From the NCBI RefSeq assembly GCF_013284245.2, contig NZ_CP085876.1, positions 396,501 to 460,500 on the forward strand: DNA of 64,000 nt. Reading direction: 5' to 3'. This document shows positions 1 to 64,000 of this stretch, piece by piece (positions within the stretch are counted from its first letter, which is position 1; every line of letters starts with the position of its first letter). A program made the translations under genes and the position numbers. The notes under the pieces are model-generated. The model was not told the origin of the DNA and made no database searches. It saw nothing but the letters and a program-made list of their open reading frames with translations. Origin of the DNA: Brevibacillus sp. DP1.3A (GTDB lineage: Bacteria; Bacillota; Bacilli; Brevibacillales; Brevibacillaceae).

Positions 1-2
1 AT

Positions 3-1064
3 TTCCTTGTGAGAGTCCAGCCCGGTGTGACGCGCACCCAGCTCAATAAAGAATTGAAAAAGCACGGATTGTTTTTCTCCGTCGATCCTGGCGCGGACGC
101 GACTTTGGGTGGGATGGCTGCTACAAACGCCAGTGGAACAACCTCTGTCCGCTATGGCGTAATGCGTGATCAGGTGCGCGATCTGGAAGTGGTGACGGCG
201 GACGGACGTATCATCCGTACAGGGAGCATGACAGCCAAATCCTCCTCAGGCTACCATCTTTCGGGGCTGTTTGTGGGGTCGGAGGGAACGCTTGGTGTAT
301 TCACAGAGCTGACCTTGCGTGTTTACGGCATCCCTGAGGCGACAACGGCGGCACGTGCCAGCTTCCCTTCCGTGCAGGATGCCGTCGATACCGTCGTGGA
401 TATTCTCGGAGCGGGTATTCAAGTAGCGCGAATCGAGCTGGTTGATGAACGTTCCATCCAACAAGTGAATCTGTACAAAGAAACGAGCTACCCGGAAGCG
501 CCGACGCTGTTTATCGAGTTCCACGGCAGTGAACAAGGGCTCGCGTATGATATCGACTTTGCGCAGAACATCGCCGATGGACATGGCTGCACGCAGTTTC
601 TTTTTGAAACTGATTCAAAGGCGCGGACGCAGCTCTGGGATGCTCGTCATAACCTAGCGTATGCCTTCCTGCACAAATCCCCCGGGAAAAAGCTGATGGT
701 GACAGATGTTTGCTTGCCGATTTCCGAGCTGGCAGGAGCAGTTGTGGACGCGCGGCAAGCCATTGATCGAGCTGGGCTGGATGGAGCGATTGCAGGCCAT
801 GTCGGGGATGGGAACTATCACGCTATCCTGATGATCGACCTGAATGACTCCGAAGAAGTGGCGCGTGCCGAGGAAGTAAATGCCCATCTGGTGGAATACG
901 CATTGAGTCGGGGAGGAACCTGCACTGGAGAGCATGGTGTGGGTGTGGGGAAAATCAAATACCAGCGCAAGGAACACGGAGAAGCACTGGACGTTATGAA
1001 AGCCATGAAGCATGTGCTGGACCCGAACGGTATTTTGAATCCGGGAAAAATTTTCGAGAAATAA
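3..1064 (+). CDS. glcD: FAD-linked glycolate oxidase / D-lactate dehydrogenase (GlcD family), 5' truncated
   Basis: The reading frame is open to the left edge, so the N-terminus and the start of the FAD-binding PCMH domain lie outside the window. What remains shows the end of the FAD domain (GGMAATNASGTTSVRYG, then LFVGSEGTLGVFTELTLRV) and the C-terminal FAD-oxidase domain with the conserved GHVGDGNYH and TGEHGVGVGK motifs and the usual ending LDPNGILNPGKIF. The family oxidizes 2-hydroxy acids (glycolate, D-lactate) at the membrane and passes electrons to quinone or cytochrome. Substrate cannot be decided from this fragment. A strong terminator follows, so this is the last gene of its operon. 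Confidence 0.85.
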   Translation, partial: FLVRVQPGVTRTQLNKELKKHGLFFSVDPGADATLGGMAATNASGTTSVRYGVMRDQVRDLEVVTADGRIIRTGSMTAKSSSGYHLSGLFVGSEGTLGVFTELTLRVYGIPEATTAARASFPSVQDAVDTVVDILGAGIQVARIELVDERSIQQVNLYKETSYPEAPTLFIEFHGSEQGLAYDIDFAQNIADGHGCTQFLFETDSKARTQLWDARHNLAYAFLHKSPGKKLMVTDVCLPISELAGAVVDARQAIDRAGLDGAIAGHVGDGNYHAILMIDLNDSEEVARAEEVNAHLVEYALSRGGTCTGEHGVGVGKIKYQRKEHGEALDVMKAMKHVLDPNGILNPGKIFEK

Positions 1065-1069
1065 CAGAG

Positions 1070-1113
1070 AGCCTGCATTCTGAACGTTTGTCAGAATGTG
1101 GGCTTTTTCTTTT
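1070..1113 (+). terminator. Rho-independent terminator after glcD-like gene
   Basis: The arms AGCCTGCATTCTGA and TCAGAATGTGGGCT form a 14-bp stem with a short loop, followed by TTTTTCTTTT. It starts six bases after the oxidase stop codon. Confidence 0.85.
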
Positions 1114-1153
1114 GCGTAATGTGTCGAAGAGGAGAGGAGAAAAAGGAAAAATG

Positions 1154-1192
1154 CAGAATGTAGAAGATTGGTAACTGGTGCATTACATTCTG
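1154..1192 (+). promoter_or_regulatory. 9-bp inverted repeat in the fhs leader
   Basis: CAGAATGTA and TACATTCTG are perfect inverted repeats separated by 21 bases, ending 19 bases before the fhs start. It could be a leader hairpin or an operator. The left arm also resembles the 3' arm of the terminator just upstream, so alternative pairing is possible. Function is unknown. Confidence 0.35.
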
Positions 1193-1211
1193 GTGTGGCA
1201 GGGAGGCAAGC

Positions 1212-2840
1212 ATGAAGTCTATTGTTGAAATTGCCAAGATTGCAGGTATCGAAGAACAGCATTTGGAGCTATACGGAAAGTATAAGGCCAAACTATCAGA
1301 TGAGCTATGGGAGCAAGTGAAGGATCGCCCTGATGGCAAACTGATTCTTGTTACAGCGATGAACCCTAACCCGGCGGGAGCAGGCAAGACGCTTACGACG
1401 ATTGGTCTGTCACAAGCATTAAATTATCTCGGGAAGAAAACAATTGCAGCGCTTCGCGAGCCGTCCTTGGGTCCTTGCATGGGGATCAAAGGAGGCGCAA
1501 CCGGAAGTGGCCAAGCACAAATTCTCCCGGCTGATGAAATTAACCTGCATTTTACAGGGGACATTCATGCGATTACAGCTGCTCATAACTTGTTGGCAGC
1601 GATGATCGACAATCATATTTTCCATGGCAATTCGCGTGGGCTCAATCCAAAGAAAATCGTCTGGAAACGGGCAATGGACATGAACGACCGCGCACTGCGT
1701 AACATCGTTGTTGGTCTGGGTGACGGCAATGGAATGACGCGTGAGGATGGCTTCATGATTACGACCGCGTCGGAAATCATGGCGATTTTATGCTTGAGTG
1801 AGAATCTAACAGACTTGCGCGAGCGGTTGAACCATATCATTATTGGCTACGATTTTGATGATCAGCCAGTACGGGCAGAAGAAATCAACGCGGTCGATGC
1901 GATGTGCGTTCTCTTGAAGGAAGCGATCAAGCCCAATCTCGTACAGACAATCGAGGGAACTCCGGTCATTATTCACGGCGGGCCTTTTGCCAATATCGCG
2001 CATGGGTGCAGCAGCGTGATTGGAACCAAGACGGCCTTGAAACTGGCGGATTACGTCGTAACAGAGGCGGGCTTTGGTGCGGATCTGGGAGCAGAGAAGT
2101 TTTTTGACATCAAGTGTAGAAAAGCAGGCCTGACTCCATCGGCTGCTGTCGTGGTCATTACGGTTCGTTCGTTGAAATACAACGGCGGGGTAAAAGTACC
2201 TGACCTCGCAGTGGAGAATTTGTCTGCTCTGGAAAAAGGCTTCGAAAACGTCAAGCGCCATCTGGAAAACCTGCAGAAGTTCGGTGTGCCAGCAGTGGTG
2301 GCCATCAATCATTTTGCGACGGATACCCAAGCAGAGGTCGATGCTGTAATTGCGCTGTGTCAAGCGGCCGGAGCCGAAGCGGCGCTGTCCAAAGTATGGG
2401 CAGAAGGAGGAGCAGGCGGTGTTGAGCTGGCAGAAAAAGTGACCCGTGCAGCAGAGCGTCCTTCATCCTTCCGATTCTTGTATGAAGAAGACCTCAGCAT
2501 AAAAGACAAGATTGAGACAGTCGTGAAAGAAGTATACCGTGGATCAGGGGTTGTCTTTTCGCCGCTTGCATTGAAAACGATGCAAAAGGTAGAAGAAATG
2601 GGCATGTCCCATCTGCCTGTGTGCATGGCGAAAACACCGTACTCCTTTACGGATCGCGCTGATCTGTTGGGGGCACCTGTTGACTTCACGATTCAAGTGA
2701 GCGAAGTGCGCATATCAGCAGGAGCTGGTTTTATCGTCGCACTGACCGGAAGCTTGGTTACGATGCCAGGCCTCCCGAAAAAGCCGGCTGCGGAATCGTT
2801 ATATGTAGACGAGGATGGGCAAGTGATCGGATTAAGCTAA
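1212..2840 (+). CDS. fhs: Formate-tetrahydrofolate ligase
   Basis: 542 residues, close to the usual length of about 556. It couples ATP hydrolysis to formation of 10-formyl-tetrahydrofolate from formate in cytoplasmic one-carbon metabolism. The nucleotide-binding loop near residue 55 reads NPNPAGAGKT, where many homologues have NPTPAGEGKT. Other family landmarks are REPSLGPCMGIKGGATG (about residue 82), FTGDIHAITAAHNLL and the C-terminal GFIVALTGSLVTMPGLP. ATG is preceded by GGGAGG at 8-nt spacing. It is monocistronic, lying between two terminators. Confidence 0.96.
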   Translation: MKSIVEIAKIAGIEEQHLELYGKYKAKLSDELWEQVKDRPDGKLILVTAMNPNPAGAGKTLTTIGLSQALNYLGKKTIAALREPSLGPCMGIKGGATGSGQAQILPADEINLHFTGDIHAITAAHNLLAAMIDNHIFHGNSRGLNPKKIVWKRAMDMNDRALRNIVVGLGDGNGMTREDGFMITTASEIMAILCLSENLTDLRERLNHIIIGYDFDDQPVRAEEINAVDAMCVLLKEAIKPNLVQTIEGTPVIIHGGPFANIAHGCSSVIGTKTALKLADYVVTEAGFGADLGAEKFFDIKCRKAGLTPSAAVVVITVRSLKYNGGVKVPDLAVENLSALEKGFENVKRHLENLQKFGVPAVVAINHFATDTQAEVDAVIALCQAAGAEAALSKVWAEGGAGGVELAEKVTRAAERPSSFRFLYEEDLSIKDKIETVVKEVYRGSGVVFSPLALKTMQKVEEMGMSHLPVCMAKTPYSFTDRADLLGAPVDFTIQVSEVRISAGAGFIVALTGSLVTMPGLPKKPAAESLYVDEDGQVIGLS

Positions 2841-2855
2841 TCAAAAAAGTTTGAC

Positions 2856-2893
2856 AAAAAGCTGACAACTGTAAAAGGTTGTCAGCTTTTTTT
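2856..2893 (+). terminator. Rho-independent terminator after fhs
   Basis: AAAAAGCTGACAAC and GTTGTCAGCTTTTT form a long stem with a 7-nt loop, followed by a T run. Confidence 0.92.
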
Positions 2894-2979
2894 CCATTTC
2901 GAGGTTTATTGGCGGAAAGTTATGGGAAATGAAAGGTGAGATTAAAAAAATATGGACCTTAATTGAAAAAACAACAAGG

Positions 2980-3080
2980 AATGACAAAGGCAAACCTGCT
3001 GAAAGGCAGGGACGCAAAGCCACGGGTCTAAGGACGGAAGTCAAATGACTTTCGCAGCTAGGACAGCCGGGTTGCCATAC
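2980..3080 (+). ncRNA. Cyclic di-GMP-I (GEMM-I) riboswitch
   Basis: The characteristic blocks are all present in order: GGCAAACC, the GAAA tetraloop of P2 (CCTGCTGAAAGGCAGG), GACGCAAAGCC, ACGGGTCTAAGGAC, a variable P3 hairpin, GCTAGGACAGCCGGGTTGCC. The 5' GGCAAACC and 3' GGTTGCC ends pair. It lies in the leader of a chemoreceptor gene and is followed by an intrinsic terminator, so ligand binding probably controls transcription termination. Whether c-di-GMP turns the gene on or off cannot be read with certainty. Confidence 0.95.
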
Positions 3081-3091
3081 CGTAGTCATGA

Positions 3092-3119
3092 TGGACTGTC
3101 GGTGGGCAGTCTTTTTTTT
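3092..3119 (+). terminator. Riboswitch expression-platform terminator
   Basis: GACTGTC pairs with GGCAGTC (one G-U pair) and is followed by eight T residues, between the c-di-GMP aptamer and the chemoreceptor start codon. Confidence 0.85.
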
Positions 3120-3151
3120 GTTGAAAAAAGAGAAGGGAGAAGTGATTCGGT

Positions 3152-5125
3152 ATGAAAAATAGTTTGAAGAATAAGCTAATTATCGTTTTGTGCCTGCTGT
3201 TGGTTATTAGTTTGGGTACGGTTTGCGGTGCAAGCTATTGGAGTGCTTCCAATCTTTTAGCAGACAGTCTGGACAAAGAAGCTGAGTTGTCAGCTAGCAA
3301 TCTCTCGATTCGTATCGATGGTTTCTTTCAAGAAAAAATTGAGATTGTAAGTACGATCGGAGGGTTGATGTCGGCTGATCAAAATGTCGAATTCGACCTG
3401 AAACTCATTCAAGAAGCCCAAAAGAAAAACCCCGAGTTTGAGACGTTCTTCTTTTCGCATGACTTAAGTGGTAAGAAAGTGATCAATTTCATGGGAGAAG
3501 TGACCGACATCTCGGATCGTCCGCATATTAAGGAAGCTAGTAAAGGGGAAGGGAAGGTTGTTGTCTCCGAGCCAGTCATTTCGAAGCGGACAGGGAATAA
3601 CATCGTGACCCTTGTCGTTCCATTGATGAAGGACAATCGTCAATACGGTTATATCGGTTCTACTATTCCTATCAATGAAATCCAAAAAAAGGTGTCCGAG
3701 GAGAAATTTGGAGAATTTGGCTACGCCTTTTTAGTAAGCAAAACAGGAACATTTATTTATCATCCGAATAGCGAGTACATTCTGAAGGAATCGATTCTCG
3801 ACTTGGGGATTCTTGAGCTTCAGACTGCTTTCGAAGATATCAAGCAAGGGAATCATGGAATCGCCCAATATATATACGAGAATACAGAGCGATTTGCTTC
3901 CTATTCTCCTACCAGTTTGAACTGGGGCGTATACATCACTGCACCTGTAGCGGAGCTGCATGCGCCTGTCGATCAACTGTCAGTCCGATTGATGGTTATT
4001 TCCCTCATCGTGTTGGCAATTGGGGTTGTCCTCGTTTATTTCTTAGCTGTACGCATGGTGAAACCAATTGAGCGTCTGAATCACGCAGTAAATGTAGTGG
4101 CGCAGGGGAACTTGAGAGAGACCGTAACGGTTGATGGAAAAGACGAGATTGCCGTTCTGTCCCGTGACTTTAACCAGACCGTATCGCACTTGAAAAATTT
4201 GATCGAAGACGTATCTCTGTCATCTGATCAAGTACAGCAGTTTAGTCAGGAAGTATCCGAAGGCATTAAACAAGCGACGGAAAACATCAACCAAATCGGT
4301 TTGTCTATTGCACAGATTTCTGAGGGAGCAGAGGCGCAAGCCACCAGTTCGCAGGATGTCGCGTTGTCTATGAATGACATGGCAGCAGGCATCGTGAAAA
4401 TCGCGGAGACGTCTGCATATGTTTCAGAGGCTGCCCAGATAGCAACAGAGCAGGCAGAACAAGGAACTGCTGTGGTAGAGCAGGCAGTTCTCCAGATGGG
4501 AAGCATTGGCGAGGGAACATCGAAGGCGACAGTAGCCATCGAGCAGCTCAACAATCGTTCCAAAGAAATCGAAGGCATTCTCGATACGATCAGTCAGTTG
4601 ACCTCGCAAATCAATCTGCTTGCCTTGAACGCTTCGATTGAGGCAGCACGTGCCGGCGAGCATGGACGTGGGTTTGCTGTCGTTGCCGGAGAGGTGAAAA
4701 AGCTGGCGAACCAATCCGAAGAATCCGCATCCAAAATCGCAATGCTGATCGGGGAAATCCAACAGGATACTCGTCACGCGGTAGAGGTCATGACCGCGGG
4801 CAACCAAAACGCACAGCATGGTATCCAACTGGTTGAAGAGGTTCGTGAAATCTTCGGGCATATTTTGGAATCTTCCCGTAACGTTGCCGCGCACATTTTG
4901 GAAGTATCCGCAGCATCTGAACAAATGTCAGCAGGCTCCCAACAGGTGAGTGCTTCTGTAGATGAAATGCATAACATTGCGAAACATGCTTCACTCGACG
5001 CGCAAACGGTGGCAAAGGCAACCGAAGAGCAGCTTCAAGCCATCCAGGAAATTGGCCAGTCTGTCGAGCGTTTGAACGCAGTGGCAGAAGAATTACAGCA
5101 AGGAATCGGCAGGTTTACTGTGTAG
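3152..5125 (+). CDS. Methyl-accepting chemotaxis protein under c-di-GMP riboswitch control
   Basis: 657 residues. A membrane helix at about 9-31 and another at about 280-302 flank an extracellular dCache-like sensor domain. A HAMP domain follows, then a long cytoplasmic coiled coil whose signalling tip contains [20 protein letters not shown] and [15 protein letters not shown]. The family senses extracellular ligands and controls CheA at the poles. The sensor's ligand is unknown. The start ATG has AAGGGAGA upstream. The c-di-GMP aptamer and terminator in the leader tie receptor production to the motile/sessile switch. The next gene encodes a secreted binding protein, but a functional link is only a guess. 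Confidence 0.95.
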
Positions 5126-5241
5126 GAGGCAGCTCAACAGGTTGTAAGTCCTCTTTCTTTGAAAGGGGGGATGCCATTAAGGATGATGGAGTTTGTTTCT
5201 GATCACTAAATTCATTACCGTTTAACAGGAGGAGAAACCAG

Positions 5242-6099
5242 ATGAAAAAATTTACAAAAACAATCTTGGCGAGCACACTCGCTGCAACTATGCTCATGAC
5301 TTCAGGAACAGGTGCTTTTGCCGCAACTGCGGTTAAGCCTGTCCCAACCGTAGCTGCTGAAGCTGCTAAAAAACCGCAAGCGAAGAAGTTTGAGTCTCGT
5401 TTGGACGAAATCATTGCGAGAGGCTACATCCTCGTAGGTACTCCAGGTGACTACAAACCGTTTACATATTTGAATCCAAAAACAAACGAATTCGAAGGTT
5501 ACGATATCGACGCGATGAAAGAATTCGCAAAAAGCCTGGGAGTAGAGGCGCGTTTTGTCCAAACGTCTTGGCCGAAACTGATGGACGATCTCTTGGCAAA
5601 TAAATTCGATATTGCTGTCGGAGGCGTAACGCGCAACACAGATCGTCAGAAAAAAGCACACATGAGCGATCCTTACATTCAGTTCGGTAAAGCTCCACTC
5701 ATCCGCAAAGAAGACAAGGACAAGTACAAGACTGTAGCAGACATCAACAAGCCAGAGGTGCGCATTGGTGTGAATCCAGGTGGCACTAACGAAAAATTCG
5801 TTCGTGAGCATCTGACAAAAGCAACTGTAACGGTTGAACAAAACAACCTCGATATTCCTGGTCTGGTAGCGAGCGGTAAGTACGATGTAATGATCACAGA
5901 TACGCTGGAAGCAATTGTGTATTCCAAAGCAGATTCCCGCCTGTATCCAGCTCTGACCGACAATCCGTTCACGAAGAGTGAAAAAGCGTACATGATCCAT
6001 CGTGGAGACACTATCTTCGCTAACTACCTGGATCTGTGGATGGACGAGATGAAACTTCAAGGAATGTTTGATGAGCTTTACAACAAATGGGTAAAATAA
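5242..6099 (+). CDS. Secreted solute-binding-fold protein resembling cyclohexadienyl (prephenate/arogenate) dehydratase PheC
   Basis: 285 residues. A Sec signal peptide ends near AFAATA (about residue 29). The rest is a type II periplasmic-binding fold (SBP_bac_3). No lipobox Cys is present, and no ABC permease or ATPase gene adjoins, which is unusual for an amino-acid uptake protein. Several blocks match what is known of PheC-type dehydratases: VGTPGDYKPFTY, FVQTSWPKLMDDL, VNPGGTNEKFV and MITDTLEA, where the Glu is at the place of the catalytic acid reported in Pseudomonas PheC. I infer a secreted dehydratase or a relative that only binds. An ordinary amino-acid-binding protein remains possible. 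Strong RBS GGAGGAG before ATG. Confidence 0.75.
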   Translation: MKKFTKTILASTLAATMLMTSGTGAFAATAVKPVPTVAAEAAKKPQAKKFESRLDEIIARGYILVGTPGDYKPFTYLNPKTNEFEGYDIDAMKEFAKSLGVEARFVQTSWPKLMDDLLANKFDIAVGGVTRNTDRQKKAHMSDPYIQFGKAPLIRKEDKDKYKTVADINKPEVRIGVNPGGTNEKFVREHLTKATVTVEQNNLDIPGLVASGKYDVMITDTLEAIVYSKADSRLYPALTDNPFTKSEKAYMIHRGDTIFANYLDLWMDEMKLQGMFDELYNKWVK

Positions 6100-6109
6100 T
6101 CCGATAACA

Positions 6110-6147
6110 GACAAGCAGCCTGATTCTGGGCTGCTTTGTTATTTTTA
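6110..6147 (+). terminator. Terminator after PheC-like gene
   Basis: AAGCAGCC and GGGCTGCTT pair around TGATTCT, extended by ATAACA/TGTTAT flanks, and end in a T-rich run. Confidence 0.85.
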
Positions 6148-6194
6148 AAAAACGGTAGCATCACAAAATCAGGCAATTTGGGTATATATGCAGT

Positions 6195-6223
6195 TTGCTT
6201 TTTCAGTCATTGCATGGTACGAT
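6195..6223 (+). promoter_or_regulatory. Sigma-A-type promoter of the RNA helicase gene
   Basis: TTGCTT, a 17-base spacer and TACGAT. It would give a leader of about 120 nt that contains the terminator-like hairpin described next. Confidence 0.6.
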
Positions 6224-6263
6224 TACAGCTATGTTCTTTAGGGTGCTACGTACAATCGGGGAT

Positions 6264-6307
6264 AAAAGGGCATGTTCCGGATCGTAAGGAATAGTGCCCT
6301 TTTTTTT
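6264..6307 (+). terminator. Attenuator-like terminator in the helicase leader
   Basis: AAAAGGGCA and TGCCCTTTT flank a loop of about 20 nt and are followed by seven more T residues, 45 bases before the helicase start. Because a promoter-like sequence lies upstream and no gene ends here, it probably regulates the helicase by premature termination. A competing pairing of ATCGGG with CCGGAT is visible. Confidence 0.6.
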
Positions 6308-6352
6308 GAGAATTTTATAGATGAAGGTATTGATAAAGGAGACTGACATTCA

Positions 6353-7915
6353 TTGGCGACTTTTAATGATTTTGGCTTACATCACTCCATTGTTAGAGCG
6401 TTGAGCAACATGGGCTTCGAAGAGGCTACAGCGATTCAGGATCAAACGGTTCCTGTAGCACTGCAAGGTCGTGACCTGATCGGTCAGGCACAAACAGGTA
6501 CTGGTAAAACGGCTGCATTCGGTATTCCATTGATTGAACGCTTGGATGAAACAAGCGGAAATATTCAAGGGGTTGTTTTGACTCCAACACGTGAGCTGGC
6601 TGTTCAGGTTGCAGAAGAGATTAATAAAATTGCCCAATTTAAAAACATCTCTGCACTGCCAATCTATGGTGGTCAAGACATCACGCGTCAAATCAAAGCG
6701 TTGAAAAAACGTCCACAAATCATCGTAGCAACACCTGGTCGTTTCATGGACCACATGAGAAGAAAAACCATTCGTCTGGATGCCATTGAGGTTGTTATTT
6801 TGGACGAAGCGGATGAAATGCTGAACATGGGTTTCATCGACGACATCAAGGAAATCTTGAAAGAGGTTCCAGACAATCGTCAAACGCTGTTGTTCTCTGC
6901 TACGATGCCGAGAGCGATCCAGGAAATTGCACAACAGTTCATGAACGAACCAACCATTATTCAAGTGAAAGCAAAAGAAGTAACCGTGCCAAACATTGCA
7001 CAGGAATACATGGAAGTAGCTGAAAAGCAGAAGTTCGATGTACTGTGCCGTTTGCTGGATATTCACTCCCCTGAGCTGGCTATCATTTTCGGTAGAACCA
7101 AGCGCAGAGTTGATGAGCTGTCCGAAGCCCTGACCAAGCGTGGTTATGGTGCAGAAGGTATCCACGGTGACTTGAATCAAGCGAAACGCGACAGCGTGCT
7201 CCGCAAGTTCAAGGAAGGTACGATCGAAGTGCTGGTAGCGACTGACGTGGCTGCACGTGGCTTGGACATCAGTGGTGTAACGCATGTATTTAACTTTGAT
7301 ATTCCACAAGACTCCGAGAGCTACGTTCACCGTATCGGTAGAACGGGACGTGCTGGTAAAACAGGTCTGGCAATCACGTTTGTGACTTCCCGTGAAATCG
7401 ACCATCTGCGTCTGATTGAGCGTACAACGAACCGTCGCATGGAGCGCCGTGCGGTTCCTTCGATGGCTGAGGCTTTGGAAGGTCAACAAAAGATGACAGT
7501 AGACAAAATTCTCGAAGCATCTGGAAGAGACGATCTGTCTCCTTATAAAACGCTGGCAGAGCAATTGCTGGAGGATGTCGATTCCGTAACACTCGTATCC
7601 GCAGCACTCAAGCTGTTGACCAAAGAGCCAGATATGACTCCTGTTCGCCTAACAGAAGAGGCTCCTCTTCGTGTAGGTAAGAAAAAGCTACCTCCAAAAG
7701 GAAAAGGTGGCTTCGGTTCCGGTTCCGGTTTTGGTGGAAAGCGTCCATCTCGCCCACGCAATGGCGACTCTCGTCCACGCAGTGGTGACTCTCGTCCACG
7801 CAGTGGTGACTCTCGTCCGCGCAGTGGTGACTCTCGTCCACGCAGTGGTGATTCTCGTCCACGCAGCGGTGACTCCCGTCCACGCAGTGGCGAATCTCGT
7901 TCACCACGCAGCTAA
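6353..7915 (+). CDS. cshA: DEAD-box ATP-dependent RNA helicase (CshA type)
   Basis: 520 residues, starting at TTG with AAAGGA upstream. All helicase motifs are visible in order: the Q motif (TAIQDQTVP), I (AQTGTGKT, about residue 45), Ia (PTRELA), II (DEAD, about 150), III (SAT), V ([10 protein letters not shown]) and VI ([10 protein letters not shown]). The tail after residue 440 is basic and Gly/Ser-rich and ends in seven copies of the heptad SRPRSGD, likely an RNA-binding extension. The family unwinds structured RNA in ribosome assembly and mRNA decay, notably in the cold. The gene name is by family resemblance. The leader holds an attenuator-like hairpin. Confidence 0.93.
7751..7897 (+). 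repeat. Seven tandem 21-bp repeats coding SRPRSGD heptads
   Basis: A 21-base unit (CGTCCACGCAGTGGTGACTC plus T) is repeated seven times in frame at the 3' end of the helicase gene, with few base changes. Since 21 is a multiple of three, copy-number change would lengthen or shorten the basic tail without breaking the frame. Confidence 0.9.
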
Positions 7916-7936
7916 GAATCGAGCGGTATTGTAAGC

Positions 7937-7974
7937 AAAGACTGGTGTGCACTTGTGCGCATCGGTCTTTTTTT
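7937..7974 (+). terminator. Terminator after the helicase gene
   Basis: AAAGAC and GTCTTT enclose a GTG/CAC inner stem and are followed by a T run. Confidence 0.8.
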
Positions 7975-8065
7975 CATGTTGACCTGCCTGCGAATATTTA
8001 GGGGGATCCGTGACAAACTAGGAGTGTTTTGGCACGGATTTTTCGCGCAGGGAGAGAGTGCACGC

Positions 8066-8389
8066 ATGAGGAAAACAGCCATTGGAAAGTGGGCTGGTAT
8101 TTGGCTCGCCGTATTGGGTGGGGGGATGTCGGTTCATGCAACTGGACATTCCCTTGATCAGGCGAAGGAGATTTCTGCGATTATCGAGCCAACAGACATT
8201 ACCAAGGAGGACGCTATACGAATCGCCTTGCAGCAGGTAAAAGGGCGGGTTGTCCATGTTGAATTGGAAAAAGACGAAGGTGTTCCCGTGTATGAAATTA
8301 TTATTCTCACCGAGCAAAATCAGGTGTTTGAGATCGATGTCGATGTGAAGACTGGAAAAGTGATCAAGGTTGAATCGGATAATTTGTAA
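8066..8389 (+). CDS. Secreted or membrane-associated PepSY-domain protein
   Basis: 107 residues from the ATG behind GGGAGAGAG. A short N-terminal hydrophobic signal (about 8-25, ending HATGHS) precedes a single PepSY domain: ITKEDAIRIALQQVKGRVVHVEL, then VYEIIILTEQNQVFEIDVDVKTGKVIKVE. PepSY domains are often found with secreted peptidases or sensor proteins and are thought to be inhibitory or ligand-binding. It has its own terminator and no obvious partner. Confidence 0.85.
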   Translation: MRKTAIGKWAGIWLAVLGGGMSVHATGHSLDQAKEISAIIEPTDITKEDAIRIALQQVKGRVVHVELEKDEGVPVYEIIILTEQNQVFEIDVDVKTGKVIKVESDNL

Positions 8390-8392
8390 GGA

Positions 8393-8426
8393 GAAGGCTT
8401 CTGCAACTGGGCAGAGGTCTTTTTCC
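8393..8426 (+). terminator. Terminator after the PepSY gene
   Basis: AGGCTTCTGC pairs with GCAGAGGTCT (including G-U pairs) around AACTGG and is followed by TTTT. Confidence 0.7.
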
Positions 8427-8482
8427 TATGGGCAATTAAGTTTTGGCAACAACGAGTCAGACAAATTCGCGCTTTGATTTTG

Positions 8483-8512
8483 TTGTTACCCCCTATGAAA
8501 ACGCTTTATATT
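8483..8512 (+). promoter_or_regulatory. mtlA promoter with overlapping cre-like site
   Basis: TTGTTA, an 18-base spacer and TATATT. The sequence TGAAAACGCTTTAT at 8496-8509 fits most of the CcpA operator consensus TGWNANCGNTNWCA (the last two positions differ) and overlaps the -10 box, so carbon catabolite repression is likely. MtlR would act upstream of this. Confidence 0.55.
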
Positions 8513-8579
8513 TGAGGTGTACAAATTATCATTTTAAACATGTCAACATCTCATAAATAGGGGTAAAGGAGGGTGCAGT

Positions 8580-10010
8580 ATGGAGAGCGTGGAAACAAAA
8601 AACTCTTCGGGTGGAATACGGGTCTCGGTACAAAAGTTTGGACGGTTCTTGAGTGCGATGGTGATGCCGAATATCGGTGCTTTCATCGCTTGGGGATTGA
8701 TTACCGCTTTATTTATCCCAACGGGTTGGCTGCCTAACGAAAATTTGGCCAAACTGGTTGGACCGATGATTACGTATTTACTGCCACTGCTGATCGGTTA
8801 TACCGGCGGGAAGATGGTCCATGATGTTCGAGGCGGGGTCGTAGGTGCCGTCGCTACGATGGGGGTTGTCGTAGGTGCAGACATCCCGATGTTCCTGGGA
8901 GCCATGATCATGGGGCCTTTGGGCGGCTGGGTCATGAAAAAAGTGGACCAATTGTTCGAAGGAAAAATTCGTTCCGGCTTTGAAATGCTAGTGAATAACT
9001 TTTCCGCTGGTATTGTGGGCGGGTTACTGACACTTTTGGCTTTCCAAGCAATTGGGCCTGTCGTTGTAGGCTTGAGCAAGGCGCTTGCAGCGGGTGTAGA
9101 AGTCATTGTAGGTGCAGGATTGCTGCCGCTTGCCAGCATTTTCATCGAGCCAGCGAAGATCCTGTTTCTGAACAATGCGATTAACCACGGTATTCTGAGC
9201 CCGATCGGTCTGGATGAAGCGGCGAAGCTGGGGCAATCGATTTTCTTCCTGCTTGAATCCAATCCGGGGCCAGGTCTGGGAATATTGTTGGCATACTGGC
9301 TTGCTGGCAGAGGCAGTGCCAAGCAATCGGCGCCAGGTGCTGTCATCATTCACTTCTTCGGGGGTATCCACGAAATTTACTTCCCGTATGTGCTGATGAA
9401 TCCGCGTCTGATTCTAGCGGCCATTGGTGGCGGGATGGCTGGTGTGTTTACCTTCACGCTGCTTGGCGCAGGATTGGTGGCGCCACCTTCTCCAGGTAGT
9501 ATTTTCGCTTTGATTGCAATGGCTCCGCGTGGTGGATTGCTACCGGTACTGGCTGGTGTGTTGGCAGCGACTGTCGTGTCCTTCCTCATCGCGTCTGCTC
9601 TCTTGAAAATGAGCGCGAAGACAGACGAAGATGAACTGGAAAAAGCGACAGAAAAAATGCAAGAGATGAAAGGCAAAAAAGCACAGGCACAAGAAGCGGT
9701 AGAAGCTCCAGTGAAGCATGAGGTAGCTGCTGCTGACGTGAAAAAAGTTGTCTTCTCTTGCGATGCGGGAATGGGCTCTAGTGCGATGGGTGCGGCGTCC
9801 TTGCGCAAAAAGTTCAAGGATGCGGGCCTGACCGAGATTACGGTCATCAATACGGCGATCAACGACATTCCAAGTGACGCTGATATCGTCATTACGCACA
9901 AGTCTTTAACAGAAAGAGCGCAGGTCAAAGCGCCTTCTGCGGAGCATATCTCCATTGAAAATTTCTTGAATAGTCCCGAGTATGACAAGTTGGTCAAACG
10001 CCTGGGGTAA
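8580..10010 (+). CDS. mtlA: Mannitol PTS permease, EIICB component
   Basis: 476 residues starting at ATG after AAGGAGGG. The first 340 residues are a multi-helix EIIC transporter domain containing the family stretch GGIHEIYFPYVLMNP. A Lys/Glu/Ala-rich linker leads to a C-terminal EIIB domain with the phosphorylated cysteine in VFSCDAGMGSSAMGA (about residue 395). It imports and phosphorylates mannitol to mannitol-1-phosphate using phosphate from HPr via EIIA (MtlF, encoded downstream). The EIIA domain is separate rather than fused, as usual in Bacillales. Confidence 0.96.
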   Translation: MESVETKNSSGGIRVSVQKFGRFLSAMVMPNIGAFIAWGLITALFIPTGWLPNENLAKLVGPMITYLLPLLIGYTGGKMVHDVRGGVVGAVATMGVVVGADIPMFLGAMIMGPLGGWVMKKVDQLFEGKIRSGFEMLVNNFSAGIVGGLLTLLAFQAIGPVVVGLSKALAAGVEVIVGAGLLPLASIFIEPAKILFLNNAINHGILSPIGLDEAAKLGQSIFFLLESNPGPGLGILLAYWLAGRGSAKQSAPGAVIIHFFGGIHEIYFPYVLMNPRLILAAIGGGMAGVFTFTLLGAGLVAPPSPGSIFALIAMAPRGGLLPVLAGVLAATVVSFLIASALLKMSAKTDEDELEKATEKMQEMKGKKAQAQEAVEAPVKHEVAAADVKKVVFSCDAGMGSSAMGAASLRKKFKDAGLTEITVINTAINDIPSDADIVITHKSLTERAQVKAPSAEHISIENFLNSPEYDKLVKRLG

Positions 10011-10019
10011 AGGGAATCA

Positions 10020-10045
10020 ACGCTAGTGAGAGCTAGCGTCTTCCC
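10020..10045 (+). terminator. Intercistronic hairpin between mtlA and mtlR
   Basis: ACGCTAG and CTAGCGT pair around TGAGAG, followed by a short pyrimidine tract CTTCCCTCTTT. The tail is weak for a terminator. It may give partial termination or protect the mtlA transcript, setting expression of the permease above that of the regulator. Confidence 0.5.
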
Positions 10046-10073
10046 TCTTTGGCGTTGAGGAGGGAACGAAGAC

Positions 10074-12179
10074 ATGCATGTATCCTCTCGACAGCGATCC
10101 ATTATCGAGATTTTATTGAAGGAACAAAAAGGAGTTACCGTTGGTTCGATCGCCGAGCAGATTGGAGTAAGCGGTCGTACCGTTCACAGGGAATTGGATG
10201 CGCTGGCTTCCTTGTTTGACGAATTTGAACTGGAGCTGGTCAGAAAAACAGGTTCAGGGCTTGAAGTGGTGGGGACTGACGAGCAAAAGCTTGCACTCAG
10301 AATGTCTGTCCTGCATCACATGACGAAGGAATACACCGCGCAGGAACGAAAGGCAATCATCCTGTGCGCGCTTCTGGAGGCATCGGAGCCAGTCAAGCTG
10401 ATTTCGCTGGCGATCGATTTGAAAGTGACGACAGCGACCATCAGCCATGATCTGGATGATTTGGAGACCATGCTTGCTCGTTACGATCTGTCACTCTTGC
10501 GAAAAAGAGGGTACGGCGTAGAGCTGCAAGGTACAGAGTCATCCAAGCGACGGGCTATCAGCAGACTGATTGCCGAGCATCTGGACGATCACGAGCTGAT
10601 TGGGATTATCAAAGAAAATATTCAAAACAAGGCATTGCGAGACATCGACTCGATATCAGAACGGCTGCTTGGCTTGATTGACCGGGAAAAGCTGATTAAG
10701 GTCGAGAATGCATTGAGCCATCTGGACGAGGAGCTTCCCTATCCTTTGGCAGACAGCGCTTATCTCGGATTGGTCACGCATTTGGCATTGGCCATGGAAC
10801 GGATTGAAAAAGGCGAGGGCATTCATTTTGACGAGAATACCCTAAGTGAATTGAATGGAACTCCCGAATACGAAATAGCCAGCAACATCATGGAACGACT
10901 GAAGCAGATTTTCCAAATGGATATCCCAGCAGATGAGATCGGCTATATTACGATGCATTTGAGGGGAGCCAAGCTGCGGCATTCTCCGGATGACCAGGTA
11001 TGGACCGAAAATACGGAGCTCATGGTCATTACGAAACGCTTCATTCAAGCCTGCGAAGAACGCTTGGACATCCCGCTTGGCAATGACGCCTCGCTGTTCC
11101 ATGGTCTACTGACGCATTTGGAGCCAGCGTTGTACCGATTACAGCGGAAGATGGAGATTCGCAATCCGATTCTCGAGCAGATCAAGCAAAACTATCCTGA
11201 GCTATTTACCGTAACAAGTGAAGCAGTCCAAACGATTTTGCCAGAGCTACAAGTTCCAGATGAAGAGATCGGGTACCTGGTGATGCATCTTGGTGCGGCA
11301 TTGGAGAGAACGCGCCATGAGCAGCAGTGGTACCGGGCATTAGTGGTATGCTCCAGCGGAATCGGCTCCTCCAAGATTTTGGCAACGCGGATCAAAAAAG
11401 AAATACCGGAAATCGTCAGCTTGAAAAATCTGTCCATGTTCGATTTGGAAGAGGTTCCAGCAACGGAATATGACTTGGTCATTTCCACCCTTCCATTGCC
11501 GCTCGATCCAGCAGAATATGTCGTGGTCAGCCCGCTGCTTCCGCCAGACGACATCCAAAAAATTAAATATCAATTGCACACGACGAACCAGAAACGATCC
11601 CATCAGGAGAAAAGTCAGCTGGTTCCCGTAGGACAGCAGTCCATCGAACAACTAAGGGCTATGCAATACTACACTGCGTATGCCAATGAGCTTTACGACG
11701 GGCTGTGGGGAATGAGATGGGATAACCGTGATCAGGACATCGCCCAGCTTTTGAGCCAAATCAGCAAGAGGCTGAAAGAGCGTGGAACGATCGAGGAGGT
11801 CGAACCGGTAGTCAAGCAGTTGATCGAGCGGGAAAAGCTCGGCGGTTTGGGGATTCCGGGAACATCCTTGGCTCTTTTTCACGGAAGAAATGAAGCAGTG
11901 AACCAGGCGTCTTTTACGTTTCACCAATTGCGAGAGCCCGTCCTTCTTCGCTCGATGGATGAAGAAGTGATATCCATTGACATGCTTCTGCTACTTTTAG
12001 GGCCGAAAGAAGTGCCGAAGGAAGGGCTGGAAGTACTCAGTGAGATCAGCTCCCTTTTGATTGAAGAAGAAATGCAAGTGGTTTTGAAAACCGGAGAAAC
12101 ACAGCAAATTGCTGATTATATAGCAGGCAAAATGTATGCGTTTTGCCTCAAAAAGATAGGATTGGAGAGATCGAAATGA
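10074..12179 (+). CDS. mtlR: Mannitol operon transcriptional activator, PRD-containing
   Basis: 701 residues. Order of domains: DeoR/HTH-11-like helix-turn-helix (1-60), Mga-type HTH (about 90-150), PRD1 (about 185-290, with YITMHLRGAKL), PRD2 (about 295-405, HGLLTHLEPAL and GYLVMHLGAAL), an EIIB-gat-like domain with CSSGIGSSK (about 425), and an EIIA-mtl-like domain with GTSLALFHGR (about 600). Phosphorylation of PRD2 by HPr activates and of the EIIB-like domain by the mannitol PTS inactivates the known homologues. It lies between mtlA and mtlF and its stop overlaps the mtlF start (ATGA). Confidence 0.95.
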   Translation: MHVSSRQRSIIEILLKEQKGVTVGSIAEQIGVSGRTVHRELDALASLFDEFELELVRKTGSGLEVVGTDEQKLALRMSVLHHMTKEYTAQERKAIILCALLEASEPVKLISLAIDLKVTTATISHDLDDLETMLARYDLSLLRKRGYGVELQGTESSKRRAISRLIAEHLDDHELIGIIKENIQNKALRDIDSISERLLGLIDREKLIKVENALSHLDEELPYPLADSAYLGLVTHLALAMERIEKGEGIHFDENTLSELNGTPEYEIASNIMERLKQIFQMDIPADEIGYITMHLRGAKLRHSPDDQVWTENTELMVITKRFIQACEERLDIPLGNDASLFHGLLTHLEPALYRLQRKMEIRNPILEQIKQNYPELFTVTSEAVQTILPELQVPDEEIGYLVMHLGAALERTRHEQQWYRALVVCSSGIGSSKILATRIKKEIPEIVSLKNLSMFDLEEVPATEYDLVISTLPLPLDPAEYVVVSPLLPPDDIQKIKYQLHTTNQKRSHQEKSQLVPVGQQSIEQLRAMQYYTAYANELYDGLWGMRWDNRDQDIAQLLSQISKRLKERGTIEEVEPVVKQLIEREKLGGLGIPGTSLALFHGRNEAVNQASFTFHQLREPVLLRSMDEEVISIDMLLLLLGPKEVPKEGLEVLSEISSLLIEEEMQVVLKTGETQQIADYIAGKMYAFCLKKIGLERSK

Positions 12180-12610
12180 AAAACATACTGACAGCAGAAA
12201 AAATCATGTTGAATGCAAAGGTAGCCAATAAAGAAGAAGCGATCAGACTGGCAGGACAATTGCTAGTGCGTGCAGGCCACGTAACGGAGGCGTATCTAGA
12301 GAAAATGCAAGAGCGCGAGCAGTTGGCGACCACATATATCGGAAGCGGCGTAGCCATCCCTCATGGAACAAACGAATCCAAGGCAGAGATTCAATCCACC
12401 GGGATCTCCATCATTCAAGTTCCCGAGGGTGTAGATTTTGGAGAAGGAAATACAGCTTACTTGCTGGTAGGTATTGCTGCTGTTGGAGACGAGCATCTGG
12501 AGGTGCTCTCGAACATCGCGATTCTTTGCTCCGAGGAAGAAAACGTCAAGCGGATTGTAAACGCGGCTTCGGCGGAAGAAATCATCGCGATGTTCTCCGA
12601 GGAGGTGTAA
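12176..12610 (+). CDS. mtlF: Mannitol PTS EIIA component
   Basis: 144 residues. The phosphoryl-accepting His63 is in SGVAIPHGT. The start at 12176 overlaps the mtlR stop codon and has TTGGAGAG upstream. An earlier ATG at 12143 in the same frame lies inside mtlR without a good RBS. It relays phosphate from HPr to the EIIB domain of MtlA. Confidence 0.95.
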   Translation: MKNILTAEKIMLNAKVANKEEAIRLAGQLLVRAGHVTEAYLEKMQEREQLATTYIGSGVAIPHGTNESKAEIQSTGISIIQVPEGVDFGEGNTAYLLVGIAAVGDEHLEVLSNIAILCSEEENVKRIVNAASAEEIIAMFSEEV

Positions 12611-12616
12611 TCTCCT

Positions 12617-13777
12617 ATGCTAGCTGTACATTTTGGAGCAGGGAACATTGGGCGAGGCTTTATCGGGCAACTGTTGCAAAAGGCTGGCTATGAAATTGCG
12701 TTTGTGGATGTCAATGCGGCTTTGGTCGATGAGCTAAATGAGCGAAAAATGTATCGCGTACAACTAGCAACAACAGGAAAACCGGAGTCGGTCGTGGAAG
12801 GAGTTCGAGCGATAAATGGTCAGGATGTAACGGCGGTAGCTGAAGCGATCGCAACTGCCGATTTGGTTACGACGGCAGTTGGTCCCAGCATTCTTCCGCA
12901 CATTGCAGGGGCCATCGCAGCCGGTATTACCCGGAGACTTTCTGTTCATGCGAAGCCACTGAATGTGATTGCATGCGAAAATATGATTGGCGGCAGTGAG
13001 AAGCTGAAGGAACATGTGTATGAGCATCTGACGGAAACGGTTCAAGCCAAGGCAGCACAATGGATCGGATTCCCCAATGCAGCGGTAGACCGGATCGTTC
13101 CTTTGCAGCAGCATGATGACAAGCTGCTGGTTATGGTTGAAACGTTTTTCGAATGGGTGGTAGATTCGTCGCAGATGGTTGGAGAAGTCCCTACCATAGA
13201 GGGCGTTACCTATGTGGAGGATCTCGCGCCGTACATCGAAAGAAAGCTGTTTACCGTCAACACAGGCCATGCGGTCATCGCGTACCTGGGGTATCAGCTG
13301 GGGATGAAAACGATTGATGAAGCGATGCGAGACGACCGGATTGTTCAGGCGACACGCGCGGCTCTTCAGGAGACAGGTGCACTGCTTGCTGCCAAGTACG
13401 GATTTGACCCGCCAGTTCATGGGCAGTATGTAGAAAAAATCCTCGGCAGATACACCAATCCGCTGCTGTCTGACGATATTGTCAGGGTGGCACGTTCGCC
13501 GATCCGCAAGCTGTCGCAGCATGATCGTTTGGTCGGACCAGCGCTGCAATGTATGGAAAAAGGAATGAATCCAGAGTATTTAGGTCTGGCTATTGCAGCG
13601 GCACTGGCATTCGACTATCCCGAGGATGCGGAGTCCGCACAGATACAAGCAAGCCTGAAAGAGTTTGGATGGGAAAATACATTACACAATTGTACCGGCA
13701 TTCCGGCAGGTCATCCTCTTGAGGAGATCGTGCGCGCACAGGCACGCAGATTGAAGGAATGGTCAGGTAGCCATTGA
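12617..13777 (+). CDS. mtlD: Mannitol-1-phosphate 5-dehydrogenase
   Basis: 386 residues, normal for the family. The N-terminal NAD-binding motif [13 protein letters not shown] is at residues 4-16. The catalytic region contains [20 protein letters not shown]. It oxidizes mannitol-1-phosphate to fructose-6-phosphate with NAD. It starts six bases after the mtlF stop, with CCGAGGAGG inside the mtlF end as RBS. Confidence 0.96.
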
Positions 13778-13794
13778 GAGAGGCTGGTGTTACG

Positions 13795-15516
13795 ATGTCC
13801 CAAAAGATCACAGGTGTAAAAGCTTCAGCAGGTATAGCCATTGGCAAGGCGTTTTTACTGACAACGCCCGATTTACAGATCAATACCGTAGCGATTGAAG
13901 ATCCGGCGAGTGAAATCCAACGCTTTCAAGAGGCATTGGCTCGAGCAAAAAATGATTTGGAGGACATCGTTCTGCGCGTGGAGCGGGAGATGGGGACGGA
14001 TCATGCAGACATTTTCAAAGCTCACCTGCTCGTCTTGGAAGACCCGGAACTAGTCGATACCGTCAAAGATAAAATCTCAAATGAAAAGACAAACGCCGAA
14101 AGTGCTTTGAATGATGTCGCGCAAGCATTCATCGGACTTTTCGAGCAAATGGATAACGAATACATGCGGGAGAGAGCAGCAGATATTCGTGACGTGACCA
14201 AACGTGTACTTTCTTACTTACTTGGGGTACCGTTTGCAGGACTTGGTGAGCTGACAGAGGAAGTAATCATTGTAGCGGATGATTTGACGCCCTCCGATAC
14301 GGCCCAATTAGACCGTCGCTATGTCAAAGGCTTCGTCACGGATATTGGTGGACGAACCTCGCATTCTGCGATTATGGCACGTTCTCTGGAGATTCCTGCT
14401 GTTGTCGGAACACAAGGGATCACTCGTGCAGTTCAGCCCGCGACGCTCATCATTCTCGATGGGCATGAAGGAATCGCGATTATCGACCCGAGTGAAGAAG
14501 AGATCGCTGTCTACAAACGCAAGCAGGCTGATTACGAAGCGCAAAAAGCCGAACTGGCGAAGCTTGTGAACAATAAAACGGTCACGTTGGACAATCATCA
14601 TGTCGAGCTTGCCGCCAATATCGGAAGTCCTGAAGATGTTGCTGGGGCAAACGCCAATGGTGCTGAAGGTGTCGGGCTGTTCCGCACTGAATTTCTGTAC
14701 ATGGGACGAAATGATTTTCCGACGGAAGATGAGCAATACATTGCGTACAAGCACGTGCTGGAGCATATGGGCGACCGCCCGGTGGTTATTCGCACATTGG
14801 ACATTGGCGGGGACAAGCATCTCTCTTACTTGGCTTTGCCAGAAGAAATGAACCCGTTTCTTGGACATCGCGCCATCCGGCTGTGTCTCGACAACCAAGG
14901 ACTGTTTCGTACGCAGCTGCGTGCTCTATTGCGCGCAAGTGTACACGGCAATCTGAAAATCATGTTTCCGATGATTGCGACACTGGAGGAGTTCCGCCAG
15001 GCGAAAGCGATTTTGGAGGAAGAGAAAAAATCATTGGTAGATCGTGGAATTGTAGTATCCGATCAGTACGAAGTGGGTATCATGATTGAGATCCCTGCTG
15101 CGGCACTGATGGCCGATCAATTTGCACGCGAAGTTGACTTTTTCAGCATTGGAACCAATGATTTAATTCAATACACAATGGCAGCCGACCGTATGAACGA
15201 GAAGGTCGCTTATCTCTACCAGCCTTATCACCCTGCCGTTTTGCGCTTGCTGCACAACGTCATTAAAGCAGGGCACGCACAGAACAAATGGGTAGGAATG
15301 TGCGGAGAGATGGCGGGCGATCCAATCGCGATCCCGATTCTATTGGGAATGGGTCTGGATGAATTTAGTATGAGTGCAGGGAGCATTTTGCCTGCGCGAG
15401 AACAGCTGAGTCGTTTGAACGTGGAGGACGCAGCGAAACAGATTGATACGATTTTACAGATGAGCACTTCTGCACAAGTAGAGGCGTTCGTGAAGGAATG
15501 GCTTGAGAGAGTGTAG
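13795..15516 (+). CDS. ptsI: PTS enzyme I (phosphoenolpyruvate-protein phosphotransferase)
   Basis: 573 residues from ATG 13795. A TTG in frame at 13774 overlaps the mtlD stop and is a possible alternative, but [19 protein letters not shown] from the ATG matches the family N-terminus. The phosphorylated His lies in [14 protein letters not shown], and the PEP-binding C-terminal barrel shows [11 protein letters not shown] and [18 protein letters not shown] with the active Cys in MCGEMAGD. It starts the phosphate relay from PEP to HPr. Its place in the mannitol operon, ahead of ptsH, is unusual, because ptsHI is normally a separate operon in Bacilli. Confidence 0.95.
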
Positions 15517-15534
15517 TAAAGGAGGCATATCAGA

Positions 15535-15792
15535 ATGGTAGAGAAAAAAATAGTGGTTCAATTGGCGCACGGCCTGCATGCACGTCCTGCTGCGAATTTT
15601 GTGAAGGTGGCCACGACATTTTCCAGCGAAATTAAAATCATCAAAAATGAGAAAAATGTAAATGGCAAGAGCATCATGGGAATTATGGCAGCAGCGATTG
15701 GAAAAGGGGAAGAAATTACCCTGATCACGGATGGTGTCGATGAACAAGAAGCGATGGCAGCATTGGAAAAAGCATTGACTGAAAAGGAATAG
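15535..15792 (+). CDS. ptsH: Phosphocarrier protein HPr
   Basis: 85 residues with RBS AAAGGAGG. It has both catalytic His15 (HGLHARPA) and regulatory Ser46 (NGKSIMGI), so it can act in sugar transport and, when Ser-phosphorylated by HPrK, as a CcpA corepressor. It is therefore HPr rather than Crh, which lacks His15. The gene order ptsI-ptsH is the reverse of the usual ptsH-ptsI. Confidence 0.95.
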   Translation: MVEKKIVVQLAHGLHARPAANFVKVATTFSSEIKIIKNEKNVNGKSIMGIMAAAIGKGEEITLITDGVDEQEAMAALEKALTEKE

Positions 15793-15814
15793 CGAAAAGA
15801 AAAGGAAAGACGAT

Positions 15815-15842
15815 AAGCCCCTCAAAAATTGAGGGGTTTTTC
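15815..15842 (+). terminator. Terminator of the mtl-pts operon
   Basis: AGCCCCTC and GAGGGGTTTTT around AAAAATT. Confidence 0.92.
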
Positions 15843-15858
15843 TGTTGTTCCGGGAAGT

Positions 15859-17535
15859 TCAAGTAGACAGAAGGTGTGCAAAAGGGTGCGAAAAGGGTGT
15901 CAGTCGCTTCTGGGCTCGTTGTTCTTCTAAAAGCAGCTCCATTTTCAGGCGGACGCGCTCCGAGTGTGTGGTTTTGTAGAGCAGGATTACCAAATTCCGT
16001 ATTTCTAAAGGATCGGTCGTGAGATTGTACAATTCGTAATCAGTCATTGTGGGGTTGTATACATCCTCGGCAAAATAGCGGGAGTATTTCCATAAAGCGC
16101 TGTGCCCGGCGGAATACATGTAGGCGAGGACCGTTTCAATCCGATTCGGAGGGATGACAGAGTCATAGGGTTGGTGCTGCACACTCACTTGATGCTGTCC
16201 TTTTGTCACATCGTCGTCCGTCATGAAGTAGATCGGCTCGCTGGAGATAGATTCCGTATCGTGAGACAAGATGAGGGGAGTAAGATCACGACCGACAAGC
16301 GGGCGTACCTCGCTATGTGTATAAATCAGCTCCTCACTAAGCCTATCTGTGTCTGCTCCAGCCATCCCGAGTAGTGTCGGAAGAATATCCACATGACTGG
16401 TTAACAGCTCTGTGGAGGTTGCGTGTGGAAAAAGGAGTGGGTTGTGGATAATCAGAGGAACGTGAATCGCCTCTTCATAGGCACAGTACCATTTTTGATG
16501 CAGATTGCCGTGAGCGCCCAACAATTCGCCGTGATCGGATGTGAACACGACGAGTGTCTCGGGATAAAACGAGCAGGAGGCGAGTGCTTCAAGAACACGC
16601 ATCACTTCCCGATCGGCGTTTTTCTGGAGCTGATAGTACAGTCTTCGATAATGGGCTTGGTCCGAAATGGGCTGGAACGCTTGTGGATATACCTCCCGAT
16701 AACTCGCTTGGCAGCGCGGTTTTGTCGCAAGTGATTCGTGCTGAGTAGGGGGCGGGGCAACTGTGGGAACGGACTTATCCACATGGAAGCGAAAAAACGG
16801 TGTGCCCGCAGAGATATCCCCATAGATCGCGATGTCATGTGGATTGACGAAAGACGCCACGATCAGCCAAGGATGGTAGCTTTCAACGGAGTTTTTTTTC
16901 AGGTCCAGTGCATGGAGCAGCTCTATGACTTCGCTGCTGTATACCACATCACGACCATTTACTCCGATGGCTGCGGACGAACCGGAGTTATGCGGCGCTA
17001 TTCCATGCGGTTCAGGCCCTATCCAACTGGAAAAGCCATAGCCGTCCAGCCGATCAGCAAGCAAGTATAAGCGCTCTTTATCTGGATCAGGAACTCCCGT
17101 TATAGGGGTATAGCTGGGGATAGGAAAGTGGGTGCCCGGTACCCAGATGTCGGCATCGGATATATGCCACTTGCCTTTATAGAAACACCGATAGCCCGCT
17201 TGACGAAAATAATTTCCCATCGTCGGGACGGTATTGCGATCAAGCCAGAACATGTCGCTGTCGGGAGATCGTTTAGCGGCACCGCTGGTCTGGGTGACGC
17301 CGTGCAAAGAGGGATACTGACCGGTGAACAGGGTAGCTCTGCTAGGGCAACAGGCTGTGGAGCCAACGTAATGACGCTTGAACTCCAACCCATGCTCTCG
17401 CAAAAAAGCATGAGCGTGGAGTGTATCCTCGCTCCATTCGCGTATCGCAGGCTCTTCATAAACAGGGGGAAACCGTTCCTGATCCACAATGATGAACAAG
17501 ATGTTCGGTCGTCTCCTCAACCATTTTCTCGACAT
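15859..17535 (-). CDS. Sulfatase / alkaline-phosphatase superfamily hydrolase
   Basis: 558 residues when started at the ATG behind AGGGGGATCTAT. A further upstream in-frame ATG at 17604 lacks an RBS. N-terminal metal site NILFIIVDQERFPPVY. The sulfatase signature TACCPSRATLFTGQYPS contains the Cys (C-x-P-S-R) that would be converted to formylglycine. A second metal site is TLVVFTSDHGELLGAHGN. There is no signal peptide, so it is predicted cytoplasmic. Its substrate (sulfate or phosphonate ester) is unknown. A formylglycine-generating enzyme would be needed and is not in the window. Confidence 0.88.
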   Translation of the reverse strand: MSRKWLRRRPNILFIIVDQERFPPVYEEPAIREWSEDTLHAHAFLREHGLEFKRHYVGSTACCPSRATLFTGQYPSLHGVTQTSGAAKRSPDSDMFWLDRNTVPTMGNYFRQAGYRCFYKGKWHISDADIWVPGTHFPIPSYTPITGVPDPDKERLYLLADRLDGYGFSSWIGPEPHGIAPHNSGSSAAIGVNGRDVVYSSEVIELLHALDLKKNSVESYHPWLIVASFVNPHDIAIYGDISAGTPFFRFHVDKSVPTVAPPPTQHESLATKPRCQASYREVYPQAFQPISDQAHYRRLYYQLQKNADREVMRVLEALASCSFYPETLVVFTSDHGELLGAHGNLHQKWYCAYEEAIHVPLIIHNPLLFPHATSTELLTSHVDILPTLLGMAGADTDRLSEELIYTHSEVRPLVGRDLTPLILSHDTESISSEPIYFMTDDDVTKGQHQVSVQHQPYDSVIPPNRIETVLAYMYSAGHSALWKYSRYFAEDVYNPTMTDYELYNLTTDPLEIRNLVILLYKTTHSERVRLKMELLLEEQRAQKRLTPFSHPFAHLLST

Positions 17536-17671
17536 ATAGATCCCCCTTGGCAAAGATGTACACATCTTTATCAACATATGGGGATAAAGTTTGTCCTTAT
17601 CCACAAAAAAACTCGCCGATTATCAAGAAATCGGCGAATTCGAATTCGAATATTTGGTTATCCACAGCTAT

Positions 17672-18739
17672 TTATACCAATACAAAGGAGAGTACCGATA
17701 AAAGAATCGAAGTAATACTCATGGCAATCAGTGGGCGCGCCGCTTTTGTCCGCAGTGCACGCAGATTGACATTGAGGCCAAGCCCGACCATAGCCATGGT
17801 GAGCACAAAGGTTGTGACATTGGCGACGCCATTATGGAACGCTTCTGAGACAGGAATGGATGTGCCGAGAACGTAGCTTCCAAAAACACTCATGGCGAGG
17901 AAGCCGATCAGGAACCAAGGGAATTCAATCTTGGTGCCACTTTGTAATTTCCCGGAGCGTTTCATCCAAACCATCAGGATAAAACAGAGCGGAACCAACA
18001 GGAGCACACGCCCCAATTTTGCCAGCAGTGCAATGGCTAGCCCATCTTGACCCGCTGGTGCAGCAGCCAATGCGACATGGGCAATCTCGTGCAGACTAAT
18101 TCCTGACCACATGCCGTATTCGACCGCGGACAGGGGAAGAAATGGACGCAGGATCGTGTAGGCAACAGCAAATAGGGTTCCGACGAGTGCGATCATTCCT
18201 ACCCCGATGGCGGTATCTTCATCCTTGGCGGCAATGATAGGCGAAACGGCTGCAATTGCCGCTGCTCCACAGACGCCTGTACCGACTCCGAGCATGAGGG
18301 AGAGGGAAGAGTCTGCTTTCAACCACTTGGCTATTAGCATCGTAACCGCGATGGCAAAGATAATGACACCAGCGTCATAGACGAGAAGCCCGAGGCCTTC
18401 ATTCAAGACGACGTCGATATTGAGCTTAAGACCGTACAAAATAATAGCCAGACGCAGTAAACGTTTGGCGGAAAATTGAATCCCTGATCGCAATACTTCC
18501 GGATATCCACGAAAATGCCGGTATGCGACCGCGATCAGGATCGAACAGGCGAGGGGGCCGACTTGTTGAAAGCCAGGTATTTTCGCTAAGCCGTAGCCTG
18601 TCAGGGCGATGAAAAAAGTAAAAGCGATTCCAGCCATCCACAGTGAGAAGGATGCGGGGTTGCTTTCGTTGTTTTTTGCGGTCTGTACGCCGGCATTGCT
18701 TTCATTCAATGGCACGCTGCTTTTGATCGGAGTTGCCAT
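17672..18739 (-). CDS. YeiH-family putative sulfate exporter / membrane protein
   Basis: About 355 residues from the ATG eight bases after GAGGAG. The in-frame ATG at 18745 is too close to the RBS. Around ten hydrophobic helices, with family blocks GVGTGVCGAAAIAAVSP and SGISLHEIAHVALAA, identify the conserved family PF03601. Members have been proposed to export sulfate or sulfite-related anions, but direct evidence is thin. It is divergent from a LysR gene, as in the E. coli yeiE-yeiH arrangement, and next to a sulfatase gene, which fits a sulfur-oxyanion theme. Confidence 0.88.
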   Translation of the reverse strand: MATPIKSSVPLNESNAGVQTAKNNESNPASFSLWMAGIAFTFFIALTGYGLAKIPGFQQVGPLACSILIAVAYRHFRGYPEVLRSGIQFSAKRLLRLAIILYGLKLNIDVVLNEGLGLLVYDAGVIIFAIAVTMLIAKWLKADSSLSLMLGVGTGVCGAAAIAAVSPIIAAKDEDTAIGVGMIALVGTLFAVAYTILRPFLPLSAVEYGMWSGISLHEIAHVALAAAPAGQDGLAIALLAKLGRVLLLVPLCFILMVWMKRSGKLQSGTKIEFPWFLIGFLAMSVFGSYVLGTSIPVSEAFHNGVANVTTFVLTMAMVGLGLNVNLRALRTKAARPLIAMSITSILLSVLSFVLV

Positions 18740-18867
18740 TGCCATCACTCCTCGAAAAGATTTACAAACTCAGCATACGGCAACTGTTATAATAAGAAAA
18801 ATAAATCATTGCGATGATCATCATAAGTGAAATGAATGGTTAGTGGTGGAAAGGAGAGTGAAGGCAG

Positions 18868-19764
18868 TTGGATCAGCATTTGCTCGTGTTCGTGACCGTT
18901 GCAGACAGACAGAACTTTTCCCGAGCGGCAGAAGAGCTCCATATGACGCAGCCTGCCGTTAGTCAGTATATTCATGCGCTCGAGCGCACGATAGGGACAA
19001 AGCTCCTGGAGCGAAGCAACAAATATGTTCGCTTGAATAAAGCGGGGGAGATTGTCTATCATCACGCTCGGGAGATCTTGGGCTTGTACACGCGGATGCA
19101 GAGCCTCGTGGATGATTTGATGAATACGCCAAGCGGGCATTTGACTATTGGCGCCAGCTACACATATGGAGAGTATGTGCTGCCTCATGTCATTGCGCGT
19201 CTTCGTCAGTATTACCCAATGATTACCCCCACGATTACGATTCACAATTCCACAGTCATTGCTGAGCTGGTGGCGAAGCGACAACTCGACGTCGGGATTG
19301 TTGAGGGGGAGTATGTGGACGAAAAAATGTGCGTGGAGCCGTTTGCTGATGATCGTATGTATTTGATTGCTTCTCCAGAGCATCGATTGGCTGGGCAGTC
19401 TGAGATCAGCATTGACGAGCTGATGAAGGAAACGTGGATTGTGCGGGAAGAAGGGTCAGGCACGAGGGAAGCGGCTGAAAAAATGTTTCGCCAACTGCAA
19501 TTCACACCGCAAAAGCGAATGGAGTTCGGCAGTACACAGGTGATCAAGGAATCAGTGGAGGCTGGTCTGGGAATCAGCTTACTGTCTTATTGGGCCATCC
19601 GCAAGGAACGCAAGCTCGGCACGCTCTGCACATTGAAGGTGACGGGGACACCGGTTACCCGTGACTTTTCGCTCGTCACGAAATCCGACGAGTTTCACAC
19701 CAAAGCATTGGACATCTTCATGGATCTTATCCGCACACATGTGCCGGAGGGGGCCCATACATAA
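18868..19764 (+). CDS. LysR-family transcriptional regulator (YeiE/CysL-like)
   Basis: 298 residues from TTG with AAGGAGAG upstream. N-terminal winged helix-turn-helix (FVTVADRQNFSRAAEELHMT, QPAVSQYIHALE) and a C-terminal substrate-binding domain with the usual REEGSGTREAAE and GLGISLLSYWAI. It is divergently transcribed from the YeiH-type gene and is its likely regulator through the 128-bp intergenic region. The effector may be a sulfur anion, which is inference. Confidence 0.9.
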   Translation: MDQHLLVFVTVADRQNFSRAAEELHMTQPAVSQYIHALERTIGTKLLERSNKYVRLNKAGEIVYHHAREILGLYTRMQSLVDDLMNTPSGHLTIGASYTYGEYVLPHVIARLRQYYPMITPTITIHNSTVIAELVAKRQLDVGIVEGEYVDEKMCVEPFADDRMYLIASPEHRLAGQSEISIDELMKETWIVREEGSGTREAAEKMFRQLQFTPQKRMEFGSTQVIKESVEAGLGISLLSYWAIRKERKLGTLCTLKVTGTPVTRDFSLVTKSDEFHTKALDIFMDLIRTHVPEGAHT

Positions 19765-19767
19765 AAG

Positions 19768-19808
19768 AGGAAGCGGCACGTTCGGTACGTGCTGCTTCCT
19801 CCTTTTTA
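19768..19808. terminator. Bidirectional terminator between LysR and histidine-kinase genes
   Basis: AGGAAGC-CACGT and ACGTG-GCTTCCT form a long stem with A tract on one side and T tract on the other. It serves the LysR gene on the plus strand and the kinase gene on the minus strand. Confidence 0.85.
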
Positions 19809-21368
19809 TTTCAAGCGGACGAGGTCTGGATGGGCGAGTGAAAGACGAAAGGTTGTTCCTTCTGGAGAAGTCCGAATCAATTCGACATTTCCGTTGTGTG
19901 CTTTTGCTAATAGTCGGGAGATCGTCAGGCCAAGCCCCAATCCCTGTTTCTTTTTGCGTTTGCTATCGCCGCGATAGTACCGTTCGAAAATGAATGGAAC
20001 CTCTGACTCAGGAATCCCTTTTCCATTGTCGGTCACGTCGATGGAGAGGAAGTCGCTTTGATTATGGACACCGATCTCGATCTGCGTTGCATTTGCAGCA
20101 GCGCTGTTCCCTAATAAATTGAGCAAAATTTGTTTAACATGTGATTCATCGCCGATCCATACGATTTCTGGTCCAGTCGGGTTAACTGTCACAGATACGT
20201 CTGCAAATGAAGGCAAGGTTTGCACCTGTGCGACTATCTGATTTAACGTGCTGTCGATTTGAATGGATTGCTTTTCGACGAATACCTCACCTGCTTCCAT
20301 TGAAGAAAAGTCGAGGAGGTCATTGACCATTGTCTGGAGTCGCTTGGCTTCGTCCATGCTGATTTGCATGAATTCATCCGCATCTGCACCTTTCACGACG
20401 CCGTCTTTGACCGCTTGAATCATCCCGCGGATCGAGGTGACAGGGGTACGTAGCTCATGGGAAACACCAGCCAAAAGGTCGGTGCGCATCCGCTCTAGTT
20501 GTCCAAGCCGTTTCGCCATATCGTCAAAGGAATGAATCAGCTGACTGATTTCCGCTTCTTTGATTTTGGAAGAATTGGGCAAGGACGGCGTGTAATTCCC
20601 GCTGGATATTTGCTCTGCCGCTATTGCCAACTGCCGCAAGGGCTGTGTTAACGAGCGAGAAAGTACATAGACGATGGCCCAACCGCACAAAGTGATGATT
20701 CCGATGGAAACCATGATCGTGATATAGGTGTGGACCAAATCATTGTTAAGGGGGGTACTGACGTAATAAGTGCCTGCGACTGCATTGTGTTCATAGTAAG
20801 GGACACCTACACGCAGCCAGGTAGCTCCCTTTGTGGCAACGACCTCCCGTATTTCCTTTGTTTTGTCCACAGGCTGGGCAGGAGTAGGCAACTGCGCAAC
20901 GGTAACGGTCGTCGTCTGATTCAGCATATCCTTCTTGAACGTCTTGCCCGCATCATCGTAAATCTGTACCACGTGATCGATTGGGACAGTCGGCATGACT
21001 CGAAATGCGATCATGGCGGTATTGGCTGCGGGTGTTGCGGTGTCAGGAATAGCCGGAGACGCAGGGCCAGTCACACCAGTGACAGCCTGACTAGAAACAC
21101 CAACTGTTGTTTGTGCCAAATCCTCTATCTTTACAGAAGAAGTCGAGGTGCTCTTGGCAAGCAACACCTTGGTATACGAATCAGCGAGTAACTCTGTTCT
21201 TGCTTCCAGTACTTCAAACTGTTGTTCTGTAGCTGCTTTATTAATCCAATAGATGCCAAAAAAGCCGATACCAAAAAGAATGACCGATAATATCAAGGCA
21301 TAGCGCCACGTCCAGTAACGCAAGAGCGGTACAGCAGTTCTAGTAGAAGTAGATCGTTTAGTAAACAC
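19806..21368 (-). CDS. Membrane sensor histidine kinase
   Basis: 520 residues from GTG. Membrane helices at about 23-45 and 218-240 enclose an extracytoplasmic sensor with a Pro/Thr/Ala-rich stretch (about 95-125). HAMP follows, then HisKA with the phosphorylated His in GVSHELRTPVTSIRGM, and HATPase_c with N, G1 (DNGKGIPE) and G2 (GLGLGLTISR) boxes. Overlaps the regulator gene upstream by 11 bases, so the pair is co-translated. The signal is unknown. Resembles PhoR/BaeS-type kinases. Confidence 0.93.
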   Translation of the reverse strand: MFTKRSTSTRTAVPLLRYWTWRYALILSVILFGIGFFGIYWINKAATEQQFEVLEARTELLADSYTKVLLAKSTSTSSVKIEDLAQTTVGVSSQAVTGVTGPASPAIPDTATPAANTAMIAFRVMPTVPIDHVVQIYDDAGKTFKKDMLNQTTTVTVAQLPTPAQPVDKTKEIREVVATKGATWLRVGVPYYEHNAVAGTYYVSTPLNNDLVHTYITIMVSIGIITLCGWAIVYVLSRSLTQPLRQLAIAAEQISSGNYTPSLPNSSKIKEAEISQLIHSFDDMAKRLGQLERMRTDLLAGVSHELRTPVTSIRGMIQAVKDGVVKGADADEFMQISMDEAKRLQTMVNDLLDFSSMEAGEVFVEKQSIQIDSTLNQIVAQVQTLPSFADVSVTVNPTGPEIVWIGDESHVKQILLNLLGNSAAANATQIEIGVHNQSDFLSIDVTDNGKGIPESEVPFIFERYYRGDSKRKKKQGLGLGLTISRLLAKAHNGNVELIRTSPEGTTFRLSLAHPDLVRLK

Positions 21369-22035
21369 GCAGGCTATACCCCATTCCTCTGATTGTGCTG
21401 ATTTCCCCTTCGGAAGTCGGCCAAGGCAGCAAGCTTTTGCGCAAGCGCTTCACTGCGGTATCCACAGAGCGATCGCCCCCTTCAAAATCCATTCCCCACA
21501 CCTGATCCAGCAACTGATCTCGGCTGAAGCATTGGTTCGGATGTCGCGCCAGGAAAACGAGCAGTTGCCAATCCCGTGGCATCATGGCAAGGGGTGTTTT
21601 CCCGATCAAGGCATTTTGGGCAGTAACATCTATGGAAAGTGTCCCGAGTCTGATCGTATCTGCTTCGGCGATATAAGAGGAACGGCGGAGCACAGCTTGT
21701 ACACGGGCGAGCACTTCTTCTGGATCAAATGGCTTGGCGATGTAATCATCTGCACCTTGTGCCAGCCCTTGGAGCTTGTCCGGCACGGTACCGCGAGCTG
21801 TGATAATAATGACCGGGCAACTGCCGTATTGGCGAATCTGATCGAGTATATCCAAGCCGTCATGATCGGGCAGCATCAGGTCAAGTAGGACAAGATCTGG
21901 TTTCCAGGAGAAAAAAGTCGGAATTGCCTCGTGATCACCCTCGTTCCATTTTACTTCATAGCCCGCTCGTTCCAGGTAGACCTGGACAAGTCGGGCAATC
22001 GGCATTTCATCCTCGATGAGTAGAATTCGTTTCAC
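21358..22035 (-). CDS. OmpR-family response regulator
   Basis: 225 residues. Receiver domain with acidic pocket (LIEDE), the phospho-acceptor Asp in LVLLDLMLPDHDG and Lys in IAKPFDPEE. The C-terminal winged helix has the typical RDQLLDQVWG and RSVDTAVKRLRKSL. The partner kinase gene overlaps its 3' end. RBS AGGAGGTG precedes the ATG. Confidence 0.95.
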   Translation of the reverse strand: MKRILLIEDEMPIARLVQVYLERAGYEVKWNEGDHEAIPTFFSWKPDLVLLDLMLPDHDGLDILDQIRQYGSCPVIIITARGTVPDKLQGLAQGADDYIAKPFDPEEVLARVQAVLRRSSYIAEADTIRLGTLSIDVTAQNALIGKTPLAMMPRDWQLLVFLARHPNQCFSRDQLLDQVWGMDFEGGDRSVDTAVKRLRKSLLPWPTSEGEISTIRGMGYSLRVY

Positions 22036-22187
22036 GAAGAAACACCTCCTATCTATCTCAAGTCAATTTGTACTTATCATAGCAATGATAGACATCATTT
22101 TGACTGACATCATTTGTAAAAAATGTTCTTGTTCAGTTGTTTAGCATAATGGAGTTTTGTGTCCGTTGAATGGCGAAGGGCATAACT

Positions 22188-22218
22188 AAACCTCTGGCAG
22201 TTTCCTGCTAGAGGTTTT
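22188..22218. terminator. Hairpin between the response regulator gene and the repeat-protein gene
   Basis: AAACCTCT-GGCAG and CTGCTAGAGGTTTTT. It lies just past the 3' end of the minus-strand repeat-protein gene. The T run is better on the plus strand, so termination of the minus-strand gene may be incomplete. Confidence 0.5.
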
Positions 22219-22241
22219 TGTGTGTGCTTGAAAGGCAACGC

Positions 22242-23108
22242 TTATTTTTTGATGGTAGGTACTGCGACTGTTGTACCTTTTGTGATCTTGCCTTCTTTTT
22301 CGAGCTGTTTGATCAATTCGTCAACGGTGATTCCTTTCTCTTTTGCCAATTGCTCCAAACTGATTGCTGGTTTAGTAAAGGAAGCTGCTTCACCAGTGGC
22401 GATCGCGCCTTCTTTTTCAAGCTGCTTGATCAACTCTTCCACAGAGATGCCTTTTTCTTTTGCTACTTCTTCCAGATTGATAGTTGTCGTGGAAGCATTC
22501 ATTGCCAGCTTGCCTTCTTTTTTAAGCTGCTTGATCAACTCTTCTACGGAGATGCCTTTTTCTTTCGCCATTTCTTCCAGATTCATAGCAGGGTCCAGAG
22601 CGATGAATGCTCCGCCGTCCTGGTTTTCAGGATCGAGAGAAATGACTGCGAAGCCCTGAATCGTGCCGTCTGGGTTGCTGGTAGCTGTTGCTTCCGTCAG
22701 TTTTCCTTCTTCTTTAAGCTGCTCGATCAACTCTTCTACGGAGATACCTTTTTCTTTCGCCATTTCTTCCAGGTTCATCATCTTACTGTTATCGCTGTTG
22801 CCATCGAATTTCATGAAGGAGAAGCTCGTTGTCAGATCGCCGTCTTTCGTGATAGTAGCTGCTCCTTTCGTCAGTTTGCCTTCTTTTTCAAGCTGCTTGA
22901 TCAACTCTTCCACAGAGATGCCCTTTTCCTTTGCCATTTGCTCCAGGTTAAAAATCGGTTTGTTAAGAGCATCTGTACCATCTTTGGTCACCATTTTCAG
23001 TGGAGCAGAAGAACCAGTCGTTTTCGCTGATTCATTTGCCGCAAACGCGGAACCTGCCATTGCGGATACTGCCAAAGCCATAACTGTCATTGCCATTTTC
23101 TTTTTCAT
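22242..23108 (-). CDS. Secreted repeat protein, five ~22-residue helical repeats (copy A)
   Basis: 288 residues. A Sec signal MKKKMAMTVMALAVSAMAGS is cleaved near AFA-AN. The mature part carries five near-identical units of the type NLEEMAKEKGISVEELIKQL-EKEGKL, separated by low-complexity spacers with motifs such as TKDGDLTTSFSF and VISLDPEN. I do not recognise a named family. The unit looks like a short helix-turn-helix of two amphipathic helices, highly charged. It is the last of three tandem paralogues and has its own AAGGAGGAATTTTACA RBS and structured leader. Exported without anchor, so it is likely wall-associated or released. Confidence 0.8.
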   Translation of the reverse strand: MKKKMAMTVMALAVSAMAGSAFAANESAKTTGSSAPLKMVTKDGTDALNKPIFNLEQMAKEKGISVEELIKQLEKEGKLTKGAATITKDGDLTTSFSFMKFDGNSDNSKMMNLEEMAKEKGISVEELIEQLKEEGKLTEATATSNPDGTIQGFAVISLDPENQDGGAFIALDPAMNLEEMAKEKGISVEELIKQLKKEGKLAMNASTTTINLEEVAKEKGISVEELIKQLEKEGAIATGEAASFTKPAISLEQLAKEKGITVDELIKQLEKEGKITKGTTVAVPTIKK

Positions 23109-23119
23109 TGTAAAATTCC

Positions 23120-23250
23120 TCCTTGGGGTTCTGTATATGGTGTTGAGCCATGTTTGTGGGCTTGCCCGTCTCGGCTACAACACAAATGTAACGGGAGCGT
23201 GTGTCCGTAATATGACCGGAATATGGAAAAGTGACGGAATGCCGAAAAGG
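23120..23250 (-). ncRNA. Candidate structured leader RNA of repeat-protein copy A
   Basis: On the minus strand GTTGTAGCC and GGCTCAAC pair with one bulge and enclose a small hairpin CGGGCAAGCCC. A GTCATATTACGGACACACG block lies upstream. The same arrangement is found before copies B and C with base changes that mostly keep the pairs. It matches no riboswitch class I know. Confidence 0.4.
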
Positions 23251-23309
23251 CTTGCATACAACAGTGGCTGAAGACGGTGGACTTACGCTATAAATTGAAA
23301 TGTATATAG

Positions 23310-23342
23310 GAATACCCCTGACAGCATCGCGTCAGAGGTATT
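23310..23342. terminator. Hairpin downstream of repeat-protein copy B
   Basis: ATACCCCTGAC and GTCAGAGGTAT form an 11-bp stem. On the minus strand, where the gene ends, there is no good T run; on the plus strand TTTGTTTT follows. It may be a weak terminator or a processing hairpin. Confidence 0.45.
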
Positions 23343-23389
23343 TGTTTTCGTTATTTGACAGTGTTCCTATATCACAATTGACGTACGGT

Positions 23390-23800
23390 TTATTTTTGGG
23401 AGACAGGCGTTACTGTTTCGCCCCGTGTGATGCCTTCTTTTTCAAGCAGCTTGATCAACTCTTCCACGGAGATGCCCTTTTCTTTTGCCATTTGCTCCAA
23501 GCTGATTGCAGGTTGAATAAAGGAAACTGCTTTACCCTGTGTGAATTTACCTTCTTTTTCAAGCTGCTCGATCAACTCTTCCACAGAGATGCCTTTTTCT
23601 TTCGCCATTTCTTCCAGGCTGATCATCTTACTGTTAATGCTGTAGGCATCGAATGGAATGAGGGAGAAGCTAGTTGTCAGATCGCCGTCTTTCGTGAAAA
23701 TTGCTTCTTTCGTCTTCGCTGGTTCACTTGCCGCAAACGCGGAACCTGCCATTGCGGATACTGCCAAAGCCATTACTGCCATTGCCATTTTCTTTTTCAT
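23390..23800 (-). CDS. Secreted repeat protein, two repeats (copy B)
   Basis: 136 residues from the ATG behind AAGGAGGAATTTTACA. Its frame is open further upstream, but that region is the conserved leader of the family. Signal peptide nearly identical to copies A and C. The mature part keeps the TKDGDLTTSFSL spacer and only two helical units (SLEEMAKEKGISVEELIEQL and SLEQMAKEKGISVEELIKLL). It looks like an internally shortened copy. No known function. Confidence 0.8.
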   Translation of the reverse strand: MKKKMAMAVMALAVSAMAGSAFAASEPAKTKEAIFTKDGDLTTSFSLIPFDAYSINSKMISLEEMAKEKGISVEELIEQLEKEGKFTQGKAVSFIQPAISLEQMAKEKGISVEELIKLLEKEGITRGETVTPVSQK

Positions 23801-23809
23801 TGTAAAATT

Positions 23810-23940
23810 CCTCCTTGGGGTTTTGGAAGATAGTGTTGAGCCATGCCTGCGGGTTTGCCCGTCACGGCTGCAACTCAAAGATAACGGGGGCGTGTGTCGG
23901 GAAAATGACCAGAATATGGAAAATTGACAGAATGCCGAAA
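23810..23940 (-). ncRNA. Candidate structured leader RNA of repeat-protein copy B
   Basis: GTTGCAGCC and GGCTCAAC pair around the inner hairpin CGGGCAAACCCG. Compared with copy A the inner stem has a changed pair that still pairs (CCCG instead of CCCA makes it longer). The upstream block reads CATTTTCCCGACACACG. Confidence 0.4.
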
Positions 23941-24002
23941 ACACTTGCATACAATAGTGGCTGAAGACGGTGGACTTACGCTATAAATTGAAATGCATGA
24001 GG

Positions 24003-24034
24003 AATACCTCTGACAACATCGCGTCAGAGGTATT
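24003..24034. terminator. Hairpin downstream of repeat-protein copy C
   Basis: ATACCTCTGAC and GTCAGAGGTAT form a perfect 11-bp stem with an 8-nt loop. It is the duplicate of the hairpin after copy B. Confidence 0.45.
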
Positions 24035-24081
24035 TGTTTTCGTTATTTGACAGTGTGCTTGTATCACAATTGACGTACGGT

Positions 24082-24945
24082 TTATTTTAGGGAGGCAGGT
24101 GCTACTGTTTCGCCCCGTGTGATTTTGCCTTCTTTTTCAAGCTGCTTGATCAACTCTTCCACGGAGATGCCCTTTTCTTTTGCCATTTGCTCCAAACTGA
24201 TTGCAGGGTGAGTAAAGGAAGCTGCTTCACCAGTGGCGATCGTGCCTTCTTTTTCAAGCTGCTTGATCAACTCTTCCACAGAGATGCCTTTTTCTTTCGC
24301 TACTTCTTCCAGATTGATAACTGCCGTGGAAGCATACATTGCCAGCTTGCCATCTTCTTTAAGCTGCTCGATCAACTCTTCTACGGAGATGCCTTTTTCT
24401 TTCGCCATTTCTTCCAGATTCATAGCAGGGTCCAGAGCGATGAATGCTCCGCCGTCCTTGTTTTCAGGATCGAGAGAAATGACTGTGAGGCCTGGATTGG
24501 TGCCGTCTGGGGAGCTGGTAGCAACTCCTGTCATCACCTTGCCTTCTTTTTTAAGCTGCTCGATCAACTCTTCTACAGAGATGCCTTTTTCTTTCGCCAT
24601 TTCATCCAGGTCGATCGGCTTACTGTTATCGCTGTTGGCATCGAATGGAATGAAGGAGAAGCTAGTTGTCAGATCGCCGTCTTTCGTGATAGTAGCTGCG
24701 CCTTTCGTCAGTTTTCCTTCTTTTTCAAGCTGCTTGATCAACTCTTCCACAGAGATGCCCTTTTCCTTTGCCATTTGCTCCAGGTTAAAAATCGGTTTGT
24801 TAAGAGCATCTGTACCATCTTTGGTCACCATTTTCAGTGGAGCAGAAGAACCAGTCGTTTTCGCTGGTTCATTTGCCGCAAACGCGGAACCTGCCATTGC
24901 GGATACTGCCAAAGCCATAACTGTCATTGCCATTTTCTTTTTCAT
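24082..24945 (-). CDS. Secreted repeat protein, five repeats (copy C)
   Basis: 287 residues with the same signal peptide and leader as copy A, and the first 60 residues almost the same. Units are DLDEMAKEKGISVEELIEQL, NLEEMAKEKGISVEELIEQL, NLEEVAKEKGISVEELIKQL and two SLEQ/NLEQ units. First gene of the cluster in the direction of transcription; its leader is back to back with the eut promoter. Function is not recognised. Confidence 0.8.
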   Translation of the reverse strand: MKKKMAMTVMALAVSAMAGSAFAANEPAKTTGSSAPLKMVTKDGTDALNKPIFNLEQMAKEKGISVEELIKQLEKEGKLTKGAATITKDGDLTTSFSFIPFDANSDNSKPIDLDEMAKEKGISVEELIEQLKKEGKVMTGVATSSPDGTNPGLTVISLDPENKDGGAFIALDPAMNLEEMAKEKGISVEELIEQLKEDGKLAMYASTAVINLEEVAKEKGISVEELIKQLEKEGTIATGEAASFTHPAISLEQMAKEKGISVEELIKQLEKEGKITRGETVAPASLK

Positions 24946-24954
24946 TGTAAAATT

Positions 24955-25085
24955 CCTCCTTGGGGGGTCTTTAGATTGTGGTGAGCCTTGTTTGCGGGCT
25001 TGCCCGTCTCGGCTACAACACAAATGTAACGGGGGTGTGTGTCCGTAATATGACCGGAATATGGAAAAGTGACGGAATGCCGAAA
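24955..25085 (-). ncRNA. Candidate structured leader RNA of repeat-protein copy C
   Basis: Same GTTGTAGCC...CGGGCAAGCCCG...GGCT architecture. The outer stem is extended differently (TTGTG with CACAA). The 330-bp gap up to eutL contains this leader on the minus strand and the eut promoter and leader on the plus strand. Confidence 0.4.
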
Positions 25086-25089
25086 ACGC

Positions 25090-25118
25090 TTGCATTTTTC
25101 TGTACCTTGTTCTACATT
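25090..25118 (+). promoter_or_regulatory. eut operon promoter
   Basis: TTGCAT, 17 bases and TACATT. A cre-like CGAAAACGCTTGCA (25082-25095, two mismatches) overlaps the -35 box. This block is also part of the conserved region upstream of the repeat-protein genes, so the cre reading is uncertain. Confidence 0.55.
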
Positions 25119-25181
25119 AGAGACAGGTAAAAGACCACGTAAATAGCGTGTAATCTTCTACCCACAAGTGAATAATCAAAA

Positions 25182-25235
25182 GGCAAAGGTGCCCTTGAAC
25201 ACGGCTTATTTTTTCGTGTTTAGGCACCTTTTTTT
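25182..25235 (+). promoter_or_regulatory. EutV-type antitermination site: hexaloop hairpin overlapping a terminator in the eutL leader
   Basis: GGC-AAAGGT-GCC at 25182-25193 is a hairpin with a six-base loop having A at position 1 and G at position 4, as known for ANTAR targets. It shares bases with the 5' arm of a long terminator hairpin (AAAGGTGCC...GGCACCTTT, inner stem GAACACG/CGTGTTT) followed by T7. Binding of phosphorylated EutV to the hexaloop would block the terminator. The first of the two hairpins normally found could not be assigned with confidence; CACG-TAAATAG-CGTG at 25137-25151 has a seven-base loop. Confidence 0.65.
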
Positions 25236-25275
25236 ACTTTTGATCAGGGATGTTGTCTTGAAAGGAGTGACACGC

Positions 25276-25926
25276 ATGGAAAAACCAATTCGAGCGACGC
25301 CGCTTGCGATCCGACTGATTCCCAATGTCGATCCTCAATTTGCGGAGAAGCTGAACCTGCCTTCCCATATTCGCAGTCTGGGTCTTTTGACCTCAACGAT
25401 TGACGATGTGGGGTATACGGCCATTGATGAAGCGACCAAAAGTGCAGCGGTGGAAGTTGTGTATGCCAAGTCGTTTTATGCAGGCTCAGGCCATGCGTCT
25501 GGACCGTTGTCCGGGGAGTTCATCGGGATGATCGGAGGCGCGACGCCATCGGAGGTGCAGAGCGGACTGGATGCAGCCGTTGCATTTATGGAAAGCGGAG
25601 CATGCTTTTACTCTTTGAATGATGAAGGGACGCATGCGTATTACGCCCATGTTGTGTCGCGGACGGGCAGCTACTTGTCTCAAACCGCCGGAATTCGCGA
25701 AGGTGAGCCGCTTGCTTACTTGATCGCTCCGCCGCTGGAGGCCATGTATGGTATTGATGCCGCCCTCAAGGCTGCAGATGTACAAATGGTTCAATTTTTT
25801 GGTCCACCGACAGAAACGAACTTTGGGGGAGCACTACTCACTGGCAGCCAATCGGCCTGCACGGCAGCCGCCGATGCTTTTGCCGAGGCCGTAAGAAGTG
25901 TCGCCAAACAGCCTGTCAAACGATAA
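25276..25926 (+). CDS. eutL: Ethanolamine microcompartment shell protein EutL (tandem BMC domain)
   Basis: 216 residues with AAAGGAGTG before ATG. Two permuted BMC folds are recognisable; the N-terminal MEKPIRATPLAIRLIPNVD and the pore-region GGATPSEVQSGLDAA fit EutL. EutL trimers form large gated pores in the shell of the ethanolamine compartment. First gene of the locus, directly after the antitermination site. Confidence 0.93.
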   Translation: MEKPIRATPLAIRLIPNVDPQFAEKLNLPSHIRSLGLLTSTIDDVGYTAIDEATKSAAVEVVYAKSFYAGSGHASGPLSGEFIGMIGGATPSEVQSGLDAAVAFMESGACFYSLNDEGTHAYYAHVVSRTGSYLSQTAGIREGEPLAYLIAPPLEAMYGIDAALKAADVQMVQFFGPPTETNFGGALLTGSQSACTAAADAFAEAVRSVAKQPVKR

Positions 25927-25961
25927 TAGGGATTTTTCCTCTTGAAGGGGAGGTAATGTAA

Positions 25962-26447
25962 ATGCGCGCTACAACATATTCACTCGGCATGATCGAGACG
26001 CTGGGCTTGCCTGCTCTCATCGCTGCCGCAGACGCTGCTGCCAAGGCGGCAGACGTCAAAGTTGTTTCTTATGAAGGAGCGGACGCAGGAATCGTCACTT
26101 TATACGTGATCGGGGATGTATCTTCGGTTATGGCAGCAGTAGATGCTGGCGCCGACGCAGCTCGACGTGTCGGAAGATTGCTGCACTCACACGTGATTCC
26201 ACGTCCTGACGAAAATGTTCCAAGAATGATTAAAAACCTGCTAAAACCGGAAGTGAAAGAAGAGGTTAAGGCAGAGCCGGCTAAAGCGCCAGTGTCCGGA
26301 TTGCAAGATCAATCCATCAATGACCTGCGAAAAATGGCGCGTTCGTATGCGGACTTCCCGCTGACAACGAACGAAATCAACATGGCGAAGAAAGAAGATC
26401 TCATTCGTCTGTTGGAAGAGAAACAAGGCGGAGGTGACAAAGCCTAA
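25962..26447 (+). CDS. BMC-H shell protein with C-terminal extension (EutK-like)
   Basis: 161 residues. Residues 1-90 are a BMC-H domain (SLGMIETLGLPALIAAADAA; HVIPRPDENV). A charged linker (EVKEEVKAEPAKAP) leads to about 45 residues, LRKMARSYADFPLTTNEINM and KKEDLIRLLEE, resembling a SAP/Rho-N-like helical nucleic-acid-binding module. E. coli EutK also has a small C-terminal helical domain, but sequence orthology is unsure. Its stop overlaps the eutE start by one base (TAATG). Confidence 0.8.
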   Translation: MRATTYSLGMIETLGLPALIAAADAAAKAADVKVVSYEGADAGIVTLYVIGDVSSVMAAVDAGADAARRVGRLLHSHVIPRPDENVPRMIKNLLKPEVKEEVKAEPAKAPVSGLQDQSINDLRKMARSYADFPLTTNEINMAKKEDLIRLLEEKQGGGDKA

Positions 26448-27940
26448 TGACACTCGACGCTGATCTGTATTCCATACAGGAAGTGCGTACCTACCTCGCA
26501 CAAGCGAAGGAAGCACAGGCCAAGTTCGCTACTTACAGCCAAGAGCAAGTTGACCGGATCATCGAAGCCATGTCCAAAGCGGGCGTGGAGCATGCGGATC
26601 GACTCGCAGCTATGGCTGTAGAAGAAACGGGCTTTGGTAACGTTCCAGACAAACGGATGAAAAACCTGTTTGCTGCGCAAGATGTGTACGCATCTGTAAA
26701 AGACGTAAAAACAGTTGGCATCATCCGTAAGGACGAAGAGAACAAAGTGTGGGAAGTGGCGCAGCCATTCGGAATCGTAGCTGGTATCGTACCTTCCACC
26801 AATCCGACGTCCACGGTTATCTATAAATCGATGGTCTCCCTCAAGGCGAGAAATGCGATTGTCTTCAGCCCGCATCCGTCGGCAGCCAAGTGTACGCTGG
26901 AAGCAGCGCGACTGATGGCGCAGGTGGCAGTAGCGGCTGGAGCACCAGAAGGCTTGATTCATTGCGTTACCAAGCCTACGCTTCCAGCGACAAACGAATT
27001 GATGAAGCACAAGCTGACCAATTTGATTCTCGCGACTGGCGGAACGCCGATGGTACGCGCAGCGTACAGCTCCGGTAAGCCTGCATACGGTGTGGGACCT
27101 GGTAACGTTCCGGTCTACGTCCACCACAGTGCTGACTTTGCTGCTGCTGCCAAGCGCATCGTGCAGAGCAAGACGTTTGACTATGGTACGATCTGCGCTT
27201 CTGAGCAAGCATTGGTAGTGGAAGAATCCATGAAGCACCAATTGATTGCTGCCCTGAAGCGTGAAGGCGCCTACTTCCTGAACGAGCAAGAGAAGGAAAA
27301 GGTAGCTGCCATCGTCACGATAAACGGCTCGCTGAACGCGAAGATCGTAGGCCGCTCTCCGCATGTGATCGCTCAAATGGCGGGTATTACCATCCCAGCT
27401 GATACGCGTGTCCTGGTTGCGGAGGAGAACAATGTAGGTAAAGCATATCCGATGTCCGTTGAAAAACTGGCTCCGGTCCTTGCTCTCTACACGGTTCAAG
27501 GCGACAGCGAAGCATTTGCCCGTTGCCGCGAATTGCTGGAGCATGGTGGTCTTGGACATACAGCGGGTATTCACGCCCAGGATGACAATGTCATCGCAGC
27601 GTATGGTCAAGCAATGCCAGCATCTAGAATTCCGGTAAATACGGGTACGACCTTCGGAGGAATTGGTGCAACGACTGGCGTACAACCAGCGTTCACACTT
27701 GGATGCGGTTCTTTAGGGGGCAACGTCACTTCCGATAACATCGGTGCGAAGCATATGTTCAACATCAAGCGTGTTGCGTTTGGCATCAAAGAAATGCCGC
27801 AATCAACGCCAGCACCAGCAGCTCCTGCGACACAAGCGGAAGAAGCTGTCCTACAGGCTGTCTCTTCTATGAACGTTGGCTTGAGCCGCGATGAGATCAA
27901 AAACATCATCAAATCCGTGTTAACAGAAATGACGACTTAG
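26447..27940 (+). CDS. eutE: Acetaldehyde dehydrogenase (acetylating), EutE
   Basis: 497 residues. Oxidizes acetaldehyde to acetyl-CoA with NAD and CoA inside the compartment. Aldehyde-dehydrogenase landmarks: [30 protein letters not shown], catalytic Cys250 in [10 protein letters not shown], and [14 protein letters not shown]. The C-terminus after a Pro/Ala linker is an amphipathic helix ([17 protein letters not shown]), very like an encapsulation peptide, where most EutE enzymes have it at the N-terminus. Translationally coupled to the preceding shell gene. Confidence 0.95.
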
Positions 27941-27989
27941 AGTCGTAAAACACTAAAATTTTGGAGATATAATTAAGGAGGAAATGAAA

Positions 27990-28277
27990 ATGGCTGGAGA
28001 AATGTCCGCATTGGGAATGGTAGAAACAAAAGGTTTGGTAGGAGCAGTTGAAGCTGCTGACGCAATGGTAAAAGCAGCGAACGTAAAACTGATCGGTAAA
28101 GTACACGTAGGTGGCGGTCTCGTGACTGTTATGGTACGTGGTGACGTAGGTGCAGTAAAAGCTTCCACAGACGCAGGTGCCGCTGCTGCTGAAAAAGTAG
28201 GAGAACTCGTATCTATTCACGTAATTCCACGCCCTCATGGAGACATTGAACTGATCCTGCCTAAACTCGAAGGATAA
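27990..28277 (+). CDS. eutM: Major BMC-H shell protein EutM/PduA type
   Basis: 95 residues from the second ATG, which is eight bases after AAGGAGG; the ATG at 27984 is too close. A single BMC domain: [21 protein letters not shown] at the N-terminus, [20 protein letters not shown], and [11 protein letters not shown] at the C-terminus. Hexamers of this protein tile the shell facets. Confidence 0.95.
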
Positions 28278-28286
28278 TAAATCCCT

Positions 28287-29063
28287 ATGGCAGTGATTAC
28301 AGAAGCATCCTTGAGAGCGATGCATAAGTCAGGCATTCCAAACCCCTTTCTCGTTGAGAAAGGGGATAAAATAACACCAGCAGCGGCAGATTTCTTGAAA
28401 GGAAGAGGGATTCAAGTGAAACAAGTTGATCAGAACCAGCAGCCTTCCACCAATCAAGCTGCCGAGGCAGTGCGAGAAATTCCTTTGGGCGTATCTAACC
28501 GTCACATTCATTTGTCGCAAGCAGATGTCGAGAAGCTTTTCGGAGCCGGACATCAATTGACGCCAATGCGTGATTTGTCGCAACCGGGCCAGTTTGCTTG
28601 CCAAGAAACAGTTACCATCGTGGGACCAAAAGGCAGCATCCACGGGGTTCGCGTTTTGGGACCAGCTCGTGGCGCGACACAAGTGGAAATTTCCAGAACA
28701 GACGGCTTTGCGGTAGGTGTTCAGGCACCTGTGCGTATGTCTGGAGATATTGAAGGAACACCAGGTATGGTACTCGTTACGGCAAAAGGGACAGTCGTGA
28801 TGGACAAAGGCGTAATCGTAGCGAAGAGCCACGTTCATATGTCTCCGGCAGATGCCGAGCAATATCAAGTGAAGGATGGCGATTCGCTGATTCTGGCGAC
28901 GCAAAGCGATCGTCCTATCATCTATCCAGATGTAGTCGTTCGTGTACATCCGCAGTTTGCACTTGATTTCCACGTTGATACGGATGAAGGAAATGCCGCT
29001 AATTTGAAAACGGGCGACCGGGTAAAAGTGATCGGCAAGAACGGGCAATTTTACTCCGGCTAA
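28287..29063 (+). CDS. pduL: Phosphate acyltransferase of PduL/EutD type
   Basis: 258 residues. Converts acetyl-CoA and phosphate to acetyl-phosphate and free CoA. Two PduL domains with zinc-binding His motifs SNRHIHLS (about residue 73) and SHVHMSPADAEQY, and GDIEGTPGM between. The first 45 residues (ITEASLRAMHKSGIPN, then GDKITPAAADFLKGRGI) are the shared N-terminal element also seen in EutQ/EutT-type proteins and may target it to the compartment. The RBS is weak, so coupling to eutM is probable. Confidence 0.92.
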   Translation: MAVITEASLRAMHKSGIPNPFLVEKGDKITPAAADFLKGRGIQVKQVDQNQQPSTNQAAEAVREIPLGVSNRHIHLSQADVEKLFGAGHQLTPMRDLSQPGQFACQETVTIVGPKGSIHGVRVLGPARGATQVEISRTDGFAVGVQAPVRMSGDIEGTPGMVLVTAKGTVVMDKGVIVAKSHVHMSPADAEQYQVKDGDSLILATQSDRPIIYPDVVVRVHPQFALDFHVDTDEGNAANLKTGDRVKVIGKNGQFYSG

Positions 29064-29078
29064 CGGAGGTTGAGCTTG

Positions 29079-29903
29079 ATGGACATCAGAGAAATGGTGG
29101 CGTCGATTACAAAAGAAATTTTGCAGTCGATGAATACGGAAAAGCAAAGCACAGCGCCTCGTGTCCTGTACGTTTTTTGCGACAGCCAGGCTCATGAGGC
29201 GTTTCAGGATCATTTTATCCAACTGAAAAACCACGGGATCTGCCATGACATTCTCTTCCTGGACGGAGAAACCTCCTCTTGGTTGGGAATGCACAAGATC
29301 GAATGTGGGGGAGCAGGCAGAATCCTTACAGCAGATGAGTACGCTCCTGCTCCGTTGGAAGTGCCGAAAGATTATGTCGGTATCGTGATTCCTGAAATCG
29401 ATTTGGATAATGCAGCAAGAATTGCTTCCGGTCTAAAAGGAACGATCAAAGCGGAAATCGTCTTTTCCGCATTGGTGACGGGTAAATTCGTCATCGCTGG
29501 TTCCGATGTGCCAGGAATCAAGCGCGCAGACCGTCGTACCCTGCAAACATTGACACTGACACCTGCTTATGAAAAGCTGTTCAACCGTCACGTTGAGGGC
29601 ATGAAAGAACTGGGTGTGGAGTTTGCTGAGCAACGCCGTCTGGCTGATCGCGTGGTTTCGAAGCTGAAGTCTCAGCTGCAAAAAGTGGAGACTACTACCA
29701 AGACAGAACAACCGACATTGACTCCTTTGGATGAGCAAGAAGCCGTCTTTTCCGGGAAGCTGTTGACAGCGGATTGGATCAGATCTCAGCCTGAGCTTCG
29801 CGATACGACTTTGATCGTGAAAAAAGGTGCAATTGTTTCTCCGCTTGCTTATGACAGCATGAGAGAACGCGGCATTACGGTCAGCTATTTAGGAAAAGGG
29901 TGA
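29079..29903 (+). CDS. Microcompartment-associated protein of unknown function, possible cargo
   Basis: 274 residues from the ATG nine bases after CGGAGG. The first 18 residues, MDIREMVASITKEILQSM, form an amphipathic helix like BMC encapsulation peptides. The body contains an alpha/beta region (RVLYVFCDSQAHEAFQDHF; YVGIVIPEIDLDNAARI; FVIAGSDVPGIKRADRRTL) reminiscent of flavoprotein-like proteins found in other Firmicute eut loci. The end (FSGKLLTADWIRSQPELR, then VKKGAIVSPLAYDSMRERGI) resembles the N-terminal element of PduL/EutQ. No catalytic residue can be named. Confidence 0.65.
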   Translation: MDIREMVASITKEILQSMNTEKQSTAPRVLYVFCDSQAHEAFQDHFIQLKNHGICHDILFLDGETSSWLGMHKIECGGAGRILTADEYAPAPLEVPKDYVGIVIPEIDLDNAARIASGLKGTIKAEIVFSALVTGKFVIAGSDVPGIKRADRRTLQTLTLTPAYEKLFNRHVEGMKELGVEFAEQRRLADRVVSKLKSQLQKVETTTKTEQPTLTPLDEQEAVFSGKLLTADWIRSQPELRDTTLIVKKGAIVSPLAYDSMRERGITVSYLGKG

Positions 29904-29907
29904 TCGC

Positions 29908-30195
29908 ATGTTTTTGGGAAAAGTGATCGGCAGCGTCTGGGCCACGCAAAAAGAAGCAGGTATGGAAAATCTCAAGCTCATGGTGGTTCAGCCGATTGAT
30001 TGGCGTGGCGAAGAAGGCGGACAAACCGTTATCGCAGCGGACAGGATCGGTGCGGGAATCGGGGAGCAGGTTATCGTCTCTCGTGGGACGCCTGCCCGAA
30101 TCCTTTTCTCCGGCACCAGTGTGCCGATCGATGCGATCATCGTAGGCATTGTGGATTCGTTTGAGGTGCCGGGTGCCGCAGGAAGAGAGGAATAG
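29908..30195 (+). CDS. eutN: BMC vertex protein EutN/CcmL
   Basis: 95 residues. Typical start [18 protein letters not shown], then [20 protein letters not shown] and [11 protein letters not shown]. Pentamers cap the vertices of the icosahedral shell. Four bases after the previous stop. Confidence 0.95.
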
Positions 30196-30197
30196 GA

Positions 30198-30539
30198 ATG
30201 GAACAGGAACGTTCACGAGTCATCCAGGAATTCGTACCAGGGAAACAGGTCACGTTGGCTCATGTAATCGCAAACCCTGACCCAATGCTCTATACCAAGC
30301 TAGGTATCAATGAGGCTGGTGCGATCGGCATCTTGACTTTGACGCCTACCGAAACAGCCATTATTGCCGCAGATATTGCGACAAAGGCTGCTGGCGTCGA
30401 GCTTGGGTTTCTCGATCGTTTTACAGGTTCACTGATTGTCGTAGGAGATGTATCTGCTGTTGAAATGGCAGTCGAAGCGGTCAATCAGGTGCTGAGCGAA
30501 AAACTGCGGTTTACACCGGCCTTGGTGACGAAATCATGA
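30198..30539 (+). CDS. eutS: BMC shell protein EutS
   Basis: 113 residues; permuted BMC domain with the EutS N-terminus [21 protein letters not shown] and [21 protein letters not shown]. EutS hexamers are bent and thought to lie at shell edges. It starts two bases after eutN and its end overlaps eutP (ATGA). Confidence 0.95.
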
Positions 30540-30979
30540 CCGGCCGTGTAATGATTATCGGTGCAATTGAAGCAGGAAAGTCTTCTCTGGTGCGGGCGCT
30601 GTTCAATGACGAACAGCCTGCCCGGAAGACTCAAGCGCTCGAATATCGGGACTGGGCGATCGACACTCCGGGTGAGTACAGCGAAAACCCGATGTTTTAT
30701 CGCACGCTTATGGCTACCTCTCTTGAGGCGAAGGTCATTGTGATGGTGCAGGATGCTACGCGGGAACGCAATTATTTCCCTCCTGGCTTTTCGCAAGGGT
30801 TTCCGCAATCGTGCATCGGGGTCATTACCAAAATGGATCATCCTGATGCAAATGTGGAGAGAGCAGAACAATTCCTGCGTCAATCGCTCGGCAATGCGAG
30901 AATTTTCCGGACCTCCTCGCTAACAAGTGAGGGAGTATCAGAATTGCGAGCGTATTTGCAAGAAATTGTAAACGAGTAA
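30536..30979 (+). CDS. eutP: EutP, small GTPase-like protein / possible acetate kinase
   Basis: 147 residues. P-loop [11 protein letters not shown] at residues 9-19, DTPGEY (switch/G3-like) and TKMDHP (in place of NKxD). Homologues were annotated as Ras-like GTPases, and Salmonella EutP has been reported to act as an acetate kinase, which would turn the acetyl-phosphate from PduL into ATP. Four-base overlap with eutS. Confidence 0.92.
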
Positions 30980-31072
30980 GAGTGATTAACCAGTATTACA
31001 CCCCTTTCCGCCGTAGCGTGTCTGTGAGAAAATGAGGTCATATCAACTCCTAGCAGGTGAAAAGAGGTTCAC

Positions 31073-32533
31073 ATGCAATCAATACGAGAAGTGTGCAAAG
31101 CGTCCACGACGTTGAGTGATGACGACATTCGGATTGTGGAGGATCTGGCTTCCAAGCTTCAGATTTTTGCTGATCTGTCTCAAGCGGACATGTTTATCGA
31201 TTGTCCGACGGTAGATCGGAGCGCTGCGATGGTAGTCGCACAAGCTGCACCGAGTACGGCACGCTCTATGTACAGTGGATCGGTCGTAGGGCATTTGGCG
31301 ACGGCGATTAATGAGCCGGCCGTTATGTATTGTCTGACTACAGGCAAGCCCGTCATCGGTTCACGTGGGGTTTCACAGGAGCAGGTCGTGATGCGACAAA
31401 GCGTCGTACCCATCACGAATGCAGCTGGAAAAACAATCGGGACCTTGATAACTGAACAAGATATATCCAAACAGGTGGAACAGGAAAAGAACGTTGAAAT
31501 GCTCAAGGAAACAACGGAGCAATTAAGCGAGACGCTCATCCAGTTTGCTGTGCCTGATTTGCCCATTTCGTCGCTTTTGCACGAGGGCATGATTTTGTTT
31601 GATCAGAGTGGGGTTATCACGTACGCCAATGGTCGTGCCCACAAGCTGCTCTCCTTGATTGGCTTTGAACGGCCGGAAAAAGGCGAGAGCATCGAACGTA
31701 TTTTTTCCTGGAGAGTTACCCCGGAGAATTTTGTACGCAACGGGGGTTATATTCAGGAGGAGCTGTCAAAAGGCAAACATTTTATCATGATGAAAGCGGT
31801 TTCGTCCGTCCGCAAGCAAGACATCATTGGGGGATTCATTCTCCTGCGAGACATATCGGACATTCGGGAAAAAGAAAAGCAATTAATGATCAAATCCGCG
31901 GTGATCAAAGAGATTCACCACCGGGTCAAAAACAATTTGCAAACCATCTCTAGCCTGTTGCGCCTGCAAATGCGGCGTTCGCAGTCCAACGAGATTGAAA
32001 AGGTATACCGGGAAAGCATCAATCGCATCAACAGCATCGCCATTATTCACGAATACTTGGCACAGGATGGTCTGGAGCAGATTGACTTCAAAGAGATTTT
32101 AACCAAAATATCGAAAATAATCGTCTCTTCGATGAGACGTTCTGAGCAAGCTATACACGTTGTGGTGACGGGCGAGTCAGTGTATCTGCCGTCCAACAAA
32201 GCAACATCATTTGCCTTAATCGTCACCGAGCTGATTCAAAATTGCATGATTCATGGTTTCCATGAGCAGCAAGAAGGGAAAATCTCTATTGCACTGGTTG
32301 CCAAGGAAGACTTCGTTAGTTTGTCTGTGACAGATGACGGAGTAGGCATCGAGGACATGGAGCAAATCCACAAAAAGGGCCATCTCGGCCTGAAAATTGT
32401 CGATACGCTGGTCAGGGAAGACCTCGAAGGCACCATGCATTTCCGCAACACTGGGAACGGAACAGAGGTTACCATACTCTATCCGATCCAAAAGGAGGAT
32501 GAAGATGACACAGCCGAAGATTATGGTGGTTGA
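31073..32533 (+). CDS. eutW: Ethanolamine sensor histidine kinase
   Basis: 486 residues, no membrane segment. The N-terminal sensor region (to about 150) is followed by a PAS-like part and a HisKA_2 domain with the phosphorylated His in KEIHHRVKNNLQTISSL (about residue 282), then HATPase_c (TELIQNCMIHGFHE; SVTDDGVGIED). Known EutW senses ethanolamine in the cytoplasm and phosphorylates EutV. It lies 93 bases after eutP and overlaps eutV by 29 bases. Confidence 0.93.
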   Translation: MQSIREVCKASTTLSDDDIRIVEDLASKLQIFADLSQADMFIDCPTVDRSAAMVVAQAAPSTARSMYSGSVVGHLATAINEPAVMYCLTTGKPVIGSRGVSQEQVVMRQSVVPITNAAGKTIGTLITEQDISKQVEQEKNVEMLKETTEQLSETLIQFAVPDLPISSLLHEGMILFDQSGVITYANGRAHKLLSLIGFERPEKGESIERIFSWRVTPENFVRNGGYIQEELSKGKHFIMMKAVSSVRKQDIIGGFILLRDISDIREKEKQLMIKSAVIKEIHHRVKNNLQTISSLLRLQMRRSQSNEIEKVYRESINRINSIAIIHEYLAQDGLEQIDFKEILTKISKIIVSSMRRSEQAIHVVVTGESVYLPSNKATSFALIVTELIQNCMIHGFHEQQEGKISIALVAKEDFVSLSVTDDGVGIEDMEQIHKKGHLGLKIVDTLVREDLEGTMHFRNTGNGTEVTILYPIQKEDEDDTAEDYGG

Positions 32534-33095
32534 TGACGAGCCGATTATTCGCATGGATTTGCGCGAGATGCTCGAAAATGAAGGGTATTTAGTGGTTGCC
32601 GAGGCGAAAAACGGAGAAGAGGCAGTCTCACTGGCCCATCGTCACAAGCCCGATCTGATTATCATGGATGTGAAAATGCCTGTCTTGAATGGAATCAAGG
32701 CAAGCAGTATCATTCGTTCCTTTTCAGACAGTTCCATTCTTCTTTTGACGGCTTATAGCCAAAAGGAACTCGTCCAGGATGCCAGAAAAGCGGGTGTGAC
32801 GGCTTACTTGGTGAAGCCGGTGTCGGAGGATGACTTGATTCCCGCAGTAGAAATCGCACTCAGTCAAAAGGAAAAAGTCGTTTCACTGAAGAAGGATATA
32901 AATGATCTGAAGCAAAAGATCGAGGATCGCAAGGCAGTGGAAAAGGCAAAAGGAAAGCTGATGAGTGCCCTATCCTTGGAAGAGGATGCGGCATACAAAT
33001 GGATGCAGCAAGTAAGCATGCAACGGCGCATGCCGCTTGTGAAGCTGGCAGAGGAAATTTTGTCGGGCGAGCAGGCCATTTTTATACAAGGCTAG
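32505..33095 (+). CDS. eutV: Ethanolamine response regulator with ANTAR RNA-binding domain
   Basis: 196 residues from ATG 32505, which follows AAAGGAGG. Receiver domain with VVDDEP, phospho-Asp in LIIMDVKMP and Lys in YLVKPVSED. After a coiled linker comes an ANTAR domain (VEKAKGKLMSALSLEEDAAY and WMQQVSMQRRMPLVKLAEEI). It binds paired hexaloop hairpins and prevents terminator formation. Predicted targets here are the leaders of eutL and eutA. Confidence 0.95.
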   Translation: MTQPKIMVVDDEPIIRMDLREMLENEGYLVVAEAKNGEEAVSLAHRHKPDLIIMDVKMPVLNGIKASSIIRSFSDSSILLLTAYSQKELVQDARKAGVTAYLVKPVSEDDLIPAVEIALSQKEKVVSLKKDINDLKQKIEDRKAVEKAKGKLMSALSLEEDAAYKWMQQVSMQRRMPLVKLAEEILSGEQAIFIQG

Positions 33096-33139
33096 TACTG
33101 ACGTTATCATAAAAAGCAGTGACAAGTAGATACGAAGAG

Positions 33140-33195
33140 AGCAAAGGCGCTTGAATCAGACCGGAAGCGAGGATCCGGCTGTTCAAGCGTTTTTT
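33140..33195 (+). promoter_or_regulatory. EutV-type antitermination site in the eutA leader
   Basis: AGC-AAAGGC-GCT at 33140-33151 repeats the hexaloop AAAGGY (A1, G4) of the eutL leader. It overlaps the 5' arm of a terminator hairpin (CGCTTGAA...TTCAAGCG, inner stem CCGGA/TCCGG) followed by T6 at 33190-33195. A weak upstream partner with loop ACTGAC (33092-33105) is possible. Confidence 0.65.
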
Positions 33196-33237
33196 CGTAA
33201 GGCCCGTCTGACACGCCAATGGTTCAAGGAGGTTCAT

Positions 33238-34698
33238 ATGGACGAACAATGGATCCAAAGCGTCGGGATCGATGTGGGAACAAGCACGACCAAAATGATC
33301 GTAAGCCGATTGCGATTGGGTCGCATGTCCAGCACGTTTTCGCTGCCGCGTTATCAGATCGTGGAGCGACAATTGCTGTATGCGAGTGAAGTACATTCCA
33401 CACCGCTCATCGGATTTGATGAAATCGACGCTGACGGAATCGGATCGATTCTTGCAGCCGAGTACGACAAGGCACAAATCAGCTTGTCTCAAATCAAGTC
33501 CGGGGCGGTCATCATTACCGGAGAAACAGCCAGCAAAAAGAACGCACAGCATATCGTTCATCTGTTGGCTGAACGCTCCGGGGATTTCGTGGTAGCGACA
33601 GCAGGTGCTGACCTCGAGGGCGTGCTGGCGGGCAAGGGCGCTGGTGCAGAAAAACGCTCGCAAGCCATGCAAGGTGTGATCGTCAATGTCGATATTGGCG
33701 GAGGAACAGCGAATGCAGCCTACTTCCAACGTGGCCGAGCGATTGCGACGGTTACGTTCCACGTCGGAGGAAGGCTGATCCGTCTCAGTCCGCAAGGTGT
33801 CGTTCAATACGTGTCGCCGAACATTCAACAATGGCTGTCGGCAAAAGGACTGCATATTCAAGTCGGACAGGAAATCGGATTCGCGCAGCTCACAGAGGTT
33901 GCCGAACAGCTAGGACGCAGCATGCTCGATTATTTGACGGGCAAAGAGCGCCAAGTATCGGGCTTGCTCGTAGTGGGACCGCATTTGCGCGATTCCATCC
34001 CTGTTGCTGAATTGACTGTCTCAGGCGGTGTGGGTCTGCTCATGAGCGGACCTCCCGTCCAAAATATTTCGGATGCGAGCCGATATGGCGATTTTGGCCC
34101 ACTGCTCGGATATGTACTCCAGCAGGAGCGCGAAAAAGGAACGTATCCGGTACAGTGGCTAGACCCGGATCAAACGGTGCGGGCAACGGTAATTGGCGCG
34201 GGGATGCAGAGCACGGAGATTAGTGGTTCAACCGTGCATATCAAGCCGGAGCTGTTGCCGATCAAAAATATTCCGATTCTCAAGCTGGAGCTTACCGAGG
34301 AACAATTGGCAGATGCCACACGACTGCGACAGGAAGTGGCTTCGATCTACCAACTGGGTGAGCGTCTGTTTGAAAAAACGACAGGGATTCCTTTCGCACT
34401 CGCGATCTCCGGCATCGGGTACTGCTCGTACGCTCTACTGCAGACGCTGTCCCAGGAGCTGTCGGAGCAATACCGGGCAACTTTCCCCGAGAGCCAAACC
34501 ATGGTCGTGATCTGTGAAACAGATATGGCGAAAGCGCTCGGGCAGGCCTTGGCGCTACGTTGCAAAGGGGCACCGGAAATCATTTGCATCGATCAGGTGC
34601 GTGTGGAATACGGCGATTACATCGATCTGGGTGAGCCGATCTCGGGAACGATCATTCCCGTCGTCGTCAAAACACTCGCGTTTGATGAAAGGCCGTAA
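33238..34698 (+). CDS. eutA: Ethanolamine ammonia-lyase reactivating factor
   Basis: 486 residues from ATG 33238 behind AAGGAGG. An actin-like/Hsp70-type ATPase fold: VGIDVGTSTTKMIVS (phosphate 1) and GVIVNVDIGGGTANAAYF. EutA removes damaged cobalamin from EutBC so the enzyme can be reused. It begins the second antitermination-controlled block. Confidence 0.94.
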   Translation: MDEQWIQSVGIDVGTSTTKMIVSRLRLGRMSSTFSLPRYQIVERQLLYASEVHSTPLIGFDEIDADGIGSILAAEYDKAQISLSQIKSGAVIITGETASKKNAQHIVHLLAERSGDFVVATAGADLEGVLAGKGAGAEKRSQAMQGVIVNVDIGGGTANAAYFQRGRAIATVTFHVGGRLIRLSPQGVVQYVSPNIQQWLSAKGLHIQVGQEIGFAQLTEVAEQLGRSMLDYLTGKERQVSGLLVVGPHLRDSIPVAELTVSGGVGLLMSGPPVQNISDASRYGDFGPLLGYVLQQEREKGTYPVQWLDPDQTVRATVIGAGMQSTEISGSTVHIKPELLPIKNIPILKLELTEEQLADATRLRQEVASIYQLGERLFEKTTGIPFALAISGIGYCSYALLQTLSQELSEQYRATFPESQTMVVICETDMAKALGQALALRCKGAPEIICIDQVRVEYGDYIDLGEPISGTIIPVVVKTLAFDERP

Positions 34699-34718
34699 CG
34701 TAAGAAGGGGTGGACGTG

Positions 34719-36080
34719 ATGAACACGAAAACGACTGTGCTTGGACAGACCTATCAATTTCGCGATTTGAAAGAGATTTTCGCGAAGGCAAATGAAGATA
34801 AATCAGGCGACCAGCTAGCTGGTATCGCCGCTGCTGATTCCCGGGAACGTGTAGCTGCCAAGCAAGTTTTGGCTGATCTGACATTGGCGGATATCCGCAA
34901 CAATCCGATGGTTCCGGCAGAAGAAGACGAAGTATCGCGTGTGATCGAAGAAGGCATCAACGAAAAGATTTACAGCGAAATCAAAAACTGGAGTGTAGCT
35001 GAGCTGCGCGAGTACATCTTGAGCCATCAAGCTGGCGATAATGAACTCAAGCGAATCAGCCGCGGCTTGTCCAGTGAGATGATCGCAGCGACTGCCAAGC
35101 TCATGAGCAACCTGGACTTGATCACGGCTGCGTCCAAGATCAAAGTTGTGACGCATGCCAACACGGCAATCGGTCATAAGGGCGTATTGGCTTCTCGTGT
35201 ACAGCCGAACCATCCATCCGATAACGTACAAGGAATCAAGGCATCCCTGTACGAAGGATTGAGCTACGGAATCGGCGATGCGGTTATCGGGATCAACCCG
35301 GTTATCGATACAGCCGACAGCGTGAAGGATATTTTGAACATGACCAAAGACGTGATGACCAAGTTTGATATCCCGACGCAAAACTGCGTATTGGCTCACG
35401 TTTCCACGCAAATGCGTGCCATCCGTAATGGGGCACCAGCAGACTTGATTTTCCAAAGCTTGGCGGGTAGTGAAAAAGGAAACAATGCATTTGGTATTGA
35501 TGTAGCACTGTTGGATGAAGCAGATGAGCTGATGCGCAAACAAGGCACTTCCTACGGGCCGAACTTCTGGTATTTCGAGACAGGCCAAGGCTCTGAGCTG
35601 TCTGCCGAGGCGCATCACGGCATGGACCAGGTAACAATGGAAGCACGCTGCTACGGACTTGCTCGCAAGTACAATCCGTTTATCGTGAACACAGTAGTTG
35701 GCTTCATTGGACCTGAGTATTTGTACGACAGCCGTCAAGTGATCCGTGCTGGACTGGAAGACCATTACATGGGCAAAATGCACGGTTTGCCGATGGGCTG
35801 TGACGTATGCTACACGAACCACATGAAGGTCGACCAAAACGACATGGACAATCTCGGTATTTTGCTCTCGTCGGCAGGCGTTAACTTTGTCATCGGCGTA
35901 GCGATGGCTGACGACGTCATGCTCAACTATCAATCGACGAGCTTCCATGATATTGCGGCATTCCGTGAAGTAATGGGACTGCGCCCTGCTCCTGATTTTG
36001 AAAAATGGCTGGAGAAAATGGGCATCATGGAAAACGGTAGGCTGACTGCAAAAGCAGGCGATCCGACAATCTTCATGTAA
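34719..36080 (+). CDS. eutB: Ethanolamine ammonia-lyase large subunit
   Basis: 453 residues from ATG 34719; a GTG nine bases upstream is less well spaced. Landmarks: GIAAADSRERVAAKQVLADL, QPNHPSDNVQGIKASLYEG, LDEADELMRKQGTSYGP, GLPMGCDVCYTNHMKVDQND and the conserved end AGDPTIFM. With EutC and adenosylcobalamin it splits ethanolamine to acetaldehyde and ammonia. Confidence 0.97.
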   Translation: MNTKTTVLGQTYQFRDLKEIFAKANEDKSGDQLAGIAAADSRERVAAKQVLADLTLADIRNNPMVPAEEDEVSRVIEEGINEKIYSEIKNWSVAELREYILSHQAGDNELKRISRGLSSEMIAATAKLMSNLDLITAASKIKVVTHANTAIGHKGVLASRVQPNHPSDNVQGIKASLYEGLSYGIGDAVIGINPVIDTADSVKDILNMTKDVMTKFDIPTQNCVLAHVSTQMRAIRNGAPADLIFQSLAGSEKGNNAFGIDVALLDEADELMRKQGTSYGPNFWYFETGQGSELSAEAHHGMDQVTMEARCYGLARKYNPFIVNTVVGFIGPEYLYDSRQVIRAGLEDHYMGKMHGLPMGCDVCYTNHMKVDQNDMDNLGILLSSAGVNFVIGVAMADDVMLNYQSTSFHDIAAFREVMGLRPAPDFEKWLEKMGIMENGRLTAKAGDPTIFM

Positions 36081-36100
36081 GATCAGGAGGTGAAAGACGG

Positions 36101-37036
36101 ATGGAACAACAATTAGATTTCTTGGTAGATAAAGTAGTAGCAGAACTGCAAAAGAAGCTGGGTGAGGCCACAGAACAAGCTCCGTCACCAAAAGCAGAGA
36201 CGGGCTTGATTCAACTGAGATCGGAATCAAAGGCAGAGCCGGTAGCGAATGCGACGACGGCGCAAGCTCCTGTAGTGAACGAGCAGCCTGCTCCATCAAC
36301 AGAACCAGAGAGAACCACACATGTACCGAATCCGAAGTACAAGGAAGGCTTGGATGAACTGCTGTCCAGCACGCCAGCGCGCATCGGAGTTTGGCGTACA
36401 GGTGTGAGACCTTTGACCAAAACGATGCTCGAATTGCGTCGCGACCATGCTGCGGCTGTAGATGCTGTATACGGTGAAGTCAGTCAAGCGGTACTCGATC
36501 AGTACTCCTTGTTCACAGTGGAAACACAGTATGACAACACCGAAAACTATCTAAAGCGTCCGGATATGGGGCGCGTCCTCACTGAGGAAGGCGTGCGCTT
36601 GCTGCAAGAGCGCGGCCAAAAGAAGCCACAGGTACAAATCGTCGTTTCAGACGGCTTGAGTGCTGCTGCGGTGGATGCAAACCTGAAAGACGTACTTCCA
36701 TCCCTGATGGACTCTCTGAAAAGCTACGGACTGACCTGCGGCACTCCGTTTTTTATCAAGGGCGGACGCGTAGCCAGCATGGATCACGTTGGCGAGATTT
36801 TGGAGCCAGAAGTATTGGTGCTCCTGATCGGAGAACGTCCAGGATTGGTTACAGCACATTCCATGAGTGCGTACATGTGCTACCGTCCACGCAAAGGTAT
36901 GGTAGAATCAGAGCGTACAGTGATCTCGAATATTCATCGTCAAGGTACTTCTCCGGTTGAGGCGGGTGCCCACATTGGGACCATTCTCTCCAAAATGCTG
37001 GAGCAAAAAGCAAGTGGTGTGAAACTAGTCTTGTAA
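36101..37036 (+). CDS. eutC: Ethanolamine ammonia-lyase small subunit
   Basis: 311 residues. The first 85 are a low-complexity linker rich in Ala, Pro, Glu and Thr, longer than the short N-terminal targeting segment of enterobacterial EutC. The first about 20 residues (LDFLVDKVVAELQKKL) form an amphipathic helix suited to encapsulation. The cobalamin-binding body starts at TPARIGVWRTGVRP and includes QIVVSDGLSAAAV and VLLIGERPGL. Confidence 0.96.
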   Translation: MEQQLDFLVDKVVAELQKKLGEATEQAPSPKAETGLIQLRSESKAEPVANATTAQAPVVNEQPAPSTEPERTTHVPNPKYKEGLDELLSSTPARIGVWRTGVRPLTKTMLELRRDHAAAVDAVYGEVSQAVLDQYSLFTVETQYDNTENYLKRPDMGRVLTEEGVRLLQERGQKKPQVQIVVSDGLSAAAVDANLKDVLPSLMDSLKSYGLTCGTPFFIKGGRVASMDHVGEILEPEVLVLLIGERPGLVTAHSMSAYMCYRPRKGMVESERTVISNIHRQGTSPVEAGAHIGTILSKMLEQKASGVKLVL

Positions 37037-37056
37037 CATGACGAGGAGGATTCAGC

Positions 37057-37998
37057 ATGACATTTCGTAGAAAAAAAGTAGCCGTCATCGGTAGTGGTTT
37101 TACAGGAGCGACAACTGCGTTCATCATGGCGCAAAAAGAGCTGGCTGACATCGTTTTGGTCGATATCCCTCAATTGGAAAACCCAACAAAGGGTAAAGCA
37201 CTCGACATGATGGAAGCTTCCCCAGTCCTTGGCTTCGATGCTAGCATTACAGGTACTTCTGACTACAAAGACATCGAAGGCTCCGATATCGTAATCATCA
37301 CAGCAGGTATTGCTCGTAAGCCAGGTATGTCCCGCGACGACTTGGTAGCAACGAATGCAGCCATCATGCGCTCTGTTGCTGAGCAAGTGAAAACATATGC
37401 ACCAAACTCCATCGTACTCATCCTGTCCAACCCGGTAGATGCGATGACCTATACATTCTACAAAACGTCCGGTTTCCCGAAACACCGCGTAATCGGTCAA
37501 TCCGGCGTACTGGATACAGCTCGCTTCCGTACGTTCGTAGCGATGGAACTGAATGTATCCGTAAATGACGTAACAGGCTTCGTATTGGGCGGTCACGGTG
37601 ACGACATGGTACCACTCTTGCGTTACTCCTACGCTGGCGGCATCCCACTCGAAAAATTGATCCCACAAGATCGTCTGGATGCCATCGTCGAGCGTACACG
37701 CAAAGGCGGCGGCGAAATCGTAGCTCTCTTGGGCAACGGTTCCGCTTACTATGCACCTGCGGCAGCTCTGGTAGAAATGGCAGAAGCGATCTTGAAAGAC
37801 CAGAAGCGCATCCTGCCATCCATCGCTTTGCTCCAAGGCGAGTATGGCTACAACGATATCTACCTGGGTGTACCAACTCTCTTGGGTGGAAACGGTATCG
37901 AGCAAGTCATCGAGCTGGATCTGACTGCTGCTGAGAAAGCAGCATTGGATAAATCCGCAGATTCCGTTCGTGCTGTTATGAAAGTAGCTATGCCATAA
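37057..37998 (+). CDS. mdh: Malate dehydrogenase
   Basis: 313 residues, very like Bacillus Mdh: [20 protein letters not shown] (NAD loop), [29 protein letters not shown] with the substrate arginines, and [14 protein letters not shown]; catalytic His in [12 protein letters not shown]. It interconverts malate and oxaloacetate with NAD(H). It sits 20 bases after eutC with a good RBS (GAGGAGG) and closes the operon. In Bacillus mdh normally lies with citZ-icd, so this position is notable. There is no apparent encapsulation tail. Confidence 0.95.
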
Positions 37999-38014
37999 GC
38001 ACGGGTTTAAAATG

Positions 38015-38049
38015 AAAGCTTCGCCAGATGTTTTGGCGGAGCTTTTTTT
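38015..38049 (+). terminator. Terminator of the eutABC-mdh unit
   Basis: AAAGCTTCGCC and GGCGGAGCTTTTTTT around AGATGTTTT. Confidence 0.9.
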
Positions 38050-38078
38050 ACAATGTGGATGGAGTAACCGTAGTGGAG

Positions 38079-38280
38079 GGAAGAAGCGGATTTCCAGTCT
38101 ACGCTTCGGCCTACGCCCTGCTGAGGGCGGGTTCTGTTCGCTCCGAAATAAATAGCGGGAGCGCTTCAAAAGTAGAGTTTCAAGGATGTATTTGCAGAGG
38201 TTGAAGCTGAAAACCCCCGCTATTTATTTCGGAGCTGGGTAGGGCTCCAGAGGCGCTAGGACTGGAAATCCGCTTCTTCC
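38079..38280. repeat. 200-bp imperfect palindrome (foldback / MITE-like element)
   Basis: The ends are perfect inverted repeats (AAGAAGCGGATTTCCAGTC at 38081-38099 and its complement at 38260-38278). Inside lie a 20-bp inverted pair GCTCCGAAATAAATAGCGGG (38140-38159) and its complement (38216-38235), and then GCGCTTCAA/TTGAAGCT. The whole could fold into one long branched hairpin. No ORF is supported. The 478-bp gap between mdh and the next gene otherwise holds only the mdh terminator and the promoter region of the regulator. Confidence 0.75.
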
Positions 38281-38433
38281 TACGGGGCTGTATTCGCATG
38301 AAAGCTGATTCAAGAGGGCGTAATTGTCACGTAGTGCAAACACCTGTAAGACATTGGAGGAATTGTGCGGAAAGTGACGAACTAGTTTAATAAAATATGA
38401 AGAAATGTAAAGACGAATCTACCAAAAAAATAT

Positions 38434-38455
38434 ATTTTATTGTAAAATAAAGGAA
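38434..38455 (+). promoter_or_regulatory. AT-rich palindrome and shared TTGTAAAA motif before regulator 1
   Basis: TATTTTATTGTAAAATA forms a near-palindrome about 25 bases before the start region. The core TTGTAAAA recurs before the first Spo0E-like gene and the second regulator. It may be an operator or a promoter element shared by the cassette. Confidence 0.4.
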
Positions 38456-38476
38456 AAATTTAGGGGATGATTCTTT

Positions 38477-39871
38477 ATGGGGGGGCTGCAAGGGACATTG
38501 CACTGGTCGCTGCGGTCAGAGATTGAAAGACACCGTAGAGAGTGCGGCTATACCTTGAGTAAATTAGGTGAATTAACGGGCATCAACCATGGGAGCTTGA
38601 GCGAGATTCTGAACGGAAATCCACCGCGGGCTATGACCATTGGTCAATTAGATGCGCTCGCTGCGGTGTTTGGTCGCGAGCCAGGTTGGTTGTACGAATT
38701 GTATACGGAAGAATGTATATCAGAGGGGAGAATATCGCGCCCTCGGTTGATACCATATTTGATACGATGTGCAGAGGTTGGGCGGCAGGATTGCATAGAA
38801 GAGGTTGTTCCTAAATTGTTGGACAACCCTAAAAATATTTCGACCCTCTTTTTAGTGGCGGAACAGCTATATGAAAGCGGGAAACAAAAAGAATCCATAC
38901 CTTTTTATCAGGCTGTCGTTGATAGCGAGAAGGATGGACATTCTGAGCAATTCGTAAGGAGTCAGTATCGATTGTTTCGGGCTGCACTCGGGACCAATTC
39001 TGAAGAAAATGGGGAGGCAGTTATTCGGTTTTCCCCCTATCGGAATAGGCTTCCTGAAAACTATCAGCTGGATGCTTTATTTCAATTAGCGCGGGTTTCT
39101 TATGCTTTGCAGAAATGGAAGAAGTCGGAACAGTACGCTGATGAATTACGGTATCTTGCGGAAACGATTTACATACATGAGTTGGACAGATTGAAAAGAG
39201 ATAAAAAAAGTGAACTGCCTGAGACAGAACGTCCTCTTGTGTATTATTACGCCATGGGACATTTATATAAAGGCGCGACATTGGAAATGCAAGGAATGTA
39301 TGCACAAGCCAAGTCGTATGTACAAATTTATGCTGATCTAGGATGGTTTGAGCTGCTGGATGAAGTTGGACATCAAGAGGTAGAGCGGTTCCGGATTTGG
39401 GCAAAGGCTAACTTATACACATTAGAGGTATTGGCTGGTAATACCAACACCATTGAGGAGTATGCCGATTATCTTGAGAGTCTTCCCCCAAATGAAATAC
39501 TTCCTGGTTTAATTTCTATTATAAAATCAGCTAATATTTACGATTTTTGTGTGGATGAAATATTAGAGCGCTTTTCAATGCACATCGCCAATTTTGGTCA
39601 ATATACCGACGCAATTCGTTTGGACAGGCATATTCGATTTCGGTATCAGGCAGCCATTTATGAATTCGGTAAAGGGCGACTAGAGAAAGGGATTGAAGAA
39701 ACGATATGCTGTCTTTCTTTAGCCAGTTTGATAAATCGCTTTGAAGATGCTCTTAAATGCATAGCGTTATTTGAAGAGTACCGGCAACATGCATCGCCAA
39801 TACAAGTGGAACGATATCAAACCATTGTAACGGGCAGAAAAAAGGAGAACATTCTTTCTAAAAAGAATTAG
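38477..39871 (+). CDS. HTH-TPR regulator, RRNPP-like peptide receptor (copy 1)
   Basis: 464 residues. Xre-type helix-turn-helix at about 12-65 (YTLSKLGELTGINHGSLSE and NGNPPRAMTIGQLDALAAVF), then helical TPR-like repeats to the end (IPFYQAVVDSEKDG; YQLDALFQLARVSYALQKW; HLYKGATLEMQGMYAQAKSY). This plan matches peptide-binding regulators such as NprR, PlcR and AimR; I did not match it to a named one. Start: an earlier ATG at 38467 aligned with the start of copy 2 is out of frame because of seven Gs (38479-38485) rather than six. It is followed by a secreted-peptide gene and a Spo0E-like gene. Confidence 0.8.
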   Translation: MGGLQGTLHWSLRSEIERHRRECGYTLSKLGELTGINHGSLSEILNGNPPRAMTIGQLDALAAVFGREPGWLYELYTEECISEGRISRPRLIPYLIRCAEVGRQDCIEEVVPKLLDNPKNISTLFLVAEQLYESGKQKESIPFYQAVVDSEKDGHSEQFVRSQYRLFRAALGTNSEENGEAVIRFSPYRNRLPENYQLDALFQLARVSYALQKWKKSEQYADELRYLAETIYIHELDRLKRDKKSELPETERPLVYYYAMGHLYKGATLEMQGMYAQAKSYVQIYADLGWFELLDEVGHQEVERFRIWAKANLYTLEVLAGNTNTIEEYADYLESLPPNEILPGLISIIKSANIYDFCVDEILERFSMHIANFGQYTDAIRLDRHIRFRYQAAIYEFGKGRLEKGIEETICCLSLASLINRFEDALKCIALFEEYRQHASPIQVERYQTIVTGRKKENILSKKN

Positions 39872-39942
39872 ATAGTAATACCTGTAACCTTGTTATATGC
39901 TGTTTTTTGGCAGATTTACACAAAATCAAGGAGGTTACATCT

Positions 39943-40059
39943 ATGAAAAGTTTCTTTCTATCACTGGTTATGGTTCTAGCTTTATTTACTGGTTCTCCAT
40001 ACACAGAGAAGCCCCATAATATCAGTATAATTATGTACGACCATGGAACAGAGGGCTAA
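39943..40059 (+). CDS. Small secreted peptide, candidate Phr-like signal pheromone
   Basis: 38 codons with a strong RBS (CAAGGAGG, nine bases before ATG), 71 bases after the regulator. MKSFFLSLVMVLALFTGS is a good Sec signal; the hydrophilic remainder PYTEKPHNISIIMYDHGTEG ends in a short tail that could be the mature signal. Size, signal sequence, and position directly after an HTH-TPR gene are those of RRNPP pheromone precursors. The mature peptide cannot be fixed. It is followed by a terminator. There is no counterpart after regulator 2. Confidence 0.7.
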   Translation: MKSFFLSLVMVLALFTGSPYTEKPHNISIIMYDHGTEG

Positions 40060-40103
40060 AGAATTGATATTCATGGATAGTTAGTTAAATAGATCGAGAT
40101 CGA

Positions 40104-40133
40104 AAAAACATCCCTCCGATGGGATGTTTTTTT
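40104..40133 (+). terminator. Terminator after regulator 1 and peptide gene
   Basis: AACATCCC and GGGATGTT around TCCGAT, followed by T7. The same type of hairpin follows regulator 2. Confidence 0.88.
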
Positions 40134-40216
40134 CTATTCAATTTTTCTTAGTCAGTGAATTTCTGCACATCCCTGTATAGTAATTATATGTAATAAATTG
40201 TAAAAGAGAGGGGGCG

Positions 40217-40507
40217 TTGGATATTACTGCTATCGCAAGTATTTTAGATATGGATGTTTCTCTTCACCCTGAAAACTCCCCCAAAAGAGGAGCAGCATCA
40301 GCCCCTAAAAGTAGGTGTACGATCCGGGGCATGGTAAAGGAAATCGGTTGCCACTTAGAGTTGGATAATAGAATCGAACAGCTACGACTGGAAATGATGG
40401 AATTGGCGGGAAAGTATGGTCTCGTACATGATAAGGTTTTGGCTGTAAGCCAACAATTGGATAAATATATTGTCATTGCACAAAACAGATTGAAAACGGA
40501 AAAGTAA
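40217..40507 (+). CDS. Spo0E-like aspartyl-phosphate phosphatase with N-terminal extension (copy 1)
   Basis: 96 residues from TTG behind GAGAGGGGG. Residues 50-90 are a Spo0E domain: two helices IEQLRLEMMELAGKYGLVHD and VLAVSQQLDKYI, with the diagnostic SQ-x-LD at 78-82. Spo0E proteins dephosphorylate Spo0A-P and so delay sporulation. The first 45 residues are an extension holding RGAASAPKSRC, a motif shared with copy 2 and with a decayed copy. Between this gene and the regulator there is a terminator, so it probably has its own promoter near 40170-40200. Confidence 0.8.
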   Translation: MDITAIASILDMDVSLHPENSPKRGAASAPKSRCTIRGMVKEIGCHLELDNRIEQLRLEMMELAGKYGLVHDKVLAVSQQLDKYIVIAQNRLKTEK

Positions 40508-40695
40508 GGATTAGATCAGTCCTTCTCACACTTCAAGGCCTCTAAAACCCTCCATTAACCTATTATCTATCTAGGCAATTGCCGACTCTTGACATGTTTG
40601 AATCATAGTATCGAACTGGATTACGAATTGATAGGAAGGTCAAGTAGTATTTTTTTTAAAAATATAAATTGTAAAATGGAGGAAAGGTTCTAGGG

Positions 40696-42057
40696 ATGAT
40701 CCTTTATGGGGGGCTGCAAGGGACAATGCATCGGTCGCTGCGGTCAGAAATTGAAAAATGCCGGAGAAAGCACGATTATACATTAAGCAAGCTGGGGGAA
40801 TTAACGGGCATTAACCCTGGAAGCTTGAGTGAGATTCTTAATGGAAATCCGCCGCGGGCTATGACCATAGGGCAATTAGATGCGTTTGCCAAGGTATTTG
40901 GACGCGAGCAGGGTTGGTTATATGAATTATACCCGGAAGAATGTTTGTCAGTGCAGAGAATTTCGCGCCCACGATTAATACCGTATTTGGCTCGATGCGT
41001 GGAGGTTGGGAGAAAGGATTGCATAGAGACTGTTGTTTCCATATTGTTAGAGAATCCGAAAAACATCTTGATTCTGTTTGTCCTTGCAGAGCAACTATAT
41101 GAGAAAGGGCAACTGAAAGAGTCAGTGCCCTTTTATGAATATGTGATTGAGAATGAAAAAGATAGCTATTCTGAGCACTTCGTGATGAGTCAGTATCGGT
41201 TATTTTGTGCTGTACTAGGGACAAATGCAGAAGAAAATTGGGAGAATGTGATTCGGTTTTCTCCGTATCGAAATCGGCTTCCAGAGAACTACCAGCTCGA
41301 TGCTTTATTCCAATTAGCACGGGTTTGTTTTGCTTTGCAAAAGTGGAACAAATCAGGCGAGTACGGTGACGAGTTACGGCTTCTTGCAGAAACTGTTCAC
41401 ATGCATGAATTGGAGAGGTTAAAAAGAAACAAAAAAGGGGAACCCCTGAAAAACGAGCGCCATCTTGTCTACTATTACGGAATGGGACATTTATATAAAG
41501 GCGCAGCACTGGAAATGCAAGGACTGTATGAAGAGGCGAAGCAGTATGTGCAAGTTTACGCTGATTTAGGAGGGTTTGAATTACTTGATGAAGACGGACG
41601 TAAAGAGGTAGAAAGATTCAAAGTATGGGCAAAGGCGAACTCCTACACATTGGAGGTGTTGTCTGGCAATACAAGCATCATTGAAGAGTATGCAGACTAT
41701 CTCGAGATCCTGCCCACCAATGAAATACTTGCTGGTATGATTTCTATTATGAAATCAGCAAATACCTACAATTTTTGTGTAGATGAGATATTGGATCGCT
41801 TTTCTTCGCAAATTGCTAGTTTCGATCAATTTACAGAAGCAATAGGATTAGATCGACACCTCCAGTTTCGGTATCAGACAGCCATTTATGAGTTTGGTAA
41901 AGGGCGGATCGAGAGAGGGATTGAAGAAAGTATACATTACCTTTCCCTAGCAGATTTGATGAATCGACATGATGAGGCTCTTACATACATAGCATTGTTT
42001 GGATGGTTAGGGAATTTGAATAAACGAATAGGGAACCAAAACGAGTTAGGTGGCTAG
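40696..42057 (+). CDS. HTH-TPR regulator, RRNPP-like (copy 2, no adjacent peptide gene)
   Basis: 453 residues, homologous to copy 1 over its whole length with long identical stretches (SLSEILNGNPPRAMTIGQLD; RFSPYRNRLPENYQLDALF). The start ATG (MILYGGLQG) has GGAGGAAAGG upstream and six Gs in the tract after TTTAT, so the frame runs from the first ATG. The C-terminus is shorter and differs after about residue 440. No small secreted peptide could be found in the 250 bases downstream, so this is a candidate orphan receptor or one that responds to the peptide of copy 1. Confidence 0.8.
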   Translation: MILYGGLQGTMHRSLRSEIEKCRRKHDYTLSKLGELTGINPGSLSEILNGNPPRAMTIGQLDAFAKVFGREQGWLYELYPEECLSVQRISRPRLIPYLARCVEVGRKDCIETVVSILLENPKNILILFVLAEQLYEKGQLKESVPFYEYVIENEKDSYSEHFVMSQYRLFCAVLGTNAEENWENVIRFSPYRNRLPENYQLDALFQLARVCFALQKWNKSGEYGDELRLLAETVHMHELERLKRNKKGEPLKNERHLVYYYGMGHLYKGAALEMQGLYEEAKQYVQVYADLGGFELLDEDGRKEVERFKVWAKANSYTLEVLSGNTSIIEEYADYLEILPTNEILAGMISIMKSANTYNFCVDEILDRFSSQIASFDQFTEAIGLDRHLQFRYQTAIYEFGKGRIERGIEESIHYLSLADLMNRHDEALTYIALFGWLGNLNKRIGNQNELGG

Positions 42058-42096
42058 CATCCTGTTAGGTCATTGTGAATATATCGTAGATTGATG

Positions 42097-42123
42097 AAAC
42101 ATCCTCTGCCAGGATGTTTTTTT
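42097..42123 (+). terminator. Terminator after regulator 2
   Basis: AAACATCCT and AGGATGTTT around CTGCC, then T7. Confidence 0.85.
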
Positions 42124-42189
42124 ATTCCATTTTTTGCAGTCGGTAAAAACCCGCATAACGACATATGGTTAATTATGTAATAAATATAA

Positions 42190-42306
42190 AAAAGAGGAGG
42201 TGGTGACAATGTTCCATGAAGCAATAGAAATCTAAGAACATCTCTAAAAAGAGGAGCCGCAGGTGTCACTAAAAGCAAGTGAATAATCCGGTGGTAAAGG
42301 AAGTAG
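42190..42306 (+). pseudogene. Decayed Spo0E-like gene fragment
   Basis: The DNA AAAAGAGGAGCCGCAGGTG-TCACTAAAAGCAAGTGAATAATCCGG-TGGTAAAGGAAGTAGG aligns closely to the start region of the first Spo0E-like gene. Translation gives KRGAAGVTKSK then a stop, where the intact gene has KRGAASAPKSRC, and a four-base deletion follows. An RBS (AAGAGGAGG) and ATG at 42209 remain but lead to a stop after eight codons. It joins directly to the intact second Spo0E-like gene. Confidence 0.65.
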
Positions 42307-42307
42307 G

Positions 42308-42610
42308 GTGAGTCTTATAGCAGCAATTGCATTTAAAAAGGGCATTCCACCCCTTCGACAGGTTAAAGGAACGCCCGCAGGAGGAGCAGTTACAGCTCCT
42401 ATAAGTAAATGTATCATGCTACCTCTAGATCGAGAAGGAGTAACCTATTACAATATTGATCACTTGAAAAACATTGTGGAACAATTGCGAGAACAATTGG
42501 TGCAAATGTATTTAGAGAAGAATGATTTCTTGGATGATGAAGTCGTGGCATTAAGCCAGCAATTGGATCAGTACATTCTGGTTATTCAATCAAAAATGAT
42601 GAAAAAATGA
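42308..42610 (+). CDS. Spo0E-like aspartyl-phosphate phosphatase with N-terminal extension (copy 2)
   Basis: 100 residues from GTG behind AAAGGAAG. Spo0E domain at about 52-95 (IVEQLREQLVQMYLEKNDFL and VVALSQQLDQYI, SQQLD at 83-87). The extension holds PAGGAVTAPISKC, matching RGAASAPKSRC of copy 1. The start could also be elsewhere, because the DNA just upstream is a remnant of another copy. Likely lowers phosphorylated Spo0A; the role of the extension is unknown. Confidence 0.75.
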   Translation: MSLIAAIAFKKGIPPLRQVKGTPAGGAVTAPISKCIMLPLDREGVTYYNIDHLKNIVEQLREQLVQMYLEKNDFLDDEVVALSQQLDQYILVIQSKMMKK

Positions 42611-42684
42611 AAGAATTAATTTCTACAGAATTAGATCAGTAGCGCAAAGATGTAGAAACATGAAAAGAGGGAGTGGGGAAGGCT

Positions 42685-43782
42685 ATGAAGAAATTCAAAA
42701 GAGCATTAGTGCCTTTTGTCGTATTCTCATTGTTATTTGCTCCTGTGTCAGTCTCGACGCCTGCATCTGCTGAAAGTACAAAGGAAATCGCTGAGACAGA
42801 AGAAGTCATTGATTTCGAAAACCTTCCCATACAGCTGGCGGAAGGGGTAACACTGGAGGAATTGGCGGAGGCCATCAATGAACCACGCATCCTTGAAAGC
42901 AAAAACGTAACTATTATAGAGAGCAGCACAGCGGATGAAGTCATCGGAGAGCGTCAAATGGTGTATAGCCCCAATGCAGCACCAGTTACAAAAGAAGACG
43001 ATTCTAAATTTGACTTCGGTGCCTTCACTTATGAAGAAGCTGCCGAAGCCGATGGAGCTAATGAGGTTGATGAATCTGACATAAGTGAGGTTAGGGCTGC
43101 TAATCCGATGAGTGTGTTTCCTAGACCTGTTGGAGTGTTCTTTGACCACATCATGACAGCCGACTGGGCAGGCGGTGATATATACTCGAATATTAAAGTA
43201 TCCGCCGTGATCGGTAGCGTGTCCTCTGTATCGGCTACTCACTCTATCACTCGCTCAGTAACAAAGGACGGGAAATATCGAGTAGAAAGAACGAATAAAC
43301 CATATTGGAGACCCCCTTACGTCAGTCTATCACAGGATAGGGTGCGCGCGAATGCAGAGACTTACTGGTGGTCAGGTACTTTTACCGGCACTGTTACATT
43401 CCAGAGTGGTAGTTCCGCACCTATCGACACATTGAAGGAAGTAAAAAGTATCCTGACTAACAATTTAGGAGAAATATATCCAGATTACGTCGATCCCCAG
43501 TCCAACATTGAATTGATCAAACCGCCCGCTGACTTGTTGCCCCAGAAGAGAGAGAGGGAGCCGGGGTATAAAGCGAAATTCGAGAAACATTATACTAATC
43601 ACTACGGCGCCCCTCAATACTTCTCTTGGGATGAAGTTGAAATCCATCACATGATCCCATTACAATATTGGGGAACAAACGATATGGACAACTTGATTCC
43701 GCTTCTCAGAAAAGAATATACCAACCAGTACATCCTGTATCATCATGAAGTCACTAAGTGGTGGGATAATTACCGAAAATAA
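42685..43782 (+). CDS. Secreted protein with C-terminal HNH-like nuclease domain, candidate toxin
   Basis: 365 residues from ATG 42685; a GTG 12 bases upstream is possible. Sec signal (FKRALVPFVVFSLLFAPVSV, cleaved near ASA-ES). A long acidic N-terminal region to about 135, a middle domain rich in Ser/Thr and aromatic residues, and a C-terminal segment with EIHHMIPLQYWGTNDMDNLI and HHEVTKWW, the His-His...Asn...His pattern of HNH/endonuclease-VII-type toxin domains. The immunity-type gene that follows supports a contact-independent or wall-released toxin. The exact nuclease family was not settled. Confidence 0.7.
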   Translation: MKKFKRALVPFVVFSLLFAPVSVSTPASAESTKEIAETEEVIDFENLPIQLAEGVTLEELAEAINEPRILESKNVTIIESSTADEVIGERQMVYSPNAAPVTKEDDSKFDFGAFTYEEAAEADGANEVDESDISEVRAANPMSVFPRPVGVFFDHIMTADWAGGDIYSNIKVSAVIGSVSSVSATHSITRSVTKDGKYRVERTNKPYWRPPYVSLSQDRVRANAETYWWSGTFTGTVTFQSGSSAPIDTLKEVKSILTNNLGEIYPDYVDPQSNIELIKPPADLLPQKREREPGYKAKFEKHYTNHYGAPQYFSWDEVEIHHMIPLQYWGTNDMDNLIPLLRKEYTNQYILYHHEVTKWWDNYRK

Positions 43783-43845
43783 ACGTAAAAACGGACTGTC
43801 ATTTGAGTGGCAGTCCTTAATTTCATTGGAGGGTGTGAGAGCAGA

Positions 43846-44349
43846 GTGAGTAATTCTATTGACCGCATTTTAGAAAAGATTAAAGGAATAAGAGAAATAC
43901 TAAACGGGGATTTGCGTATTATCGGCGAGGAGTTTGAGTTCATTTTTTATAAATCTAACGATCCTGGCACCGAGATAGAGATACTAAAATCGTTTGATTT
44001 ACCCGAGGATTATGTCAGCTATTTATGTCAGTACAGCAGAGCCGCACTATTTCGGGACTTAGAATTTGGCAGCAGTCGCTGCACGATACTCAGCCCTCAC
44101 AACATCATTGATTATTGGAAAGGGTATAGTATCGACCATCCTTACTATCCTATCGCTTGGAGCAGCCATTCATTAGGCTGTGTGTGCGTGGATCAAGACA
44201 GAATACATAGTGGTAACGGCTATCTTACATGGATTGAATCGATGGACCTCGACAACCCGATTGATATAGACCTGACATTTACGGAGTGGCTAGATAAGCT
44301 AATCGAACATGAAGGGAAGGAATTCTGGATTACACCTTACGAAGAATAG
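43846..44349 (+). CDS. SMI1/KNR4 (SUKH) family immunity protein
   Basis: 167 residues from GTG with GGAGGG 12 bases upstream; an ATG at 43807 would lie far from any RBS. SUKH landmarks: FDLPEDYVSYLCQYSRA, IAWSSHSLGCVCVD (the degenerate G-x-D segment) and DLTFTEWLDKLIEHEG. These proteins are the commonest immunity partners of bacterial nuclease toxins. It begins 63 bases after the toxin gene. Confidence 0.82.
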   Translation: MSNSIDRILEKIKGIREILNGDLRIIGEEFEFIFYKSNDPGTEIEILKSFDLPEDYVSYLCQYSRAALFRDLEFGSSRCTILSPHNIIDYWKGYSIDHPYYPIAWSSHSLGCVCVDQDRIHSGNGYLTWIESMDLDNPIDIDLTFTEWLDKLIEHEGKEFWITPYEE

Positions 44350-44423
44350 CAACGGACGCGAGAAATCGCTTCTGTTTTTGTTTCCAGAAAATCCTTAACA
44401 ATTTTTTCTGTTTCGTGGTGTGA

Positions 44424-44603
44424 CCCCTACCATTGCTCACAGGAAGTCTTGTTAATTTTGCGTTTACACAGGACCAGACTTCTCCCTCTGTTTTAGAGAA
44501 TATTAATACGGAAGACCTAAAAGAACATCCAGATGTTGAGGAATACACTCGAAATCAAGGATTTGAACATCTAGGTGACAGTTCGAGAATAGAGTGGGAG
44601 TGA
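44424..44603 (+). pseudogene. 3' fragment of an unidentified gene
   Basis: An open frame with no start codon encodes about 59 residues ending ENINTEDLKEHPDVEEY and NQGFEHLGDSSRIEWE. The composition is that of a real acidic protein C-terminus. It lies after a toxin-immunity pair, where remnants of further immunity genes are common, but I cannot assign it. In the next frame, 44604-44709, another protein-like stretch (ELLSEELYLEKQEKPEALRD) suggests a frameshifted continuation. Confidence 0.4.
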
Positions 44604-44872
44604 GAAATACGAGCTTTTGTCTGAGGAGTTATATCTTGAAAAACAAGAAAAACCAGAAGCGCTGCGAGACATTTACATTAGTGGAAAAAATGGAAGAGGT
44701 AACTAGCAAATTAGGTCTGGAAAAACCTAAACTAGCCAACGCTGTCATTAAAGAAAATATACTAGTTAAACGTAATAATATGTCCGCTAAGGCCCGTCAG
44801 GAACCCATCCACTATTACTTATCGTATAAAACCGTCAAAATGTTGGCTCTACCCCTCTTCACATTGAACTGA
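44594..44872 (+). CDS. Doubtful short ORF in a degenerate region
   Basis: 92 codons from GTG without a convincing RBS. The second half (VEKMEEVTSKLGLEKPKLAN and AVIKENILVKRNNMSAKAR) reads like protein, but the first half does not. It may be part of a broken gene. Between 44350 and 44950 no intact, well-supported gene was found; this stretch and the fragment before it are all it holds. Confidence 0.2.
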   Translation: MGVRNTSFCLRSYILKNKKNQKRCETFTLVEKMEEVTSKLGLEKPKLANAVIKENILVKRNNMSAKARQEPIHYYLSYKTVKMLALPLFTLN

Positions 44873-44950
44873 TGTCTCACCCCCATCTTTAATAACAATC
44901 AATTGAGTTATTATATTGAATTTTATACAATTTAAGGTAAATCAGGTTTT

Positions 44951-45502
44951 ATGAGGAGTGCGGTTGATCTGCCTAAGATATGTCGTAATGCTTTGCTTGT
45001 TGTAGTTCTTAGCTCAATAACTGTACTTGGCTGCTCTAATATTTCTGAAAAAACTGAAGATATCACTGTTAATTCTGCTCAATCGGACACTTTGGATAAG
45101 GTGAAAAATGGACAATTAGAAGGTGTCTTAATAGGCATTGGAGCAACAAAGAAAGAGGTTCTGGATAAAATCGGAAATCCCGTCAAGAGTGGAAATTCTG
45201 AGTATGGAATCACAGTATATTATGAGGGTTTTGATTTACAATTCGAAGACTATGCTAATTCAATTGATGAAGTAAAGGATACGAGTAAAGTCGTCCTAAT
45301 GAATGCCGAACCAAAGACTGTTGGAATGACTGGAAAACCTGAGGAAATCAAAAAAAACTTAGGAGAACCCGCTAGAGAGTTTATGGATGACTCAGGTGAT
45401 CATACGTTTATATTGGAATATGAAAATAATGGGAATATACTAAGGTTTACGTTTGATTCAAAAGAAAGTCCAGTAAAGTATGTTACCCTTCGAGTCCAAT
45501 AA
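44951..45502 (+). CDS. Lipoprotein, DUF4309 (YjgB-like)
   Basis: 183 residues. Signal with lipobox SSITVLGC (Cys near residue 28). The mature domain contains LEGVLIGIGATKKEVLDKIG and FDLQFED and a second similar motif AEPKTVGMTGKPEEIKKNLG, typical of DUF4309 proteins such as B. subtilis YjgB. Function unknown. ATG follows GTTTTATGAGGAG weakly; a start a few codons later is possible. Confidence 0.7.
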   Translation: MRSAVDLPKICRNALLVVVLSSITVLGCSNISEKTEDITVNSAQSDTLDKVKNGQLEGVLIGIGATKKEVLDKIGNPVKSGNSEYGITVYYEGFDLQFEDYANSIDEVKDTSKVVLMNAEPKTVGMTGKPEEIKKNLGEPAREFMDDSGDHTFILEYENNGNILRFTFDSKESPVKYVTLRVQ

Positions 45503-45554
45503 ACCAGACTATCTGGCTTATTTTGGCCTGAATTCTGAAAAATTAGTCCATAAA

Positions 45555-45592
45555 AAAAGAGACGGTTCTCCCGCCTCTTCTCTTTTACTGTG
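45555..45592. terminator. Terminator-like hairpin between convergent genes
   Basis: AAAAGAGA and TCTCTTTT pair around a GC-rich inner segment, between the ends of the plus-strand lipoprotein gene and the minus-strand secreted-protein gene. Confidence 0.55.
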
Positions 45593-45614
45593 TAACCCAG
45601 TTAACTCTGTTTTT

Positions 45615-46565
45615 CTACCATTCCGTTTCCGTTTTGTGTTCAATGACTGGCAATAATTTTGGTTCAATTGCTTTCATCATTTGTTTCAGTGAATGCTCGG
45701 TGATCGGTCCTCCATCACCTTGAAGTTGTCCTCTAGCCTGTGTTTCTGCAATCACATCAATCACTTGTTGTTTCGAGACATTTTTAGATGCTGCAATCTC
45801 CACAACAGTTTTACCTTTTGCTAATTCTTGCTTTAATTCTGTCGCGCTCATTTTTAGTAAAGCAAACAGTTTTTCATCGTTTAAAAAGGCATCAGCGGTA
45901 TAATCAGGCTTACCATTTAAAGAGAATAGACCTTCTACTTTCATGTTTGAAGGTTTTGGACCTGTAGGAATACCTACGATCTTAGTAACACTAATGGTAT
46001 TGTCCTGAACAAAAACCTGGTAGACCGGTTTGTCAAACATCTCATTGGTGTAATTCAACATCCATGTTCTTTGATTTGGATTCTCCATTTGCTCTATAGC
46101 AACCTCGTACTGTTCGACGTTGCCATACATTTTATCAATAAGATGATTTACCTTCGCCTTGATTTCCTGATCGGTTAAAGTAATGAGTGACTTCTCCTTA
46201 GGCTCCCAATTCTCTTGAATCACGTGTTCAATCTCACCCGTATTACCGTTTGTATGGAGGGTAATCTTTTTGCCGGTTCCTCCTTTTTCCTGTAGTACGA
46301 TGCTTGTTTGGTTCACGTTGATTAAATTTTTCCCTTTGGATACATCACCTTGAACGTTGCTTGCATCGATAATCTCAAACGATTTTGTTTCGGGAAATGC
46401 GAGATACAGCTTTTCAAGCGATGATTTGCCAACCTCATCCACCTGGATTTGTTCAGTAGTCATCGTTGTTCTTGTTGGCATTTCAATCACGCCAGAAGCC
46501 GCAAATGCTGCAACTGGAATCAAAATGGCAGTAGCAACCATTCCACCAATTAATCGTTTTTTCAT
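45615..46565 (-). CDS. Secreted protein of unknown function
   Basis: 316 residues from the ATG behind AAAAAAGGAGCGAA; the frame continues 26 codons upstream without RBS. Sec signal MKKRLIGGMVATAILIPVAA ending AFA-AS. The middle is beta-rich. The C-terminal part has a helical module ALLKMSATELKQELAKGKTV and ASKNVSKQQVIDVIAET similar to short repeats found in other secreted Firmicute proteins. I do not recognise a family. Confidence 0.65.
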   Translation of the reverse strand: MKKRLIGGMVATAILIPVAAFAASGVIEMPTRTTMTTEQIQVDEVGKSSLEKLYLAFPETKSFEIIDASNVQGDVSKGKNLINVNQTSIVLQEKGGTGKKITLHTNGNTGEIEHVIQENWEPKEKSLITLTDQEIKAKVNHLIDKMYGNVEQYEVAIEQMENPNQRTWMLNYTNEMFDKPVYQVFVQDNTISVTKIVGIPTGPKPSNMKVEGLFSLNGKPDYTADAFLNDEKLFALLKMSATELKQELAKGKTVVEIAASKNVSKQQVIDVIAETQARGQLQGDGGPITEHSLKQMMKAIEPKLLPVIEHKTETEW

Positions 46566-46763
46566 AGTTAATTCGCTCCTTTTTTGTTGTAAATATTGAG
46601 ATAGGATTGTTCTATTTGTTCTCTGAATAAGCAGCTTACACACTATATTGCCTCTTTAGCGGAAAAAGGTTCGGTCCATATCTTATTTTTTTGCATCGTG
46701 AGCAGACCCCATGCCCATCAAGAGAAGGAATTTGTCTATCATTTTGTAGGAAGGAGAATACTA

Positions 46764-47483
46764 ATGATTAGCATTAAGAATCTAAAATCCACAAAAAAAA
46801 TAGCACTAGCTACTATTGGTTTTATAGCAATTGCAGGATTTGCTGCTTACTATATAGGTGACTTAAAAAAACAAAATTTTCTTTATTCCAGTGATTCAGA
46901 TTATAGAATAGTTTCTGGTGAAGCAATGTTAACCGAGACATTCACTGACGTGGAGGGTCTAGCTGAAAATGCAGATATCATAGCCGAAGCTGAAGTTATT
47001 TCTCAAAAAAATAACCCTAATTATGAAAGACTAGATGTGTATACAGTCTCTGAATTAAGATTAACGAAAGTCTATAAAGGTGATGTAGAGATAGGTGATA
47101 CAGTATCTGTACTGGAAACTGGAGGGGAATTCGATGAAAGAGAGGCGGCCAAATATTTCGCAGGAAAGCCAGGACCTAAATTAGTGAATGATGATAATGG
47201 TGAACCCAGAATGACATCGGTAGGGATTGAAGGAAGTATTCCTATGAAAGAAGGAAATAAATATTTTGTTTTCTTAACAGAAGATAAAGATGACGTCTAT
47301 AACATAGTAGGGTCAGTTCAAGGAAAAATAAAGATTAATGACGAGGAAACCCTTGTATCCCAAGTTTCATTGGAAGTAATAGAACATAATAATCTTTATT
47401 TTCTGCAAGAAAATTATTCAGGGCAGAATATTTCTGAGCTTAGAAACGAAGTTGAACAACTCCTTTCTTCCCCTCCCAAATAG
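46764..47483 (+). CDS. Membrane-anchored protein of unknown function
   Basis: 239 residues from ATG 46764, seven bases after AAGGAG. One membrane helix at about 13-32 (IALATIGFIAIAGFAAYYIG). The extracellular domain (DIIAEAEVISQKNNPNYERL; TVSELRLTKVYKGDVEIGDT; GNKYFVFLTED) resembles beta-barrel domains that occur in secreted Bacillus proteins of unknown role. The codon use is more AT-rich than in the eut region. Confidence 0.65.
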   Translation: MISIKNLKSTKKIALATIGFIAIAGFAAYYIGDLKKQNFLYSSDSDYRIVSGEAMLTETFTDVEGLAENADIIAEAEVISQKNNPNYERLDVYTVSELRLTKVYKGDVEIGDTVSVLETGGEFDEREAAKYFAGKPGPKLVNDDNGEPRMTSVGIEGSIPMKEGNKYFVFLTEDKDDVYNIVGSVQGKIKINDEETLVSQVSLEVIEHNNLYFLQENYSGQNISELRNEVEQLLSSPPK

Positions 47484-47615
47484 CTCCCCAAAGTCTATCT
47501 CAACTACAAGATCATTACGAAGTGGACAGGAAGAGAAGATAACTGATATTACAATGGAAATCGGGGCTTAGGTGCTCCCTGTTTTCGTTGTAATTACATG
47601 GGGGAGGTTTTTTCA

Positions 47616-47855
47616 ATGCAATACTATTCATTCCTCGTCTTTGTGATTTTCCTTCATATCACGAAAGTGTATAACTTCATCGAGAGCAGACTCAGCCCGT
47701 TCGATTTCGCCATAGTCGTTGGTATGGGAGTTTTTTGGCTATTACTTAAATGTTGTGAATACTTATCGGGCGTATTGGAAAAGGTATGTATCAAATTCAA
47801 AATGAAAGTATGGCAATTGTATGTGGTCACTTTAATTTTGTATTTCTTATTTTAG
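47616..47855 (+). CDS. Small membrane protein
   Basis: 79 residues from the ATG seven bases after GGGGGAGG. Three hydrophobic stretches (YSFLVFVIFLHI; FAIVVGMGVFWLLLKC; LYVVTLILYFLF). No recognised family. Confidence 0.55.
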   Translation: MQYYSFLVFVIFLHITKVYNFIESRLSPFDFAIVVGMGVFWLLLKCCEYLSGVLEKVCIKFKMKVWQLYVVTLILYFLF

Positions 47856-47907
47856 AGCCTTAGCCATTCGCTTTACCCTCTCGACCTGTTATAGAGGAGG
47901 TATCGAA

Positions 47908-48315
47908 GTGAAAAAGATACGAATAGTCATCGCTATTTTCATAATATCTATTGCAGGATGGTTTATTCTAAAAACGATATACTCTCCAGAAAATGCAGTA
48001 AGGACCGTTATAGACAATATAGCAAATGGCACACAAAACCACGTGCAAATGGAACAAGAGCAAATTGAATTAATTCGCTCCTATTTTGAATTTGCCGCTA
48101 AGAATAATCTAAAATCACCCGAGATTTCAGTTAGACAAGTAGAAGGAACCGGAGATCATATACAGCTAATCGCAGAGTTTCTCATGATAGATTACGATGA
48201 AAATAATAGAATTCGAAAAGTATATGCAGGAAATCTCCTTTTCACCTTACAGAAATCCTCGTTTTATAACTGGGACGTAATAAGCGTCGAGGAAAAAATG
48301 AAACTTAGTCTTTAG
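47908..48315 (+). CDS. Small membrane-anchored protein
   Basis: 135 residues from GTG behind GAGGAGG. One N-terminal helix (IVIAIFIISIAGWFILKTI) and an extracellular domain of about 105 residues resembling a cystatin/NTF2-like fold in its pattern (NAVRTVIDNIANG; QLIAEFLMIDYDENNRI). No recognised function. Confidence 0.6.
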   Translation: MKKIRIVIAIFIISIAGWFILKTIYSPENAVRTVIDNIANGTQNHVQMEQEQIELIRSYFEFAAKNNLKSPEISVRQVEGTGDHIQLIAEFLMIDYDENNRIRKVYAGNLLFTLQKSSFYNWDVISVEEKMKLSL

Positions 48316-48340
48316 GTGGAAAGTGCTTGTAATAGTATTC

Positions 48341-48369
48341 ACCCGTTTCTGTTCAGGGGACGGGTTTTT
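48341..48369 (+). terminator. Terminator before the ECF sigma operon
   Basis: ACCCGT and ACGGGT flank a 13-nt loop, followed by T5. Confidence 0.7.
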
Positions 48370-48400
48370 CCATATTCAGTATTTTTTCGCCTATGTAACG

Positions 48401-48425
48401 TGAACCAAACTCCGCGTTCTCGTGA
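48401..48425 (+). promoter_or_regulatory. Candidate ECF-type autoregulatory promoter
   Basis: TGAACC and CGTGA separated by 14 bases resemble ECF sigma -35 (AAC) and -10 (CGT) elements. The spacer is one to two bases shorter than usual, so this is tentative. Confidence 0.35.
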
Positions 48426-48463
48426 ATATACAGTAGAGCAAAAACGAAGGGAGGGAACGTGCT

Positions 48464-49036
48464 GTGGATGAGTGGGAGTTGATTGCCAAATGCCAAGAGG
48501 GCGAGCCTGAAGCTTTTGAACAATTGGTCAAGCCTTATCTGGCGATGGCATACCGGACAGCGTATTTGATCATCCATGACAAGCATCTGGCCCAGGACGC
48601 CGTTCAGGAAGGACTCATCGAAGCGTATCAGCACATAGACCGACTCGATAAAAAACGGGGAGTGGCCTTTCGCAATTGGCTATACCGGATCATTACGTTT
48701 CGGGCTCTGAATCTGGTACGCAAGCAAAAGCCTGTAGTGGAATATGAGGAGATGATCCCGGAAGAAGCGATGACGCCGCTGGATAACGTGATCCAGCAAG
48801 AGGAGCAGCGGCAAATATGGCGGGCGGTTCGCAGCATGAAGGCGGAGCATCGCGCGGTTATTATTCTTTACTATTACGAGGGCTTCAGCGTGTCGGAGAT
48901 CGCCAAAATTACGGGTTCCTTTGAGGGCACGGTCAAATCGCGCATGCATAAGGCCAGGAAGCTGATTGCGCAGCAATTGGAAAAGGAATGCATTCCATCT
49001 GATTTTTTGCGGGAAGGGGCAATGACTCATGACTAA
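48464..49036 (+). CDS. ECF-type RNA polymerase sigma factor
   Basis: 190 residues from GTG behind GGGAGG. Region 2 (EAFEQLVKPYLAMAYRTAYL; DAVQEGLIEAYQHI) and region 4 (EHRAVIILYYYEGFSVSEIA, GTVKSRMHKARKLI) are complete. It overlaps the partner gene by eight bases. The regulon is unknown. Confidence 0.95.
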   Translation: MDEWELIAKCQEGEPEAFEQLVKPYLAMAYRTAYLIIHDKHLAQDAVQEGLIEAYQHIDRLDKKRGVAFRNWLYRIITFRALNLVRKQKPVVEYEEMIPEEAMTPLDNVIQQEEQRQIWRAVRSMKAEHRAVIILYYYEGFSVSEIAKITGSFEGTVKSRMHKARKLIAQQLEKECIPSDFLREGAMTHD

Positions 49037-50492
49037 CGAGGAGCGGCAGATCCAAGAGACGCTTAGGAAAGTAGCGGGAGCTGTCGAGACACCGAGTTTT
49101 CAAATGCCAAGCCAGAATAACGCATTGCAGGTGAGAGGGCGTCCGTTTTACCGAAGCAAAAGATGGGCTTCCATCGGCATCGCTTCCGCTGTCGTACTCG
49201 GGCTGCTCGGAACCATGCAAGTGTCCCCAACATTTGCGGCTTATGTCAAATCGATCTTTGCTCAAGACGGATCCGATGAAGGAGTGCAACAGGCGGCGAG
49301 ACAAGGCTTCTCCGAAACATCGAATCTTTCTGTTACGGATCAGGGGATTACCTTGGAGGTAAAGGAAATCATTGCTGATCCGGTGCAGGTCATGGTTGCT
49401 TTAATGATTAAGCAGTCGGATGGCAAGCCGTTGCTCCCTACATATCCGTCAGCGACAAACGCAGAATCCAATGCCGTTGAATTGCTGGATGCCAATGGGG
49501 AGGTCATGACTGACAAGTGGGGAACTAACTTTGAAGAAAATGTGGGATTCGTCCGGTTTATCCTCGGGGAAAAAGAACAAGAGCCCCTTCCGAAGACGTT
49601 GTCGATACATTTTGATGAAATCGGTGATAGAAAAGGACACTGGAAGCTGCAAGTTCCGATCACGATGGCAAAAACAACAGCTGCAACAACTGTGCTGCCT
49701 GTCAATCAAACGCAAGTGACGAAGCATGGATTGAAGATGACCTTGCACCAGATCGTCAACACGCCAACGGCTACTCGAATTGAGCTGGAAACACAATGGA
49801 CAGAGGCGACCAAAAAACAACTGGAACAAGAAGCAAAAAAGCTAACCGGAAAGACCACGAACCCCGATTATGCTCCATTTCTTCCGTATCAGCAATATAG
49901 GCTGGGATATTACTACGAGGGAGCAGATGGCAGCAAGGGGAAGGAAAGAATCATATATAATTCTTATTCCATTGATCGCTATGGGCATTTCCGTTGGATC
50001 AATGACACCGATCCGTTGCCAAAAGGCAAAGCAGCGACACTCGTCATAAATAGCCTCCATAAGGCGATCCCGTACGATATGAGTGTCACCTTCCATCCGG
50101 ATGAATTGAACAAGAAGCCAGTGATCAAACAAGTGGGAGAAGATATCTTTACGTTGAAAAGCATCAAGCTGGCAAAAGATGATGATTCGGAAAAACAGCA
50201 AATGGAAATGGAGATCGATGTACTTTCCAAAGATATTACGAGAATTTATTTGCCTTGGTGGGTACTTCAAGGTGGGCAGGGGACAACCTACCGGGCTAAA
50301 ATGGGTCATCAATCCAAGGGACCCGTTGATCAGTCAGGACGCGAGCGAGCAACGTACAAAATTCGGCTGGAGGACAGCAGAGATTGGGAAGGAGGAGAAA
50401 TAACCAAGCTCCCGGAGAAGCTCACCCTACGACTGGATGCTGTTCAGAAAAAATATCCGCTAGAGTGGAGAATTCCAGTTACCAATCAATAA
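49029..50492 (+). CDS. DUF4179-type membrane anti-sigma-like protein
   Basis: 487 residues. A short cytoplasmic N-terminus (about 45 residues), one membrane helix (ASIGIASAVVLGLLGTMQVS) and a large extracellular part with a DUF4179 domain at about 65-160 followed by beta-rich repeats. Proteins of this kind follow ECF sigma genes and hold the sigma factor inactive at the membrane. The gene overlap with the sigma factor supports that role. Confidence 0.85.
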   Translation: MTNEERQIQETLRKVAGAVETPSFQMPSQNNALQVRGRPFYRSKRWASIGIASAVVLGLLGTMQVSPTFAAYVKSIFAQDGSDEGVQQAARQGFSETSNLSVTDQGITLEVKEIIADPVQVMVALMIKQSDGKPLLPTYPSATNAESNAVELLDANGEVMTDKWGTNFEENVGFVRFILGEKEQEPLPKTLSIHFDEIGDRKGHWKLQVPITMAKTTAATTVLPVNQTQVTKHGLKMTLHQIVNTPTATRIELETQWTEATKKQLEQEAKKLTGKTTNPDYAPFLPYQQYRLGYYYEGADGSKGKERIIYNSYSIDRYGHFRWINDTDPLPKGKAATLVINSLHKAIPYDMSVTFHPDELNKKPVIKQVGEDIFTLKSIKLAKDDDSEKQQMEMEIDVLSKDITRIYLPWWVLQGGQGTTYRAKMGHQSKGPVDQSGRERATYKIRLEDSRDWEGGEITKLPEKLTLRLDAVQKKYPLEWRIPVTNQ

Positions 50493-50497
50493 AGAAG

Positions 50498-50526
50498 AAA
50501 ACCGCCCCGTACAAAGGGCGGTTTTT
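50498..50526. terminator. Bidirectional terminator
   Basis: AAAACCGCCC and GGGCGGTTTTT between the convergent anti-sigma and phosphatase genes. Confidence 0.9.
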
Positions 50527-50531
50527 CATGT

Positions 50532-51815
50532 TTATTTCGCGACCAACTGCGGCTCTTTCTGCCCAAGTCGGATTGTGGCTTCGCTCGGAATCCACATGCC
50601 TGTGTTCTCGTCACGTCCTTGCAGGACTACCGTTGGGTTGGCCTTACCCATCTGTTCGGCACCCTTGGTAATTTGCTGCCCAATTTTGCCGCCCTTGACG
50701 CGGTTCACGACGAGAGCGAGCTGCACGCTGTCCAGCTCTGTCATCATCTCGAAATCACCGTTGCTATCGCCCGCGATGAAGATAGGACCATGACCATACT
50801 TTTTCACCAATACATCCTGGATCACTTCCGTCTTGCCGTGGGCTACCGTGATCGGGTAGTCAGGCTGGTACACACTCGTGATCCGTCCGTTTTCTGTTTT
50901 CAGACGCATGCCGATGATGTTCTCCGATGGGAGATTGTAGCCATATTTCGGGAGAGTGGCGAAGACACGAACGACATCCTCCAAGGAGGCACTCACGACA
51001 TACACGTCGATGCCATTAGCACGCAGCGTGTTCATCAGGTTTGCGACTTCGGAAGTGAGGCGCAGACCCGTTGTATGGGATGCTTTCACCACGCCTGCTT
51101 TGCCTGCCAACGATTTCGGGCTCGTCCAGCTTACTTTTTCAATCGCCATGCCTAGGCTGTGATCATTGGATGCTTCCGCCAATTTTTGCACTTCTTCCAC
51201 TGTCATGTTCGTGAAGAGGTAGAGGATCCACGGATAGCCAATCGAGGTGCTGTGCGTATCGTTGATAGCTTCATACAAGAAAAACAGTTTGGCTTTGAAA
51301 TCTGCGAATTGCTCTGTTGCTGTTACTTCCTCCAGCGACTTCGTTCCTTTAAGACCTTGATAATTTTGATATAAGTACGTGTAGTCGACTACGAGATCAG
51401 TCGCGATGGCATCGAGTGTGACAGGCTTGCCGTCGACATTTTTATACGAGTCGGAAAACGGTCCTTCTGGTACATTCGTGCGGATGACCTTCCCGAATTC
51501 TTCTGGTGTGAGCTTGTAAGCCAAATGGTTGATCTGGTAAACAAACAGCGCTTCCTCTGTGTCATGCATGATGCTCGTATTGTCCCAGTCAAAAATGGCA
51601 TACGGCTTCTTTTTGGCATTGTAGGAGGCACTCTTGATGCCGTTTTTCTCAATCAATTCATGGACGGCTTGATAAGTCGCAGGTGCCCATTTCCCCTTGT
51701 CGAGCATCTGCACGTTGGTGTCTTTGGCCAAAGCTGGCATCTGCATCGCGAGTAGAGCGACGATCATCAGCATGGTCAGCCACCACGTTTTGGGTTGTGC
51801 TTTTCTGTGTGACAT
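50532..51815 (-). CDS. Secreted HAD-family phosphatase
   Basis: About 427 residues; the ATG giving MSHRKAQPK sits nine bases after AGGGG, whereas an ATG three codons upstream touches the RBS. Signal peptide (WWLTMLMIVALLAMQMPALA). HAD motif I is FDWDNTS with DTEEALF, motif II VVSAS and motif IV FIAGDSNGDFEMM. It resembles phosphorylcholine-phosphatase and SerB-like secreted HAD enzymes. The substrate is unknown. The leader has two cre-like sites and a terminator-like hairpin, so carbon-source control is likely. Confidence 0.85.
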   Translation of the reverse strand: MSHRKAQPKTWWLTMLMIVALLAMQMPALAKDTNVQMLDKGKWAPATYQAVHELIEKNGIKSASYNAKKKPYAIFDWDNTSIMHDTEEALFVYQINHLAYKLTPEEFGKVIRTNVPEGPFSDSYKNVDGKPVTLDAIATDLVVDYTYLYQNYQGLKGTKSLEEVTATEQFADFKAKLFFLYEAINDTHSTSIGYPWILYLFTNMTVEEVQKLAEASNDHSLGMAIEKVSWTSPKSLAGKAGVVKASHTTGLRLTSEVANLMNTLRANGIDVYVVSASLEDVVRVFATLPKYGYNLPSENIIGMRLKTENGRITSVYQPDYPITVAHGKTEVIQDVLVKKYGHGPIFIAGDSNGDFEMMTELDSVQLALVVNRVKGGKIGQQITKGAEQMGKANPTVVLQGRDENTGMWIPSEATIRLGQKEPQLVAK

Positions 51816-51852
51816 GGTTGTCATCCCCTTTTCTTTTTCTCGATCCCCCAAA

Positions 51853-51866
51853 TGAAAACGTTATCA
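51853..51866. promoter_or_regulatory. CcpA operator (cre) before the HAD phosphatase gene
   Basis: TGAAAACGTTATCA matches the cre consensus TGWNANCGNTNWCA at every position. It lies just upstream of the ribosome-binding site of the minus-strand gene, in its transcribed leader, where it could act as a roadblock. Confidence 0.65.
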
Positions 51867-51879
51867 TTTTTTCAAAAGA

Positions 51880-51925
51880 AAAAGGCCTTCCCCGCGCCTA
51901 TTAATAAAGCGCGGGTAGAAGACCT
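51880..51925 (-). terminator. Terminator-like hairpin in the phosphatase leader
   Basis: On the minus strand GGTCTTC-CCGCGC and GCGCGG-GAAGGCC pair and are followed by TTTTTCTTTT. A promoter-like TTGCTT-16 bp-TATGAT lies upstream (about 51956-51983, minus strand). The 280-bp gap holds this leader and little else. It may attenuate the phosphatase gene. Confidence 0.5.
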
Positions 51926-52106
51926 CATTGTCTTAAGCGTTTTCATTTGTATTCTAATCATACTAAATTTAACAGCAAAAGCAAGAAGATTCCGATAAAC
52001 ATAATAAGGGCAGGACTAACGATCCAATCTAGCGAAGACAGAAGAGTTTGCAAGAAAAAAGTGGATATAATCTAAACCATAAGATAGATGAGAAGGATGA
52101 TGCGGC

Positions 52107-53051
52107 ATGACATTGATAGAATCCAGCAAAGGCATTTTGATGAATTGCTTGGCATTACAGGCGAATGAGACATTTTTGGTGGTGGCCGACGAGCGGAAGC
52201 GGGACATCGGGGAGGCGCTCTGGGAAGCTGGTAAACAGCTCGGAGCAGAAGCGATGCTGATGGTCATGAAGGAGCGGGAAAAGTCCGGTCAAGAGCCTCC
52301 TGCGGCTGTTGCAGCGGCGATGAAGAGCGCAGATGTGGTGGTATGTGTGACCCAGCACTCTTTGACGCATACAAAAGCACGAAAAGAAGCAGCAGCAAAT
52401 GGTACGAGACTGGCTACCATGCCAGCTATTACGGAAGACATGTTCCTTGCGGGAGCGATTTCCGCTGACTATACACAAGTAAAGGCACTCACCGAGCGCG
52501 TGACCGAGATGCTGACCCGAGCAAGTACCGTGCGAATCGAAAAAGCGGGCAAGTCACTGACGTTTTCCATCGCAGATCGCAATGGGGTGCCGAGTACGGG
52601 TATGTACGTCAATCCTGGTGAATCGGGCAACTTACCTTCCGGGGAAGCGTATATTGCCCCACTGGAAGGGACAGCAGAGGGACAAATCCTCGTCGATGGC
52701 TCCATCGCGGGTATCGGAAAAATTGATTCGCCCCTGCTGCTGACGGTCCAAAATGGTCGGATCATAGAGGCAGAAGGAACAGCGGGTGAACGCCTTCTGC
52801 AAATGCTTGGGGACCAAGACGGGCGGATGCTGGGTGAATTCGGAATTGGAACGAATGATAAGGCGCGTATCACGGGAGTTGTGTTAGAGGATGAGAAGGT
52901 ATACGGAACGATTCACGTAGCCTTTGGTAGCAACAATACGTTTGGCGGGACGATTGTCGCGGGGGTACATATTGATCTGGTTGTCAAAGAGCCGGATGTG
53001 TATTTGGACGACAAATGTATCATGAAGAGCGGAAAACTATTGGCAACATAG
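52107..53051 (+). CDS. M29-like metallo-aminopeptidase
   Basis: 314 residues, shorter than the about 410 of AmpS/AmpT. C-terminal half shows the metal-site pattern of family M29: NLPSGEAYIAP (Glu), LGEFGIGTNDKARITG (Glu), TIHVAFGSNNTFGG (His) and VHIDLVVK (His, Asp). The N-terminal domain (TFLVVADERKRDIGEALWEA) is shortened. Related proteins include leucyl aminopeptidases and the NicX dioxygenase, so the substrate is not certain. Confidence 0.82.
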   Translation: MTLIESSKGILMNCLALQANETFLVVADERKRDIGEALWEAGKQLGAEAMLMVMKEREKSGQEPPAAVAAAMKSADVVVCVTQHSLTHTKARKEAAANGTRLATMPAITEDMFLAGAISADYTQVKALTERVTEMLTRASTVRIEKAGKSLTFSIADRNGVPSTGMYVNPGESGNLPSGEAYIAPLEGTAEGQILVDGSIAGIGKIDSPLLLTVQNGRIIEAEGTAGERLLQMLGDQDGRMLGEFGIGTNDKARITGVVLEDEKVYGTIHVAFGSNNTFGGTIVAGVHIDLVVKEPDVYLDDKCIMKSGKLLAT

Positions 53052-53133
53052 GACAGACTAGATGGATAGGAAGGATGAATCCCAATAGTAAATGTTGTAA
53101 TATGGGAGAAATCCTAGAGGTGGATGTGGTGTG

Positions 53134-54582
53134 ATGGCAATGTCTGAAAAAATATTTGCGATTATAACAATAGGTAACCTGATTTTGGCTGCCGTTCTTA
53201 TTTTCATGGAGAGGCGAAACATTGCGGCAACCTGGGCCTGGTTGATGGTTTTGCTGTTTTTGCCGGGCATCGGGTTTATCGTTTACCTGATTTTTGGACA
53301 TAAGCTAAGCAAGAAAAAGCTGTATCGGCTCAAGGAAGGGGAATTTTCTCATTTTCGGGCTGCGGTCGATAGACAAAAGCAGTTGCTTGCCCATGGTGAA
53401 CTACAGGTGAACGACCCTGAGATGGAGAGACACCGCGACATGATTTTCATGAACGTGGTAAGTGATGGAGCGTATTATACGCAGGATAATACCATTCAGG
53501 TTTTTAAGGAAGGCCATAGTTTGTTCAACCTCATGTTCAAACAGATGGAGGAAGCACGCGAGCATATACATTTGCTCTACTATATTTTGAATGACGATGA
53601 TTTAGGGAAACAGCTCATTCAACTGTTGACGAAGAAGGCAAAGGAGGGCGTCGAGGTTCGATTGCTCTATGATGCGGTAGGTTCTTCTGGTGTCTCATCC
53701 CGGTTTCTGCGCCCACTGGTAGAAGCAGGGGGGGAAGTCGCCTCCTTTTTCCCGGCGAAGATTCCGTTCCTGAATTTTCGGGTCAACTTCAGGAATCATC
53801 GCAAGCTGACGATTATCGATGGCAAGATTGGCTATATCGGAGGCTTCAACATCGGGGATGAATACTTGGGCAAGGATAAGAAGCTGGGGTATTGGCGTGA
53901 CACCCATCTGCTGATAGAGGGAAGAGCGGTGTACATGCTGCAAGCACGCTTTTTCCTGGACTGGAATTTGTCTGCACCGAAAAGAATGCATGAGTCACTC
54001 GTGTATTTTCCAGAAATCCATGAGGCCGAGGGCACGATTGGCGTTCAGATTGTATCGAGCGGACCAAACTCGGAAAAAGAGCAAATTAAGCATGCTTTTT
54101 TGAAGATGATTTACAAGGCACGGAAGAAGATTTACTTGCAGACGCCGTATTTCGTTCCCGATGAAAGTATGCTGACCGCACTAAAAATGGCGGCAATGTC
54201 TGGGGTAGATGTGCGGGTCATGGTCCCAGGAAAACCTGATAATTTGATGGTGTTCTGGGCGACGCATTCTTATCTTGGTGATTTGTTAAAGAGCGGTGTG
54301 CGCTGTTTCCTCTACGAAAAAGGCTTTATGCACGCCAAAACAATCGTGGTTGATACCCAGTTGTCGTCTGTGGGAACGGCCAATGTCGATATTCGCAGCT
54401 TCAAGCTGAATTTCGAGACGAATGCGTTTATGTACGATTCGAAAATGGCAGAGGAGCTGGAGGAACTGTTTGTCTCCGATCTGGCTGATTGCCGGGAAAT
54501 GACATTGGGAGAATATGTGAACCGACCGCTGCGTTTGCGCTTGCTGGAATCGTTGACGAGGTTGTTGTCTCCACTTTTATAA
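53134..54582 (+). CDS. cls: Cardiolipin synthase
   Basis: About 482 residues; GTG 53131, ATG 53134 and ATG 53140 are all possible starts, and 53134 has the best distance from GAGGTGG. Two N-terminal membrane helices (ITIGNLILAAVLIFM; AWLMVLLFLPGIGFIVYLIF), then two phospholipase-D motifs, NHRKLTIIDGKIGYIGGFN and MHAKTIVVDTQLSSVGTAN. It condenses phosphatidylglycerol to cardiolipin at the membrane. Confidence 0.95.
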   Translation: MAMSEKIFAIITIGNLILAAVLIFMERRNIAATWAWLMVLLFLPGIGFIVYLIFGHKLSKKKLYRLKEGEFSHFRAAVDRQKQLLAHGELQVNDPEMERHRDMIFMNVVSDGAYYTQDNTIQVFKEGHSLFNLMFKQMEEAREHIHLLYYILNDDDLGKQLIQLLTKKAKEGVEVRLLYDAVGSSGVSSRFLRPLVEAGGEVASFFPAKIPFLNFRVNFRNHRKLTIIDGKIGYIGGFNIGDEYLGKDKKLGYWRDTHLLIEGRAVYMLQARFFLDWNLSAPKRMHESLVYFPEIHEAEGTIGVQIVSSGPNSEKEQIKHAFLKMIYKARKKIYLQTPYFVPDESMLTALKMAAMSGVDVRVMVPGKPDNLMVFWATHSYLGDLLKSGVRCFLYEKGFMHAKTIVVDTQLSSVGTANVDIRSFKLNFETNAFMYDSKMAEELEELFVSDLADCREMTLGEYVNRPLRLRLLESLTRLLSPLL

Positions 54583-54603
54583 TAGCGGGACTGAAAAGCA
54601 AAA

Positions 54604-54651
54604 GAGGACCTGTTAGCCTATGTGAACAAACACGGGCTGGCAGGTCCTTTA
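54604..54651. terminator. Bidirectional terminator between cls and the Rieske gene
   Basis: AGGACCTG-AGCC and GGCT-CAGGTCCT with a long loop; T on both sides is modest. Confidence 0.75.
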
Positions 54652-54662
54652 CTATTTACGCT

Positions 54663-55643
54663 TTATGCGGTACCGTGCGTGACACCCATCTCCGTCAAGT
54701 ATTGACGGTAAGCGATGCTCGCACGATCGCATTTTAAGGACAGCTCTATTTGCAGATCGAGCGGCAGGTCCTCAGGCTTTTGATTTTCCACGATCGGTTT
54801 ATCTTGTGCAAAGATGAGGTTTTGGAAGCTAATGATTTCCTCATCGGAAAGGTTCGTCTCATAATTAAAAGAAAGTACACCATAAGCTACGCTTCGCTCT
54901 TCATCCAGCGGCATCACAGTAAGCAAAATAGACATCAGATTGCCGTTTTCTGCATCGCGTTTCGTGAATTTTACCGTGAGTGGACGGAGGATTTCGTAGG
55001 TGTAATAGACGTGTTTCGCTTGACCAGTCCCGTCCGGGTCAGGCTGAAAAATCTTGATCTCATCCGTGCGAATAACACCGTTCTCGTCGCGGTGAACGCG
55101 GTAATCCCCGATTTCCATATGTGTTTCGACACCCAAATAACCCTCATGAACGACAGCCAGATGGCCTACATCCAAAAAGTTCTCTACGATGCGTGGAGGC
55201 TTGGCCGTTACTGTCTGTGGCCCCCAAATGACATTTCGAAAACGATGATCCTCAAATTCCGGCAGGGCAAAAAACTCAGGAGATTGGTTAGCGAGATTCA
55301 CCCACACGAATCCATAGCGCTCTGCACAGCCATATATAACAGCGCGCGCCTTGCCTGGAATGGCTTGATCGGCAGGCAGCTGAGGGATTTTTACACAGGC
55401 TCCGGATGCTTCATATTCCCATCCGTGGTACGGACAGACCAGCTTTCCTTCTCGGACACAGCCCAGAGACAGGGCAGCGCCTCTGTGAATACAGAGGTCT
55501 TTAAACGCATGGATTCCTTCTTCGTTGCGGAAGAGGACGACCCGCTCGCCCATAATGGTGACCTGGATCGGGCGGTCTTGCACATCCACCGAACGACAGG
55601 CGACGATCCACTCATTACGCAGCACGGTATCTTGCACGATCAT
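54663..55643 (-). CDS. Rieske 2Fe-2S ring-hydroxylating oxygenase, large-subunit type
   Basis: 326 residues. Rieske motifs CIHRGAALS and CPYHGWEY (C-x-H...C-x2-H) at about residues 46-70, then a catalytic domain with mononuclear-iron His residues in NFLDVGHLAVVHEGYLG. The best family fit is the phenylpropionate dioxygenase/pheophorbide-a-oxygenase-like group. The reductase partner and substrate are not visible. It is divergent from a purine-permease gene. Confidence 0.9.
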   Translation of the reverse strand: MIVQDTVLRNEWIVACRSVDVQDRPIQVTIMGERVVLFRNEEGIHAFKDLCIHRGAALSLGCVREGKLVCPYHGWEYEASGACVKIPQLPADQAIPGKARAVIYGCAERYGFVWVNLANQSPEFFALPEFEDHRFRNVIWGPQTVTAKPPRIVENFLDVGHLAVVHEGYLGVETHMEIGDYRVHRDENGVIRTDEIKIFQPDPDGTGQAKHVYYTYEILRPLTVKFTKRDAENGNLMSILLTVMPLDEERSVAYGVLSFNYETNLSDEEIISFQNLIFAQDKPIVENQKPEDLPLDLQIELSLKCDRASIAYRQYLTEMGVTHGTA

Positions 55644-55764
55644 TGATGAGACACTCCTTTGTCGATACTTCGGTTATTCACCCATTGTAGCGGGAGATCA
55701 GAAGGGAAGTCAACAGAAAACACGAACATTATTAAACACTACCACCTATTTATTACGTGAATAG

Positions 55765-55794
55765 TTGCCTAAAAACGGATTTATCCGTTATAAT
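55765..55794 (+). promoter_or_regulatory. Permease promoter with palindromic operator in the spacer
   Basis: TTGCCT, 18 bases and TATAAT. The spacer holds AACGGAT-TT-ATCCGTT (55774-55789), a perfect inverted repeat that runs into the -10 box, a good place for a repressor. Confidence 0.6.
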
Positions 55795-55842
55795 CCCACT
55801 TATATCGTTCGTAATTAGCTAAATTACCACTAGGGAGGCCTT

Positions 55843-57198
55843 TTGAAAGTGGAACAACATCGAGAAAGCAATCAGCTTGTTGTGGGCGTCGATGACAAAA
55901 TCAGTGTGGGCAAGGCGTTTTTACTTGGTTTGCAGCATGTGTTAGCTATGGACTTGTACATTGCTCCTATTATTATTGCTGGGCTGCTGACCATGGACGC
56001 TTCAAGCACTTCTTTCTTTATTCAAATGTGTTTTCTCGCGACGGGTATCGGGACGTTGATCCAGACTGGATTTGGATTGCGTTTGCCTGTCGTGCAAGGC
56101 CCTTCCTATGTACCCATCGGTGCGCTGGCTGCGATCGGCAGTAAGCTGGGGATGGGTGCGATGATTGGCAGCATGATTCCCGGAGCGCTGTTTGTAGCCT
56201 TGATGGGTTATCCATTGAAGTGGTTTGCCAAAGCGGTTCGCAAATTCATTCCACCGCTAGTCGGCGGGACGGTAATCATCATCGTGGGCATTGCCTTGAT
56301 GCCTACAGGGATGGGAAACATTTATCACTCCCCGGGAAATATTTGGACAAACATTTTAATTGCCGTCGTTTCTGCTGGTGTGCTTGTCATCTGTATGCTG
56401 CTTGGCACAAGAGCAAAGGTTGCGGGTGCGTTTTTTCGACTTGTATCTGTCCTGATTGCGATTTTCGTCGGAACGGTAACGGCTGCTTTTTTTGGAACGG
56501 TAGATTTTAGTCCGGTTGGACAAGCACCGTGGCTGTCCATGCCGAAGCTATTTCCGTATGGAGCTCCTGTATTTGATCTCAGTGCTGTTTTGACGATGCT
56601 TTTTGTTTATTTGATTATCATGATTGAAACAACAGGGACTTGGTTCGTCGTCTCTACAGTAACGAACAGTGATTTGACCGAGGAGCGACTGAATCGCGGT
56701 GCTGTCGGTGAAGGCTTGGGGTGCTTTGTTGGGGCATTGTTCGGAGGTACACCAACGACTGGCTATTCCTCCAATGCTGGGTTGATCGCGGTGACAGGAG
56801 TAGGAAGCCGGATGGCGATTATGGCTGGAGGATTGATCTTGATTGCCCTTGGGTTGGTGCCGAAGCTGTCGGCGGCGATTACCTGTATACCGGAGCCAGT
56901 CATCAACGGAATTTTTGGGATCGTGTGTGTAGCGATTGTGGCAAATGGGATCAAAGTCATTCAGAACATAACGATTGATGATCGCACGATGATGGTCATT
57001 GGTCTGCCGATCCTGCTGACAATGGCGGTAACGGTCCTGCCGAAGGACGCACTCGCAGGAGTACCAGATTTCGTGAACTACATTTTATCGTCAGGTATTA
57101 CAGTAGGGGCCTTGGCAACGGTGCTTTTGAATCTGCTCATTCCAGAGGGAAAAAAGAACCGAGCGAAGGTTCCACAACAACAGCCTGTTAGCAACTAA
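55843..57198 (+). CDS. NCS2-family uracil/xanthine permease
   Basis: 451 residues from TTG (GTG two codons later is possible) with GGGAGG upstream. About twelve to fourteen helices. Family motifs: QHVLAMDLYIAPIIIAGLL, PVVQGPSYVPIGALAAIGS and GLGCFVGALFGGTPTTGYSS, then NAGLIAVTGVGSR. The signature is closer to xanthine/urate (PbuX, UraA-like YgfU group) than to uracil transporters. No purine riboswitch was found in the leader; regulation probably uses the operator in the promoter. Confidence 0.92.
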   Translation: MKVEQHRESNQLVVGVDDKISVGKAFLLGLQHVLAMDLYIAPIIIAGLLTMDASSTSFFIQMCFLATGIGTLIQTGFGLRLPVVQGPSYVPIGALAAIGSKLGMGAMIGSMIPGALFVALMGYPLKWFAKAVRKFIPPLVGGTVIIIVGIALMPTGMGNIYHSPGNIWTNILIAVVSAGVLVICMLLGTRAKVAGAFFRLVSVLIAIFVGTVTAAFFGTVDFSPVGQAPWLSMPKLFPYGAPVFDLSAVLTMLFVYLIIMIETTGTWFVVSTVTNSDLTEERLNRGAVGEGLGCFVGALFGGTPTTGYSSNAGLIAVTGVGSRMAIMAGGLILIALGLVPKLSAAITCIPEPVINGIFGIVCVAIVANGIKVIQNITIDDRTMMVIGLPILLTMAVTVLPKDALAGVPDFVNYILSSGITVGALATVLLNLLIPEGKKNRAKVPQQQPVSN

Positions 57199-57200
57199 TA

Positions 57201-57240
57201 AACAAACAGCCCGGCACACTAAGCTGACGGGCTGTTTGTT
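57201..57240 (+). terminator. Terminator after the permease gene
   Basis: AACAAACAGCCCG and CGGGCTGTTTGTT around a 14-nt loop. Confidence 0.9.
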
Positions 57241-57277
57241 CTCATAATCGTCGGATGTATCGATAAGCCAATAAAGC

Positions 57278-57497
57278 TGGTGAGAAGAAAAAGCACAGAG
57301 CTCGTAGACCTTGACAACGCCTACCCAGTCGGAACTTCAAAAAGGGGACCCGCTTGTCGAACACTTCTTCCTTGAGAAACTTCCGCCCGTAGGGTGGCTT
57401 TGGCTCGACGGTCCCCTTTTTGAAATGGAGACGAGCAGTCAATCACCCATGCTAGCGTGTCAGAGTCGAAGAGAACTGTGCTTTTTCTTCTCCACCA
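57278..57497. repeat. 220-bp imperfect palindrome (second foldback element)
   Basis: Outer arms TGGTGAGAAGAAAAAGCACAG (57278-57298) and its complement with one change (57476-57497). Inner arms TTCAAAAAGGGGACC (57336-57350) and GGTCCCCTTTTTGAA (57410-57424). It has no convincing ORF. Sequence differs from the element at 38 kb but the design is the same. It fills the 341-bp gap between permease and binding-protein genes. Confidence 0.75.
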
Positions 57498-57539
57498 CTA
57501 TGTTGACCCAAACCAGAATGCCCTTCACAGATCTTCTTA

Positions 57540-58514
57540 TTATTTCTTCGTTCCAGTCAAATCCTGCACAGCCTCATCCAGCTGCTTTTCAATCAAAATG
57601 GGCTCGTAGCCAAGCCATCTATCCACATCGACTACGTAAACATGATTGTTTTTGACAGCGGGCAAGTTCTTCCACAGACTGCTTTGCTCGATTTCTTTTA
57701 GATATTGGGTGGCATCTTCCCCTGGGAACAGCATCAGGAAAATATGGTCGGCCGTATATTCTGGCAAAAGCTCCATCGACAGGTCATTTGACCAAAACAG
57801 CGGGTCTTTTTCAATCTCGGTCTTGATGAGTGCAGGTGGCGTCAACTGTAGATCGTTGTACAAAACATGCCCCATATTACGAGCGCCGTACATTTTGATT
57901 GTTTTCGCACGGACGTTCATAGCTGCGACGGTCTCGTTTTTTCCGATCTTGGCTTGTACGAGCTTGCGAGCTTCTTCCACCTTTGCTTTGTACTTTTCTT
58001 CCCAAGCCTTTCCTTCTTTCTCCATACCTAGTGCTTCCGCTACCTTCTGTACATGACCAAAGACATCGTGTTGATCAAAATCGATGGCAACAACGGGAGC
58101 GATTTTTGTCAGCTTCTCATATACTTGTTGTTCGTCATCGGAGCCTGTCAAGATCAAGTCAGGCTGCAATTCAAGGATTTTCTCCAGATTGTAAGCATCA
58201 TAATCTCCCACGACTTCGATGCCACTGACCAACGGAGCCATGTCGGCACCTTCCATATGTCCCTTCAATGCTCCGATTGGCTTCATACCTAGAGCAAGCA
58301 TAGAGCCTACATATTGCAGGGCTACGACACGTTTTGGCTTCAAGGGAATGGTGGATTCGCCTTTCGCGTGCTTCAATACGCGTGTTTCGCTACCTTTGTT
58401 CTCTTGTGCAGGTGCCGATGGATTAGGGCTGGCTGTCTGACCGCATGCAGTGAGCAAGAGCAAGGAAAGAATCATGAATCCGGGAAGCCAAGCCTGTATG
58501 CGTAATCGTTTCAT
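57540..58514 (-). CDS. Iron-siderophore ABC transporter substrate-binding lipoprotein
   Basis: 324 residues from the ATG behind GGAGGATATACGA. Lipobox LLLTACGQ (Cys near residue 25). Periplasmic-binding type III fold with RVVALQYVGSMLALGMKPIG and ILELQPDLILTGSD, and YGARNMGHVLYNDLQLTPP. It belongs to the FecB/FhuD/YfiY-like siderophore binders. No permease or ATPase gene is adjacent. A Fur box is upstream. The neighbouring regulator carries a homologous domain, so both may bind the same siderophore. Confidence 0.92.
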   Translation of the reverse strand: MKRLRIQAWLPGFMILSLLLLTACGQTASPNPSAPAQENKGSETRVLKHAKGESTIPLKPKRVVALQYVGSMLALGMKPIGALKGHMEGADMAPLVSGIEVVGDYDAYNLEKILELQPDLILTGSDDEQQVYEKLTKIAPVVAIDFDQHDVFGHVQKVAEALGMEKEGKAWEEKYKAKVEEARKLVQAKIGKNETVAAMNVRAKTIKMYGARNMGHVLYNDLQLTPPALIKTEIEKDPLFWSNDLSMELLPEYTADHIFLMLFPGEDATQYLKEIEQSSLWKNLPAVKNNHVYVVDVDRWLGYEPILIEKQLDEAVQDLTGTKK

Positions 58515-58532
58515 TCGTATATCCTCCAAGGT

Positions 58533-58547
58533 TGAAAATGATTCTCA
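58533..58547. promoter_or_regulatory. Fur box
   Basis: TGAAAAT-G-ATTCTCA fits the 7-1-7 Fur motif TGATAAT-N-ATTATCA with two mismatches. It precedes the siderophore-binding gene by about 20 bases. Confidence 0.75.
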
Positions 58548-58582
58548 ATAACAAGGATCATCTTACCCTGAACCCGCTCTTA

Positions 58583-60250
58583 TTATCCATGGAGAATATT
58601 CCGTTTTTCTTTGGACAATGTGGCGGTGGTTGATTGAGTCAATATATGGACAGCCTCTTCCAGTTGAACGTCGAGGGAGAGGGGGTCGTACGAAAACCAG
58701 ATCGGGTTGAGGACGGCTACCTGGCCTTTTTGCACAGCCGGAATCTGTTGCCAGACATCCTGTTCCATCAGCTTTTTGAAATGTGACCGTGAGAGATCAT
58801 CATCGAAAATGTGGACAAACAGCCAATCGGCGGCGCACTGACTCAATTGAGCCTCGTTGATTTGGGTCGCCCAGAAATTTGGGTTCCGTTGCAGCTCCTC
58901 TTGAATCATTTTGGGCGGCGTCAGCTTCAAAGATTTGTACAGCACATGTCCGATATTTCTGGCGCCGTATGCCAATAGGTTCGTTGGACGCACATTGAGG
59001 ATCAAGAATGTTTCGTTCTTCTGAATATGAGCGTCGATGCATTGCTTCGCCTTTACAACCTTCTGTTCATGTTGCTTGAGCCACGAGTGTGCCCGATCCT
59101 TCATATCAAACATATCGGCCAACATGTTCAAATGACCGAATACATCTTGCGCAAGCCAGGGAAGTGCAAAGGTAGGGGCAATTTTGGAGAAAGCAGCGTA
59201 ATCTCTTGTAGATTCCGTCAAAATAAACGTCGGTTGCAATGGTTTGATCAAGTCCGGTGTGTTCTCAGGCAGGCTAACGATTTCATCTGCTTCTTTCACG
59301 CGTAATTGCTCACGTAAATATAAGACTTGCTCTTCCGGAGCGCCAATCGGTCTGATTCCGAGAGCCAATAAATACTCAGCATAGTGGAAGGTGATGGGAG
59401 CCAATTGCTTCTGGTTCATGCGGACAAAGACAGTGGGCGATACCCCAATCTGTTGCTTGAAACGTCTGCTGAAGTAAAACTCATCCGCATATCCGACGAG
59501 GCGTGCCACCTCACGCAAGCGTTTATTCGATTCTCGCAGAAGTGTCTTCGCATGCTCCATCCGACAGCTTGTCAAATAATCAATCGGGCTTTTTCCTACC
59601 TTTTTCTTGAAGAGCTCGGCGTAATACCGAGGGGTCAGGCCAGCTCGATTCGCCAAGTCATCCAAGGAGATGGACTCCGCATAATTCGCATGGATGTAGG
59701 AAATCGTCTGATCGATGACTGTGGACGTCTCTACAGCAGCTTGTCGCTCTGCATGCCTCCATATCAGATGCAGCAATTGCTGAAAGCGAATCTGATTTTG
59801 AAACACTTCCAATGGCTCACTGGCGTGCTGGTGGGCGTACAAAGTGAGGGCAAGCTCCGTGCAGTTGTCGATCTGGCTGAAGACATTTTGTTTTTGGTCA
59901 AGCTGCCAGGAACGATTCGGGATATAGGCATTGGTGAGCGGATCTTGTTGTTGCAGTACGTCAAAACAGAACACAAGGAAGCGGAGTGGATCTTCTGTAT
60001 CAGCCCGTACTTGTCTGGAAGATTCTCGTGGAATGATGAGAACACTTCCCTCTGGCATGTTGTTGGCTTGATCCGATTCGTCCAGCATGCGACCTGTTCC
60101 TTTTGTCACGATGAGTATGGCATGAGTAGATTCCCCTGAAAATAGCCATTCTTCTGCTTGGGACAAGGTGATCTGCTGTATGTCTTTTAGAAGAAACAAA
60201 GAAGTTGGCGGTAGAGACGTACTTGTATGTGCAGCACGATTGTCGCGCAT
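58583..60250 (-). CDS. AraC-family regulator fused to a siderophore-binding domain (Btr-like)
   Basis: 555 residues. A cupin-like N-terminal region (about 30-120), two AraC helix-turn-helix motifs at about 185-285 (ISLDDLANRAGLTPRYYAEL; LREVARLVGYADEFYFSRRF), and from about 295 a binding-protein domain homologous to the neighbouring lipoprotein (YGARNIGHVLYKSLKLTPP). B. subtilis Btr has the same plan and activates siderophore uptake on binding the ligand inside the cell. I infer the same for the gene next door. Confidence 0.9.
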   Translation of the reverse strand: MRDNRAAHTSTSLPPTSLFLLKDIQQITLSQAEEWLFSGESTHAILIVTKGTGRMLDESDQANNMPEGSVLIIPRESSRQVRADTEDPLRFLVFCFDVLQQQDPLTNAYIPNRSWQLDQKQNVFSQIDNCTELALTLYAHQHASEPLEVFQNQIRFQQLLHLIWRHAERQAAVETSTVIDQTISYIHANYAESISLDDLANRAGLTPRYYAELFKKKVGKSPIDYLTSCRMEHAKTLLRESNKRLREVARLVGYADEFYFSRRFKQQIGVSPTVFVRMNQKQLAPITFHYAEYLLALGIRPIGAPEEQVLYLREQLRVKEADEIVSLPENTPDLIKPLQPTFILTESTRDYAAFSKIAPTFALPWLAQDVFGHLNMLADMFDMKDRAHSWLKQHEQKVVKAKQCIDAHIQKNETFLILNVRPTNLLAYGARNIGHVLYKSLKLTPPKMIQEELQRNPNFWATQINEAQLSQCAADWLFVHIFDDDLSRSHFKKLMEQDVWQQIPAVQKGQVAVLNPIWFSYDPLSLDVQLEEAVHILTQSTTATLSKEKRNILHG

Positions 60251-60268
60251 GATGACCTCACATTTCCA

Positions 60269-60652
60269 TTAAGATACCAATTCGAAGGACTCGGTTACGA
60301 CGATGCTTCCCTTGACAGATTGGACCATCGGGCAATTTTTGCTCGCGGCTTCAATAGCTTTTTGCACTTTTTCTTCTTTCATATTTTCACCCGTAATGAT
60401 GAAGTGGAGGTGAATTTTTTCAACCCGATTTGCCTCTGCCTCATTTCGCTGAACATCTGCTGTTACTTTCATATCCGTGCACGGCATTCTCATCTTGTCC
60501 AATACTTTTCGCAAAACACCGCCACTGCAAACAGCGATGGAAGAGACCAAGAGCTGGTAGGGGCGAAAGCCATACTGTTCATCACCTGATACGTGCAGCT
60601 CACCGTAGGACAGTTGAGTGACAAAGCCATTTTCTTTCGCTTGAAATTCCAT
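60269..60652 (-). CDS. OsmC/Ohr-family protein
   Basis: 127 residues from the ATG behind GGGGAGGG (11 codons of open frame upstream lack an RBS). The OsmC pattern is present: GEQYGFRPYQLLVSSIAVCSGG-type block (here YGFRPYQLLVSSIAVCSGGV) with one redox Cys, and the C-terminal NCPMVQSV with the second Cys. Such proteins reduce organic hydroperoxides or are of unknown function (YhfA type). Confidence 0.88.
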   Translation of the reverse strand: MEFQAKENGFVTQLSYGELHVSGDEQYGFRPYQLLVSSIAVCSGGVLRKVLDKMRMPCTDMKVTADVQRNEAEANRVEKIHLHFIITGENMKEEKVQKAIEAASKNCPMVQSVKGSIVVTESFELVS

Positions 60653-60689
60653 GCGTAACCCTCCCCTGAAATGGTTTTTCTTCATTATA

Positions 60690-60740
60690 AGGAAAAAGGC
60701 TCCCGCGCGACAGTAATCTATCGGTACAGGAACCTTTTCC
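60690..60740 (-). terminator. Terminator of rocB
   Basis: On the minus strand GGAAAAGG-TTCC and GGGAGCC-TTTTTCC pair around a 22-nt loop and end in a T-rich run. Confidence 0.65.
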
Positions 60741-60746
60741 CGTTTG

Positions 60747-62384
60747 CTATTCCTTCAATGCTTTCCCATTTTGCAAGAGAGACTGGATGCAACGAGGAAG
60801 CATGTCTTTTAACGTTTCGAATGCATAGTCGATGTCCAGACGCTCTGTCCACTGATGGGCGTCACGTCCGACTGGACCGAGGTTCATGACAGGTACATCA
60901 AAAGCTTCGAGCTCCTGAAGCGGAATGGAGTAGCCGTTGTCCCATAAAGGCATGTTCGCTACCAATGGCTTCATGGATGCCGCCGGATATTGGAGTCCGA
61001 CGTAGCTTAAGTCAGAGATACCGCCAAAGTAGTTTTGTTTGACCAAATTGACCTGGTGATGATCTCTCGCGTATGCTTTCATCTCTTCCATCGTTTGCTG
61101 GATCAGAGGCTGATTGCGCGAGCTAACTGCCGGGTAAAACGGTGGTGCGAAGAACAAGATCATCATCGGCGACAGTTCTTTGCACAGAATCGCTAATTGA
61201 TCCACCAGCTCGATCGTGGTGTCGCGATCGTCCTTGTCGCCGCGATTGGTGATCACATCTGCTTCCAGCTGGCGAAGCTTTTCTTCCCCGTACGTTTTCT
61301 TCGCATAGGCATACAGTTCTTCGTAAGTCATGACGGAAATGGACAGATCCCGCGGGCTAAAAGGCGCAAAGTTGGCAAACTGGCTCGCGTGCTTGAGGTA
61401 ATTTTGCTTCATGCGCTCTGCGACATTTTTTGCCGATTCCAGCAGCGGCTCTACGACATCCTCCATTTGCTTTTCCAGCAGGAACAGGTTGAACAGCGTC
61501 ACAGCACGATGCGGAATTTGCACAGAGTACTCTTTTTTCAGATCCTTTTGAATCAGGTTCGTTGGCGGAGGAGATGCTTCTCCCTCGACGACCTCGCAGA
61601 AGGATGTGTTCAGCTCGAGCTCACATGTAATTTGAGAGGCCATGTAATTGCCGTTTAACCCAGCAAAAGGCTCACCGACATGTGTTTCTTTGCCGTAGCA
61701 GAGGAAGCCTGGCAGCACTTTTCCGATAGAGCCTGTGTACAAGTACGTATTCGTATCCCCTGGATAGCGGGTAAACATCGGCTCGGAGTTGAGCACGGTC
61801 GTGTAGCTCAGGTCGAACTCTTCGGCGATTTTCAGCAGTGCTGGGACTGCTGCACGCATCCCGACAGAATTTACCTCTTCGTCAGGGACGGTCAGAAGCA
61901 AAATGTTGCCGTCGAACTCTCCAGCAATCGCTTGCTCAATCATCGACATGTGCAGTGTTAGTCCGCATTTCATATCCATGGTGCCACGGCCAAACAGCCA
62001 GTTGCCGGTACGAATATCCTGTTGAACGTCTGCTGGCATATCCGCTTGGTTTTGTTGGAAGAGAGGAGTGAGGGTCTTCGGATCAAAAGCATGCTTCATC
62101 CAGGCGCCGTAATCCTCGACATCGACCACATCAAAATGGCTGACGAGAATAACGGTGTCTCGTACACCTTCTTTTTTAACCAGAGCAGTGACAAAATGGC
62201 GCCCGTCCCCGGTCGGATTCGCACGCACATGATCGGGATTGGCTTGATAATAAGGCAGGGTGCGCAGCTGATCGACGACGTAGCCAGGCAAGTCCTTCTC
62301 GGCAGATGATCCTGTAATGCTTGGGATGCTTACCAAATTGCACAAGAGATCAACGAGTTGCTCTTTTGATTGCCATTTTTGCAT
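60747..62384 (-). CDS. rocB: RocB-type M20 family peptidase (arginine utilization)
   Basis: 545 residues, as in B. subtilis RocB. M20 landmarks: ILVSHFDVVDVEDYG (metal His/Asp), LFGRGTMDMKCGLTLHM (bridging Asp) and VPDEEVNSVGMRAA (catalytic Glu-Glu). RBS GGAGG eight bases before ATG. RocB is linked to arginine use but its reaction is not established. It is co-directional with the IclR gene and divergent from a dimethylarginine hydrolase gene. Confidence 0.9.
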   Translation of the reverse strand: MQKWQSKEQLVDLLCNLVSIPSITGSSAEKDLPGYVVDQLRTLPYYQANPDHVRANPTGDGRHFVTALVKKEGVRDTVILVSHFDVVDVEDYGAWMKHAFDPKTLTPLFQQNQADMPADVQQDIRTGNWLFGRGTMDMKCGLTLHMSMIEQAIAGEFDGNILLLTVPDEEVNSVGMRAAVPALLKIAEEFDLSYTTVLNSEPMFTRYPGDTNTYLYTGSIGKVLPGFLCYGKETHVGEPFAGLNGNYMASQITCELELNTSFCEVVEGEASPPPTNLIQKDLKKEYSVQIPHRAVTLFNLFLLEKQMEDVVEPLLESAKNVAERMKQNYLKHASQFANFAPFSPRDLSISVMTYEELYAYAKKTYGEEKLRQLEADVITNRGDKDDRDTTIELVDQLAILCKELSPMMILFFAPPFYPAVSSRNQPLIQQTMEEMKAYARDHHQVNLVKQNYFGGISDLSYVGLQYPAASMKPLVANMPLWDNGYSIPLQELEAFDVPVMNLGPVGRDAHQWTERLDIDYAFETLKDMLPRCIQSLLQNGKALKE

Positions 62385-62442
62385 AAAAAACGCCTCCGTT
62401 TTCCGTATAGTGAAAACTGTTTCCGGTTAGTGGGCAAAAAAA

Positions 62443-63183
62443 TTAAGGTAAGGCACCGATCTTGTGGGAAATTTCTTTGGCACTTTGTTGGGTTTGTTCA
62501 ATGAGTGAGGACAAGAGTTGCTCGTTGATCCGATAGCTCGGAACGCCGATACTCAAAGCGCCCACGACCTTTTGGTTGACGCCGAAGATAGGAGCGGCAA
62601 TGGATGCGGTGCCCTCGGTTTTCTCACCGTAGCTGACTGCATAGCCGCTTTGTCTGATTTCTGGCAGCCGTTCTAACAGCTCACGGCGTTTTTCTGCATC
62701 CGGGATTAAATCGGTCACGATTTGCTCTGCTTCGGTCGGATTCATGCTGGCGAGAATCGTTTTATTTGCCGCACCGATATGTAGCGGAATACGCTCGCCC
62801 AGATTATCCATGCTTCTGACAGACATGGGACCTTCCACTCGTTCGAGTACGATGGCATGAGAGCCCTGTGGAATGTTCAGATAGACAGTTTCTCTTACAT
62901 CTGCTGCCAATCGCTCCATGACAGTTCGGGCGACAGCGCGCATATCCATCTTGTCCAGGATGCGCAGCCCGATTTCCATCCACGTATAGCCGACCTTGTA
63001 CTGCTTGTTCTCAGGAACCTGGAGGATGAGTCCATGCTTGATGAGGCTGCTTATTAAACGGTGTACCGTACTCAGTGGTAGGTTCGTTTGTTCAGCAATT
63101 TCCGAGATGGACCAATGCTGCTTGTTTGGATCTGATACCAGGACGGAGATGATGCTCATTGCCCGGTCAATCGATTGTACCAA
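62443..63183 (-). CDS. IclR-family transcriptional regulator
   Basis: 246 residues from TTG nine bases after AGGAGG. Winged HTH at about 20-65 (WSISEIAEQTNLPLSTVHRL) and IclR ligand domain (GVNQKVVGALSIGVPSYRIN). It is divergent from the hydrolase gene and upstream of rocB, and probably controls both. Confidence 0.9.
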   Translation of the reverse strand: MVQSIDRAMSIISVLVSDPNKQHWSISEIAEQTNLPLSTVHRLISSLIKHGLILQVPENKQYKVGYTWMEIGLRILDKMDMRAVARTVMERLAADVRETVYLNIPQGSHAIVLERVEGPMSVRSMDNLGERIPLHIGAANKTILASMNPTEAEQIVTDLIPDAEKRRELLERLPEIRQSGYAVSYGEKTEGTASIAAPIFGVNQKVVGALSIGVPSYRINEQLLSSLIEQTQQSAKEISHKIGALP

Positions 63184-63253
63184 CGTGGGTTACCTCCTGG
63201 CTTTGTTGCATAGTGACTGCTCGTTGAATGTCACGCCAGCTTAATATGACCTC

Positions 63254-63282
63254 AATCTATCAGAATTTTTCAGCCGAATCAA
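63254..63282 (-). promoter_or_regulatory. Promoter of the IclR gene
   Basis: On the minus strand TTGATT, 17 bases and TAGATT. Confidence 0.5.
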
Positions 63283-63309
63283 TATAATTCAGACTAGATA
63301 AAAATTCGT

Positions 63310-63339
63310 TGACAAAAAATTTGAAACTATTTTACATTA
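63310..63339 (+). promoter_or_regulatory. Promoter of the dimethylarginine hydrolase gene
   Basis: TTGACA, 18 bases and TACATT. It implies a leader of about 190 nt with small hairpins (ATTCC/GGAAT, CTGAG/CTCAG) and a long-range pairing GTGGCGA with TCGCCCAC. No known riboswitch was recognised. The 352-bp gap otherwise holds only the divergent IclR promoter. Confidence 0.55.
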
Positions 63340-63535
63340 AGAGTGTAATTTTGTATTGCAGAAGTGATTCCACAATGCGGAATATTTCTGAGTGATTGCT
63401 CAGAGGAAAATGAATGCAACATGGTGGCGATGAACAAGCAAAAGCAGCAGATGAGGAAGCGTTTACATGCTCGTTTCTCCGTCGCCCACTGTTAGACAAA
63501 AGCAAGATTCGAAAACAGAAGGGAGATCTATCATC

Positions 63536-64000
63536 ATGAAATTTTCACGTGCGATTGTAAGAAAACCGGGAAAGAGTTATGTAAATGGTTTGACGACTTC
63601 TGATTTGGGTTCACCTGATTTTGAACTTGCTCTCAAACAGCATGCCGCTTATGTAGAAGCGCTGAAACAGACAGGTCTGGATGTAACCGTTCTGGAAGCG
63701 GACGAGCGTTTCCCGGATTCTACGTTTGTGGAAGATACAGCTGTCCTCACGGAAAAGTGCGCCGTCATCACCAATCCTGGTGCAGAAAGCCGCAATGGTG
63801 AAATTGAGGATATGAAATTGGTGCTTCCTCGTTTTTATGACACGATTGAATATATTCAGGCCCCTGGCTTCCTCGATGGTGGAGACGTGATGCAGGTAGA
63901 TAACCATTTCTATGTCGGTCTGTCGACACGCACCAATGAAGAAGGAGCCATCCAGTTCCGCGAGATTCTCTCCAAATACGGGTATGAAGTCACCATTGTT
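63536..64000 (+). CDS. N(G),N(G)-dimethylarginine dimethylaminohydrolase (DDAH), 3' truncated by the window
   Basis: 155 codons are present. The guanidine-modifying fold shows FSRAIVRKPGKSYVNGLT, the substrate-binding FVEDTAVL (Glu/Asp) and FLDGGDVMQVDNHFYVGLS. The catalytic Cys would lie beyond the end. It hydrolyses methylated arginine to citrulline; arginine deiminase-like relatives act on arginine. RBS GAAGGGAG before ATG. It pairs with rocB and an IclR gene in an arginine-related group. Confidence 0.9.
   Translation, partial: MKFSRAIVRKPGKSYVNGLTTSDLGSPDFELALKQHAAYVEALKQTGLDVTVLEADERFPDSTFVEDTAVLTEKCAVITNPGAESRNGEIEDMKLVLPRFYDTIEYIQAPGFLDGGDVMQVDNHFYVGLSTRTNEEGAIQFREILSKYGYEVTIV

Follow-up and report, generated by a model that had tools for sequence, protein, structure and literature searches.

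A locus on the chromosome of Brevibacillus sp. DP1.3A, within the 64,000-nucleotide stretch analyzed here (the window), is a further example of the published Alo (AloR-AloP) system, and as a whole it is probably a quorum-sensing switch of this RRNPP-like type acting on spo0E and sporulation. Alo was described in Paenibacillus polymyxa in 2020 by Voichek et al. (PMC7425212, cited throughout from parts of its text); their homology search already extended to Brevibacillus, and the gene arrangement itself was already known. New here are a spo0E promoter element, peptide-less tandem receptors, and a variable secreted protein after extended Spo0E genes. The genes are conserved among relatives, as are the end of the peptide and the promoter element.

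The preliminary description of this DNA had read the region as one cassette in two copies. The receptor and Spo0E pair does occur twice, but the peptide gene is present only in unit A; because it is absent from unit B, a complete second cassette was rejected. Beyond position 42610, the locus continues directly downstream with a secreted HNH-like gene and then a SUKH-like gene. The chromosomal locus adjoins mdh in nine species. The features of units A and B are as follows.

38477..39871, + strand: AloR-like receptor A, HTH plus TPR superhelix, 464 aa (Pfam HTH_3, AlphaFold2 model)
39943..40059, + strand: 38-aa pheromone precursor of the aloP type, with a Sec-type signal (RBS, hydrophobic core, family C-terminal ending)
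40039..40056, + strand: final six codons, predicted to encode the mature pheromone DHGTEG (place and pattern as in mature AloP13, SHGRGG; PMC7425212)
40106..40133, + strand: hairpin resembling a terminator, after aloP and before spo0E A (by eye; absent from the hairpin scan)
40144..40181, + strand: spo0E promoter element TTTYTNA-N14-GNRNR-N6-TATAGT (aligned upstream regions, genome scans)
40217..40507, + strand: Spo0E A of 96 aa, with an N-terminal extension and a TTG start (PF09388 E=4.1e-14, SQQLD)
40696..42057, + strand: AloR-like receptor B, peptide-less, 453 aa, C-terminus replaced (75% identity to A up to B residue 432)
42096..42120, + strand: terminator-like hairpin after receptor B (hairpin scan)
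42132..42169, + strand: element variant (TATGGT) before Spo0E B (two differences, counted by hand)
42207..42307, + strand: remnant of the start of a gene of Spo0E A type, its ORF ending after 8 codons (sequence; same relic in relatives)
42308..42610, + strand: Spo0E B, "type 2" N-terminus GTPAGGAVTAPISKC (PF09388 E=3.4e-10)

Receptors and Spo0E proteins

The two HTH-TPR proteins that had been called homologous were found as ORFs that are 75% identical over 431 residues. Receptor A matched HTH_3 above the Pfam cut-off (E=1.2e-5) and TPR_2 weakly, below the cut-off, and receptor B matched HTH_26 above the cut-off (E=8e-5) and TPR_2 weakly. The AlphaFold2 model of receptor A (pLDDT 91.4) formed a TPR superhelix whose structural matches included NprR (Z 16.8), RapI (Z 15.5), RapF, and RapH; the fold matched TPR proteins generally, unrelated ones scoring above NprR and RapI, with the highest Z score for the eukaryotic protein LGN. 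Receptor A aligned along 93-97% of the length with plasmid receptors of Paenibacillus at 31-43% identity (15 Paenibacillus rows among the matches listed) and was 44% identical to a receptor of the B. laterosporus phage SecTim467, which has spo0E upstream. A scan of viral contigs found no relative. With the primer sequence of Voichek et al. and a back-translated SHGRGG pattern as queries, no copy of AloR13/alo13 was found; the SHGRGG-coding matches sat in unrelated frames, none of them beside a receptor match. The receptor set comprised 83 ORFs, of which 78 passed the filters; three of these were broken pieces, and 75 were counted. Loci L040 to L042, which duplicate G014, G005, and G004, were omitted from the counts.

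A Spo0E-domain protein after each receptor, as previously noted, was borne out by matches of both proteins to PF09388 above the cut-off. Spo0E A and Spo0E B were 33% identical over 78 residues, and both contained SQQLD, which agrees with the Spo0E family motif SQxLD. The solved relatives of Spo0E A were 2bzb and 2c0s, both Spo0E-like structures. Spo0E B had 28 matches, itself counted, in 37 genomes (E<=1e-12). The Spo0E of B. subtilis dephosphorylates Spo0A (PMC7425212), and the extended Spo0E proteins are assumed, from their family, to act on Spo0A.

Predicted pheromone and spo0E promoter element

The 38-codon peptide with a Sec signal reported after the first receptor was recovered 71 nt past receptor A. 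The Alo-type signal ORF of 32-50 aa, with a hydrophobic N-terminus and directly downstream of the receptor, was found in unit A (38 aa) and was missing from unit B. Among the 75 family receptors, 45 were followed by a small ORF with a signal, overlapping or shortly downstream, and all 45 of these ORFs ended in [H/N]G plus 1-3 residues. Of 22 comparable ORFs at other places in these sequences, a few of them counted repeatedly, 0 had this ending. By analogy with AloP13, the pheromone of the receptor A unit is predicted to be DHGTEG. Co-conservation of the genes, a check on the preliminary description set beforehand, held. Forty-eight peptides were flagged; one (L073m5479) was false and was dropped, and in 40 of the remaining 47 receptor-peptide pairs Spo0E was the next gene within 1 kb. 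It was missing within 1 kb downstream in the other seven, one of which lay at a contig edge. A spo0E-like gene is likewise found downstream in many, not all, of the published Alo loci (PMC7425212).

Alignment of the regions upstream of Spo0E genes yielded the promoter element, whose exact form had a single match in the 6.66-Mb genome, at 40144-40181 of the window. TATAGT was present in 40 of 56 Spo0E upstream regions, compared with a mean of 5.6 in shuffles. Across 60 genomes, the exact element gave 40 sites and the reversed pattern 5, with the limit that the element was derived from many of the same loci in which it was later counted. Thirty-one of the 40 sites were located at most 500 nt upstream of a fetched Spo0E. 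Six of the nine other sites were fetched: one had a Spo0E (L203), one (L201) adjoined the relic of a receptor but had no Spo0E, and four had neither. A one-mismatch pattern was rejected as too weak, with 10 matches for the reversed control versus 6 for the pattern in the genome of the window. The aligned element sites lacked a consensus -35 hexamer at the normal distance, as expected if the promoter is activator-dependent. The position of the element suggests that it is bound by the receptor.

In the proposed mechanism, peptide-free receptor A would bind beside the spo0E A promoter, at the element, and activate transcription; Spo0E would then keep Spo0A unphosphorylated, and sporulation would be held back. 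The 38-aa precursor would be exported, and its final six residues, predicted as DHGTEG, would be cleaved off and re-imported. At high density, the peptide would occupy the TPR groove of receptor A, and spo0E would be turned off. In P. polymyxa, AloR13 activates the adjacent spo0E promoter and the pheromone SHGRGG shuts this promoter off, as measured by a reporter, and a change of neighbor transcription by the pheromone was shown for AloP13 only (PMC7425212). Activation, shut-off by the peptide, and direct control are carried over from that work, and we infer the pheromone sequence, the polarity in Brevibacillus, and the effect on sporulation. The earlier proposal that a DNA-binding receptor controls the neighboring Spo0E, unlike in Rap-Phr, fits this mechanism, but such control had already been published for AloR13 (PMC7425212). 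The Alo core is thereby carried from one tested Paenibacillus species to a predicted pheromone and a promoter element in Brevibacillus.

Receptor B and the secreted cargo

Receptor B lacked the final 32 residues of receptor A and had a different 18-residue tail instead. The tail is not claimed as a pheromone fusion; the DNA alignment gave short matches only, such as TAGGTGGCTA near the stop. In a quick tree of the receptors, the peptide-less clade comprised 11 rows, and peptide-less tandem receptors had repeated origins and were under purifying selection.

Two other accounts of the receptors were weighed. That receptor A is Rap-like and acts directly on phosphorelay proteins, with Spo0E as an incidental neighbor, is highly improbable: RapI, RapF, and RapH are among its structural matches, but both receptors have a Cro/C1-type HTH, Spo0E is conserved along with them under a promoter element of its own, and AloR13 governs spo0E transcription (PMC7425212). 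It is also unlikely, to a lesser degree, that unit B is a decaying duplicate with the peptide lost, the receptor truncated, the Spo0E promoter weakened (TATGGT), and the leader a relic. The deleted peptide gene, the relic at 42207-42307, and the altered -10 would agree with decay. However, dN/dS was 0.16 in the peptide-less clade (55 pairs) versus 0.12 in the peptide-bearing clade (15 pairs), and the new tail of the receptor B clade showed a dN of 0.065 versus a dS of 0.170. In addition, an intact receptor of the peptide-less clade was present in all nine species examined that had the syntenic locus, and TATGGT was kept in all five aligned unit-B rows reaching that site. Receptor B has been kept as a paralogue without a peptide gene, and it either responds to the pheromone of unit A or works without one. 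Such recurrent tandem receptors offer natural replicates on the question of why signal-less receptors persist in bacteria.

The genes downstream of Spo0E B showed the following features.

42685..43782, + strand, GTG start at 42673 possible: secreted HNH-like protein in the variable "cargo" position (rule-based signal peptide)
43793-43816: hairpin that may set the SUKH-like gene apart from the HNH-like gene (hairpin scan)
43807..44349, + strand: SUKH-like gene, candidate immunity protein (SMI1_KNR4 E=0.011, below the cut-off)

The HNH-like protein matched HNH in Pfam below the cut-off (E=0.005, 17.4 bits versus 21.4) and shared 27% identity with the HNH cargo encoded at another alo locus, L072; that cargo itself scored 20.8 bits, just under the same cut-off. 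Searching the PDB by sequence with the HNH-like protein produced no match, and an NCBIfam search gave nothing above its cut-offs. The SUKH-like gene scored 16.7 bits versus a cut-off of 25.4 and was 28% identical to the neighbor gene in L072, a SUKH match with E=1.2e-14 and 55.4 bits. Across the nine syntenic species, seven different secreted proteins followed the N-terminally extended Spo0E.

A tentative and rather doubtful reading is that Alo loci in Brevibacillus serve as antagonism islands gated by the pheromone. One AloR-driven transcript would carry Spo0E, which would delay sporulation, along with a secreted toxin that can be exchanged and the matching immunity gene, and a dedicated peptide-less AloR with its new C-terminus would drive the toxin unit. 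Secreted cargo after type-2 Spo0E was found at several unrelated chromosomal places, not just beside mdh, and the short Spo0E-cargo spacers, 21, 44, and 52 nt long in L051, L085, and L066 and 62-74 nt long in the window, point to read-through from Spo0E into the cargo. The Spo0E B transcript probably runs into the HNH-like gene and perhaps also covers the SUKH-like gene. Set against the island reading is a slightly more probable alternative, though still one of less than even odds: where the alo locus ends there is only a hot spot of recombination, and the HNH-like protein and its neighbor are unrelated to the pheromone, the cargo having its own promoter. Three species have full-length relatives of the HNH protein (identity 70-83%) that lie away from the alo cluster, spacers range from 21 to 284 nt, the longer ones with room for promoters, and there is a hairpin at 43793. 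Moreover, close relatives of the SUKH-like gene occur in G019 (91% identity over 139 residues) and in G005 (69%), where other cargo follows Spo0E and HNH is left only as fragments; the SUKH-like gene is therefore not tied to one cargo, which lowers the island reading and raises the hot-spot alternative. If this switch also governs the cargo, quorum sensing by peptides would couple the decisions to sporulate and to attack, which bears on what Alo systems are for. If the islands are real, cells short of pheromone would stay vegetative and attack non-kin, mirroring the cannibalism of B. subtilis, in which killing is done by sporulating cells.

Comparison with known systems

Like Rap-Phr of B. subtilis, the locus combines a TPR receptor with a predicted role in sporulation timing, and in Rap-Phr the peptide is re-imported. 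Rap proteins have no HTH and act directly on Spo0F, whereas receptors A and B both have an HTH. Polymorphic toxin-immunity systems share variable secreted toxin-like proteins and SUKH or DUF4279 neighbors at one genomic position; unlike in these systems, the candidate cargo is linked here to a pheromone receptor and Spo0E, and the SUKH-like gene is found apart from this cargo as well. In the phage and prophage RRNPP systems found by RRNPP_detector, a receptor with a DNA-binding domain also adjoins spo0E, and density-dependent control of host sporulation was proposed (PMC10075063). Those cases are on phages or prophages, whereas the Brevibacillus locus is chromosomal.

The closest likeness is to Alo of P. 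polymyxa, with an HTH-TPR receptor, a signal-peptide ORF downstream, a C-terminal pheromone with HG, and a spo0E-like gene next. A tandem is also described there, aloR13 with a peptide and aloR14 with a degenerate one, and orphan receptors were noted (PMC7425212). The main text of that report, as drawn on here, makes no mention of toxin, immunity, or secreted cargo of this kind. Unlike Alo of P. polymyxa, the window has two Spo0E genes flanking a peptide-less receptor without its original C-terminus, and its Spo0E has a conserved N-terminal extension and is followed by a variable secreted protein.

Gene order, conservation and the spo0E promoter

The locus, in a genome of 6.66 Mb, is bordered on its left by mdh and contains two units. 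Unit A comprises receptor A, a 38-codon peptide gene and Spo0E A; unit B comprises receptor B and Spo0E B.

Genes of the locus (window positions, strand)
37057-37998, malate dehydrogenase (mdh), left border, identified by eye
38477-39871, +, receptor A
39943-40059, +, signal-peptide ORF of 38 codons
40217-40507, +, Spo0E A
40696-42057, +, receptor B
42308-42610, +, Spo0E B
42685-43782, +, secreted HNH-like protein, directly 3' of Spo0E B
43807-44349, +, SUKH-like gene

The receptors shared 75% identity across 431 residues, and the best named matches to receptor A (84-88% identity) came from Brevibacillus formosus, B. fortis and B. porteri. No peptide gene was found in the window 3' of receptor B, so that the preliminary description of a cassette in two copies does not hold for unit B. 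An inverted repeat was observed 5' of receptor A (38081-38279), with AAGAAGCGGATTTCCAGTC at 38081 and its complement from 38260. Ahead of Spo0E B lies a remnant of a Spo0E-A-type gene start (42207-42307), which relatives also have and which is perhaps kept as a 5' leader.

Receptor A had a match in 25 of 60 related genomes. In total, 83 receptor ORFs were tabulated from the window, 51 further stretches (L047-L097) and, for Paenibacillus, four loci (L043-L046); 78 of them passed the filters. A precursor gene was assigned to 47 receptors by a rule that itself included the HG ending. In a separate scan without this requirement, a signal-bearing small ORF followed 45 of 75 receptors, and all 45 (42 different sequences) ended in H or N, then G and one to three residues; none of 22 comparable ORFs from other places in these sequences, some of them counted repeatedly, had this ending. 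Of the 47 receptor-peptide pairs, 40 had a Spo0E as the next gene, no more than 1 kb away, a result that bears out the co-conservation expected in the preliminary description. Among the other seven, L087 is at a contig end, and L045, L069 and L077 have a Spo0E at 1.3-2.8 kb.

The -10 sequence TATAGT was found in 40 of 56 regions upstream of Spo0E, compared with a mean of 5.6 and a maximum of 12 in 200 dinucleotide shuffles. When 22 nonredundant sites were aligned on TATAGT, they had in common a T-rich box some 30 nt upstream, as well as G-x-A-x-A ahead of the -10; no -35 consensus hexamer stood at its normal distance. The resulting element, TTTYTNA-N14-GNRNR-N6-TATAGT, had a single exact match in the genome of the window, at 40144-40181, and the reversed control had none; with one mismatch, the matches (6) were not above the control (10). 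Across 60 genomes, 40 exact sites were found versus 5 for the control. Thirty-one lay within 500 nt upstream of an already collected Spo0E, a count that is partly circular because the pattern was derived from many of these loci. Six of the remaining nine were inspected: one precedes a new Spo0E, one is by a receptor relic, and four have neither. Unit B carries the element with identical spacing and TATGGT as its -10. We infer that the receptor binds at this element. The window's genome also contains an isolated Spo0E with an N-terminal extension (L098:3225-3527; G000:C1:3564251), which has a TATACT variant upstream and no receptor match beside it. This gene is likely a remnant of an alo locus without its receptor, as the variant would be expected after such a loss.

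Receptors without a peptide gene

A quick maximum-likelihood tree was built from 81 rows; along it, the peptide label switched nine times, and eight switches were forced by well-supported branches. Receptor B grouped with other peptide-less rows, 11 in all (support, 99), and this clade joins six peptide-bearing rows including receptor A (support, 100). Peptide-less and peptide-bearing copies also share one stretch in other lineages (L043-L046, L068, and L073). In the receptor B clade, the 32 residues past position 432 of A are gone and a new 18-residue tail stands instead. AlphaFold2 gave confident helical-repeat models (pLDDT, 91.4 for A and 89.6 for B), with that of B lacking A's last helix and ending in a low-confidence extension. 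The dN/dS was 0.16 in the peptide-less clade (55 pairs) versus 0.12 in the peptide-bearing clade (15 pairs), and the tail by itself gave a dN of 0.065 and a dS of 0.170. Selection on the peptide-less receptors is purifying, and these copies are retained rather than decaying. They may sense a neighbour's pheromone or function without one.

Receptor relatives were also observed in phages. Brevibacillus phage SecTim467 (L102:3661-5392) encodes an AloR-like receptor (44% identity) with a spo0E gene upstream, in a region that its authors handled as transposable (PMC4909266). In phage Emery (L106:2917-4400), a distant receptor (21% identity) is followed by a small secreted ORF repeating HGGIGW.

Secreted proteins after type-2 Spo0E genes

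The N terminus of Spo0E B contains GTPAGGAVTAPISKC (type 2), with 28 matches, itself included, across 37 genomes. Among 22 type-2 genes of the compared loci, chosen by a motif rule, a crude automatic rule flagged a signal-bearing next ORF after 16. Its baseline rates were 3 of 40 for other Spo0E genes, 11 of 100 for ORFs from 15 other loci and, a high figure, 15 of 55 for the window's own ORFs. As for the six unflagged genes, L047 and L048 have a signal missed by the ribosome-site rule, L054 and L093 are damaged, L049 is cut at the locus end (a signal-bearing ORF lies 487 nt further in L174), and in L078 a receptor comes next. Three type-2 genes outside this set (L181, L187, and L190) were each followed, by eye, by a signal-bearing ORF, lipoprotein-like in L181. 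The loci are mutually related; the secreted cargo proteins are mostly unrelated. Beside mdh (99-100% identical), nine species hold seven kinds of cargo.

Cargo beside mdh, by genome
Window: HNH-like and SUKH-like
G006: 303 aa with a GERHH stretch, reading frame damaged at its start
G013: Ntox33-like (below cut-off) and DUF4279; G019 has the same secreted protein
G005: 193 aa
G014 and G015: 246 aa
G002: 388 aa
G004: 321 aa

Cross-comparison of 14 cargo proteins gave, self-hits aside, E values of ≤0.01 only for window-L072 (27%), L054-L085 (53%) and L051-L071 (a 32-residue match). Away from mdh, the cargo of L075 was an Amidase_6 protein (E = 2.7e-28), and L072 had another HNH-like protein at this position, with a clear SUKH gene (E = 1.2e-14); most other cargo proteins had no family match above cut-off. 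An AloR-like receptor on P. polymyxa plasmid pSb31l has a NucA/NucB deoxyribonuclease gene (L168:4768-5193) about 1.3 kb downstream, possibly a toxin-like cargo in Paenibacillus too.

The window's HNH and SUKH scores were both under the Pfam cut-offs, and the toxin-immunity reading therefore depends on the 27-28% identity of this pair to that of L072. The SUKH-like gene has relatives in G019 (91% over 139 residues) and G005 (69%), where just HNH fragments lie nearby and different cargo follows Spo0E, and the HNH protein has relatives outside alo loci. SUKH genes may thus outlast the nuclease or move separately from it. Close SUKH-like relatives with only HNH fragments nearby lie at L049:10197-10703 and L052:14083-14499, possibly immunity genes retained after nuclease loss.

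Proposed switch and published Alo systems

When tested in B. subtilis, the spo0E promoter of a Paenibacillus polymyxa Alo system was turned on by AloR13 and off by the SHGRGG peptide (Voichek et al. 2020, PMC7425212). By this example, peptide-free receptor A would activate spo0E A, and Spo0E would hold Spo0A unphosphorylated; at high density, the pheromone would release this brake on sporulation. Unit B probably subjects a second Spo0E, together with the secreted protein, to this switch or to one akin to it, which is the most interesting part of the proposal.

The novelty proposed in the preliminary description was anticipated by Voichek et al. and by Bernard et al. (2023, PMC10075063), who described phage RRNPP systems adjoining spo0E or abrB and proposed density-dependent sporulation control. 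Term searches of these two main texts, together with a listing from the open-licence literature, returned no mention of variable secreted cargo at Alo loci. AloR is listed as a possible RRNPPA family member in a study of the evolution of that family (mBio, PMC9765709). Alo is described in PMC7425212 as an HTH-TPR receptor, AloR, with its precursor, AloP, downstream; six P. polymyxa systems have a spo0E-like gene directly downstream, and Brevibacillus was already within reach of the authors' profile search. The same source reports orphan receptors and a tandem of aloR13 and aloR14, the aloR14 peptide being degenerate. The mature form of AloP13 is given there as SHGRGG, and the C terminus of the window peptide is YDHGTEG.
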